This document shows, one piece after another, positions 1 through 38,828 of a DNA stretch of 38,828 bases. This DNA comes from an uncultured Clostridia bacterium (lineage in GTDB: Bacteria; Bacillota; Clostridia; TANB77; CAG-508), in NCBI GenBank assembly GCA_944388625.1, contig CALXJM010000005.1:1-38828 (forward strand). Direction: 5' to 3'. Numbering within the stretch: the first letter of the stretch is position 1; each line of letters opens with the position of its first letter. Position numbers and translations under genes: made by a program. A model generated the notes under the pieces. That model saw only the letters and a list, made by a program, of their open reading frames with translations. It had not been told where the DNA came from and made no database searches.

Positions 1-190
1 GATTTCTCATTGTTATTCCCCTCTAATAGGCAGGTTGCTTGCGTGTTACTCACCAGTCCGCCACTAAAGCCTTTGTTATAAATTTCAATCCGATAAATCT
101 TCTCTCCATTTATAACGACTTCCGTTCGACTTGCATGTCTTATGTGCGCCGCCAGCGTTTATCCTGAGCCAGGATCAAACTCTCTAATTA
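1..190 (-). rRNA. rrs: 16S ribosomal RNA, 5' end (partial)
   Basis: The reverse complement contains the universal bacterial 16S start AGAGTTTGATCCTGGCTCAG (its first base at 183) followed by the conserved GGCGGC and CATGCAAGTCGA segments. By alignment with E. coli numbering the mature 5' end is near 190. The gene reads leftward out of the window, so only about the first 190 nt are present. Its promoters are in the AT-rich region to the right. Confidence 0.97.
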
Positions 191-345
191 TTTCTTAGAG
201 CTCTTGACTCTTTTATTTTTTTCTTTTCCTTTTTTGGAATTTTCAGGTCCTTTTTTTTATTTTCTTTTAGAAAATTTTCTTGGTTTCTTTTTCATTTTAT
301 TATTTATTTTTCAATGTGCTTTTCTCTTTATTAGAGACGTTTTTT

Positions 346-374
346 ATTATACTATCACAAACTACATTTGTCAA
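346..374 (-). promoter_or_regulatory. rRNA operon promoter (proximal)
   Basis: On the minus strand a perfect -35 TTGACA (369-374) is followed after exactly 17 nt by a perfect -10 TATAAT (346-351). Transcription would start near 339 and run into the 16S gene. Both hexamers and the spacer are consensus, as expected for an rRNA promoter. Confidence 0.88.
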
Positions 375-531
375 CACATTTTTTGAATTTTTTTTACTTT
401 TTTCTTCTCTTTTTATCCACTTCTTTTGGGCAAAAGAAAAATTAGTAATTTAGCCCACTTTCTCTTCTCGCTATTCCTTTTTATTACTAATTTAGTTAAC
501 ATATTTCATTTGTTGATTAGTACTCTTATAT

Positions 532-558
532 ATTATCATACTTGCGCTCTCATGTCAA
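532..558 (-). promoter_or_regulatory. possible distal tandem rRNA promoter
   Basis: A second perfect TTGACA lies on the minus strand at 553-558. The best -10 is GATAAT (532-537) with a short 15-nt spacer, or a weaker TAATAT at 17 nt. Tandem promoters are usual for rRNA operons, but the spacing makes this one less certain than the proximal promoter. Confidence 0.4.
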
Positions 559-695
559 CACTTTTTTCCCTTTTTTTTCATGTTTTTTTTTACCATTTCA
601 TTTTACTTTTTTGTAACACTTAATTTGTCTTTCGAATAATATATACCATACTAAGGAAACAGATAAAGAATTCTTTTGTTTAGGAGGTATTACAC

Positions 696-794
696 ATGGG
701 AAATTGCTGTAATGATGAAATACTTTGGTTTATTATCCTATTCTTACTGCTTTTCTGTAGTTGTGGCAACAAAAATTGTTGCTGTCAAAATTAA
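696..794 (+). CDS. Cys-rich single-span membrane micro-peptide (32 aa), copy 1
   Basis: A 32-residue open frame starts at an ATG preceded by a textbook AGGAGG (682-687) with 8 nt spacing. The peptide begins MGNCCNDEILW, continues with about 12 hydrophobic residues (FIILFLLLF core), and ends in a Cys/Asn-rich tail (CSCGNKNCCCQN). It shares its plan with the products at 871-987 and 5078-5242: a Cys/Gly head, an acidic D/E just before the membrane segment, a Leu/Ile/Phe span, then C-x-C and CC near the C-terminus. I do not recognise a named family. Small Cys/Gly-rich hydrophobic peptides of this size are common among spore-associated proteins of Firmicutes, but that role is inference. A longer frame covering this region in another phase has no ribosome binding site. 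Confidence 0.7.
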   Translation: MGNCCNDEILWFIILFLLLFCSCGNKNCCCQN

Positions 795-870
795 TCAACT
801 CTTTTTATGTGGAATTTTTGCTTTACATTTGTACTACAGAAAATATTTACTTAGAAAGGGGGGAAATCAT

Positions 871-987
871 ATGCCAGAAAACAGAGGAGGATGCGGATTT
901 GGTTTTGGAGATGATTGCATCTGGATTATAATTGTTTTAATTTTAATTTGTTGCTGTTGCGGTGGTAACAAAGGTGGTTGTTGCTAA
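871..987 (+). CDS. Cys/Gly-rich single-span membrane micro-peptide (38 aa), copy 2
   Basis: The start is an ATG preceded by AAAGGGGGG with about 7 nt spacing; an upstream in-frame extension to 676 lacks such a site and overlaps the real peptide at 696-794, so the short form is chosen. The peptide starts MPENRGGCGFGFGDDC, has a 10-residue Ile/Leu/Val stretch, then CCCCGGNKGGCC. It is clearly built like the peptides at 696-794 and 5078-5242. It lies 76 nt downstream of copy 1, probably in the same transcript, and is followed by a long hairpin terminator. Function unknown. The Cys-flanked membrane helix could bind metal, form disulfide-linked layers or carry lipid; none of this can be decided from sequence. 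Confidence 0.72.
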   Translation: MPENRGGCGFGFGDDCIWIIIVLILICCCCGGNKGGCC

Positions 988-992
988 TCAGT

Positions 993-1046
993 AATATGAT
1001 AAAAAGAAGTAAGTTATATAATAAACTTACTTCTTTTTATCATATT
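993..1046. terminator. bidirectional terminator
   Basis: A perfect 23-bp inverted repeat (993-1015 and 1024-1046) with an 8-nt loop, with A-rich and T-rich flanks on the arms. It sits between the plus-strand Cys-rich peptide (stop at 987) and the minus-strand gene ending at 1054, so it can stop transcription from both sides. Confidence 0.9.
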
Positions 1047-1053
1047 CAAGTAA

Positions 1054-1326
1054 TTACAAATTGATACTTATATTATTCATTCCGTTTTTTTCATTCCCTA
1101 TAATGTTTATGTTGGGTAATTGATTATTTTCAATTAGTCTAGCAATATTCTTTTCTGTTATATTGGTATTTAATGCTAGAGCATTAATTGAAGAAACAGC
1201 CTCATTCTCTTCAAAATAATTATTTAATGTTTGTATGTCCGCTCTATCTTTTACAGTGCATAATTTACATGTATTCTCATTACCTGCATAAAAACTTCCA
1301 CAGCGTATACATCTTTTTACTTCCAT
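1054..1326 (-). CDS. YvyF-like zinc-ribbon/HTH small regulatory protein
   Basis: The 90-residue product has an N-terminal zinc ribbon (RCIRCGSFYAGNENTCKLC, two CxxC knuckles at about 6-23) followed by a predicted helical region containing an HTH-like stretch (about 45-75, ending in the IARLIENNQLP segment). This resembles the YvyF/flagellar-operon zinc-ribbon family, in which a CxxC...CxxC ribbon precedes a small DNA-binding-like helix bundle. No flagellar gene is present here, so the flagellar link is not supported by context. The start codon lacks a Shine-Dalgarno within 15 nt: the only one (1363-1369) is separated from it by a hairpin and a six-codon upstream frame. Family assignment is moderate; function unknown. 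Confidence 0.65.
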   Translation of the reverse strand: MEVKRCIRCGSFYAGNENTCKLCTVKDRADIQTLNNYFEENEAVSSINALALNTNITEKNIARLIENNQLPNINIIGNEKNGMNNISINL

Positions 1327-1338
1327 AATTTTAGTATT

Positions 1339-1369
1339 GTTAACTATTTAAAGTTAACATATCTCCCTT
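1339..1369 (-). promoter_or_regulatory. leader with SD, mini-ORF and hairpin before the YvyF-like gene
   Basis: Reading the minus strand, AAGGGAG (1363-1369) is followed two bases later by ATG (1360-1358) opening a six-codon frame MLTLNS with a stop at 1342-1340. The same bases form a perfect 7-bp stem (1339-1345 with 1352-1358, 6-nt loop). The main start codon follows 12 nt further on with no Shine-Dalgarno of its own. This suggests translational control or a structure that shortens the distance between SD and start. Confidence 0.45.
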
Positions 1370-1391
1370 CTTTTTAATCTTTTTAATCTTT

Positions 1392-2783
1392 TTAAAAATG
1401 TCTTCCACTTTTTTTGCCTTTAAATGAATTATCTTTTATTTCTGTTGATTCATCTTCAAGAGTCATATTTTCATTATATTCTGGAACTTCTGAGTCGCCA
1501 AATGCATTTTCTTTTGTTTTTACATATTTGTATTCAATAATCGCAAATATAATTCCAGCTATAGTTATAATAGATACACATATTGCAAATATAATTTTTT
1601 TAATTAATTCTGCTTTTGCATGCTGTTCTTGTTGCTCTTTTAAGGTGCTCAAAGCTTCCTCATCTAAAGAACTTTTTTGTACCAAAATTTGATATGTTAA
1701 TGTCTCTTCTGTTTCAGGATTTTTTACAATAATAGTAACTACATTTTCTCCTATTTCTAAATTTTTTCCTCCTAATATTTCTACAGTCATTCCTTCTATG
1801 TTTGGAACAGCTTCTACAGATAAAGAAACAACATCTCTTTCTACACTACAAGTATACTCATAAATAAGAGGATCAAAACTTGGCATTAATTCTACTTTAA
1901 TATATTCTCCATTTTCTTTTATAGCGTCCAAGCCAATTGCTTGTATTCCTATTGTTCTATTTTCTTCTTCATCACTAGCTCCTTTTTGTACTTTTATTGT
2001 GTATGTATTTGTACTACCATTTTCTGCTACTACTTGTATTTTTACAATTGTTTCATCATCTTCTAATGTAATTTCACCATCTCCTTTAACTTTTGCATCA
2101 TCATCTTCTGCTCGTGCTGTAATTCTTATTTTCTCTGTGTTTTCCTCTACATTTACTGTATAGGATGTAACTCTTTTGTTAAATTCTGGTGATAAAGTGC
2201 CTGCACTTAATTTAATAGATTCTAAGTAATTGTTACTTGACTTTGTCGGCGTTTCTGAAATTGTTGTAGTATTTTTGTTTATATTAGTATTACTATTCGT
2301 ACTTGTACTTGTATTTGTATTTGTATTTGTACCAGTATTTGTATTTGTATTTGTGCTAGTATTAGAATTTGCATTGTTATTTACAGGTGGCTCTGGTTCT
2401 TGTTTTGCTTGTACGGTAATCGTTTTACTTGCAAAATTTCTCGTTACAACTCCTCCTTCATATTCTGTTATAGATCCTGTTAATGTTACAGTAATATTTC
2501 CTTCTGATGTTGGTGTATATGTTCCAGAAAATGAAATAGGAATATTACTTTCGTAATTGTCTAATTCATTACTTTGCGCAATTACTGTTCCATTAACACT
2601 TAAAGTTAGATTCCATTGTACTGCACTTCCACTAACAGAAATTGTAATTGCCTCCCCTACAGTAGCTGTTCCATTGCAACTAATGCTTGCATTGGCTGCA
2701 TATGTCTTTGAACTAAAAATTAGTAACAGCAAAAGGCATATTCCAATTATAATCAGCAGTGCTTTTTTATTTAATTTTACCAT
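1392..2783 (-). CDS. membrane-anchored surface protein with cadherin-like beta-sandwich domains
   Basis: The 463-residue protein has an N-terminal signal/anchor (about 1-30, ending KTYAA). Next come a beta-sandwich domain (about 31-128) and an Asn/Thr/Ser linker (about 135-183, made largely of NT repeats). Two cadherin-like beta-sandwich repeats follow (about 184-275 and 276-372; typical LKLSxGTLxPxFxxxxxxY and NGxxxxYTI patterns). A transmembrane helix (about 390-412) and an acidic cytoplasmic tail ending KKSGRHF complete it. The start has AGAGGAG with suitable spacing. It lies 16 nt downstream of the dockerin-bearing glucosaminidase and is probably co-transcribed. It is the positional and architectural counterpart of the protein at 24823-26128. 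Its N-terminal domain is cohesin-like in length and position but less convincingly so. Likely role: display or retention of the upstream hydrolase at the membrane (inference). Confidence 0.8.
   Translation of the reverse strand: MVKLNKKALLIIIGICLLLLLIFSSKTYAANASISCNGTATVGEAITISVSGSAVQWNLTLSVNGTVIAQSNELDNYESNIPISFSGTYTPTSEGNITVTLTGSITEYEGGVVTRNFASKTITVQAKQEPEPPVNNNANSNTSTNTNTNTGTNTNTNTSTSTNSNTNINKNTTTISETPTKSSNNYLESIKLSAGTLSPEFNKRVTSYTVNVEENTEKIRITARAEDDDAKVKGDGEITLEDDETIVKIQVVAENGSTNTYTIKVQKGASDEEENRTIGIQAIGLDAIKENGEYIKVELMPSFDPLIYEYTCSVERDVVSLSVEAVPNIEGMTVEILGGKNLEIGENVVTIIVKNPETEETLTYQILVQKSSLDEEALSTLKEQQEQHAKAELIKKIIFAICVSIITIAGIIFAIIEYKYVKTKENAFGDSEVPEYNENMTLEDESTEIKDNSFKGKKSGRHF
2296..2370. 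repeat. hexanucleotide repeat encoding an Asn-Thr linker
   Basis: Degenerate tandem copies of the hexamer GTATTT/GTACTT on the plus strand, encoding alternating Thr and Asn on the minus strand inside the linker of the surface protein. Unit length is a multiple of three, so slippage would lengthen or shorten the linker without breaking the frame. Confidence 0.75.
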
Positions 2784-2799
2784 TTGTTAGACTCCTCTC

Positions 2800-4905
2800 T
2801 TACTTATTTAAATATATACTTTGTATTTCCATAACTTCTCTCTTCAATAGAAATGAATCTCCGCTGTCAATGTATCCATCAAAGTTTACATCTGCTGCCT
2901 TTTTATAATTATCATTTTCCAAGTTTTTCACTTCTTTGATGACTTGTTTTATAACAAAGGTATCTCCACTATCAATATATCCATCTCCATTAATATCTCC
3001 TAGCTTAACAACTGTGTAAGTTTTGTCTCCTATGGTTACTGTACTTCCTGTAGCTAATCTTTCATTTGTAGCTGTTGCATTTTTATACTCCTCTTTAGAT
3101 TGAATATTTTGGATATTAGTTTTAGGCTCTACCTCTATTATTTGATTTTCATCTTCTAATTTAAAATCATTGTTTTCTTTTATAGGTTCTGGTTCTGGTG
3201 TTTCATTAGTAGGCACTAAGTATAACTTATTTCCATCTGGGCTATATCTCGAAGCATATCCCTCTAGCCCGTCAGGCATAACTATTCTGTCCCAGTAATA
3301 TCCGTTTGCATCTTTAGCTTGTGCCTTTTCTATCCTTGTAACAATAGTACCATCACTAAGTGTTCTGATTACATTATAGTTAGTTCCAGGTCCATTTCTT
3401 ACATTTAGTCCATCTGCATTAATCCTTATCTCTTCTCCTCCTGAATTATTAACTGATATATAATTTGTTGCAACATATCCCTGCCTTCCATCTGCTAGCA
3501 TTACTCTATCCCAGCTATAACCATCTTTATTATACATTCCTATTTGAATTCTAGTCATTGCCTGCCCAATTGTTAAGGTAGTGATAACAGTAGTTCCTGT
3601 AAGTCCTGGTCCATTTCTTAAATTAGCTATAGTAGTTGCATACACTTTCTCATTACAGTTTGTTACATCAGCCACCGTTTGTAAATATTTGTTAGCTACA
3701 TATCCTATAGTGCCATCAGATAAAACAACCTTGTCCCAATATAGTCCATCTGTTGTAGATACAGCTTCTTCAATAACAAGTACTGATTCATTTCTATTTA
3801 CAGTTCTTATTATATTTCCAGATAAGCTCCCTGCATCTCTAATTCTCACTTCATCTCCTGTAATAACAGCATTCTTCGTGCATACTTTGTTTGCAGAAGG
3901 AATAGGGCATGGACCTTGTGGCATATTTTCATACATTGGAATTACAAAAGTAAAACCATAATCTAATGTTCCTTCATTTCTATATGTACTGGCTACTCTT
4001 CTGCCTTCTGTTTCCGGTGCTTGAATATTTTGCATATATTGATTGCTAAACAAAGTACCATCAGATCCATCTATGTCAAATTTCTGTAAGTAAACCGTAT
4101 CTAGTCCTTGTTGTAAGTAGTTATTGTATACAAACTGTGCTCCACCTATAATGGATTTTTCTGGTGTATTCCAGCCTTGTGATTTTGCATATGCCAAAGC
4201 ATTTTGAATAATTGTTGCATTGGCAGTTGGATATGCTCCTATATTAAACATGTTATAATATGTATTTCCATCTGAGTCTGTCATTCCTTTACCTGTTGTG
4301 CTTCCACCTGAACCTTGTTCTTGCAATAATCTTGAAGCAAGAAAATAAGGACTTACTCCTGATATTCTAGCTGCTTCCATAAAAGCATCAGTATAATTAG
4401 AGCCTGAAACAAAACTACCAGATGTTAATCTTTCTACACCACTTCTATTTTGCGCTCCTTCAACATAAACATATCTTTCAAATTGGAATACATTAGTATC
4501 ATCTAAAAAGTTTCTTGGATCCATTTGATAAGCAATAGCAGCTTCAGAAGCGCAATTCCATGTTCCATTGTCATATACTTTTGTTCCACAAATAGAGCAA
4601 ATCCATTCTCCACTTTTTCCTTGTATCAAACTTTTTGGGCTAGTTCCATGTCCCGTATATTCACTTTTTATTACATAGTTCCAGTCTAATCCTGTGTAAA
4701 GTAATATAAATTTCCAATTTGGATGTTGATTTTTTAAATTTTGTAGTAATGTTGCATAACCTGGATATTTACTTTCATCTATATTATAAATATTATTACT
4801 ATCTTCATTTCTAAACTGAGCTGCTATAGAGAAATTTATTTTCATATTCATTATTATTATAACGGTAAATAGTACAATTGCAATATATTTTCTTATTTTC
4901 TCCAT
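2800..4905 (-). CDS. secreted glucosaminidase with three SH3 domains and a C-terminal dockerin
   Basis: This 701-residue hydrolase has a signal peptide (about 1-29). A catalytic N-acetylglucosaminidase domain (GH73/LytD-type, about 45-330) contains SRLLQEQG, with Glu196 as the candidate catalytic acid, and an inserted CSIC...C zinc-knuckle-like patch near 103-118. Three bacterial SH3 repeats follow (about 342-411, 420-485, 492-553; each with LRNGPG/VRNGPG and WDxVxLxDGxxGYV). After a Pro/Glu linker come two dockerin calcium loops (DINGDGYIDSGD at 637-648, DVNFDGYIDSGD at 672-683). It would cleave the glycan strands of peptidoglycan. The start at 4905 is chosen because the GGAGG lies between it and the upstream ATG at 4917. 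The anchor gene follows after 16 nt. The dockerin implies a cohesin partner; the best candidate in the window is the protein at 24823-26128. Confidence 0.9.
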   Translation of the reverse strand: MEKIRKYIAIVLFTVIIIMNMKINFSIAAQFRNEDSNNIYNIDESKYPGYATLLQNLKNQHPNWKFILLYTGLDWNYVIKSEYTGHGTSPKSLIQGKSGEWICSICGTKVYDNGTWNCASEAAIAYQMDPRNFLDDTNVFQFERYVYVEGAQNRSGVERLTSGSFVSGSNYTDAFMEAARISGVSPYFLASRLLQEQGSGGSTTGKGMTDSDGNTYYNMFNIGAYPTANATIIQNALAYAKSQGWNTPEKSIIGGAQFVYNNYLQQGLDTVYLQKFDIDGSDGTLFSNQYMQNIQAPETEGRRVASTYRNEGTLDYGFTFVIPMYENMPQGPCPIPSANKVCTKNAVITGDEVRIRDAGSLSGNIIRTVNRNESVLVIEEAVSTTDGLYWDKVVLSDGTIGYVANKYLQTVADVTNCNEKVYATTIANLRNGPGLTGTTVITTLTIGQAMTRIQIGMYNKDGYSWDRVMLADGRQGYVATNYISVNNSGGEEIRINADGLNVRNGPGTNYNVIRTLSDGTIVTRIEKAQAKDANGYYWDRIVMPDGLEGYASRYSPDGNKLYLVPTNETPEPEPIKENNDFKLEDENQIIEVEPKTNIQNIQSKEEYKNATATNERLATGSTVTIGDKTYTVVKLGDINGDGYIDSGDTFVIKQVIKEVKNLENDNYKKAADVNFDGYIDSGDSFLLKREVMEIQSIYLNK

Positions 4906-4969
4906 TTTTTCCTCCATTTATTTTTCAAATCGTTTTTCTTTTCCATTTTTCTACTTTATTTACAATAAG

Positions 4970-4998
4970 AGTATATCCATAATAAAAAAATATGTCAA
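4970..4998 (-). promoter_or_regulatory. promoter of the glucosaminidase/anchor operon
   Basis: On the minus strand TTGACA (4993-4998), a 17-nt spacer and TATACT (4970-4975) form a near-consensus promoter about 65 nt upstream of the glucosaminidase start. The -35 box is inside the 3' arm of the preceding gene's terminator hairpin. Confidence 0.75.
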
Positions 4999-5055
4999 TT
5001 GTATTTACAAATATTTCATAAATGTAATATATTTGTAAATCAATTGACATATTTT
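4987..5055 (-). terminator. terminator after the third Cys-rich micro-gene
   Basis: A 27-bp stem with one bulged base (4987-5014 pairing with 5029-5055, 14-nt loop), followed on the minus strand by a T run at 4984-4990. It lies 23 nt after the stop of the gene at 5078-5242. Its downstream arm contains the -35 box of the next operon, so terminator and promoter are overlapped. Confidence 0.82.
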
Positions 5056-5077
5056 AGCTTTTTTCTAGATGTACACT

Positions 5078-5242
5078 TTAGTTGCAGCAACCTCTTCCTG
5101 AGTTACATCCACAGTTTGTAAACAATAATAAGAATATAATTATGAAAAATAGTATTTGGCTGTCTCCACAACCACATCCGCAACCATTAAATAACCCTCC
5201 TAAAGGTCCGTTGTTGCAACCACAATTTCTTTCTTCTTGCAT
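5078..5242 (-). CDS. Cys/Gly-rich single-span membrane micro-peptide (54 aa), copy 3
   Basis: A minus-strand 54-residue frame starts at an ATG with AAGGAGG seven bases upstream and ends just before a strong terminator. The head is Cys/Gly-rich (NCGCNNG, then CGCGCGDS), followed by about 13 hydrophobic residues (ILFFIIIFLLLF) and the tail TNCGCNSGRGCCN. The D/S-x-I-L-x-F-I-I-I-F-L-L-L-F core is nearly the same as in the 32-aa peptide at 696-794 (DEILWFIILFLLLF), so these are relatives. The long plus-strand frame over this interval is its antisense shadow. Its neighbour upstream on the strand is the spore cortex hydrolase SleB, which fits a sporulation-phase role, but there is no direct evidence. 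Function unknown. Confidence 0.78.
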   Translation of the reverse strand: MQEERNCGCNNGPLGGLFNGCGCGCGDSQILFFIIIFLLLFTNCGCNSGRGCCN

Positions 5243-5304
5243 TTTTTTGCCTCCTTTTTACTTTTATAATGTATGATATGCAATTTTTTTAATTGTGTTA
5301 CACA

Positions 5305-6000
5305 TTATTTGCAAAATCTATGGTTTCCTATTGTTACAGTTTCTGGTCTTGACCAAATCCAAGCGCTTGTGGCAGTATTAGGATTAAAATAATAAAGAGC
5401 TCCATAAGACGGATCCCATCCGTTTATAGCATCTTGTGCAGCTTTCTTTGCTGTAGCATTTGGTGTCAAATTGATCTGTCCATCATTTACTACACTAAAC
5501 GCACCAGCTTGATAAATAACTCCTGCTATGGTGTTTGGAAAAGAAGAGCTTTTTACACGATTTAGAACAACCGCTCCCACTGCTACTTGACCAGTGTAAG
5601 ATTCTCCTCTAGCTTCTGCATAAATTAGTCTGCTAAGCAAATTTAAATCATTACTATTAATTGCTCCGCTAGAAGAACTACCTGTTGTAGAAGAATTATA
5701 AATTCCCATTGCTGCCAATGTTTTAGGTCCAGCAATTCCATCTTCTGTTAAACCATTTTTTCTTTGAAAATATTTTACTGCGGCTAATGTTTGACTTCCG
5801 TAAATTCCATCTATATTTCCATTATAGTATCCCCACCTTTTTAATTTCGTCTGAATAGTTGTTACTTCGCTTCCTCTTGATCCATATTTAGAAAGTGCAA
5901 AAGCTTCATTGTTTTCTCTAAAAAACAAATGATATGTGAAAAAAATAGTAATTGCAAAAACAAGTAAAAAAACTGAAAATATTTTATTTTTTTTTAACAT
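5305..6000 (-). CDS. sleB: spore cortex-lytic enzyme SleB
   Basis: The 231-residue protein has an N-terminal signal/anchor (about 1-36) and a peptidoglycan-binding domain of the PG_binding_1 type (about 38-100, with GSRGSEVTTIQ, GxIDGIYGSQT and DGIAGPKT). A Ser/Gly linker leads to a SleB/CwlJ hydrolase domain (about 117-231) carrying LLSRLIYAEARGE, AVGAVVLNRV and ALYYFNP. The glutamate in YAEARGE is the expected catalytic residue. SleB is a lytic transglycosylase acting on muramic-delta-lactam cortex during spore germination, so the organism is likely a spore former. Its ribosome binding site (AAAGGTGG) lies in the 3' arm of a hairpin directly before the start. No YpeB-like partner is adjacent. 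Confidence 0.93.
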   Translation of the reverse strand: MLKKNKIFSVFLLVFAITIFFTYHLFFRENNEAFALSKYGSRGSEVTTIQTKLKRWGYYNGNIDGIYGSQTLAAVKYFQRKNGLTEDGIAGPKTLAAMGIYNSSTTGSSSSGAINSNDLNLLSRLIYAEARGESYTGQVAVGAVVLNRVKSSSFPNTIAGVIYQAGAFSVVNDGQINLTPNATAKKAAQDAINGWDPSYGALYYFNPNTATSAWIWSRPETVTIGNHRFCK

Positions 6001-6057
6001 AAAAAGACCACCTTTGTAAGAAAATATTGTTTTATCCTATTTTCCCCAAAGATGGTC
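6001..6057 (-). promoter_or_regulatory. hairpin that ends the CBS gene and sequesters the sleB RBS
   Basis: On the minus strand GACCATCTTTG (6057-6047) can pair over 11 bp, with one G-U, with CAAAGGTGGTC (6016-6006). The loop is 30 nt and five T residues follow, directly before the sleB ATG. The right arm contains the sleB Shine-Dalgarno. It can serve as the terminator of the CBS-domain gene and, in read-through RNA, hide the sleB ribosome binding site. Confidence 0.65.
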
Positions 6058-6070
6058 ATTTTATGCAAAT

Positions 6071-6520
6071 TTATTCTGCATTCTTATTTTCTTCATGTTG
6101 CATACAACCACATATTTGCTCAAAAGTGCTTGCTACTGTTTGATTAGAAACTTCTTTTTTCCAAGCTAAATCTCCTAATGAAATAATACCTACTAGTTGA
6201 TTATTTTCTGTAACAGGAATTCTTCTTACTTGATTTTGTGACATTTGTTTTATCACTTCTGTTAAATCTGCATCTGATTGAACTGTAATAACATTAGTCG
6301 TCATAATTTTGCTGATAGGTGTATTCTTATAATCTTTATCACAAGCAATGCTTCTTAAAATAATATCTCTATCTGTAACAATTCCAGTTACCTTTTGAGT
6401 ATCATCACATACAACTACACTCCCTATATGATTTTCACTCATAGTTTTTGCTACTTCACAAACTGTATTTGTAGCATTTACCCATTTTACTTCTTTTTTC
6501 ATACAATCTTTTGCTCTCAT
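6071..6520 (-). CDS. CBS-domain pair protein
   Basis: The 149-residue protein is two CBS domains in tandem (about 6-62 and 70-128), with the typical GIVTDRDI-(L) and VGIISLGDLA signatures at the ends of the repeats. Such stand-alone pairs bind adenine nucleotides and act as energy or ligand sensors; the B. subtilis YhcV/YrkP-type proteins are similar. The start at 6520 is preceded by GGAGG with 6 nt spacing; the upstream ATG at 6553 is not. A short C-terminal tail has two Cys (ICGCMQHE). It is followed by a hairpin that overlaps the sleB ribosome binding site. No partner enzyme is evident. Confidence 0.85.
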   Translation of the reverse strand: MRAKDCMKKEVKWVNATNTVCEVAKTMSENHIGSVVVCDDTQKVTGIVTDRDIILRSIACDKDYKNTPISKIMTTNVITVQSDADLTEVIKQMSQNQVRRIPVTENNQLVGIISLGDLAWKKEVSNQTVASTFEQICGCMQHEENKNAE

Positions 6521-6628
6521 AAAAAACCTCCATTCTTTGATTAGTATTAACAAGAACTAGCTTTTTATTCAAGCAATTGAATAGTATGTCTTTTATTATA
6601 ATTTTTTTGACAATTCAATATTTACGTA

Positions 6629-7234
6629 TTAATAATAATATGATGGTATTTCCATTCCTCTTTGCCCTATTAGTGAGTTAGCTGTTTCTCCTATAAATTG
6701 TGGATGTGGTGGCATTGGTGTTCTTACCATCCCACCCGGAAATGGAGGTCGTGGTGGTCTTCCTGGGCCTCCAGGAAATGGTGGTCGTGGTCTCATAGGT
6801 GGTCTTCCGTGCTTTCTTCTTAAAAGTTCTCTAATTAGCAAAATTCTAATCAAATCTCTTAATGTATTATTTTGTCTTGTTTCTTTTGGAATTTCTTGTT
6901 TTGCATTAGGATTTCTTACATCTCCATTTTTTAGTTCCATCTTTACATTTATTTGTTCACTGTTTGGTTCTAAATTAGTAAATATTATATTAGTCATCTC
7001 ATTTATTGTTTCTTCTGTAATTGGCTTTGTATTGTCATCACATGCTTTACATACCATTGGATATACTATTCTATAAATTTCCGGGTACATGTTTTCATAG
7101 TTCTCTATATTGTCTTTTGTTTCTTCTTCCATGTAATAATCGTCTGGTGTTATATATGTAGGCATCTCCATTCTATTTTGATTTGGATATCCTAGCATAC
7201 TTCTCATGTAGTCTTCATAATTTTGATAATACAT
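6629..7234 (-). CDS. uncharacterised protein with Pro/Gly/Arg-rich tail
   Basis: The 201-residue product is not one I recognise. The N-terminal quarter is Tyr/Asn/Glu-rich (MYYQNYEDYMRSMLGYP). The middle (about 45-120) is a predicted helical region with the two-Cys patch MVCKACDD. A basic helix RDLIRILLIRELLRRKHG (about 126-143) follows, and the last third has tandem PRPPFPGGPGRPPRPPFPGG-like proline/glycine repeats ending in SYYY. There is no signal peptide or membrane span. An AGGAGG lies nine bases before the ATG. The Tyr/Pro-rich composition and the position near sleB recall spore coat or morphogenetic proteins, but this is only a resemblance in composition. Confidence 0.75.
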   Translation of the reverse strand: MYYQNYEDYMRSMLGYPNQNRMEMPTYITPDDYYMEEETKDNIENYENMYPEIYRIVYPMVCKACDDNTKPITEETINEMTNIIFTNLEPNSEQINVKMELKNGDVRNPNAKQEIPKETRQNNTLRDLIRILLIRELLRRKHGRPPMRPRPPFPGGPGRPPRPPFPGGMVRTPMPPHPQFIGETANSLIGQRGMEIPSYYY

Positions 7235-7337
7235 TTTCCAAACCTCCTAATTTATTGTTTGATAAAATATATTATTCAATTATTAAAAATATGTTACTTT
7301 TAAATATGTTTAAACAAATTGTTTTTATACATATAGT

Positions 7338-8738
7338 TTAAAGTTTTTGAACTAATTCTTTAAATAATTTTCCTCTTTCTGCAAAGTTTTTAAACATATC
7401 AAATGCAGCACTAGCAGGTGAAAGTAATACTATTTGTCCTTTTTTAGCAACTCTGTTTGCTGTTTCTACACATTCTTCTAATGATTTGCATTTGTAAATG
7501 GAAATTTCTTTATTTTCTTCTTTCATTTCTTTTTGCACACAGTTATAGATCTTCTCACTAGTTTGGCCTACCAGAATAAGAGCTACTGCATTATCTAAAA
7601 TTGGCTTTGCAAGAGGTTCATAGTCTAAGTGTTTATCATATCCGCCTGCAATTAATACAATTTTTTCTTCAAAAGACTTTAAGCCGGCAATAGTTCTCGT
7701 AGGACTTGTTCCAATAGAGTCATTATACCATTTTACTCCTCTTATATCTCTTACAAATTCAAGCCTATGTTCTACTCCATTAAAATTTTGAATTGCTTTT
7801 ATTGCTATTTCAATGTCTACTAAAGATTCTGTTGCAGCCAATGCTGCACAAATATTTTCATAATTATGTATTCCTCTTAAATGTAAATCTTTTGTTTTAA
7901 TAATATGTCTTCGTAATCCATCTTTGCATTGTTTTATTACGTTTTCATCTATTATATATCCATCTTCTATTTTTTCTTTACTACTAAAGAAAACTACTTT
8001 TCCTTTTACTTTTTCTTTCATTTTTCTTGTAATTTCATTATCATAGTTTAACACAACAATTCCATGTTCATTTTGAAATTTGAAAATATTCTCTTTTGCT
8101 TCTATATATTCTTCATAAGATTTATGAATATCTAAGTGATTTGGAGTTACATTAGTAACAACCGATATTTGAGGACTCACTTTCATATTCATTAGCTGAA
8201 AACTGCTTAGTTCTAATACTACAATATCTTTAGGAGTCATCTCTTTTATCTTTGTAAATAAAGGTATTCCTATATTTCCTCCTAAATAACAATTAATTCT
8301 GGCTTGTTTAACAATTTCGTAAATTAAGCTTGTTGTAGTAGTTTTTCCGTCACTTCCAGTTACTCCTATAACTGTTCCTGGACATAAGTCTAAAACTAAC
8401 TCTATTTCTGATGTGAGAATAGCTCCTCTTTCTAGTTCTTTCTTTATTTCTGGTAAATCTGGTCTACAACTCGGGCTTCTAAATATTATGTCAAATCCAT
8501 GTAGATTTTTTAGATAACTTTCTCCAGTGAATGTTTTTATATTGTATTTTTTTATTTTTTCTTTAACATCTAATTGCATCAAATTTTCTTCTTTTTTATC
8601 AAAAATAGTAATACTAGCTTCTAAATTATATAGGTAATCTAATAACGGAATATTGCTCACTCCTAATCCTATTATAGCAACTTTTTTATTTCTTATGTAT
8701 GTTTCAAATTCTTGTAATTTTTTATTTATATATTCCAT
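7338..8738 (-). CDS. murD: UDP-N-acetylmuramoyl-L-alanine--D-glutamate ligase MurD
   Basis: This cytoplasmic ligase adds D-glutamate to UDP-MurNAc-L-Ala in peptidoglycan precursor synthesis. The 466-residue length is normal. An N-terminal Rossmann UDP-binding domain (IGLGVSN near 23-29) precedes the central ATPase with the P-loop GVTGSDGKTTTT (about 127-138), the metal-site ENIF/HLD region (VTNVTPNHLDIHKS) and the C-terminal ligase domain with GVEHRLEFV and WYNDSIGTSP. An AGGAGG stands before the ATG. It stands alone on the minus strand rather than in a dcw cluster. Its upstream region is shared, divergently, with the Asn-rich micro-gene at 8881. Confidence 0.96.
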   Translation of the reverse strand: MEYINKKLQEFETYIRNKKVAIIGLGVSNIPLLDYLYNLEASITIFDKKEENLMQLDVKEKIKKYNIKTFTGESYLKNLHGFDIIFRSPSCRPDLPEIKKELERGAILTSEIELVLDLCPGTVIGVTGSDGKTTTTSLIYEIVKQARINCYLGGNIGIPLFTKIKEMTPKDIVVLELSSFQLMNMKVSPQISVVTNVTPNHLDIHKSYEEYIEAKENIFKFQNEHGIVVLNYDNEITRKMKEKVKGKVVFFSSKEKIEDGYIIDENVIKQCKDGLRRHIIKTKDLHLRGIHNYENICAALAATESLVDIEIAIKAIQNFNGVEHRLEFVRDIRGVKWYNDSIGTSPTRTIAGLKSFEEKIVLIAGGYDKHLDYEPLAKPILDNAVALILVGQTSEKIYNCVQKEMKEENKEISIYKCKSLEECVETANRVAKKGQIVLLSPASAAFDMFKNFAERGKLFKELVQKL

Positions 8739-8815
8739 TTATGTCCTCCTATCCTTGCTTCTATTATATTTTTCTTGTTTGTATTCAGTTCTTATTATAT
8801 ACAAAAAAAAATTTT

Positions 8816-8865
8816 TTTACAACTATCCTGTATATTAATTATAGTTTAGTGTAAACTATAATTAA
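8816..8865 (+). promoter_or_regulatory. promoter overlapped by a perfect palindromic operator
   Basis: A plus-strand promoter (TTTACA at 8816-8821, 18-nt spacer, TATAGT at 8840-8845) is overlapped by a perfect 14-bp inverted repeat with a 3-nt centre (8835-8848 and 8852-8865). The repeat covers the -10 box and the predicted start of transcription and ends one base before the ribosome binding site of the 29-aa gene. It is well placed to be a repressor site; as RNA it would be a partial 5' hairpin. Confidence 0.6.
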
Positions 8866-8880
8866 CGAGGAGGTGCTTGT

Positions 8881-8970
8881 ATGGAAAATAAAAATAAAGA
8901 AAGTAAAAATAATAATAATAACAAAAACAGTCAAAATAATAAAAACAATCAAAAACAAAATAATCATTAA
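8881..8970 (+). CDS. Asn/Lys/Gln-rich hydrophilic micro-peptide (29 aa)
   Basis: The frame starts at an ATG preceded by GAGGAGG with 7 nt spacing and reads MENKNKESKN followed by 19 residues that are almost all Asn, Lys and Gln, ending in His. No hydrophobic core is possible, so it should be disordered, basic and soluble. The low-complexity composition alone would make the frame doubtful. A strong RBS, promoter, operator-like palindrome and downstream hairpin together support a real gene. Short Asn/Lys/Gln-rich peptides include some small acid-soluble spore proteins, but no SASP signature is visible. Function unknown. Confidence 0.6.
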   Translation: MENKNKESKNNNNNKNSQNNKNNQKQNNH

Positions 8971-8991
8971 TTTCTTAATATTATGAAAATT

Positions 8992-9014
8992 TGCTATTAA
9001 TTTTAAAAATAGCA
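8992..9014 (+). terminator. terminator of the Asn-rich micro-gene
   Basis: A 7-bp stem TGCTATT/AATAGCA (8992-8998 and 9008-9014) with a 9-nt loop, followed by GATATTTTTC. It begins 22 nt after the stop codon of the 29-aa frame. Confidence 0.6.
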
Positions 9015-9081
9015 GATATTTTTCTGATTATTAGAGAATAGTAACTTTATGGTATATAGTATGATAATTATATTCGAGACA

Positions 9082-9115
9082 AAAGGAAGCAATTCTAATT
9101 AGAATTGCTTCCTTT
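9082..9115. terminator. perfect palindromic terminator (bidirectional)
   Basis: A 34-bp perfect palindrome (15-bp arms around AATT) with A/T-rich ends. It lies 8 bases downstream of the stop of the minus-strand 50-aa gene and also faces transcription from the plus-strand micro-gene. Confidence 0.82.
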
Positions 9116-9122
9116 CTTCGCA

Positions 9123-9275
9123 CTAGCCCAGAACCATAATTACCTTGAAAATTGCGGTCCCGTGTACCACGAATTTGATAATTTTTTCAACTATCCAATT
9201 CGTTTTTTTTCGGGCCTCTATCAGAGGAAGAATTTCTTCTAGGCTCCCATAAGGAGTCTCATACCGCTGTTCCAT
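9123..9275 (-). CDS. small protein of unknown function (50 aa), unusually GC-rich
   Basis: The start at 9275 is chosen because AAAGGAG lies 10 nt upstream; the longer frame to 9314 has no such site and would begin inside the leader hairpin. The protein reads MEQRYETPYGSLEEILPLIE..., with an acidic first helix, a central basic/aromatic part (ARKKTNWIVEKIIKF) and a hydrophobic end (VVHGTAIFKVIMVLG). It could be a peripheral or membrane-inserting amphipathic peptide. Codons such as CGG, CTG, GGG, CGA and ACC make it clearly richer in GC than its neighbours. It has its own promoter, a palindrome at the predicted transcript start, and a terminator, so it is a complete single-gene unit. I recognise no family. 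Confidence 0.7.
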   Translation of the reverse strand: MEQRYETPYGSLEEILPLIEARKKTNWIVEKIIKFVVHGTAIFKVIMVLG

Positions 9276-9305
9276 GATGTTGTCACTCCTTTCCTTTGTA
9301 TATAC

Positions 9306-9359
9306 TATAGCCACTTATGGCTATAAATTTATTATAACATTTTTGTTAATTTTTTTCAA
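9306..9359 (-). promoter_or_regulatory. promoter and 5' palindrome of the 50-aa gene
   Basis: On the minus strand TTGAAA (9354-9359), 17 nt and TATAAT (9331-9336) form a strong promoter that begins one base past the uvrA stop codon. An 8-bp inverted repeat TATAGCCA/TGGCTATA (9306-9313 and 9318-9325) begins at the predicted transcription start. It would be a 5'-terminal hairpin in the RNA or an operator in the DNA. Confidence 0.72.
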
Positions 9360-9360
9360 T

Positions 9361-10308
9361 TTATTCTAAATATTTTTTCAAAAATTTCCCAGTATATGAT
9401 CTTTCATTTTTGCAAATTTGCTCAGGGGTACCTATTGCAATTACCTCTCCTCCATTGTCTCCTCCTTCTGGTCCTAAGTCAATAATATGATCTGCAGTCT
9501 TTATTAAGTCTAGATTATGTTCAATAACTATAATACTATTTCCTGTATCTACCAGTCTTTGTAAAATATCAACTAGTCTATGCACATCTGCTATATGTAA
9601 TCCTGTAGTAGGTTCATCTAAAATATATAAGGTTTTTCCAGTGGCTTTTTTAGATAATTCTGTTGCTAGTTTCACACGTTGTGCTTCTCCACCAGATAAA
9701 GTTGTTGACGGCTGTCCAAGTTTAATATATCCTAATCCTACATCATATAAAGTTTGTATTTTTTGTTTAATTCTTGGAATATTAGCAAAAAAATCAAGAG
9801 CTTCTTCTACTGTCATGTCTAAAACATCTGCGATTGTTTTTCCTTTGTATTTTACCTCTAAAGTTTCTCTATTATATCTTTGCCCTTTACATACTTCACA
9901 AGGTACATATACATCTGGTAAGAAATGCATTTCTATTTTCAAGATTCCATCACCTTGACATGCTTCGCATCTTCCCCCTGGTACATTAAAACTAAATCTC
10001 CCTTTTGCGTATCCTCTTAACTTTGCTTCATTTGTTCCAGCAAAAATATCTCGTATTGTATCGAATACTCCTGTGTAAGTTGCTGGGTTTGAACGTGGTG
10101 TTCTTCCTATAGGAGATTGGTCTATATTAATAATTTTATCTATTTGTTCAATTCCTTTTATTTCTTTACATTTTCCAGGTTTTTCATTAGCACCATTTAA
10201 TTCTCTAGCAATAGACTTATAAAGGACCTCATTTATTAATGTACTTTTCCCAGAACCAGATACTCCTGTAACACAAGTAAACAAACCTAGTGGAATTTTT
10301 ACATTCAT
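9361..10308 (-). CDS. uvrA: UvrA C-terminal half (fragment of frameshifted uvrA)
   Basis: Counted from the first in-frame ATG this piece is 315 residues, but the uvrA frame actually continues back to about 10458. It holds the second nucleotide-binding domain: Walker [11 protein letters not shown], the zinc module CEACQGDG...CEVCKGQRY, the signature [13 protein letters not shown] and Walker [14 protein letters not shown]. On its own this piece has no good ribosome binding site, which supports it being part of one interrupted gene. Confidence 0.85.
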
Positions 10309-10438
10309 ATTTTTTAAATTGTTTTCTGTGGCTCCAATGATTTCAATCGCTCTTCCTGTTTGTTTTCTTCTTTTTTTAGGAACTTGTATTTTTTTTCTGC
10401 CACTTAAATATTGACCTGTAATTGATTCCGATACTTGC

Positions 10439-12184
10439 TTAATTTCTTCTGCAGTTCCGCTGTGCTATAACATGCCCTCCGTGTACACCAGCTCCTGGTC
10501 CAATATCAATAATTTGATCTGCCGCATACATTGTATCTTCATCATGTTCTACTACAACTAATGTATTTCCTATATCCCTCAATTTTTTCAAGGTTTGTAA
10601 TAATTTATCATTATCTCTTTGATGTAAACCAATACTTGGCTCATCTAGAATATAAAGCACCCCCGTTAATCCAGATCCTATTTGGGTTGCAAGTCTAATT
10701 CTTTGCGCCTCTCCGCCAGATAGAGTCCCTGCCGGTCTTGCTAATGTTAAATATTCTAGTCCTACATCTATAAGGAATTGCAATCTTTTATTTAATTCTT
10801 TTATAATTTGCTCTGCAATTAATTCTTCTTTTTTGGTTAATTGCAAGGAGTTAATATAATCTTTAATTTGATAAATAGACATACTTGTTAATTCGTTTAT
10901 ATTTTTTTCTCCAATTTTTACAGACAAACTAGTATTCTTCAATCGTGCTCCATGACAAGTTTGGCAATCACTTTCTGTCATATACATTTCATAAAATTCT
11001 TTCATACTTGCAGAAGATGTTTCTTTATATCTTCTCTCCAAGGTTGGAATAACTCCTTCAAACGGACTGGTAAATTTTCTTACACCTGTAGCTGAGCTAT
11101 ATTCAAAATCGATTTTTTCTGTTCCTGTTCCATAGAGAATTTTGTTTAAAAATTCTCTAGGTAATTTTTTAATTGGCTTTTTTATATCTACATTATAGTA
11201 TTTAGCAATGCTTTCAAAGTACATTTTGGCCATGGTTTCTGGCTTTTTCATAGTACTTGCGCCAAAAGCTTTTACTCCATCATATAATGTTTTATTTCTA
11301 TCTGGAATAATTAGATCTTCATCCATTCTCATAAGATATCCAATTCCCATGCAGTCTGGGCAAGCTCCTAATGGATTGTTAAATGAAAACATTCTTGGTG
11401 TTAATTCTTCTATACTAATTCCACAATCTGGACAAGCATAATTACATGAAAAAAGTTTTTCACCTTTTCCAACAATGTCGATTGTTACCAGATTATTTGC
11501 ATGTTTTAATGCAATCTCTACTGATTCTGCTAAACGATTTCTAATCTCTTCTTTTATAACTAATCTATCAATAACCAAATCAATATTATGCTTTTTTTTC
11601 CTATCGATTTCTATTTCATCTGTAATTTCTTGCATGTTCCCATCTATTCGTATACGAATAAATCCTTCTTTTTGGAAATCTTGTAATAATTTAGCATATT
11701 CTCCCTTTCTATTTCTTATCACTGGCGCTAAAATTTGAATTTTTGTTCCACTTTCTAGCTCCATTACAGAATCTACAATTTGGTCTATAGTTTGCTTTTC
11801 AATTTTTCTTCCACAATTAGGACAATATGGTACGCCTATTCTTGCATATAGTAAACGAATATAATCATAAATTTCAGTTACCGTTCCTACTGTAGAACGT
11901 GGATTTCTTGAAGTTGTTTTTTGGTCAATAGAAATAGCTGGTGATAATCCTTCAATTGATTCTACTTCGGGTTTTTCCATTAGTCCTAGAAATTGTCTTG
12001 CGTATGAAGATAAGCTTTCCACATATCTTCTTTGTCCTTCTGCATATAAAGTATCAAAGGCTAGAGAAGATTTTCCAGAGCCAGAAAGACCGGTTACAAC
12101 TACGAGTTTATCTCTTGGTATTTCAATACTAATATTCTTTAAATTATGTTCTTTTGCTCCTTTAATTACAATTGAATTATTCAT
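10439..12184 (-). CDS. uvrA: UvrA N-terminal half (fragment of frameshifted uvrA)
   Basis: As read, this gives 581 residues with a false C-terminus (QRNCRRN) after the frameshift. It holds the first ATPase domain (Walker [21 protein letters not shown]), the UvrB-binding region, [11 protein letters not shown], the [10 protein letters not shown]...CPDCMGIG zinc module, and [12 protein letters not shown] with [13 protein letters not shown]. Without the second half it would not be a functional UvrA. Confidence 0.85.
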
Positions 12185-12244
12185 TTTGCCCCCTAATAAT
12201 AAATAATTGTTTTTTTCTTATTTGTTTTAGTGATAATCTTGTAT

Positions 12245-12273
12245 ATTATATCACAAAAATTTTTAAAAGTCAG
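12245..12273 (-). promoter_or_regulatory. promoter of uvrA
   Basis: Minus strand CTGACT (12268-12273), 17-nt spacer and TATAAT (12245-12250), about 60 nt upstream of the uvrA start. No LexA-type box is obvious next to it. Confidence 0.62.
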
Positions 12274-12357
12274 TACATTTAGAATAAATTTCAAACAGAC
12301 TTTTGGGCGTTTTGCTCTTGATAATTAACTTGTTAAAATTCAAATAAATTTCACTAA

Positions 12358-12409
12358 AAAAGCCATATTGGATTTAAAAATCTAGATTTTTAAATCCAAT
12401 ATGGCTTTT
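12358..12409. terminator. 52-bp perfect palindromic terminator
   Basis: A perfect palindrome centred on TCTAGA (12381-12386), with AAAAGCC and GGCTTTT ends. It ends inside the stop codon of the polysaccharide deacetylase gene (minus strand), so it is the terminator of that gene; the A/T ends let it work in both directions. Confidence 0.87.
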
Positions 12410-13304
12410 ATTCCATTAGGTCATAAAAATTTTTAAATGTATATCCTTGTTCTTTCAAATAATTAATTGCATCTTGTAAGATTTCATATGTCAATATTTT
12501 ATTTGAAGCGTCATGCATTAAAATAACTATACTATTCTTACCGTATGAGGTATTAGCCAATTCTTGTAACATAGCTTCTTTATCATTTTTCCCTACAGAG
12601 TCTCCTGTTAGACAATTCCAATCCACATAAGTGATATTATTTTCTTCCAGAAGATTAATTGCCTGTGCTATTATTTCTTCATATTTATTTCCTTTGGATC
12701 CTCCTGGAAAACGGATTAAATGAGTATGATATTCTGGTATTTCTATGGCATCTTGTATCGCAACTTCTGTTTTTTGATACTCTTCTAATACTTTTTCTGG
12801 TGTTTCATAAATTTGCTTATATACATGAGAATATCCATGATTAGCAATGTAGTGTCCTTCTTCGTATGCTCTTTTTACAATCTCTGGATAAGCTTCAACT
12901 TGTTTTCCTAGTAAGAAAAAAGTTGCTTTTATATTATTATCTTTTAGTACGTCTAATACAAATGGTGTAACTGTGGAAGATGGTCCATCATCAAATGTTA
13001 GATATGCTACTTTTTCATCAGAACGATAAATGTGTTTTATTCTATTTTTTGCCTCTTCTGTTAGATTTGGAAGTTTTATTTTCTCTTTGCTTTGTTCTCC
13101 ACTTTCTATTAGTAATTCTTGACTGTTTTCTTGCTTTTCTGCATTTGACATAGCAATATTTTGCAATTGGTTTGTTCTTCTTTTCGCAATAGCATATGCT
13201 ATTAGTATAATTAGAATAATAAAAATCAAAATAAAAATTAAAACATGAATTCGTTTTAATGTGCGTTTTTTATAACATTTTATTTCTACTAATTCTAGTC
13301 TCAC
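12408..13304 (-). CDS. membrane-anchored polysaccharide deacetylase (NodB family)
   Basis: The protein (298 residues from this start) has an N-terminal transmembrane anchor (about 20-40, basic before it) and a NodB carbohydrate-esterase domain (about 98-298). All five motifs are visible: TFDDGP (metal Asp-Asp), NHGYSH (metal His pair), RFPGGS, the DWNCLTGD loop and ILMHD with the catalytic His. It should remove acetyl groups from extracellular N-acetylated glycans such as peptidoglycan or capsule. GTG at 13304 is preferred because AGGTG lies six bases upstream; GTG at 13313 would overlap that site. A promoter is visible upstream and a large palindrome ends the unit. Substrate cannot be decided; PdaA-type muramic deacetylase in cortex synthesis is one option given the presence of sleB. 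Confidence 0.88.
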   Translation of the reverse strand: MRLELVEIKCYKKRTLKRIHVLIFILIFIILIILIAYAIAKRRTNQLQNIAMSNAEKQENSQELLIESGEQSKEKIKLPNLTEEAKNRIKHIYRSDEKVAYLTFDDGPSSTVTPFVLDVLKDNNIKATFFLLGKQVEAYPEIVKRAYEEGHYIANHGYSHVYKQIYETPEKVLEEYQKTEVAIQDAIEIPEYHTHLIRFPGGSKGNKYEEIIAQAINLLEENNITYVDWNCLTGDSVGKNDKEAMLQELANTSYGKNSIVILMHDASNKILTYEILQDAINYLKEQGYTFKNFYDLME

Positions 13305-13342
13305 TATTTTCACCTATTTTTCTTTTAATATTCCTTAGTAGA

Positions 13343-13371
13343 ATTATACTAATTTAGGCAATATTTTTCAA
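13343..13371 (-). promoter_or_regulatory. promoter of the deacetylase gene
   Basis: Minus strand TTGAAA (13366-13371), 17-nt spacer, TATAAT (13343-13348), about 40 nt before the start codon. Confidence 0.72.
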
Positions 13372-13444
13372 GAGAAATATGATTTTTTATAAATTTGCTA
13401 TTGATATTTTGACTTAATAGAGAAATCATTGCTCTCCATATATC

Positions 13445-13476
13445 AAAAAAACTGGTGGAGAAAGTTCTCCACCAGT
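13445..13476 (-). terminator. terminator of the 42-aa gene
   Basis: A GC-rich stem ACTGGTGGAGAA/TTCTCCACCAGT (13451-13462 and 13465-13476), followed on the minus strand by a run of T (13445-13450). It lies seven bases after the stop codon at 13483. Confidence 0.92.
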
Positions 13477-13482
13477 CTAGGG

Positions 13483-13611
13483 TTACTTGTGATGAGGATT
13501 TTTCCTCGTATTGAGCTTGGGTTTTTCTCCCTTTGGCGCCTTAAGATTCAACTTTTCCTCATAATTCTGGTTGACCTCGTAAGTTTTCCGCTTTTCACTT
13601 GCTTTAGACAC
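13483..13611 (-). CDS. small basic hydrophilic protein (42 aa), highly expressed by signals
   Basis: The frame begins with GTG, preceded by AAGGAGGGG with suitable spacing, and encodes MSKASEKRKTYEVNQNYEEK and then LNLKAPKGEKPKLNTRKNPHHK. It is Lys/Arg/Asn-rich, has no hydrophobic segment and should be soluble, flexible and positively charged. It has a fully consensus promoter that abuts the ATPase stop codon and a strong terminator of its own. Codons such as GCG, CGG, CTC and AAG are less AT-biased than the neighbours. A nucleic-acid-binding or spore-core role would fit the charge, but no family signature is seen. Too short and GTG-started, it is easily missed by gene finders. Confidence 0.75.
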   Translation of the reverse strand: MSKASEKRKTYEVNQNYEEKLNLKAPKGEKPKLNTRKNPHHK

Positions 13612-13643
13612 CAGATACCCCTCCTTATTTTTAGGATATATTT

Positions 13644-13672
13644 ATTATACTACGATTGCAAAGTTATGTCAA
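13644..13672 (-). promoter_or_regulatory. consensus promoter of the 42-aa gene
   Basis: Minus strand TTGACA (13667-13672), 17-nt spacer, TATAAT (13644-13649): both hexamers perfect. The -35 ends at the base next to the stop codon of the upstream P-type ATPase. Confidence 0.9.
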
Positions 13673-16387
13673 TTATTGTTCATCTTTTGTTGTATTAATT
13701 TTCAACAATTTAAATAATTCTACAATTAAAATTGGTGAAAATACAAGTAATACAACTTCCAATATATTTTCTACTGGCAAAGCCACAATGCTAAATATAT
13801 TTCTTAAAGCAGGTACTAGAAGAATAATGAACATTAAGGCTGCTGAAGCAAGAGTTGCTAGGATTAATTTAGAATTGTTAAAAATTCCTGTTTTAAAAAT
13901 TGATTGTTTATTATTTCTTACATTATATACATGAACTAATTCTGATAGTGCAAGTACACAAAATGCCATTGTTTGACCTATTTCAATTTTCATGTGTTGA
14001 TCTACATTTGGTGTAGAAAGTCCTATAATAAAAGCAATTAAAGTTAATATTCCAACCATAAATCCCTGATATATAATGCGGAAAGACATTCCTTTTGTAA
14101 ATATTCCTTTGCCCGGTTTTAATGGCTTTCTTTTCATAACATTTTTCTCTGCGGGGTCTACTGCTAACGCTAATGCTGGTAGAGAATCTGTAACTAAATT
14201 AATCCATAATATATGAATTGGAAGTAGTGGTTCTAATGCGCTTATATCAGTTATGCCAAACCAATTGGCAAAAAATGGTGTAAGTAATATAGCAAAAAAT
14301 AGTACAATAATCTCTCCTACATTACTTGATAATAAAAATTGAATTGCCTTTAGTATGTTATCATAAATTCTTCTTCCTTCTTCTACCGCAGATACTACCG
14401 AACTAAAATTATCATCTGTCAAAATAACATCTGCTGCTTCTTTTGCTACATCTGTTCCTACAACACCCATTGCGCAACCAATATCTGCAATTTTTAAAGC
14501 TGGTGCATCATTTACACCATCTCCAGTCATAGCAACAATTTCCTTATTCGCTTGCCAAGCTTTTACAATCCTTACCTTATGTTCTGGTGAAACTCTAGCA
14601 TATACTGAATATTGTCTTATATTTTTTTCTAATTCTTCTTGGCTCATTTTTTCTAGTTCTGTTCCTGTAATAGCTTCTTCTTCATTTTCTAGTATCCCTA
14701 GAGATTTTGCAATTGCCACAGCTGTAATTTTATGGTCTCCTGTTATCATAACTGGCTTAATTCCAGCAGTCTTACATTTTTCCACTGAAAGTTTTGCTTC
14801 TTCTCTTGGTGGATCTATCATTCCAACCATACCTATATAAATTAAATCTTTTTCTAGATTTTCAATTTCTCCATTAGATGGTTGATGATCCATCTCTTTA
14901 TATGCCATTCCTAAAACTCTAAGTGCAGATTTTGCCATTTTTTCATTGTTTATTTCAATTTGTTTTTTATATTCTTCTAGATTTTCCTTAATTTCATTTT
15001 TTATTAAATATCGATTGCATCTTCTTAGAAGTTCGTCAACAGCTCCTTTAGTATATACAATATATTTTTCGCCCATTTTGTTTACAGTTGTCATTAATTT
15101 TCTATCTGAATCGAAAGGTATTTCTGCTACTCTATTATAATTATCGTAAAGAGATGGTTCAAAATTCAATCTGAATCCCAAATCAACTAATGCTGTTTCT
15201 GTTGGGTCTCCAGTTAATGTTTTATCTTCTGCTACTTTTGTATCATTACACAACATGCTTGTTAATACTAATTTATTTAAATCTTCATCTACATTTTTTA
15301 TTTGTGATATATCGAACAATTCATTATTATAAAATACTTTTTCTACTGTCATTTTGTTTTGAGTTAAAGTTCCGGTTTTATCTGAGCATATAACAGTTGC
15401 ACTTCCTAATGTTTCTACTGCTGGTAATTTCTTTATGATAGCATTTTTCTTAACCATTCTCTGCACTCCAATAGCTAACACAATAGTAGATACGGCAGGC
15501 AATCCTTCTGGTATAGCTGCTACAGCTAAACTAACTGCAGTCATAAACATATGCACTGGTTCTTTTCCATATAAAAGTCCAATTACAAAAATAATGGCAC
15601 AAATAGCCAAAGCAACAATTCCTAAAGTTTTTCCTAACTTTCCTAATTTTTCTTGTAATGGTGTTTGTGTTTCTTCGGCTTCATTAATTATTCCTGCAAT
15701 TTTTCCAACTTCTGTATTCATTCCCGTCTTTACTACAATTCCTTTGCCTCTACCATAAGTAATTAGACTAGAAGAAAAAGCCATATTTATTCTGTCTCCA
15801 ATACCAATGTCTAGCTTTTCTATCTTTTCTGAAGTCTTTTCTACTGGAACTGATTCCCCTGTCAATGCAGATTCTTGTGCTTTTAAATTAATTGCCTCTA
15901 CTAATCTTAAATCTGCTGGAACATAATCTCCTGTTTCTAGTATAACAACATCTCCTGGCACTAATTCTTTAGAAGGTAATACCACTAGTTTTCCATTTCT
16001 CATAACTTTCGCTACGTGGCTACTTAATTTTTGCAGTGCTTCTAGAGATTTTTCTGCTTTGTTTTCTTGTGCAACTCCAATAATCGCATTAACAATAACA
16101 ACAAGCATAATAATTACTGTATCTGTAATCCCTTCTCCCTCTGCAACTCCTATAATTCCTGATATTATAGCAGAGATTATAAGAACAATAATCATAAAAT
16201 CTTTAAATTGCTCTAAAAATTTTACTAACAAACTCTTTTTCTTTTTAGCTTGCAATTCATTTAATCCATAAGTTTCTTTTCTTCTTTTCACTTCATCATC
16301 ATTTAATCCAACTTGTATGTCTGTTTGCAGCTTATTTTCTGTTTCCTTTTCTGTCAAATTAAAGAATTCTTTTTCTTCCAATTTCAC
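13673..16387 (-). CDS. P2-type calcium/manganese-transporting ATPase
   Basis: A 904-residue P-type ATPase with the SERCA/PMCA-like order. It has an N-terminal cation-ATPase domain, TM1-2, the actuator with LTGES, TM3-4 with AAIPEGLPAV, the phosphorylation site DKTGTLTQNK, KGA(V)DELL in the nucleotide site, TGDGVNDAPAL, and a six-helix C-terminal region. TM5 SNVGEIIVLF and TM6 NLVTDSLPALAL give the Glu/Asn/Asp ligands of one calcium-type site. It should expel Ca2+ and/or Mn2+ from the cytoplasm. The transcript begins with a yybP-ykoY manganese riboswitch, which favours a Mn2+ efflux role, as known for the related YoaB/MgtA pumps of lactic bacteria and pneumococci. The start is GTG (16387) with GGAG four bases away, or TTG at 16381 with better spacing. 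Confidence 0.93.
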   Translation of the reverse strand: MKLEEKEFFNLTEKETENKLQTDIQVGLNDDEVKRRKETYGLNELQAKKKKSLLVKFLEQFKDFMIIVLIISAIISGIIGVAEGEGITDTVIIMLVVIVNAIIGVAQENKAEKSLEALQKLSSHVAKVMRNGKLVVLPSKELVPGDVVILETGDYVPADLRLVEAINLKAQESALTGESVPVEKTSEKIEKLDIGIGDRINMAFSSSLITYGRGKGIVVKTGMNTEVGKIAGIINEAEETQTPLQEKLGKLGKTLGIVALAICAIIFVIGLLYGKEPVHMFMTAVSLAVAAIPEGLPAVSTIVLAIGVQRMVKKNAIIKKLPAVETLGSATVICSDKTGTLTQNKMTVEKVFYNNELFDISQIKNVDEDLNKLVLTSMLCNDTKVAEDKTLTGDPTETALVDLGFRLNFEPSLYDNYNRVAEIPFDSDRKLMTTVNKMGEKYIVYTKGAVDELLRRCNRYLIKNEIKENLEEYKKQIEINNEKMAKSALRVLGMAYKEMDHQPSNGEIENLEKDLIYIGMVGMIDPPREEAKLSVEKCKTAGIKPVMITGDHKITAVAIAKSLGILENEEEAITGTELEKMSQEELEKNIRQYSVYARVSPEHKVRIVKAWQANKEIVAMTGDGVNDAPALKIADIGCAMGVVGTDVAKEAADVILTDDNFSSVVSAVEEGRRIYDNILKAIQFLLSSNVGEIIVLFFAILLTPFFANWFGITDISALEPLLPIHILWINLVTDSLPALALAVDPAEKNVMKRKPLKPGKGIFTKGMSFRIIYQGFMVGILTLIAFIIGLSTPNVDQHMKIEIGQTMAFCVLALSELVHVYNVRNNKQSIFKTGIFNNSKLILATLASAALMFIILLVPALRNIFSIVALPVENILEVVLLVFSPILIVELFKLLKINTTKDEQ

Positions 16388-16508
16388 ACCACTCCTTTTT
16401 TAATCTTTTGCAAATACACTGTTCCAAAACAAATCTAGCTTTTCGTTTTTTCACTCTCATATCCTAAATAAGAAATTTTTCGTATCTTAATTGTTTTCTT
16501 TATTAAAC

Positions 16509-16568
16509 AAAAAGCAAGACTTTCAAAGGAACATATATTGCATATACTGTTCTTTAAAAGTCTTGCTT
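16509..16568 (-). terminator. riboswitch-controlled intrinsic terminator
   Basis: A long imperfect stem pairs AAGCAAGACTTT (minus-strand 5' arm, ending near 16568) with AAAGTCTTGCTT, followed by TTTTTG. The 5' arm is also the 3' strand of the riboswitch P1 helix (16556-16566). The two folds are therefore mutually exclusive: ligand-stabilised P1 would prevent termination. Confidence 0.8.
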
Positions 16569-16640
16569 ACCTCATATAGGAACTACTAACCAGATATTCT
16601 CTATCGGCTGTTGATTAATAGTTAAGAGCTACTCCCTTTT
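16556..16640 (-). promoter_or_regulatory. yybP-ykoY (manganese) riboswitch aptamer
   Basis: The minus strand starts with AAAAGGGAGTAGC (16640-16628) and ends with GCAAGACTTTT (16566-16556). These are the conserved 5' and 3' parts of the yybP-ykoY class, and AAAAG can pair with CUUUU as P1. It lies between a consensus promoter and a terminator in the 5' leader of a cation ATPase gene, the typical setting for this riboswitch, which turns genes on with Mn2+. The internal loops were matched by eye only. Confidence 0.8.
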
Positions 16641-16649
16641 AATGAAGTC

Positions 16650-16678
16650 ATTATATCAATCAAATATAAAAAAGTCAA
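16650..16678 (-). promoter_or_regulatory. promoter of the riboswitch/ATPase transcript
   Basis: Minus strand TTGACT (16673-16678), 17-nt spacer, TATAAT (16650-16655). It begins directly after the thyX-like stop codon; transcription would start near 16643, just before the aptamer. Confidence 0.85.
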
Positions 16679-17824
16679 TTATATTTTTCTATTCAATGCA
16701 TTTTTTGCTCCCCATATACAAGGACTATTACATTTCCAACCATTCCAAGTACATCTAGCTCCATTTGCATAGTCTAATAAATATTGATGTATTTCAGGGT
16801 TTGTTTTTTCTGTGTTTTTGATATATTTTTCTAATGTTTCCTTAGTTTGCATTGTAATTTCTAATTGGGCTGCTCCACACAATCTTTCCATGCATTTTAA
16901 TACAAAATTTTCGCAAGTTCCTCTTTCATTTACCTCTACTAGAAGTCCTTGTGGAAAATTGTCTTCTAATGTTTTCATGTCATTTAGCCACTCATCTTCT
17001 AATTGAGTGTTCTTTATTAATACTGGTACATAATATTCTTTTTTTTCTGGAATTATAATTTCATAAGAAATAGTTCTATGTCTTAACGCTTGTGCTAATT
17101 CAGGAAAACTTGCTTTATAATTAGTACAATAATTCTCTCCAAATTCTTCTTTCCTCTTTCTTTGTGCAAATAAAGAAATCTTACGACCTTTTAAGTCACA
17201 ATTTAGTAATTCTACTTCTGCAAAGGAAGTTTTTTCAACAAATTCTTTTAAAACAGGCTTTAATTTCTGATTAAATGTAGTATTTGGTTCTTGATCTATA
17301 TAATTTTTAAACCAGTGAATAATATAATTTAGTTGCATAAAACTAACTGTATATTCCATAGTTGTTGCTGGTGTAAATAAACTAATAAAATCTCTAGCAT
17401 TCTCCTGAGCTAATTTTATTGCATGTTTTTTATCCATAAATGGATATTCTTTCATAATTTCTTTTTCAAGTATATCTATCCATTTTAAGTAAATTTCTTC
17501 CTCTTCTTTTGAGGCTTTCATTTTTGTATAACGCCCCGATTTTTCAGAGGTATTATACGCTTTTTCATTGTTTAGAATCATTGCTAATATTTTAGGAATA
17601 TTCTCTAAAATTAAATTGTAATGTACATGTGCAAACACGCTATGATGTCCAGATTCTAATGTACGTTTTACCCTTTTTTCTGTTTTTTCTTCTTCTTCTT
17701 GTAATAATTGTTCCATTGTATCTGGTAAATAGCATATTCCTGCTGATTTTCCAGAAAAATTTAATGCTTCTTGCTTACTTATTGTATAGCCTGGTTTTGT
17801 TGAGCCTAGTACTTTTATTTCCAT
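16679..17824 (-). CDS. thyX: ThyX-like protein with two ThyX-type halves (FAD-dependent thymidylate synthase)
   Basis: The 381-residue protein is longer than ordinary ThyX (about 210-250). The first half (about 1-200) has the ThyX opening, GHHSVFAH (59-66, matching GHxSxxEH), and the conserved SEKSGRY. At the place of the signature RHR it has NNE (85-87). The second half (about 235-325) contains ALRHRTISYEI (RHR at 248-250) and FVLKCMERLCGAAQLEI, matching the end of a ThyX domain (FxxLRxxxxAQWEI). It looks like a fused pair whose motif parts are shared between the halves. The tail has three Cys (CTWNGWKCNSPC). ThyX makes dTMP from dUMP with FAD and folate. Activity is likely but depends on the split motif. 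The start at 17824 has AGGAG upstream; 17875 does not. Confidence 0.8.
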   Translation of the reverse strand: MEIKVLGSTKPGYTISKQEALNFSGKSAGICYLPDTMEQLLQEEEEKTEKRVKRTLESGHHSVFAHVHYNLILENIPKILAMILNNEKAYNTSEKSGRYTKMKASKEEEEIYLKWIDILEKEIMKEYPFMDKKHAIKLAQENARDFISLFTPATTMEYTVSFMQLNYIIHWFKNYIDQEPNTTFNQKLKPVLKEFVEKTSFAEVELLNCDLKGRKISLFAQRKRKEEFGENYCTNYKASFPELAQALRHRTISYEIIIPEKKEYYVPVLIKNTQLEDEWLNDMKTLEDNFPQGLLVEVNERGTCENFVLKCMERLCGAAQLEITMQTKETLEKYIKNTEKTNPEIHQYLLDYANGARCTWNGWKCNSPCIWGAKNALNRKI

Positions 17825-17917
17825 TTTCACTGCTCCTATCTTAAATTTTATTTTATTAATATATATCACAACCAATTTTATTTTACAAGATAGTAGTAGT
17901 TTAACTTTATCTCACAA

Positions 17918-17956
17918 AAAAAACTAAAAAGCAGAAACTCTGCTTTTTAGTTTTTT
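17918..17956 (-). terminator. terminator after tRNA-Trp
   Basis: An 18-bp perfect stem (17918-17935 and 17939-17956) with a 3-nt loop and GC core GCAGA/TCTGC, beginning at the CCA end of the tRNA and followed by T on the minus strand. Confidence 0.85.
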
Positions 17957-18030
17957 GGCAGGGGTGGAAGGAATCGAACCCTCATCAAAAGTTTTGGAGA
18001 CTTCTATCTTAACCGTTGGACGACACCCCT
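17956..18030 (-). tRNA. tRNA-Trp (anticodon CCA)
   Basis: The minus strand folds as a cloverleaf: acceptor AGGGGTG/CACCCCT, anticodon stem GAAGT/ACTTT around the loop CTCCAAA (anticodon CCA), T arm GAGGG-TTCGATT-CCTTC, discriminator G and an encoded CCA. The mature body is 17959-18030; encoded CCA extends it to 17956. Confidence 0.93.
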
Positions 18031-18047
18031 ATCTTTAATTCTTTTTT

Positions 18048-18076
18048 AGTTTAACACTTTTTTAAAAAAATAGCAA
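18048..18076 (-). promoter_or_regulatory. promoter of tRNA-Trp
   Basis: Minus strand TTGCTA (18071-18076), 17-nt spacer, TAAACT (18048-18053), about 18 nt before the tRNA. Confidence 0.55.
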
Positions 18077-18105
18077 TATTTTTTTTAAGTTTTTTTAATT
18101 TTCCA

Positions 18106-18134
18106 TTGCAAAATCATAAAAATAAATGTATAAT
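18106..18134 (+). promoter_or_regulatory. promoter of the tmRNA precursor
   Basis: Plus strand TTGCAA (18106-18111), 17-nt spacer, TATAAT (18129-18134). Transcription would begin near 18141, giving a leader of about 75 nt before the mature tmRNA 5' end. Confidence 0.68.
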
Positions 18135-18165
18135 AATAATGTCACAAGTTTAACATATATAATTC

Positions 18166-18194
18166 AAGGGGCGAGTTATTAAATACTCGCCCTT
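18166..18194 (+). promoter_or_regulatory. GC-rich hairpin in the tmRNA precursor leader
   Basis: AAGGGGCGAGT (18166-18176) can pair with ACTCGCCCTT (18185-18194) with one bulged G. In such AT-rich surroundings a GC stem stands out. There is no T run after it (CCCTAAAT), so it is not a typical terminator. It may be a processing or stability element in the ssrA leader. Confidence 0.4.
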
Positions 18195-18217
18195 CCCTAA
18201 ATTTAATACTATAATTT

Positions 18218-18572
18218 GGGGGTGTATTTGGTTTCGACAATATTCTAGAAGTATAAGTAGCGAATAGTGGATTCTCGTTGGCCACTAAAAAAACGAGAAA
18301 TAAAATATAAACGCTGATAATAGAGAATTAGCATACGCTGCCTAAGTTGCAGTGTCGTTTTACTAAGAACCCCACATTCTTAGATAAAGCGTTATGTTTG
18401 TGGGAAACGAAATTATTTGCTCGCCTTGGAAATAATGGGTAATAAAAGGCTACTTTCTTTTTAAGTTTGTTTATTGACGTAATCAGAAAGGAACTAAAAA
18501 AATAAACTGCATTCGGAGAAGCTTATATGGAAAGATTATTGGACAGGAGTTCGACTCTCCTCACCTCCACCA
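18218..18572 (+). ncRNA. ssrA: transfer-messenger RNA (tmRNA)
   Basis: The tRNA-like ends pair GGGGGTG (18218-18224) with CACCTCC before ACCA (18562-18572). The 5' part has the conserved TTTGGTTTCGAC, and the 3' part has GGACAGGAGTTCGACTCTCC as the T arm. The most likely tag frame runs 18313-18345: ADNRELAYAA and stop, with GCT as resume codon. tmRNA rescues stalled ribosomes with SmpB and marks the unfinished protein for proteolysis. smpB is not in this window. Confidence 0.96.
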
Positions 18573-18573
18573 T

Positions 18574-18607
18574 AATAGAGTAGAAATTTAGCAATTTCTA
18601 CTCTATT
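18574..18607 (+). terminator. terminator of tmRNA
   Basis: A perfect 15-bp stem (18574-18588 and 18593-18607) with the loop TAGC, followed by TTCTTTTT, starting two bases after the tmRNA CCA. Confidence 0.92.
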
Positions 18608-18697
18608 TTCTTTTTGTCTATTTTTAATAATTTTAGTTAAATTATTATAATCACATTTTATAATAATTGTTATTAATTTAAAATTTATTAAAATCTA

Positions 18698-18753
18698 TTG
18701 ACAATTGAATACATATTCATATATAATATAATTATAGTTGAATATGCATTCAA
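18698..18753 (+). promoter_or_regulatory. promoter with two ArsR/SmtB-type operators
   Basis: TTGACA (18698-18703), an 18-nt spacer and TATAAT (18722-18727) drive the metal operon. One inverted repeat TGAATA-CA-TATTCA (18706-18719) fills the spacer. A second, TTGAAT-ATGC-ATTCAA (18738-18753), lies just after the start of transcription. Both have the TGAA...TTCA form bound by ArsR/SmtB repressors such as CzrA and CadC. Confidence 0.8.
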
Positions 18754-18790
18754 TTATTGTGTTAATATATATAATCAAGGAGGTAATATA

Positions 18791-19153
18791 ATGGCAAAAA
18801 ATGAATTTGTATGTGATTGCAATGTAATTCACCAAAATGTAGTTGATAATACGTCCAAAAGTATGCTAGATGCAGATACATTTAATAAACTCGCTGAATT
18901 TTTTAAAATTCTCGGAGATATAACCAGAGTAAAAATTTTATTTGCTCTTGACCAAAATGAAATGTGTGTGTGCGATATCGCAAACGTTTTAAAAATGAGC
19001 AAATCTTCTATTTCACATCAGTTAGGAACTTTGAGAAGAAGCGGTATTGTTAAATGTAGAAAATCTGGTAAGGAAGTTTTTTATATGTTAGATGATAATC
19101 ATATAAAAGAAGTTTTTGAAATAGGTCTTGAACATATAGAACACAAAAAATAG
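18791..19153 (+). CDS. CadC/CzrA-like ArsR-family metal-sensing repressor
   Basis: A 120-residue winged-helix repressor with the HTH at about 60-84 (DIANVLKMSKSSISHQLGTLRRSGIV). Two metal-site sets are visible. The alpha3N-type thiolates are Cys8 and Cys10 with Cys59 and Cys61 (MCVCD, as in ELCVCD). The alpha5 site is Asp102-x-His104...His115-x-x-His118, with the same spacing as CzrA/SmtB. CadC of staphylococci also carries both sites. It should bind Zn, Cd or Pb and release the two operators just upstream. ATG at 18791 has AAGGAGG in front; the open frame back to 18698 crosses the promoter and is not used. It is the first gene of a three-gene operon. Confidence 0.93.
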   Translation: MAKNEFVCDCNVIHQNVVDNTSKSMLDADTFNKLAEFFKILGDITRVKILFALDQNEMCVCDIANVLKMSKSSISHQLGTLRRSGIVKCRKSGKEVFYMLDDNHIKEVFEIGLEHIEHKK

Positions 19154-19172
19154 AAATATGGAGGTAATAAAT

Positions 19173-19394
19173 ATGAAAAGCAAATTTAAAATTAAAGGTC
19201 TAGATTGTGCAAATTGTGCATCTCAATTAGAAAAATCTATACAAAAATTAGATGGAATAAATAATGTGAGCATAAATTTTATAACACAAAGAATGGATCT
19301 TGAATATGCCGAAACAAAAAAAGAAAAAATACTAGAAAATGTTAGAAAAATAATCAAGAGAGAAGAACCTGATGTAGTAATCGAAGAAGTTTAG
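19173..19394 (+). CDS. stand-alone heavy-metal-associated (HMA) domain protein
   Basis: A 73-residue ferredoxin-like metal-binding domain with GLDCANCA (Cys12, Cys15), the place of the usual GMTCxxC loop, and an acidic end (EEPDVVIEEV). In most Zn/Cd ATPases this domain is the N-terminal part of the pump. Here the pump encoded 14 nt downstream begins directly with its membrane region, so the metal-binding domain has become a separate small protein. GGAGG precedes the ATG at 19173; the upstream in-frame ATG at 19158 overlaps that site. Likely a metallochaperone or soluble regulatory domain for the pump. Confidence 0.9.
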   Translation: MKSKFKIKGLDCANCASQLEKSIQKLDGINNVSINFITQRMDLEYAETKKEKILENVRKIIKREEPDVVIEEV

Positions 19395-19407
19395 GAGATT
19401 ATTTATT

Positions 19408-21252
19408 ATGAATAAAAAAAGAATTAAAATTACAATATCGTTAATATTATTCGTTATTGCGATTGCAATTGATTTTGATAATAATTTAATAAATAATGCA
19501 ATATATGTTGTAGCTTATGTTATTGTTGGATTTGAAATTATTAAAAAGGCAATAAGAAATATTTCCAGGGGGAAAATTTTTGATGAAAACTTTTTGATGA
19601 CTGTTGCAACAATTGGTGCATTTGGAATTGACGAATTTCCTGAAGCAGTTGCTGTTATGCTATTTTATCAGATAGGTGAATTGTTTCAAAATTATGCTGT
19701 AGATAAATCAAGAAAATCAATTTCAAGTTTAATGGACATAAGACCAGATTTTGCAAATGTAGAAAAAAATGGTAAAATACAAAAATTGGATCCAAATGAT
19801 GTAAAAATCGGTGAAATAATTATAATAAAACCAGGTGAGAAAATCCCATTAGATGGTTATATAATCGAAGGGAAATCTAGTATTGATACAAAAGCATTAA
19901 CCGGAGAATCCTTGCCTAAAGAAGTAAAAGAAGGCGAAGAAGTATTAAGTGGTTCAATAAATTTGAATGGTGTTATAAAAATTAAAGTATCAAAAGAATA
20001 TGGTGACTCAACAGTAAGCAAAATATTAGATTTAGTTGAAAATGCAAGTAATAAAAAATCAAAATCAGAGAATTTTATTACAAAATTTGCACAATATTAT
20101 ACTCCTATAGTTGTTATTATTGCAGTAATTCTTGCCATTATCCCCCCTCTTATTATATCAGGCACAACATTTTCAGATTGGTTATATAGGGCTCTATCAT
20201 TTCTTGTAGTATCTTGCCCTTGCGCATTAGTTATTTCAATACCATTAAGCTTCTTTGGAGGAATAGGCGGTGCATCCAAGATTGGTGTTTTGATAAAGGG
20301 TAGTAATTATTTAGAACAATTAGCTAATACAGAAATAATTGTATTTGATAAGACCGGAACTTTAACAAAAGGAGTTTTCGAAGTGCAAAAAGTTAAAGCA
20401 ATAGATGTAAGCGAAGAAGAATTATTAAAATTAGCAGCATATAGTGAAAATTATTCAAATCACCCTATTGCGTTATCTATAAAAAGCGCATATAATAAAG
20501 CGATTGATGAAAAGCAAATTGCAGAAATACAAGAATTACCAGGTCTTGGAATCGTTTCAAAAATAGGAAACCAGAACGTATTAATCGGAAATGAAAAATT
20601 AATGAATGAAAAGAAAATTGATTTTACAAAATGCGACGATATTGGAACTGTTTTGTATGTGGCAATCGAAAAAAAATATGTAGGATATATATTAATATCT
20701 GACAAAATAAAAGATGATTCAATAAAAGCAATTAAAAATTTAAGGAAAATCAATATAAAGCAAATTGTAATGCTTACTGGGGACAGAAAACATGTTGGAG
20801 AAAATGTTGCAGAAAAATTGGGATTGGATAAAGTTTATTCTGAATTACTTCCTGATGAAAAAGTAAGAAAAATTGAAAAGTTATTAAAAGAAAAAAGTGA
20901 AAATGGCAAGCTTATATTTGTTGGAGATGGAATAAATGATGCTCCTGTTTTAGCTATTTCCGATATAGGTGTTGCAATGGGTGGAGTCGGCTCTGATGCA
21001 GCAATAGAAGCAGCAGACATCGTGCTTATGACAGATGAACCATCAAAAATAGTAAATGCCATTAATTTATCAAAAAAAACGATGAAAATTGTTAAAGAAA
21101 ACATAATATTTGCTATTTCTGTAAAAATACTTGTTTTAATTTTAAGTGCATTAGGATTAACAACTATGTGGGGAGCAGTATTTGCAGATGTGGGAGTTTC
21201 TATAATTGCTATTATAAATTCTTTAAGAATATTAAGCGTAAAAAATATTTAA
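19408..21252 (+). CDS. Zn2+/Cd2+/Pb2+-exporting P1B-2 type ATPase
   Basis: The 614-residue pump lacks an N-terminal HMA domain and starts with the first pair of helices. Visible motifs are LTGES in the actuator, SCPCALVIS in TM6 (metal-binding CPC), DKTGTLTKG (phosphorylated Asp), the HP motif in SNHPIALS, TGDRKHV, and GDGINDAPVLA. A Lys in the penultimate helix (SVKILVLILSALG) and Asp in the last (FADVGVSIIAI) are the group 1B-2 signature, so the substrates should be Zn, Cd and Pb. It forms an operon with the CadC-like repressor and the separate HMA protein, repressed at the two operators before 18791 and ended by a terminator at the stop codon. Confidence 0.94.
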   Translation: MNKKRIKITISLILFVIAIAIDFDNNLINNAIYVVAYVIVGFEIIKKAIRNISRGKIFDENFLMTVATIGAFGIDEFPEAVAVMLFYQIGELFQNYAVDKSRKSISSLMDIRPDFANVEKNGKIQKLDPNDVKIGEIIIIKPGEKIPLDGYIIEGKSSIDTKALTGESLPKEVKEGEEVLSGSINLNGVIKIKVSKEYGDSTVSKILDLVENASNKKSKSENFITKFAQYYTPIVVIIAVILAIIPPLIISGTTFSDWLYRALSFLVVSCPCALVISIPLSFFGGIGGASKIGVLIKGSNYLEQLANTEIIVFDKTGTLTKGVFEVQKVKAIDVSEEELLKLAAYSENYSNHPIALSIKSAYNKAIDEKQIAEIQELPGLGIVSKIGNQNVLIGNEKLMNEKKIDFTKCDDIGTVLYVAIEKKYVGYILISDKIKDDSIKAIKNLRKINIKQIVMLTGDRKHVGENVAEKLGLDKVYSELLPDEKVRKIEKLLKEKSENGKLIFVGDGINDAPVLAISDIGVAMGGVGSDAAIEAADIVLMTDEPSKIVNAINLSKKTMKIVKENIIFAISVKILVLILSALGLTTMWGAVFADVGVSIIAIINSLRILSVKNI

Positions 21253-21277
21253 AAGCTACTATTAAGTAGCTTTTAAA
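21248..21277 (+). terminator. terminator of the metal-efflux operon
   Basis: A 13-bp perfect stem TTTAAAAGCTACT/AGTAGCTTTTAAA (21248-21260 and 21265-21277) with a 4-nt loop, followed by ATTTTTAT. It overlaps the stop codon of the ATPase. Confidence 0.9.
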
Positions 21278-21415
21278 ATTTTTATGTCAATATTTATAAT
21301 TTAGCTATTGTAAAATGCAGATTGTTGTGTTAAATTATAAATAATTAACACATGTTATTTTTTCACGAGTACTTATTTTATTCAAGATATATTTTTGTTC
21401 TATTGGAGGGGTTTT

Positions 21416-22012
21416 ATGTTCTCTCATAAATTTTCTATTCTTTTTCTTTTACTGCCTGTAATTTTATTATTTTTTATTTGTATTTTTTTCATACCCATTT
21501 TATCTAATAAATATAATTTTAATGTTCCTAACAACTATATTACAATCCCAACTTATTCTATTAGTTCTTCTGGATTTTGCTGGCCAGTTCCTGGTTACAC
21601 TACAATTACTTCTCCATATGGATATAGAACATCTCCAACTTATGGTGCTTCATCTTTTCATGCAGGTATAGATATTGCTGCAAATCCGGGTAGTTACTTA
21701 GTTGCTTCATTAGAAGGCTTTATTTCTTATGTTGGTTTCAATGGTTCTGGTGGATACACTATTATTTTAGAAAATAATACTTTTACAATGATGTATTGTC
21801 ATGTTTCTCCTAATTTTCTTGTTTATCCTGGTCAAATTGTAAATCAAGGTCAAATAATTGGACAGGTTGGACCTAAAAATGTATATGGTGTTCCGAATAA
21901 TCCTTATAAAGATTCTAATGGAAATCCTACTAATGGTGCAACAACAGGGCCTCATCTGCATTTTACGCTCAAAAAAAATAGTCAAGCAGTTAATCCACTT
22001 GATTATTTTTAA
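21416..22012 (+). CDS. M23 (LytM-type) metallopeptidase, membrane-anchored
   Basis: The 198-residue protein has one N-terminal hydrophobic segment (about 8-32, signal or anchor) and a peptidase M23 domain. It shows the opening WPVPGYTTITSPYGYR, the zinc motif HAGIDI, GGYTIILEN, and the final HLHF. These are the HxxxD and HxH ligands of active LytM endopeptidases, so it should cut peptide cross-links of peptidoglycan or, if used in sporulation, act like SpoIIQ. The start at 21416 has TTGGAGGGG upstream; the frame back to 21395 does not. It is monocistronic, convergent with the next gene. An inverted repeat TGTGTTAA/TTAACACA lies in its upstream region near 21328-21356. Confidence 0.9.
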   Translation: MFSHKFSILFLLLPVILLFFICIFFIPILSNKYNFNVPNNYITIPTYSISSSGFCWPVPGYTTITSPYGYRTSPTYGASSFHAGIDIAANPGSYLVASLEGFISYVGFNGSGGYTIILENNTFTMMYCHVSPNFLVYPGQIVNQGQIIGQVGPKNVYGVPNNPYKDSNGNPTNGATTGPHLHFTLKKNSQAVNPLDYF

Positions 22013-22067
22013 ATATGTTTACATTTGTATTAGTTTATATTCTGCAATATATCTAAGAATATATTAC

Positions 22068-22472
22068 TTATTTTCTTTTATAACCGCACCTAGCACAGTA
22101 AAGTTCTCTTCCATTCATTTCATGGTGGCAATGCTTACAATATATATGATTTTTTTCTGTTAAATTTATTTTTTCTTTTTGTTTTAACATTGCTAAGCTA
22201 TCATAGCTTCTAGCGATATATACAATTCCAATTGCGGATAAAAATACACTAAATCCAAAATAAATAATATGTACTTCTTTCATAATGAAAAAGCAAATTC
22301 CATAAGTAGCAATTGCTATAATTAAAAGCAATACTCCCAAAAGTCTACACAATCGCAAAGGTATAAAAAATTTTAAGTTTAAGCCTTCTTTGATGTCTGT
22401 TGCTATTGCGCCACAACGAGAGCAATAAATATCTCTGTCAGTTAATATATAACCACATCTATAACATTTCAT
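22068..22472 (-). CDS. double zinc-ribbon membrane protein
   Basis: The 134-residue protein starts with a zinc ribbon (MKCYRCGYILTDRDIYCSRCG, CxxC at 3-6 and 17-20). Two transmembrane helices follow (about 42-64 and 70-90). It ends with a second ribbon (CKHCHHEMNGRELYCARCGYKRK). The two zinc ribbons would face the same side, presumably the cytoplasm. This ribbon-TM-TM-ribbon layout is seen in many uncharacterised Firmicute proteins. AGGAG precedes the ATG. It lies 10 nt after the 78-aa gene and probably in one transcript with ligA upstream. Function unknown. Confidence 0.78.
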   Translation of the reverse strand: MKCYRCGYILTDRDIYCSRCGAIATDIKEGLNLKFFIPLRLCRLLGVLLLIIAIATYGICFFIMKEVHIIYFGFSVFLSAIGIVYIARSYDSLAMLKQKEKINLTEKNHIYCKHCHHEMNGRELYCARCGYKRK

Positions 22473-22482
22473 CTTTTGACTC

Positions 22483-22719
22483 CTATATTTTTACTACATA
22501 TTCAATATCTTCCATGTATGGATATAACTCTTTTACTCTTTTTAAAGTTAGCATAGAAAATCTTGGGTGAGGGCACTTTTCATTATAATTTACAAGTTCT
22601 TGTTTATAACAGTTATCTGCTACTTTATATAATAAATATTTTTCTTTTCTATAAACATAATAAATTTGATATCCATCATGCAATTCTTGCCATAGCCTTT
22701 CAAATGTATATCCTTCCAT
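22483..22719 (-). CDS. uncharacterised 78-aa protein
   Basis: A soluble, Tyr-rich small protein beginning MEGYTFERLWQELHDGYQIYYVYRKEKYLLYKV. It alternates beta-like aromatic strands with charged turns and has a single CPHPR patch near the middle. Its ATG is preceded by AAAGGAAA. It lies between ligA (30 nt upstream) and the double zinc-ribbon gene (10 nt downstream), so it is probably co-transcribed with both. I do not recognise a family. Confidence 0.72.
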   Translation of the reverse strand: MEGYTFERLWQELHDGYQIYYVYRKEKYLLYKVADNCYKQELVNYNEKCPHPRFSMLTLKRVKELYPYMEDIEYVVKI

Positions 22720-22749
22720 ATATATATCATTTCCTTTCGGATTTTATTA

Positions 22750-24771
<2,022 letters not shown>

Positions 24772-24822
24772 TTATTTATTATATTATAAGTGTATTTTAT
24801 TGTAAATGCCAAAATCTAAATT

Positions 24823-26052
24823 TTATTTATCTTTTTTATTCTGTTCATAGTAATAATAAATTAGTATTCCTATCATAGCAATGACTAATAAAATAAAAAT
24901 AATTACCCATGTATAATCTTTGTTTTTTTCTTTTTCTTCTAGCAGTTCTTGATTTTCTTCATTTTTATTTTCTTGTTCTTCTAGCTCTTTTGCTTCTTCT
25001 TCTTGAGTTTTTCTATACACTTTAATCGTATATGTTTTTTCAGAAATTCCATCTTCTGCTAGTACACGAACTTCAACTGTATTTTCTCCAAATTGTAAGT
25101 TTTCATGTCCTGTAATTGTTACTTGTGCATTTTCTCTTTGTGGAACAGCAAGTACATTCAGAATTTCTATATCACTTCCTACAGTTGCCGTATATTCTAA
25201 AATATCTGCTTGGAAAGCTGGTTCTAAAGTCGTAAATTCAATAGCCAAATTCTCTAAATTTGTATTTGCAAGTTCCGGATTATCTGTTTTTGTTACATCA
25301 ATTCTGTACTCTTTTGTGTTTCCATTCTCAGCAGTAACTTTAATAATAATGCGATTCATCCCTGTAACTAATCCCGTGTTACCAGTAACGCTTACCTTCG
25401 ATTTAGAGCTTTCTGGTGTTGCGTTTACAACAATATCTGTAATACTATTTGGTACTGTTATAGTATAATGTGTTGTAGTTTTTTTGAATGCTGGTTGTAA
25501 CCCTTCTATACTTAATTTAAGAGTTTTTAAATTAGTATTACTATCTAAACTGGAGGTATTATTATTAGTTGGTGGAGTAGATGGATTAGTTGGTGTTGTT
25601 ACTTCTCCTGCACCTGTATCTGGGGTAGTGCTCGGAGTTTCTGGATTTGTAGATGGATTATTATTTTCTGGCGGTATAACTGTTTGCTCTTCTTGTATGT
25701 TAACACTTGTTCCTGAAAAGCTTGGATTCAAATTTGTTTTATCCACTCCAAAAAAATCACCACTTACAGAAAAACTTGCCGTTCCAGCAGCTATTGCCTT
25801 GAATTTAAAAGAAACTATTGTACCACCAGTCAATGGGCTGCTTCCACCTGTGGCATCTGTCCATACGTAAATTGCTTTTCCATTAACAAAATTACTATTA
25901 GCCGGTCCAGAAACATACTGTATTTTGGAAGTATCTACTGTAACTCTAGCAGTTAAGCTAGCTACACTAGCATTACTTAAATTAACTGATATAGTAAATT
26001 CTTCTCCTACTTTTAGATTACTTTTGCTAGAAGATAATCCGTATATTTCCAA
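24823..26052 (-). CDS. cohesin-like, cadherin-like membrane-anchored surface protein (signal peptide out of frame)
   Basis: The body is intact: a cohesin-type domain (about 1-125; LKVGEEFTISVNLSNA...VDTSKIQYVSG...GGTIVSFKFKAIAAGTASFSV) comes first. A Pro/Thr/Asn linker (about 126-168) and two cadherin-like beta-sandwich repeats (about 170-255 and 258-345, with LKTLKLSIEGLQPAF and LENLAIEFTTLEPAF) follow. A highly charged Glu/Lys coiled region, one transmembrane helix (about 382-402) and a short basic tail complete it. As read it starts at TTG (26052) with no signal peptide, but a signal peptide is encoded one frame over directly upstream (26027-26128). Removing one G at 26049-26050 joins them as ...NVKAVEIYGLSSS (434 residues). 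It follows the dockerin-bearing glucosaminidase by 69 nt. Likely role: cohesin anchor that holds the dockerin protein at the membrane (inference). Confidence 0.82.
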   Translation of the reverse strand: MEIYGLSSSKSNLKVGEEFTISVNLSNASVASLTARVTVDTSKIQYVSGPANSNFVNGKAIYVWTDATGGSSPLTGGTIVSFKFKAIAAGTASFSVSGDFFGVDKTNLNPSFSGTSVNIQEEQTVIPPENNNPSTNPETPSTTPDTGAGEVTTPTNPSTPPTNNNTSSLDSNTNLKTLKLSIEGLQPAFKKTTTHYTITVPNSITDIVVNATPESSKSKVSVTGNTGLVTGMNRIIIKVTAENGNTKEYRIDVTKTDNPELANTNLENLAIEFTTLEPAFQADILEYTATVGSDIEILNVLAVPQRENAQVTITGHENLQFGENTVEVRVLAEDGISEKTYTIKVYRKTQEEEAKELEEQENKNEENQELLEEKEKNKDYTWVIIFILLVIAMIGILIYYYYEQNKKDK

Positions 26053-26128
26053 CAGCTTTTACATTTGTACTTATGCAAAAAATTAATCCAAAAAGAAATA
26101 ATATTAAACAAATTTTTATTTTTTTCAT
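26027..26128 (-). pseudogene. signal-peptide fragment of the cohesin-like anchor, separated by a frameshift
   Basis: With GAGAGGAG five bases before its ATG, this frame encodes a typical signal peptide (MKKIKICLILFLFGLIFCIS, then TNVKAV) and then falls into a stop after seven out-of-frame residues. It carries the only credible translation start for the anchor gene. The ribosome would have to change frame, or one base be absent, for the 409-residue body to be made with its signal. Confidence 0.8.
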
Positions 26129-26197
26129 AAATTCTCCTCTCTTCTTTGGCATAGTTAAAGTTTTATCTATAATTTATTTAAAAGATAACAAATTTTT

Positions 26198-28045
26198 TTA
26201 TTGCACAATTTTCTCTATTTCTAGTATATGCCTTTGAATTGCATATATATCCAAAGCATTTGGCAGGCTTCCATCTTTTGTAGTATTTCCTGCTATTAAA
26301 AAGCTTTCTTGTAAAACCTCTATTTCTAATATATGTCTTTGTATTGCATACAAATCCAATGAATTAATTTCCCCCTCACCTGTTACATCTCCATATACTA
26401 TAATAATGTATTTATACAATATTTCATCTTCTTCATTTTTAAATATTATTTGACAATTAGTTCCTATTTGTTCATCTTCTTGTAATAATTGGTTATCTTT
26501 ATAAATATCAAATTTTAGTTCTGTTTCTATACATTCTTTTATGTCTTTAACTGTGAGCTTTTGCATATCAATTCCTGTAACTTTATTTTCATTTACAACT
26601 AGTGGTGCTTTAAAGCTTAAATCTGTGCCATCAGAAATTTCTCCAGAATCATCTTCTGGTTCTTCTATTTCTGGAGGTTCTGATGGTTCTTCTGTTTCTG
26701 GAGGTTCGGGTATTTCTGGAATTTCTGGTTCTGATGGCTCTTCTGGAGTTTCTTCCACTTCCTTCACATAGTATTGAAACACATATCCTATCATACCATT
26801 TTTTAGAATTACTTTGTCCCAAGCTTCCCCTGCTTGAATTCCTTTTTCAATTCTTGTAAATTGCGTTTTTGCAGGAATACTTGTAATAATCTCATAAGAT
26901 GTACTCGGTCCTGTTCGTAAACTTAAAGTCGTTTGTACATCTGCATAAACAAGAGTATTGTCAGTTTGAAATTCATTTAAATTTATATTAGGATTGGAAA
27001 CTGGAATTTCTGGCATGTTCTCATAAACTGGAATTAAGAAACCTATAGATGAATTTAAGAGCCCCATAGAACTATATGCTTTATATATACCATAAGACTC
27101 ACTATATGGAGCTAAACAATTTGTCATGTACTGATGCCAAAATAATTCTCCTCCTCTGGCATCATTTACATCGTATTTTTGTAAATATAAAGTATTTTGT
27201 CCTACCAATATATAAGAACTCCCAATAAAAACTCCTCCTCCTTTAATAGCAAGTTTAGGACTTTTCCATGGTATAAGAAGATTGGCTTTTTTTTCTTCGC
27301 TCGCTCCATTTGCATCTCGTGCATATCTTAAACCATTTTTTATTGCTCCTAAGTCTTCTGTGGAACTAGTTGCTCCAATATTATAAAAGTTATACAGTCC
27401 TTCATATCCTTCTACTGTTCCACTAATAGATGGATGTGATAAAAATGGACCTACTTCTTGTTTAATCCTAGCTGCTAAATGATACGGGCTTACTCCAGAA
27501 TGAATAGCAGCTTCTAAAATAAGGTCTCCATAATTTTCTCTTGTATTAATCGGATTTCCATATTCATTTTTATAAGTTACATTTCTTTTATAAAATTCCG
27601 TACCATAAAGTATTTTTTCTACGCCTTCTAATGTATTATTTTTCTCATCATATGTTAATTTTTCAAATTGAAACATTCGAATTTCATTTAAAAAATTTCT
27701 TGGATCCATAGTATATTCTACTGCTCTTTTAGAAGCATTTACCCATCCGCTATCTACTTCTACATCGTAAACGCCTTCACTTGTATTTTTCCATGCATCA
27801 CTATAATTTTTAGGTACAAGATTTTTACCATATTCGCATTCTTTTTCAATTACTAAATTCCAGTCTAGTTCAGTGTATAGCGCTGTAAATTCCCAATTGG
27901 GATATCTTTTTTTTAGTTCTTCTAAATATGGTCTATAACTTTCTGGAAAACTATCAATTCCATTGGTAATATAAGATGCTTTACATGTACTCTCTATAAT
28001 TATAAAAAGCAAAAAAATAGTTAACGCAATGGATATTTTTTTCAT
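26198..28045 (-). CDS. secreted glucosaminidase with SH3 domain and C-terminal dockerin-type repeats
   Basis: The 615-residue protein has a signal peptide (about 1-23) and a GH73/LytD-type glucosaminidase domain (about 30-345) with AARIKQEVG, Glu197 as the candidate acid. One SH3 domain (about 365-432; LSLRTGPSTSYE, WDKVILKNGMIGYV) and a Pro/Glu linker (about 433-478) follow. A small beta module (about 485-550) and two dockerin-like repeats, DVTGEGEINSLDLYAIQRHILEIE and the degenerate NTTKDGSLPNALDIYAIQ, end it. The second loop is one residue longer than normal and begins with Asn. It is a paralogue of the protein at 2800-4905: the same N-terminal PxWxFxxLYTxLDWNxVI and MDPRNFL segments. It is followed by the cohesin-like anchor gene, the likely partner. 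Confidence 0.89.
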   Translation of the reverse strand: MKKISIALTIFLLFIIIESTCKASYITNGIDSFPESYRPYLEELKKRYPNWEFTALYTELDWNLVIEKECEYGKNLVPKNYSDAWKNTSEGVYDVEVDSGWVNASKRAVEYTMDPRNFLNEIRMFQFEKLTYDEKNNTLEGVEKILYGTEFYKRNVTYKNEYGNPINTRENYGDLILEAAIHSGVSPYHLAARIKQEVGPFLSHPSISGTVEGYEGLYNFYNIGATSSTEDLGAIKNGLRYARDANGASEEKKANLLIPWKSPKLAIKGGGVFIGSSYILVGQNTLYLQKYDVNDARGGELFWHQYMTNCLAPYSESYGIYKAYSSMGLLNSSIGFLIPVYENMPEIPVSNPNINLNEFQTDNTLVYADVQTTLSLRTGPSTSYEIITSIPAKTQFTRIEKGIQAGEAWDKVILKNGMIGYVFQYYVKEVEETPEEPSEPEIPEIPEPPETEEPSEPPEIEEPEDDSGEISDGTDLSFKAPLVVNENKVTGIDMQKLTVKDIKECIETELKFDIYKDNQLLQEDEQIGTNCQIIFKNEEDEILYKYIIIVYGDVTGEGEINSLDLYAIQRHILEIEVLQESFLIAGNTTKDGSLPNALDIYAIQRHILEIEKIVQ

Positions 28046-28131
28046 GCTTTCATCCTTTCTTTTGGACTATTTATTATTTATCCATAGTATTAACTATTTT
28101 TCATTAGATATTCATATTTTCTTTATTTAAA

Positions 28132-28467
28132 CTACACCTTACTCCAAAACCAATCCAAGCTGTTATCTACTACTTTTTTTCCTTTTGATTTTGCTTCAAT
28201 ATCATCTACCCATAGATAAGCCAAGAAAGTAATAAGTGTAAATACAAAATCAATAGCTATACATTTATAAAGTGTATTAATTGTTTCCTGGTTTGTTACA
28301 TTTACTGTCATAAGCTGTATTACATGTAATATTAACATGGCCAAGTAGACAATTAAAAGTACTTGTGGAATTCTACTTTTTTTGCTTTCCTTTCCTAGAA
28401 ATATTAGTAATACAGTAGCTATTAATGCTAAAAATAAAGTTAGTGGATTTGATACATCAATTATCAT
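28132..28467 (-). CDS. small membrane protein, three predicted helices (111 aa)
   Basis: Hydrophobic spans at about 8-24, 33-52 and 68-88 are separated by short charged loops (GKESKKSRIP; NVTNQETINTLYK), with a charged end (DIEAKSKGKKVVDNSLDWFWSKV). AGGAGGG lies before the ATG and a promoter is visible about 75 nt further up. I recognise no family. It lies upstream of the glucosaminidase/cohesin-like pair on the same strand, so it may be the first gene of that transcript, with a gap of 86 nt. Confidence 0.75.
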   Translation of the reverse strand: MIIDVSNPLTLFLALIATVLLIFLGKESKKSRIPQVLLIVYLAMLILHVIQLMTVNVTNQETINTLYKCIAIDFVFTLITFLAYLWVDDIEAKSKGKKVVDNSLDWFWSKV

Positions 28468-28541
28468 TTGTTTTCCCTCCTTTCAAAATTAGTTGTGCAA
28501 ATTAATCTTTAGATAAATGTTTTACATAAGTGCTAATTGTC

Positions 28542-28570
28542 ATTATATACAATTTTTCTTATGTCTGTAA
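28542..28570 (-). promoter_or_regulatory. promoter of the 111-aa membrane protein
   Basis: Minus strand TTACAG (28565-28570), 17-nt spacer, TATAAT (28542-28547), within the otherwise empty 28468-28640 spacer. Confidence 0.6.
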
Positions 28571-28640
28571 TCACGATTATTATTTACACTAACTTATTTT
28601 AATTTAATTTTTTTCTTGATGCTTTTAGTATATAAATATT

Positions 28641-29696
28641 TTACTCTCCATAAGGATTATTTTCCCAGAGTGTTCTTTCTGTTCCTGATTTTTCTTCTTC
28701 TAATCCAGGTAATTCTATTTCTTGTTCTTTTTCTGTAATTTCAATAATTTCATCATCAATTCTTATTTTTCTTGGATATGTTTCTGTTGCATCAATAAGT
28801 TCAATTTTATATCCATTTGCACGATTTACTAAATCCACATCAGTTTCTGCCCAACGATTATAATTTATTACCACCATATCTTGACTACCTGTTACTCTTA
28901 ATAATAATAAGTCTGCTCCTTCAGTATCATCTTTTTCTCCTGCTTCTATATCTCCTGTTTTTATTCTTGCATCACTAGAATTAACTCCTATATTCAATTC
29001 ATTTACTAAGTCTCTATTTAGTTCTGAACATTCTATTCCGCTTACTTCTCTATATTTTCCTTCTTGCTCTTGTGCGGTTATCCATATATTGCCTTCATAT
29101 TGTACTAAAACTATTTTCCCTTTACTTGGATCAATTTGTACATTATTTAAATTTGCATATTCTTTAGCTGATACATTATCTAATTCTACAACTCTTATCG
29201 GTTTCCCTAGTCCATCCCCAAGTCCTTGTTGTATTTCTTCTATTTTCTTTTCTTCTTCATTTAAATTTTTTTCATGTTCTTCTTTGGTTATTGCTTCTAA
29301 ATTTCCGTTTTCGTCATTTTGCAAGTAATGTTCTTTATCTAAATCATCGTATTTTTCGAAACCATTTTCTTTTAAATTTTTTTGTTCTTCTTGCTTATAT
29401 TCTTCTTCTAGTTTAATTTTTCCATCTTCTTCAATTTGTCCTATTCTTTCTAAATCAGAACCTAATATTAAATATTTTGTCTTAGAACCTTTTTTTATTT
29501 CTAATATGCAACTTAATTCTCTTGTAGAAAAATTTTTGCTAATAGGAATATAGCTAAATTTTGCTCCACTCACATAAAACCCTTTCGCTTCTAATTTTTT
29601 TACGTATTCAGCGACATCTAACTTGTATTGTTCTAGTTCTTCCTGTCTTTCCAGTTCTTGATTAAGTTCTATTTCATCTCTTTGATTTTCTTCCAT
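28641..29696 (-). CDS. uncharacterised acidic protein (351 aa)
   Basis: A soluble, strongly Glu-rich protein. The first 30 residues and about 85-150 are predicted coiled coil (ELERQEELEQYKLDV; EEYKQEEQKNLKENGFEKYDDLD). The segment 33-80 looks like a small alpha/beta fold (GFYVSGAKFSYIPISKNFSTRELSCILEI), and the C-terminal 160-351 is mainly beta (IVLVQYEGNIWITAQEQEGKYREVSG). No signal peptide or membrane helix. It follows glmM by 50 nt on the same strand. There is no Shine-Dalgarno close to the ATG: the nearest (29734-29740) is separated from it by a palindrome and a four-codon mini-frame. I recognise no family. Confidence 0.72.
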   Translation of the reverse strand: MEENQRDEIELNQELERQEELEQYKLDVAEYVKKLEAKGFYVSGAKFSYIPISKNFSTRELSCILEIKKGSKTKYLILGSDLERIGQIEEDGKIKLEEEYKQEEQKNLKENGFEKYDDLDKEHYLQNDENGNLEAITKEEHEKNLNEEEKKIEEIQQGLGDGLGKPIRVVELDNVSAKEYANLNNVQIDPSKGKIVLVQYEGNIWITAQEQEGKYREVSGIECSELNRDLVNELNIGVNSSDARIKTGDIEAGEKDDTEGADLLLLRVTGSQDMVVINYNRWAETDVDLVNRANGYKIELIDATETYPRKIRIDDEIIEITEKEQEIELPGLEEEKSGTERTLWENNPYGE

Positions 29697-29711
29697 AAAT
29701 ATTTACTTGCA

Positions 29712-29740
29712 CTAGTTTTATAAAACTAGCATTCCCCTTT
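29712..29740 (-). promoter_or_regulatory. leader with SD, mini-ORF and palindrome before the 351-aa gene
   Basis: On the minus strand AAAGGGG (29734-29740) is followed by ATG (29732-29730), which opens the frame MLVL-stop. The same bases are in a perfect 18-bp palindrome (29712-29729). The real start codon lies 15 nt later without its own ribosome binding site. The layout is the same as at 1339-1369. Confidence 0.45.
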
Positions 29741-29746
29741 CTATAC

Positions 29747-31111
29747 TTATTTTAATCTTTCTTCTATTATTGTTGCAATCTCATTTGCTCTTTTAGTAAT
29801 ATACTCTTGGTTTTCTCCTTCCACCATAATTCTTACTAATGGTTCCGTTCCAGAAGGTCTTATAATTACTCTTCCATTTCCTGAAAATTCATCTTCTAAT
29901 TTTTTTATGTTTTCCATAATTACTTCATCTTGGTTGTATGAGTATTTTTTATTATTAGATACTTTTGCGTTAATTAATACTTGTGGATATAAAGTAATTA
30001 TTTTGCATAGTTGAGATGGTGTTGCATTCTTTTCTAATAAAATTTGAATTAGCATCAATGAAGTAAGTATTCCATCACCTGTTGGATTATAATCTAAGAA
30101 AATAATATGTCCAGATTGTTCACCACCTAAATTATATCCTTCTTTTAACATTTCCTCCAAAACATATCTGTCTCCTACTTTTGTTTCCGCAAAGTTAATG
30201 CCATTTTTTTCTGCATATTTTTTTAGTCCTAAATTGCTCATAATTGTTGCTACTACAGTATCTTTTTTTAATCTTCCTTTTTCTTTTAAGTAATTTGATA
30301 TTATTGCTAAAATTACATCTCCGTCTATAACATTTCCATTTTCATCCACTGCTAGGCATCTATCTCCATCTCCATCATAGGCAATTCCTAAGCTTAAATG
30401 ATTAGCTTTTACAAATTTTTGTAGATTTTCTAGATGAGTAGATCCGCAATTATCATTAATATTAATTCCATTTGGTGTATCATTAATTATAATATGATTA
30501 ATTCCTAAAGCTGTAAAAATCTTTTCGGTTGCTTTATATGTTGCTCCATTAGAAGTATCAATTCCTACTATAAAATCATCACGATTATATTTTTCAATTA
30601 TTTCATCAAAAGTTTTTCTAAAAAAGTATATATATTCATCTATTAAGTCTTCGCGTGTCTCAGCTACTCCTATTTTGTCTTTAGTAGCAATCAATTCCAC
30701 GATTTTTTCTGAATCCATAACCTCTTCAATTTCTTCTTCAATTTCATCAGGTATTTTCATTCCTTTATTGCTAAAATATTTTACTCCATTAAATTCATAT
30801 GTGTTATGAGATGCTGAAATAACAACACTAGCATCTGCATTAAGTTTTTTAGTTAAATAAGCTACAGCTGGTGTAGGCAATACTCCTAATAATTTTACGT
30901 TTGCACCATAGCTTAAAAAACCAGATGTCATGGCACTTTCTATTAATGTGCCAGATATCCTCGTGTCCCTTCCTATTAAGATAGTTGGAACATGGTCAGT
31001 ATGCTTAGATAATACATATGCCCCTGCCTTTGCAACTCTATATACCAATTCTGGTGTTAAGTCTGAATTAGCAATCCTTCTGATTCCATCTGTTCCAAAA
31101 TATTTTCTCAT
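29747..31111 (-). CDS. glmM: phosphoglucosamine mutase GlmM
   Basis: GlmM turns glucosamine-6-phosphate into glucosamine-1-phosphate on the way to UDP-GlcNAc, the precursor of peptidoglycan and capsule. The 454-residue protein shows FGTDGIRR at the start, the active-site ISASHN with Ser101 (phosphorylated), the metal-binding DGDGDR near 240, the sugar-binding GGEQSGH and the phosphate-binding RPSGTEPLVR near the end. AAGGAAG precedes the ATG. It lies 38 nt downstream of the capsule phosphatase gene, so sugar precursor supply may be co-transcribed with capsule control. The CdaA/YbbR genes that often precede glmM are not here. Confidence 0.97.
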   Translation of the reverse strand: MRKYFGTDGIRRIANSDLTPELVYRVAKAGAYVLSKHTDHVPTILIGRDTRISGTLIESAMTSGFLSYGANVKLLGVLPTPAVAYLTKKLNADASVVISASHNTYEFNGVKYFSNKGMKIPDEIEEEIEEVMDSEKIVELIATKDKIGVAETREDLIDEYIYFFRKTFDEIIEKYNRDDFIVGIDTSNGATYKATEKIFTALGINHIIINDTPNGININDNCGSTHLENLQKFVKANHLSLGIAYDGDGDRCLAVDENGNVIDGDVILAIISNYLKEKGRLKKDTVVATIMSNLGLKKYAEKNGINFAETKVGDRYVLEEMLKEGYNLGGEQSGHIIFLDYNPTGDGILTSLMLIQILLEKNATPSQLCKIITLYPQVLINAKVSNNKKYSYNQDEVIMENIKKLEDEFSGNGRVIIRPSGTEPLVRIMVEGENQEYITKRANEIATIIEERLK

Positions 31112-31149
31112 TTATTATCTTCCTTTCCTTAATTATAAAAATATCATTT

Positions 31150-31881
31150 TTATAGTTCTTTATAAAAATCTTCATTGTTTAATATCTTTTCTGGATTTTC
31201 TTCTGTAATTTCTCTTACTTTTTCTTTTCCAATTTTCTTTTCTAGTTTATCTAAAATTTTTTGTATTTGTAAATAAATGCTTCCTGCCCTATGTACATCA
31301 CTTCCCAAAAAATGAATTTGGTTTCTTTTTAGTAGTTTTAATAAAGTTTTTTTAGCATGAATGCCATAGTTTCCAATTAGACTTCCATAGTTTCCTTGTA
31401 GTAGTGCCCCTAAATCTAACATTTTTTTGCAAACTTCTGGTTTTTTTTGAACCATTGTATATCTTTCTGGATGAGCAATAATTGGAATTAAGTCCATAGA
31501 GGCTAATTTATATAACATATTTTCTAAATAATTAATCTCTGTATTTAATGGAAGTTCCATTAATAAGTACCTTGTATTAGCTAAAGTACCTACTATACCT
31601 TTTCTGAATAATTCGTCTAGATTTGGAGTAATAAAAATTTCACTTCCGCAATGTAATGTTATATCTATGTTATCTTCATTCAATTTTTTTTGTATCATCT
31701 GTATTATTGCTTCTCTATCTTCTATACTAGTTTCGTATTCATTTTCTATAAAATGAGATGTGCAAAAAATATGCTTAAATCCTGCTTTATAAGCTTCTTG
31801 AATTATAGTAAAAGTTTCTTCTATATTTCTTGCTCCATCATCTATTTTAGGAAGTACATGTGTATGTATGTCAATTTTCAT
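31150..31881 (-). CDS. cpsB: CpsB/YwqE-type tyrosine-protein phosphatase (PHP family)
   Basis: The 243-residue protein starts with the metal-binding MKIDIHTHVLPKIDDGARN and has the TSHFIENEYE, IIAHPERY and LGSDVHRAG motifs of manganese-dependent PHP phosphatases. It removes phosphate from the tyrosine cluster of the capsule kinase, here encoded 27 nt upstream. GAGGG stands before the ATG. Together with the kinase and its membrane adaptor it regulates the length and export of capsule or exopolysaccharide chains. Confidence 0.93.
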   Translation of the reverse strand: MKIDIHTHVLPKIDDGARNIEETFTIIQEAYKAGFKHIFCTSHFIENEYETSIEDREAIIQMIQKKLNEDNIDITLHCGSEIFITPNLDELFRKGIVGTLANTRYLLMELPLNTEINYLENMLYKLASMDLIPIIAHPERYTMVQKKPEVCKKMLDLGALLQGNYGSLIGNYGIHAKKTLLKLLKRNQIHFLGSDVHRAGSIYLQIQKILDKLEKKIGKEKVREITEENPEKILNNEDFYKEL

Positions 31882-31908
31882 GTTTTTCCCTCGTATATTT
31901 TCTTTCTA

Positions 31909-32868
31909 TTAGTTTTGTCCATCATTTCCTTTATTTTCGTTTAGCTTTGCCTTTTCGTTTTCCAAATATTTATTAATTTCTGCAATTACTTCATTTGTTT
32001 TACTAGAGATTACTTTTTCTTCCGTATTTTCTGATTTTTCTATAACTTCTTTTTTTAAATTTTCTACTTCATTTATTTTTTCTTGTTTACTAGATTGTTT
32101 CAACGCTTTTATATCTTCTGCAAATATTTTCTTTAATGAGCTTCCTCTCTGTTTATTTTGATTTTTGGTTGTTTTTTCTCCATAATAATAATATTGCCCA
32201 TTATATTTTTTTGAATTTATTTTTTCCTTATTTACAATAATTCCTGCTACTTTTCCTCCTACGTTTTCTATGTCTGTTTTTATTTTTCTTAAGTTCTCTG
32301 TTTTTGTAACTTTATGTTCTGCTACAATAATAGTAGAATCTACAAAACGCGATAGAATTATAGCATCTGTTACTAATAAACTTGGAGTAGCATCAAAAAT
32401 AATTAAATCAAATACTTCTTTTAGTTCTTCAATCATATTTAACATTTTTTCTGAAACTAATAGCTCTGATGGGTTTGGTGGAACATCTCCTGCTGGAATT
32501 AAAAACAAATTATCTACTTCAGTTTCCTTTATATAATTTACGATATTAACTTCTTTGTCTCGTCCAAATTCGTCAATATTGGATAAATAATTAGAAAGTC
32601 CTGGCTTTTTATTTACTTCAAAAACCGCATGTTGCCTTCCTTTTCGCATATCTGCATCAATTAGCACAACTCGCTTTCCTGCTTGTGCAAAAGTTACCGC
32701 CAAATTGGCAGTTACCCAACTTTTCCCTTCTTCTGGCATAGTGCTTGTTACTAAAAGTGTTTTTAGTCCTTTGCTTGTATTCATAAATTGAATATTTGTT
32801 CTTAGGGTTCTAAATATTTCAGAAATAGGAGATTTAGGATCTCTTTGCGCAATTACTTCTTTTTTCAT
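31909..32868 (-). CDS. cpsD: CpsD/CapB-type tyrosine kinase (BY-kinase) with C-terminal extension
   Basis: The ATPase core has Walker A PEEGKSWVTANLA (Lys49, Ser50), Walker A' VVLIDADMRKG (about 68-77), Walker B DLIIFDATPS (about 154-163) and the adaptor-recognition start SPISEIFRTLRTNIQF. The autophosphorylated tyrosine cluster YNGQYYYYG lies at 222-230, where the protein normally ends. Here a further 90 charged, Lys/Glu-rich residues follow (about 230-319), which is unusual. The ATG follows directly on the TAG stop of the adaptor gene, and its AAAGGAGG is inside the end of that gene, so translation is coupled. Works with the products at 32869-33567 and 31150-31881. Confidence 0.92.
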   Translation of the reverse strand: MKKEVIAQRDPKSPISEIFRTLRTNIQFMNTSKGLKTLLVTSTMPEEGKSWVTANLAVTFAQAGKRVVLIDADMRKGRQHAVFEVNKKPGLSNYLSNIDEFGRDKEVNIVNYIKETEVDNLFLIPAGDVPPNPSELLVSEKMLNMIEELKEVFDLIIFDATPSLLVTDAIILSRFVDSTIIVAEHKVTKTENLRKIKTDIENVGGKVAGIIVNKEKINSKKYNGQYYYYGEKTTKNQNKQRGSSLKKIFAEDIKALKQSSKQEKINEVENLKKEVIEKSENTEEKVISSKTNEVIAEINKYLENEKAKLNENKGNDGQN

Positions 32869-33567
32869 CTATTTTCTACCTCCTTTTTTTGGTGACTCGT
32901 ATTCAGGAATACAAACCAATACTGGGGCCCCTATATGCTTTTCAATACTTTCTACGTCTTTTATAGTTGTATCTAACATATTTGCTATTAGTACATAAAC
33001 ACAAGCAACTATAATACCAATAAATGCAAATATGGCAATGTCTTTTATATAATTGATATTATAAGGTTCTTCTGGGATTTCTGCTTCATCTACTACATGT
33101 ACATTACTAATACTATAAATTTCAGCTACCTCTTCTGCAAATACAACTGCAATTTCATTAGCTATTTTTACAATTTCATCTGGTTTATCTCCAATTACAG
33201 TAATTTCTATAATTTCTGTATCTTTTCTAGCCTCAACTGTAATATTATTTTTAAGTTTTTCTTCATCTGCTTCTATATTTAAATTTTTAAGTACAGTCCT
33301 AATTACTTTTTTACTTTTAATCAAATCACTATATGTAGGTACTAATTTTTGGTTTAATGTAATATCAGTTGTTGTAATAGATGTATCTACATTTTCAGTT
33401 TCATTAATTTTAGCTAATACAAGTGTAGTATATGTTTTATATTCTGGTTTTACTATAGCAATTGAATAAGCAAGCCCTATGCAGATGAAAATAGCAATAA
33501 TTAATAGTATTTGTATTTTTTTATTCCAAAAAATTTCAAATAATTCTTTTAAATCTAGCTCTTCCAT
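32869..33567 (-). CDS. cpsC: CpsC/Wzz-type chain length determinant, kinase activator
   Basis: The 232-residue protein has two transmembrane helices (about 17-37 and 172-195) around an extracellular domain, as in Wzz/CapA adaptors. The first residues ELDLKELFEIFWNKK and the loop before the first helix are typical. The C-terminal cytoplasmic segment (ESIEKHIGAPVLVCIPEY) is the part that contacts and activates the BY-kinase. First gene of the capsule-control operon, with its own promoter and a GGGGG site before the ATG. Confidence 0.91.
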   Translation of the reverse strand: MEELDLKELFEIFWNKKIQILLIIAIFICIGLAYSIAIVKPEYKTYTTLVLAKINETENVDTSITTTDITLNQKLVPTYSDLIKSKKVIRTVLKNLNIEADEEKLKNNITVEARKDTEIIEITVIGDKPDEIVKIANEIAVVFAEEVAEIYSISNVHVVDEAEIPEEPYNINYIKDIAIFAFIGIIVACVYVLIANMLDTTIKDVESIEKHIGAPVLVCIPEYESPKKGGRK

Positions 33568-33599
33568 TTTTCCCCCATAATAATTTTATTTTCTTTATT

Positions 33600-33629
33600 A
33601 TTATACATGTTTGTTTATATAATTTGCAA
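33600..33629 (-). promoter_or_regulatory. promoter of the capsule-control operon
   Basis: Minus strand TTGCAA (33624-33629), 18-nt spacer, TATAAT (33600-33605), about 33 nt before cpsC. It overlaps nothing upstream except the two bases before the stop of the next gene. Confidence 0.7.
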
Positions 33630-33630
33630 C

Positions 33631-34449
33631 TTATTTTTTATTTATTTTTACAAAATTACCTAAATAACATAATATAACAGCTACAATTCCCATACCAATA
33701 GAAATTCCAGTTAAATTGTTTAAAATTTCATAAATCGTATTTCGTATTACAATAGAAGTCGCTTCATTTAATATTAGAATATTCTTTATATCTACATTTA
33801 TTCTTACTATCAAAATTGCAATAATTATAAGTATACTAGCACCTAAAACAGAAATTCCAATTTGTTTTATTAATTCTCCTAAATTTTTTATATTGCAGAT
33901 AAATATTAAAACAAGTAAAATTATTGGCAATGCATAAATATATATTTGTACTTTATTTAATTTATCATTTACTTCGTATATTTGACCATTGAGCATACTT
34001 AGCCATTGAGAATGTTCAATCTCATTTTGATAGGTACTTCCTATGATTTCAATAAATTCTTCAATTGATTTTTCATCGTCTGCCATAAGTCTTACATCTG
34101 CTAATGCATCATAAATTTTTTCTCTTAATTTTGTTTTAATCTTCTCCACATCTATGACTGTGTTTTCATTTGTATAAATGTTATTTAACATAATTTCTGT
34201 GTCCTGTTTTATATCTTCTACAGTGAACAATTCTTCAATTACTTCTTCTGGTAAGCCAGATTGTTGTATATAATTTTCAAAACCAGATTGAATGTTTTCT
34301 TTTACATTTTCATAATAATTGTTTTCTTCCATTTTTTGCATTATATACTCTTTTTTCAAGATAGTATTTTTTAGTATTCCCAATCCGATATTGGCAAGAA
34401 TAGAAATCATTAAAATAAATGATATACCATATGTAACTATTTTTTTCAT
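33631..34449 (-). CDS. uncharacterised membrane protein of the sortase operon (272 aa)
   Basis: There is an N-terminal helix (about 5-25). An extracytoplasmic, mostly helical domain follows (about 30-160; with NYYENVKENIQSGFENYI and VDVEKIKTKLREKI stretches). Three more hydrophobic segments end it (about 170-190, 198-222 and 243-265). ATG at 34449 with GAGGAG five bases away is the start; the longer frame to 34500 runs into the sortase gene. Directly downstream of the sortase (20 nt) in a three-gene unit, so it may assist or be handled by the sortase system. I recognise no named family. Confidence 0.78.
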   Translation of the reverse strand: MKKIVTYGISFILMISILANIGLGILKNTILKKEYIMQKMEENNYYENVKENIQSGFENYIQQSGLPEEVIEELFTVEDIKQDTEIMLNNIYTNENTVIDVEKIKTKLREKIYDALADVRLMADDEKSIEEFIEIIGSTYQNEIEHSQWLSMLNGQIYEVNDKLNKVQIYIYALPIILLVLIFICNIKNLGELIKQIGISVLGASILIIIAILIVRINVDIKNILILNEATSIVIRNTIYEILNNLTGISIGMGIVAVILCYLGNFVKINKK

Positions 34450-34469
34450 TTTTTCTCCTCTTTTTCTTT

Positions 34470-35090
34470 TTAATCTACTCTTTCTGCATACACTACACAT
34501 CTACTTGGTGCATTTCCATAACTTGTAAAAGGATAGCAAGTATATACCATTAATATTTCTCTTTCCTTTTGAATTGGTAGCTTATCTTTTTCTGTTTTTC
34601 CAATAATTTTAGTATCATATACTTCATAATTATATTCTCCGTAGCTAGTTATTACTTTTATAATATCACCTTGTTTTACTTCTCCTAATCTTCGAAATGT
34701 TCTCACATTGTTATGCCCCATATAGACTATAGAGCCACCTTCTCCTGGGAAATAACTTCCGGCAGAATGACCAATTCCATATTTTAAAATTTCTAATGTA
34801 TCGCCAAAATAAACTGGTAGATCTACATTAATGCTTTCAATTTGGATAGTTGCATACTTTGTTCCATATTCTGGATAATTTTCTAATCTTTTTTTATCTG
34901 GATTATAAACTGTTTCAATTTCTTGTTTACCAGATACATCTAAACTAATTCGATTCATTAAGCTAATAGCCCCCCATATGGTTTGCCCAAAGGCTATTTG
35001 CATAATCAGGCATACAATACCTGCAAATATAAAAGCAACTATTATGGTAATAATAGTTGCTTTTATACATTGTATATGTTTGTTATGCAT
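34470..35090 (-). CDS. class D-like sortase
   Basis: The 206-residue transpeptidase has an N-terminal membrane anchor (about 8-36) and a sortase barrel with all three catalytic residues: His126 in YMGHNN, Cys185 in VYTCYPF and Arg197 in APSRCVVYA. The lack of a long N-terminal linker and the TCYPF context are like class D (and E) enzymes. It should cleave the sorting signal of the protein encoded directly upstream and join it to the cell wall. The two genes overlap by 8 nt (35083-35090), so they are translationally coupled. Subclass was judged by eye. Confidence 0.9.
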   Translation of the reverse strand: MHNKHIQCIKATIITIIVAFIFAGIVCLIMQIAFGQTIWGAISLMNRISLDVSGKQEIETVYNPDKKRLENYPEYGTKYATIQIESINVDLPVYFGDTLEILKYGIGHSAGSYFPGEGGSIVYMGHNNVRTFRRLGEVKQGDIIKVITSYGEYNYEVYDTKIIGKTEKDKLPIQKEREILMVYTCYPFTSYGNAPSRCVVYAERVD

Positions 35091-35631
35091 TTACTGTTCT
35101 TTTTTTATTAGCAATAATAATTGTAGCAACGGCAAATATTGCTAGTACAGAAGCAACTATATAAACAGTGTAATTTGCTCCTGTATTTACTAATGTATCT
35201 GTGTTTCCATAAGGTACAGAAGAAAGTTGTTTTCCATCTTTATCGTAGATAGCAACTGATTTTGTTGAAGAGTCAACTACTAATTTTACATCTAATATAT
35301 CTCCAACTTCATTTGCTAAAGCTGTAAGTGAACTTTTTTCGCTAGAACTTAATTTATCTAAATCAGCTGTTCCAGCTGCATCCATAATTGCAATTCCTTC
35401 TTTGATTTTTGCAATTACTTGATCAGCTTGCTCTTCTGTTACAGGATACTCACTTAAGAAACGTTCTACTTCTACTTTTTGTGCAGCAGTAATTTGTTTT
35501 GTTTCTCCTGCAATTTCATGTGCTTGGCTTAAAAAGCTAACTAATTCTTCTGTTGTTGCAGCATTTGCAACTGTTGTTAATACCGTTAATGCTAATAAAA
35601 TTATTCCTAAAACGGTTAAAGTTTTTTTCAT
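35083..35631 (-). CDS. sortase-anchored small surface protein with LVNTG signal
   Basis: The 182-residue precursor has a signal peptide (about 1-24, ending ANAA) and a mostly helical, Glu/Ala/Ser-rich domain. The C-terminal sorting signal is LVNTG followed by a hydrophobic span (about 20 residues, YTVYIVASVLAIFAVATIII) and the basic end ANKKRTVNA. LVNTG is a variant of LPxTG. ATG at 35631 is chosen: GGAAGAGGG precedes it, and the longer frame to 35691 would run through the promoter. It overlaps the sortase gene, making a dedicated enzyme-substrate pair. The mature surface protein is small (about 125 residues); its function is unknown. Confidence 0.88.
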   Translation of the reverse strand: MKKTLTVLGIILLALTVLTTVANAATTEELVSFLSQAHEIAGETKQITAAQKVEVERFLSEYPVTEEQADQVIAKIKEGIAIMDAAGTADLDKLSSSEKSSLTALANEVGDILDVKLVVDSSTKSVAIYDKDGKQLSSVPYGNTDTLVNTGANYTVYIVASVLAIFAVATIIIANKKRTVNA

Positions 35632-35662
35632 ATTTACCCTCTTCCTTTCATCGTTTTTTTGC

Positions 35663-35691
35663 ATTATACCACTACTATTTTTAGAATGCAA
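35663..35691 (-). promoter_or_regulatory. promoter of the sortase operon
   Basis: Minus strand TTGCAT (35686-35691), 17-nt spacer, TATAAT (35663-35668), about 30 nt before the surface protein start. Confidence 0.8.
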
Positions 35692-35710
35692 TACTTTTTT
35701 TCACAATTTT

Positions 35711-36592
35711 TTAAAATTGTGGAACATATTTTTCTTCATCATCTTCTGGTTCTTGTATGTAACCATTTAAAAAATTTAAATTATAAATATATTCTTCTAT
35801 TTTTTTATATTCCCTAGATGTAATTTTTCTATTCAAACTTTCTTGCGTTTTTGCTTTATAACATGGAAAATATTGCGCCATAATGCTAATAAATACTTCT
35901 GGTAATAAGTTTTCCTTCATCCATAGTAACACTTTTTTTGTATTTTCTACATGTCCTGGTATTACTAAATGCCTAACAATTAATCCCTTTTGTATTAAGC
36001 CTTGAGCATTTAATATTGGAGCTCCTACTTGTTTTTGCATTTCTAAAATAGATTGTGTTGCATAAAAAAAATAATTTTTTACACCAGAATACTTTTCACC
36101 TAACTCGTTTTCTGCATATTTTAAATCTGGCAAATAAACATCTATGTATCCTTTTAATCTTTGAATAGTTTCTACTGTTTCGTAACCACCCGAGTTATAA
36201 ATAATTGGTAATATTAAGCCATTATTTTTAGCAATTTCTATTGCTTTCTTTATTTGTATTATATGCGGAGTTGGAGTAACTAGATTAATATTATGTACTC
36301 CTTGGTTTTGTAATTGTAAAAAGCAAGTAGCTAATTCTTCTATATTTATAATTTTTCCTTTACCTAGTTGGCTGATTTTATAATTTTGGCAATACACACA
36401 ATGCATATTACAATTTGTAAAAAATACAGCTCCAGAACCATTGGTTCCACTTATACAAGGTTCTTCATAACTATGTGCCGTACATAGTGCAATTTCTATA
36501 TCTGCACCAGATTTACACTTCCCTTTTTGACCTTTAATACGATTTACCTTACAATAATTTGGACATAAGACACATTGATTTAGTTCTTTCAT
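35711..36592 (-). CDS. radical SAM protein, PflA/PflX-like
   Basis: The 293-residue protein has the radical SAM cluster motif CNMHCVYCQNY (about 60-70), preceded by an N-terminal Cys group CVLCPNYCKVNR...GKCKSG that suggests a second iron-sulfur or zinc site. The later segments (GGYET, DVYLPDLKY, VRHLVIPGHVENT, SIMAQYFPCYKA) match the PflX-type family, relatives of pyruvate formate-lyase activase with no proven substrate. The ATG follows one base after the stop of trmL, so it is translationally coupled. A hairpin at 35702-35721 overlaps its stop codon but has no T run. Substrate unknown. Confidence 0.87.
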   Translation of the reverse strand: MKELNQCVLCPNYCKVNRIKGQKGKCKSGADIEIALCTAHSYEEPCISGTNGSGAVFFTNCNMHCVYCQNYKISQLGKGKIINIEELATCFLQLQNQGVHNINLVTPTPHIIQIKKAIEIAKNNGLILPIIYNSGGYETVETIQRLKGYIDVYLPDLKYAENELGEKYSGVKNYFFYATQSILEMQKQVGAPILNAQGLIQKGLIVRHLVIPGHVENTKKVLLWMKENLLPEVFISIMAQYFPCYKAKTQESLNRKITSREYKKIEEYIYNLNFLNGYIQEPEDDEEKYVPQF

Positions 36593-36593
36593 T

Positions 36594-37133
36594 TTAATAA
36601 CTATATTCCTTTTTATCTATATTAGCTATATTTCTTTGCTTGAAATATTGACTAATTTCTTCTAATCCTTCAAATTTTTTCTGTCTTAGAATTTCATAAA
36701 TTACAATAGAAACAGAATTTGCTAAGTTTAAAGAACGTAAAGATTCTCTCATTGGAATTCGAATTGTTTTTTCTATGTATTTTTTTAGTAAATCTTCGGG
36801 TAATCCTTTAGTTTCTTTTCCGAATAATACAAATACTTCGTTCAATGTTGAATAATCCACATCAGCATAGCACTGTTGTCCTTTGGTTGTTGCAAAAAAC
36901 ATGTTATATTTCTCAGGCTTATATTTTTCTAAGAATTTATCTAAAGACTTATGTTCCTCTATTTCCAACTTATCCCAATAATCTAATCCTGCTCTCTTTA
37001 AATATTTATCACTTATATCAAATCCTAGCGGATGGATTAAATGCAATTTGCTTCCGGTTGCAGCACAAGTTCTTGCAATATTCCCAGTATTTTGTGGAAT
37101 TTCTGGTTCACACATAACAATATTCAATTTCAT
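36594..37133 (-). CDS. trmL: tRNA (cytidine(34)-2'-O)-methyltransferase TrmL
   Basis: A 179-residue SPOUT methyltransferase. The start MKLNIVMCEPEIPQNTGNIARTCAATG, the LIHPLGFDISDKYLKRAGLDYW segment and the SAM-binding knot (VLFGKETKGLP, IRIPMRESLRSLNLANSVSIVIYE) are all characteristic. It methylates the 2'-O of the wobble base in tRNA-Leu isoacceptors. AAAGGTG precedes the ATG. First gene of a two-gene unit with the radical SAM protein. Confidence 0.95.
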   Translation of the reverse strand: MKLNIVMCEPEIPQNTGNIARTCAATGSKLHLIHPLGFDISDKYLKRAGLDYWDKLEIEEHKSLDKFLEKYKPEKYNMFFATTKGQQCYADVDYSTLNEVFVLFGKETKGLPEDLLKKYIEKTIRIPMRESLRSLNLANSVSIVIYEILRQKKFEGLEEISQYFKQRNIANIDKKEYSY

Positions 37134-37205
37134 TATATCACCTTTCCATTTGTTTTATTATAATAAATAAGGAGATATTCTATTTGCAGTATTATAGCAT
37201 AATCT

Positions 37206-37988
37206 CTAAGTAATTGTATTTTTTTCAATATATTCGTTTGCAATCTTTAATATTGATTCTATTTGTTCTTTTGTTTCTCTTTTTTTAGGTTCATATGTTT
37301 CATAAAATCGTGATACAATTTTATTCAAATAATCTTTTTCTTTTATATATTGCAATGATACTTTATAATTATAGTCATAAATAAAAGATAATTTACCTAT
37401 TAGGCTATCATATGTATTTAAACTATCTGCATATTTTACTGTTTCTCCATTCATAAAACTTTTTATAGCCAGTGGATTAATAGTTCCATTAGGTTCATGC
37501 TTTCTATTAAATATATCTTCTTGTTTTGAAAATAAGCTAGTTTCAAAAATATCAGTTTTATCTGCATCTCTAATCAATTTAGCATGTTTTAGAGTTTTTT
37601 CATCTAGCCCTTCTTCTATTTTTAATTTATTATGATTATAAATTGCTCTTTCGATAATTTTGTCATATGTATCTTCTTCTATAAATTTTCGAATTAGTCC
37701 TTTTTCAAATAATTGCTCACATCCATAATTTGCATGATCTATGCTTTCACTATCTGTAAAAGTGTGATAAACTTTAATTTGTTCAAATCTACCAATATCA
37801 TGTAATAATCCTATCAATGTAGCTATTTCTATATCTTCTTTTCCCCATTCTAAGTTTATAGCAAACATTTTGCTTAAGTCCATTACTCTTAAAATATGGC
37901 CTATTTTTAAAGCGATTTTTGAATCACTAGCATCATAATTCTTTACATAATCTAGAAAAACTTGTTTTGCACAATTTATATTTATCAT
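37206..37988 (-). CDS. HD-domain phosphohydrolase
   Basis: The 260-residue protein has an HD superfamily metal site: a first His in KIGHILRV (about 26-33), then LLHDIGRFEQ (about 60-69), then NHGCE-type DHANYGCEQLF and AIYNHNKLKIEEG, and DADKTDIFE (about 143-151). Such proteins hydrolyse phosphate esters, often of nucleotides. GGGAGG precedes the ATG, which lies three bases after the upstream dehydrogenase gene ends, so the two are co-transcribed. Substrate unknown; the HD domain stands alone. Confidence 0.88.
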   Translation of the reverse strand: MININCAKQVFLDYVKNYDASDSKIALKIGHILRVMDLSKMFAINLEWGKEDIEIATLIGLLHDIGRFEQIKVYHTFTDSESIDHANYGCEQLFEKGLIRKFIEEDTYDKIIERAIYNHNKLKIEEGLDEKTLKHAKLIRDADKTDIFETSLFSKQEDIFNRKHEPNGTINPLAIKSFMNGETVKYADSLNTYDSLIGKLSFIYDYNYKVSLQYIKEKDYLNKIVSRFYETYEPKKRETKEQIESILKIANEYIEKNTIT

Positions 37989-37991
37989 GCT

Positions 37992-38828
37992 TTACCTCCC
38001 AATAGAATAATATTCAATTCCTGCTTGCCTCATTTCATTTTTATCATATATATTTCTTCCATCATATAGCAATGCCGTTTTCATTAATTTTTTATAAGTT
38101 TCTGGTTTTATATTTTTAATTTCTTGCCATTCTGTAAATATAAAGCAAACATTAGCCTTGTTTAAAGCTTCTGCTGGGTTTTCAACATAATGAATTTGTG
38201 TTGGATATTTCTTTTTAAAATTCTCCATGCCAACTGGATCATAAGCATAAATATCTGCTCCCTGGTTTAGTAATAACTCTACATTATCTAATGAAGGTGC
38301 TTCTCTTAAGTCATCTGTTCCTGGTTTAAATGTTAATCCTAATACTGCTACTTTTAATCCATTAAATGTAATCAATCTATTACATGCTTTTTTAAATAAA
38401 ATTGTTTTTTGATCTGCATTTACATCAACAGCAGCTTCTACAGTTCTTAGCCTATATCCATGTTGTTTTGCTAAATATTTTAAAGCTTTTGTATCTTTAG
38501 GAAAGCAACTTCCTCCATAGCCAATTCCAGCATTTAAGAATTTTTCTCCAATTCTAGGATCATAAGACATTCCCTTAGCAACATCTTCAATATCTGCTCC
38601 TACTAATTCGCAAAGATTAGCAATATCGTTCATATAAGATATTTTTAATGCTAAAAAATCATTAGAGGCATACTTTATCATTTCTGCACTTCTTCTGTTA
38701 ACTGATACAATTGGTAAATTAAATGGTTTATATATTTCCATTAATGTTTTCTCCGCTTCTTTACTTTCTGTTCCAATTACAATTCTTTTTGCATGAAGTG
38801 TATCTCTTACAGCGCTTCCTTGTGCTAA
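37992..38828 (-). CDS. ugd: UDP-glucose 6-dehydrogenase, partial (5' part outside the window)
   Basis: The reading frame is open to the window edge; upstream of the first internal ATG (38741) it reads LAQGSAVRDTLHAKRIVIG, which is ordinary UDP-glucose dehydrogenase sequence, so the start lies beyond 38828. Visible are the central domain with LALKISYMNDIANLCE, the catalytic GIGYGGSCFPKDTKAL (active Cys), and the C-terminal UDP-binding domain with VAVLGLTFKPGTDDLREAPS, YDPVGM and YDGRNIYD. It oxidises UDP-glucose to UDP-glucuronate with NAD+, a capsule precursor, and fits the capsule-control operon nearby. Confidence 0.94.
   Translation of the reverse strand, partial: LAQGSAVRDTLHAKRIVIGTESKEAEKTLMEIYKPFNLPIVSVNRRSAEMIKYASNDFLALKISYMNDIANLCELVGADIEDVAKGMSYDPRIGEKFLNAGIGYGGSCFPKDTKALKYLAKQHGYRLRTVEAAVDVNADQKTILFKKACNRLITFNGLKVAVLGLTFKPGTDDLREAPSLDNVELLLNQGADIYAYDPVGMENFKKKYPTQIHYVENPAEALNKANVCFIFTEWQEIKNIKPETYKKLMKTALLYDGRNIYDKNEMRQAGIEYYSIGR

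Follow-up and report, generated by a model that had tools for sequence, protein, structure and literature searches.

Dockerin-bearing wall glucosaminidases and their neighbouring membrane anchors likely form separate lock-and-key pairs, one of them with a specificity cassette exchanged by recombination

The window, a stretch of 38,828 nucleotides from an uncultured Clostridia bacterium, carries two pairs of genes, each encoding a putative wall hydrolase followed by a membrane anchor; all features given below lie on the minus strand. The first gene of pair 1 (2800..4917) encodes hydrolase 1, a protein of 705 amino acids composed of a signal peptide, a SagB-like glucosaminidase domain (3916..4761), three bacterial SH3 domains (3238..3882) and a type I dockerin (2827..3009). 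Its reading frame starts at 4917, and a second in-frame ATG is found at 4905, the start chosen in an earlier sequence-only reading of this DNA. That reading had assigned three SH3 domains and two dockerin loops to the protein, and Pfam recovered both, matching SH3_3 three times (3e-19) and Dockerin_1 at 1.2e-10; matches to the type I dockerin model (PF00404), at 41.9 and 29.2 bits, exceed its cut-off of 22.9. Dockerin 1 belongs to class 'GDT/GDS' and has both calcium-loop/helix repeats, with the loops DINGDGYIDSGD and DVNFDGYIDSGD. The catalytic domains of the hydrolases of both pairs were left unnamed by Pfam and match the NCBIfam SagB glucosaminidase model NF052642 at 3.2e-24 (hydrolase 1) and 1e-6 (hydrolase 2), with scores of 85.6 and 28.2 bits that stay far below the family cut-off of 425 bits.

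The second gene of pair 1 (1392..2783) encodes anchor 1, a protein of 463 amino acids. Its signal peptide (2697-2783) is followed by an N-terminal beta-sandwich (2394..2696), which we call type A, a linker, two cadherin-like repeats (1983..2225 and 1674..1898; PF12733, matched twice at 5.4e-16), a transmembrane helix placed at about 1530..1595 by sequence and hydropathy, and a tail. The beta-sandwich, the two repeats and the membrane helix had been proposed earlier, together with an acidic tail; the tail is acidic and then basic and ends in GRHF (1395..1406), a motif conserved only in pair-1 anchors. Searching the N-terminal domain with the Pfam cohesin model (PF00963) gave no match at E values up to 10.

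Pair 2 lies about 21 kb away with the same strand and gene order, and open reading frames and Pfam thus upheld the claim that the first pair echoes the second in order, strand and domains. Hydrolase 2 (26198..28045) carries a SagB-like domain, one SH3_3 domain and a dockerin (26219..26401) of a pair-2 class, INSLD..xIQRHILE, whose second calcium loop is degenerate. The place, strand and order given earlier for pair 2 stand; the reading frame of anchor 2 needed correction, as it opens only past a 1-nt offset at about 26041. Downstream of this frameshift the frame (24823..26052) encodes a cohesin, two cadherin-like repeats and a transmembrane helix, and the signal peptide (26042..26128) is encoded in a different frame. 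The cohesin (25726..26025; PF00963) scored 26.9 bits, above the cut-off, and a relative scored 34.2 bits.

The sequence-only reading had proposed a domain-by-domain alignment of the two pairs, and by BLAST the hydrolases and the cadherin-like repeats proved homologous: the catalytic domains share 37% identity (2e-56), the SH3 domains 35-39%, and the cadherin-like repeats 37-39% (3e-14 and 7e-13). Similarity between the dockerins is weak, and the N-terminal domains of the two anchors gave no BLAST alignment (E 0.15).

To place the pairs in their genome, we searched the 1.18-Mb source assembly, which holds four dockerin places and three cohesins. Each cohesin match is in a separate protein, so that no multi-cohesin scaffoldin, the mark of a cellulosome, was found. 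Two of the dockerin places are the SagB-like enzymes and two are CAP-like proteins (identified by eye). Those outside the window, dockerins and cohesins alike, all lie on one contig, C17. This contig encodes a protein with an apparent CAP domain, Ig-like repeats, a cohesin and a dockerin, and a second, dockerin-bearing CAP-like protein (CAP assigned in both by inspection and a weak YkwD match), together with a class B sortase and a cohesin protein that also has four Big_2-like repeats and finishes in an LPXTG-type end.

Analysis of 145 genomes of the family, from 39 genera and many of them fragmented, revealed matches to anchor 1 in 132, to hydrolase 1 in 138 (38 of the 39 genera) and to the cohesin model in 122. 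Orthologues of pair 2 (E up to 1e-100) were found in 74 genomes and 30 of the 39 genera. When 130 catalytic domains were placed on a tree, those of pair 2 filled one side of a branch with support 99, and the same gene arrangement is present in two Bacilli MAGs; given this clade, its spread over genera and the occurrence in Bacilli, pairs 1 and 2 are ancient paralogues found across the family. The suggestion that the pair was duplicated and diverged thus holds for the hydrolases, the cadherin-like repeats and apparently, by profile, the N-terminal domains, with the qualification that the duplication is ancient and family-wide. A recent local duplication was rejected, as the pair-2 clade spans the family.

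We found 112 hydrolases with an adjacent anchor, the median gap between the genes being 19 bp, and hydropathy places a transmembrane segment downstream of the repeats in nearly all anchors. Both a dockerin and an N-terminal domain are present in 103 of these pairs and both are absent from seven, which may be mutually dependent cases; two are exceptions. In the first (L114) the dockerin sits in the next reading frame, is of class DS/DA and lies beside a type B anchor. In the second (L166) the hydrolase and a type B anchor are separated by two genes, one for a cadherin-only protein and one for an amidase with a dockerin, and the dockerins of hydrolase and amidase are near-identical (ARDSLRILRY). 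A similar amidase insertion occurs in L104, and L157 has a split hydrolase. These four pairs were excluded from the statistics of the 103, and all four fit the dockerin code described below; in two of them the amidase dockerin is of the same broad class.

Comparing anchors, we found a single conserved cohesin in pair 2 across the family and at least four types of N-terminal domain in pair 1: type A, found in the window, the cohesin-like type B, the Big_2-like type C and type E, which is small. To examine how dockerins relate to these types, we correlated pairwise similarities among 89 pair-1 members. Similarity of the dockerin followed that of the neighbouring anchor's N-terminal domain (Spearman 0.50), also once similarity of the catalytic domain, SH3 region and cadherin-like repeats was accounted for (partial 0.498), with 2,000 permutations giving a mean of 0, a standard deviation of 0.037 and a maximum of 0.128. 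The dockerin followed neither the catalytic domain of the enzyme that bears it (0.01) nor the SH3 region (-0.03), and the 70 residues preceding it track it loosely (0.25). Among pairs with close backbones the dockerin correlated with the N-terminal domain at 0.74 and the preceding 70 residues at 0.27. The nearest dockerin predicted the N-terminal type in 89 of 89 cases, and in 88 when the same genus was excluded; the catalytic domain did so in 45 (33 with the same genus excluded) and the segment preceding the dockerin in 46 (31).

The code resides in the dockerin residue following the last loop Asp. Beside type C anchors the dockerin carries DY in both repeats (45/45), beside type B anchors DS or DA (18/18) and beside type E anchors DM (3/3), while type A anchors are accompanied mostly by DL, DT/DS or DM, two type A dockerins being misparsed in this scoring. 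Mapped on the catalytic tree, the N-terminal type changed at least 33 times and the dockerin class 32 times. Independent contrasts of type C with DY were concordant and in the same direction in 21 of 21 cases (p 9.5e-7), and those of type B with DS/DA agreed in 11 of 12, the remaining one showing no difference. A chance link between dockerin and N-terminal domain was rejected on the permutations, the phylogenetic contrasts and the comparison with the adjacent segment.

These data bear on the suggestion that one cohesin serves both dockerins. Here the cohesin of anchor 2 would hold both enzymes and the N-terminal domain of anchor 1 would do something else, e.g. bind a wall polymer, as might be expected from Pfam finding a cohesin in anchor 2 only. 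However, each dockerin covaries with the N-terminal domain of its own neighbour, the dockerins of the two pairs belong to different classes, pair 1 occurs in many genomes in which pair 2 has no strong match, and dockerin and N-terminal domain are missing together. We consider a shared cohesin very unlikely. Most likely, judging from these sequence patterns, the N-terminal domain of each anchor, the Ig-like and Big_2-like types included, is a private receptor of the neighbouring dockerin. The receptor of dockerin 1 would then be the beta-sandwich at 2394..2696, a role proposed on the predicted structure, the profile match and the covariation.

The exchange of dockerin and N-terminal domain can be followed in DNA. 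G039 and G004, two congeneric species, have near-identical hydrolases as far as the dockerin and near-identical anchors beyond the N-terminal domain. Between these flanks, about 99% identical, a single block of ~630 bp differs, which begins with the first codons of the dockerin, stops where the N-terminal domain ends and so replaces exactly these two domains; one species has DS with type B and the other DL with type A. Three further comparisons join a close backbone to different cassettes: catalytic identity is 81%, 77% and 84% in L116/L117, L130/L136 and L091/L093, with dockerins at 27%, 32% and 27% and N-terminal domains at 32%, 32% and 39%, respectively. The reverse, a distant backbone with similar cassettes, is seen in L119/L172 (catalytic 41%, dockerin 65%, N-terminal domain 68%) and L137/L139 (43%, 62% and 67%). 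Likewise, the window shares 58% of its catalytic and 57% of its cadherin-like residues with the closest sampled backbone (L072) and 24% of its dockerin, whereas against a member of another genus (L101) the values are 42% for the catalytic domain and 63% for the dockerin. Together with the covariation, the G039/G004 swap delimits in the window a putative exchangeable specificity cassette at 2394..3009, from the dockerin end of gene 1 through the N-terminal domain of gene 2, with the signal peptide of anchor 1 inside it.

Since dockerin and N-terminal domain adjoin in the DNA, their joint exchange is partly due to linkage, and one may ask whether the covariation reflects nothing else, recombination tracts spanning two adjacent domains that have no functional partnership; the exchange is indeed seen as a single block. 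Linkage does not account, however, for the failure of the upstream segment, equally close, to follow: the 70 residues before the dockerin predict the N-terminal type no better than the distant catalytic domain does. Nor did any of the 21 contrasts separate type C from DY, the two domains are co-absent, and the anchors of pair 2 and type B carry cohesins or cohesin-like domains, the known partner of dockerins. Linkage without partnership is in our judgement improbable. Covariation of sequences cannot by itself tell direct from indirect contact, and dockerin and N-terminal domain might each recognise a third, variable partner rather than one another, but we saw no third gene in common among the loci, and the N-terminal domain of pair 2 is a true cohesin, a domain with dockerins as its known ligands; we give this reading hardly any weight.

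To characterize the putative receptor domain, we predicted the structures of two types. The type A domain of the window was modelled as an eight-stranded sandwich (pLDDT 94), whose top PDB matches, with Z about 10, are Ig-like domains, CARDB among them. For the cohesins of Clostridium perfringens (2jh2 and 2w1n) the alignments span 97-100 residues and score Z 9.1 and 8.8, level with CARDB, PKD and further Ig-like folds (Z 8.4-10.3); these cohesin-like modules are longer and of low identity to the domain. The nearest folds to the type C model (pLDDT 97) are SbsC and Big_2-like domains at Z about 12, with no cohesin among the 50 matches listed. Foldseek and VIA-align thus gave the N-terminal domains no family name, type A being tied and type C resembling SbsC and Big_2, and sequence searches of the PDB with the anchors returned nothing useful. 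In profile-profile comparison against the pair-2 cohesin, types A, B and C matched at 94%, 76% and 95%, the type A match covering 98 columns in a single comparison of shallow alignments, and the three types matched one another at 93-98%. With cadherin-like and Big_2 controls, type A reached 5.5% or less and types A and B both stayed under 6%, while type C matched Big_2 at 86%; a control profile built from the two C17 cohesins lacked the depth to be informative. Types A and B are probably divergent cohesins, and type C may derive either from a cohesin or from Big_2, to which it looks closer. The N-terminal domains of anchors 1 and 2 therefore appear, from their profiles, to be homologous, and the kinship of the anchors may extend beyond the cadherin-like repeats, at a distance BLAST does not bridge.

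We consider it likely overall that the locus encodes separate lock-and-key pairs tethering wall glucosaminidases, with the pair-1 cassette exchanged by recombination. Each pair would supply a secreted SagB-type peptidoglycan glucosaminidase and a single-pass membrane anchor, the C-terminal dockerin of the enzyme plugging into the N-terminal beta-sandwich of the anchor. The anchor would thereby keep the enzyme on the side of the wall that faces the membrane, the place at which new glycan is trimmed by enzymes of the SagB type, and in some species may hold an amidase there as well. SagB has a partner in the membrane by which it is positioned on nascent glycan (PMC10581084), so that a tether is a reasonable need. 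The two pairs of the window would recognise their partners separately, pair 2 through a cohesin conserved family-wide and pair 1 through a fast-changing receptor. With the dockerin ending gene 1 and the receptor beginning gene 2, lock and key lie in one short DNA block and are exchanged jointly; recombination in pair 1 would swap both while the rest of enzyme and anchor keeps its own history. What the fast change serves is a guess: it may prevent cross-talk, be it with pair 2, with other loci or with neighbouring strains. In two genomes, however, there are two type C pairs whose dockerins are similar; insulation of the pairs is therefore not universal, which argues against a strict form of it.

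The proposed arrangement resembles the cohesin-dockerin anchoring of cellulosomes in having a type I dockerin on the enzyme, a protein bound to the cell that carries a cohesin or a domain like it, and a duplicated dockerin motif with class-specific residues. It differs in that each anchor has one receptor domain, the cargo is peptidoglycan hydrolases, and the receptor of pair 1, in most cases without a Pfam cohesin signature, varies jointly with the dockerin as one cassette. Single-cohesin transmembrane 'nonSLH-anchoring scaffoldins' have been noted (PMC11557425). In the SagB-SpdC complex of Staphylococcus aureus a partner protein likewise holds a SagB-type glucosaminidase at the membrane, but there SagB is associated with the membrane on its own account, and SpdC, an integral membrane protein, is a homologue of CAAX proteases (PMC10581084), unlike the secreted enzyme with SH3 domains and dockerin and the single-pass anchor of cadherin-like repeats seen here. 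Peptidoglycan hydrolases with dockerins are also reported from the cellulosome of Ruminococcus champanellensis (PMC6403190), where they join a multi-enzyme scaffoldin rather than an adjacent private anchor for each pair. Our searches of open-licence PubMed Central papers found a dockerin-receptor cassette system for wall hydrolases nowhere described.

Dockerins are known chiefly from fibre-degrading complexes, and we know of no dockerin receptors other than cohesins. Whether Ig-like or Big_2-like domains that are not cohesins can receive dockerins, and the whole family keeps private, recombining cassettes with a readable code, is to us an evenly balanced proposition. If true, dozens of matched pairs with such a code, e.g. 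DY beside type C and DS/DA beside type B, would exist in the family as a natural collection. The system provides at least 21 independent co-changes with which the specificity of protein pairs can be tested in evolution, candidate binding pairs that are orthogonal to one another, and a way of asking what a wall hydrolase needs its own tether for. Dockerins appear to run wall remodelling in this widespread family of small-genome bacteria, through a specificity cassette that would change by recombination while enzyme and anchor persist.

Upstream of hydrolase 1 (2800-4917, minus strand), the SagB-like glucosaminidase of pair 1, the same strand of the window encodes a SleB-like cell wall hydrolase carrying a peptidoglycan-binding domain (5305-6000). 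Among the related loci, L104 (6145-7386) and L166 (3323-4525) encode amidase-like proteins with a DPGHGG motif and a dockerin. The broad class of their dockerin matches that of the adjoining glucosaminidase's dockerin, and an anchor of type B, the cohesin-like one of the N-domain types in pair-1 anchors, lies downstream and is common to amidase and glucosaminidase. Other SagB-like hydrolases depart from the layout of dockerin and anchor. Those of L128, L135, L138, L144, L162 and L163 lack a dockerin, have N-terminal extensions that are long in most, and are followed by short anchors without N-domain. The hydrolases of L147 and L150 bear a class DA dockerin, yet no cadherin-like anchor adjoins them and the next gene encodes a zinc-ribbon-like membrane protein. 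A third cohesin-dockerin locus of the window's genome (L008 on contig G000:C17, 4895-12979) comprises a CAP-like protein bearing both cohesin and dockerin, another CAP-like protein with a dockerin, a cohesin protein with Big_2-like repeats and an LPNTG end, and a class B sortase.

Anchor 2 (24823-26052, minus strand) shows a 1-nt frameshift at 26041 between the signal peptide (ATG at 26128) and the cohesin frame. Its counterparts in relatives are uninterrupted at this site. The frameshift may reflect assembly error, decay or variation. The pair-1 anchors of L071 (G039) and L072 (G004), from two species of one genus, both end at a stop ahead of the TM region (TSRYGFI-stop); in each species the TM-like stretch follows in a different frame.

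Anchor 1 (1392-2783, minus strand) carries the pair-1 anchor motif G[RK][HR][FSYN] at its C-terminus (1395-1406). Of 91 pair-1 anchors, 69 have this motif within their final 8 residues, whereas none of the pair-2 anchors (0/12) or dockerin-less pairs (0/7) has it. The motif is cytosolic and suggests a partner inside the cell.
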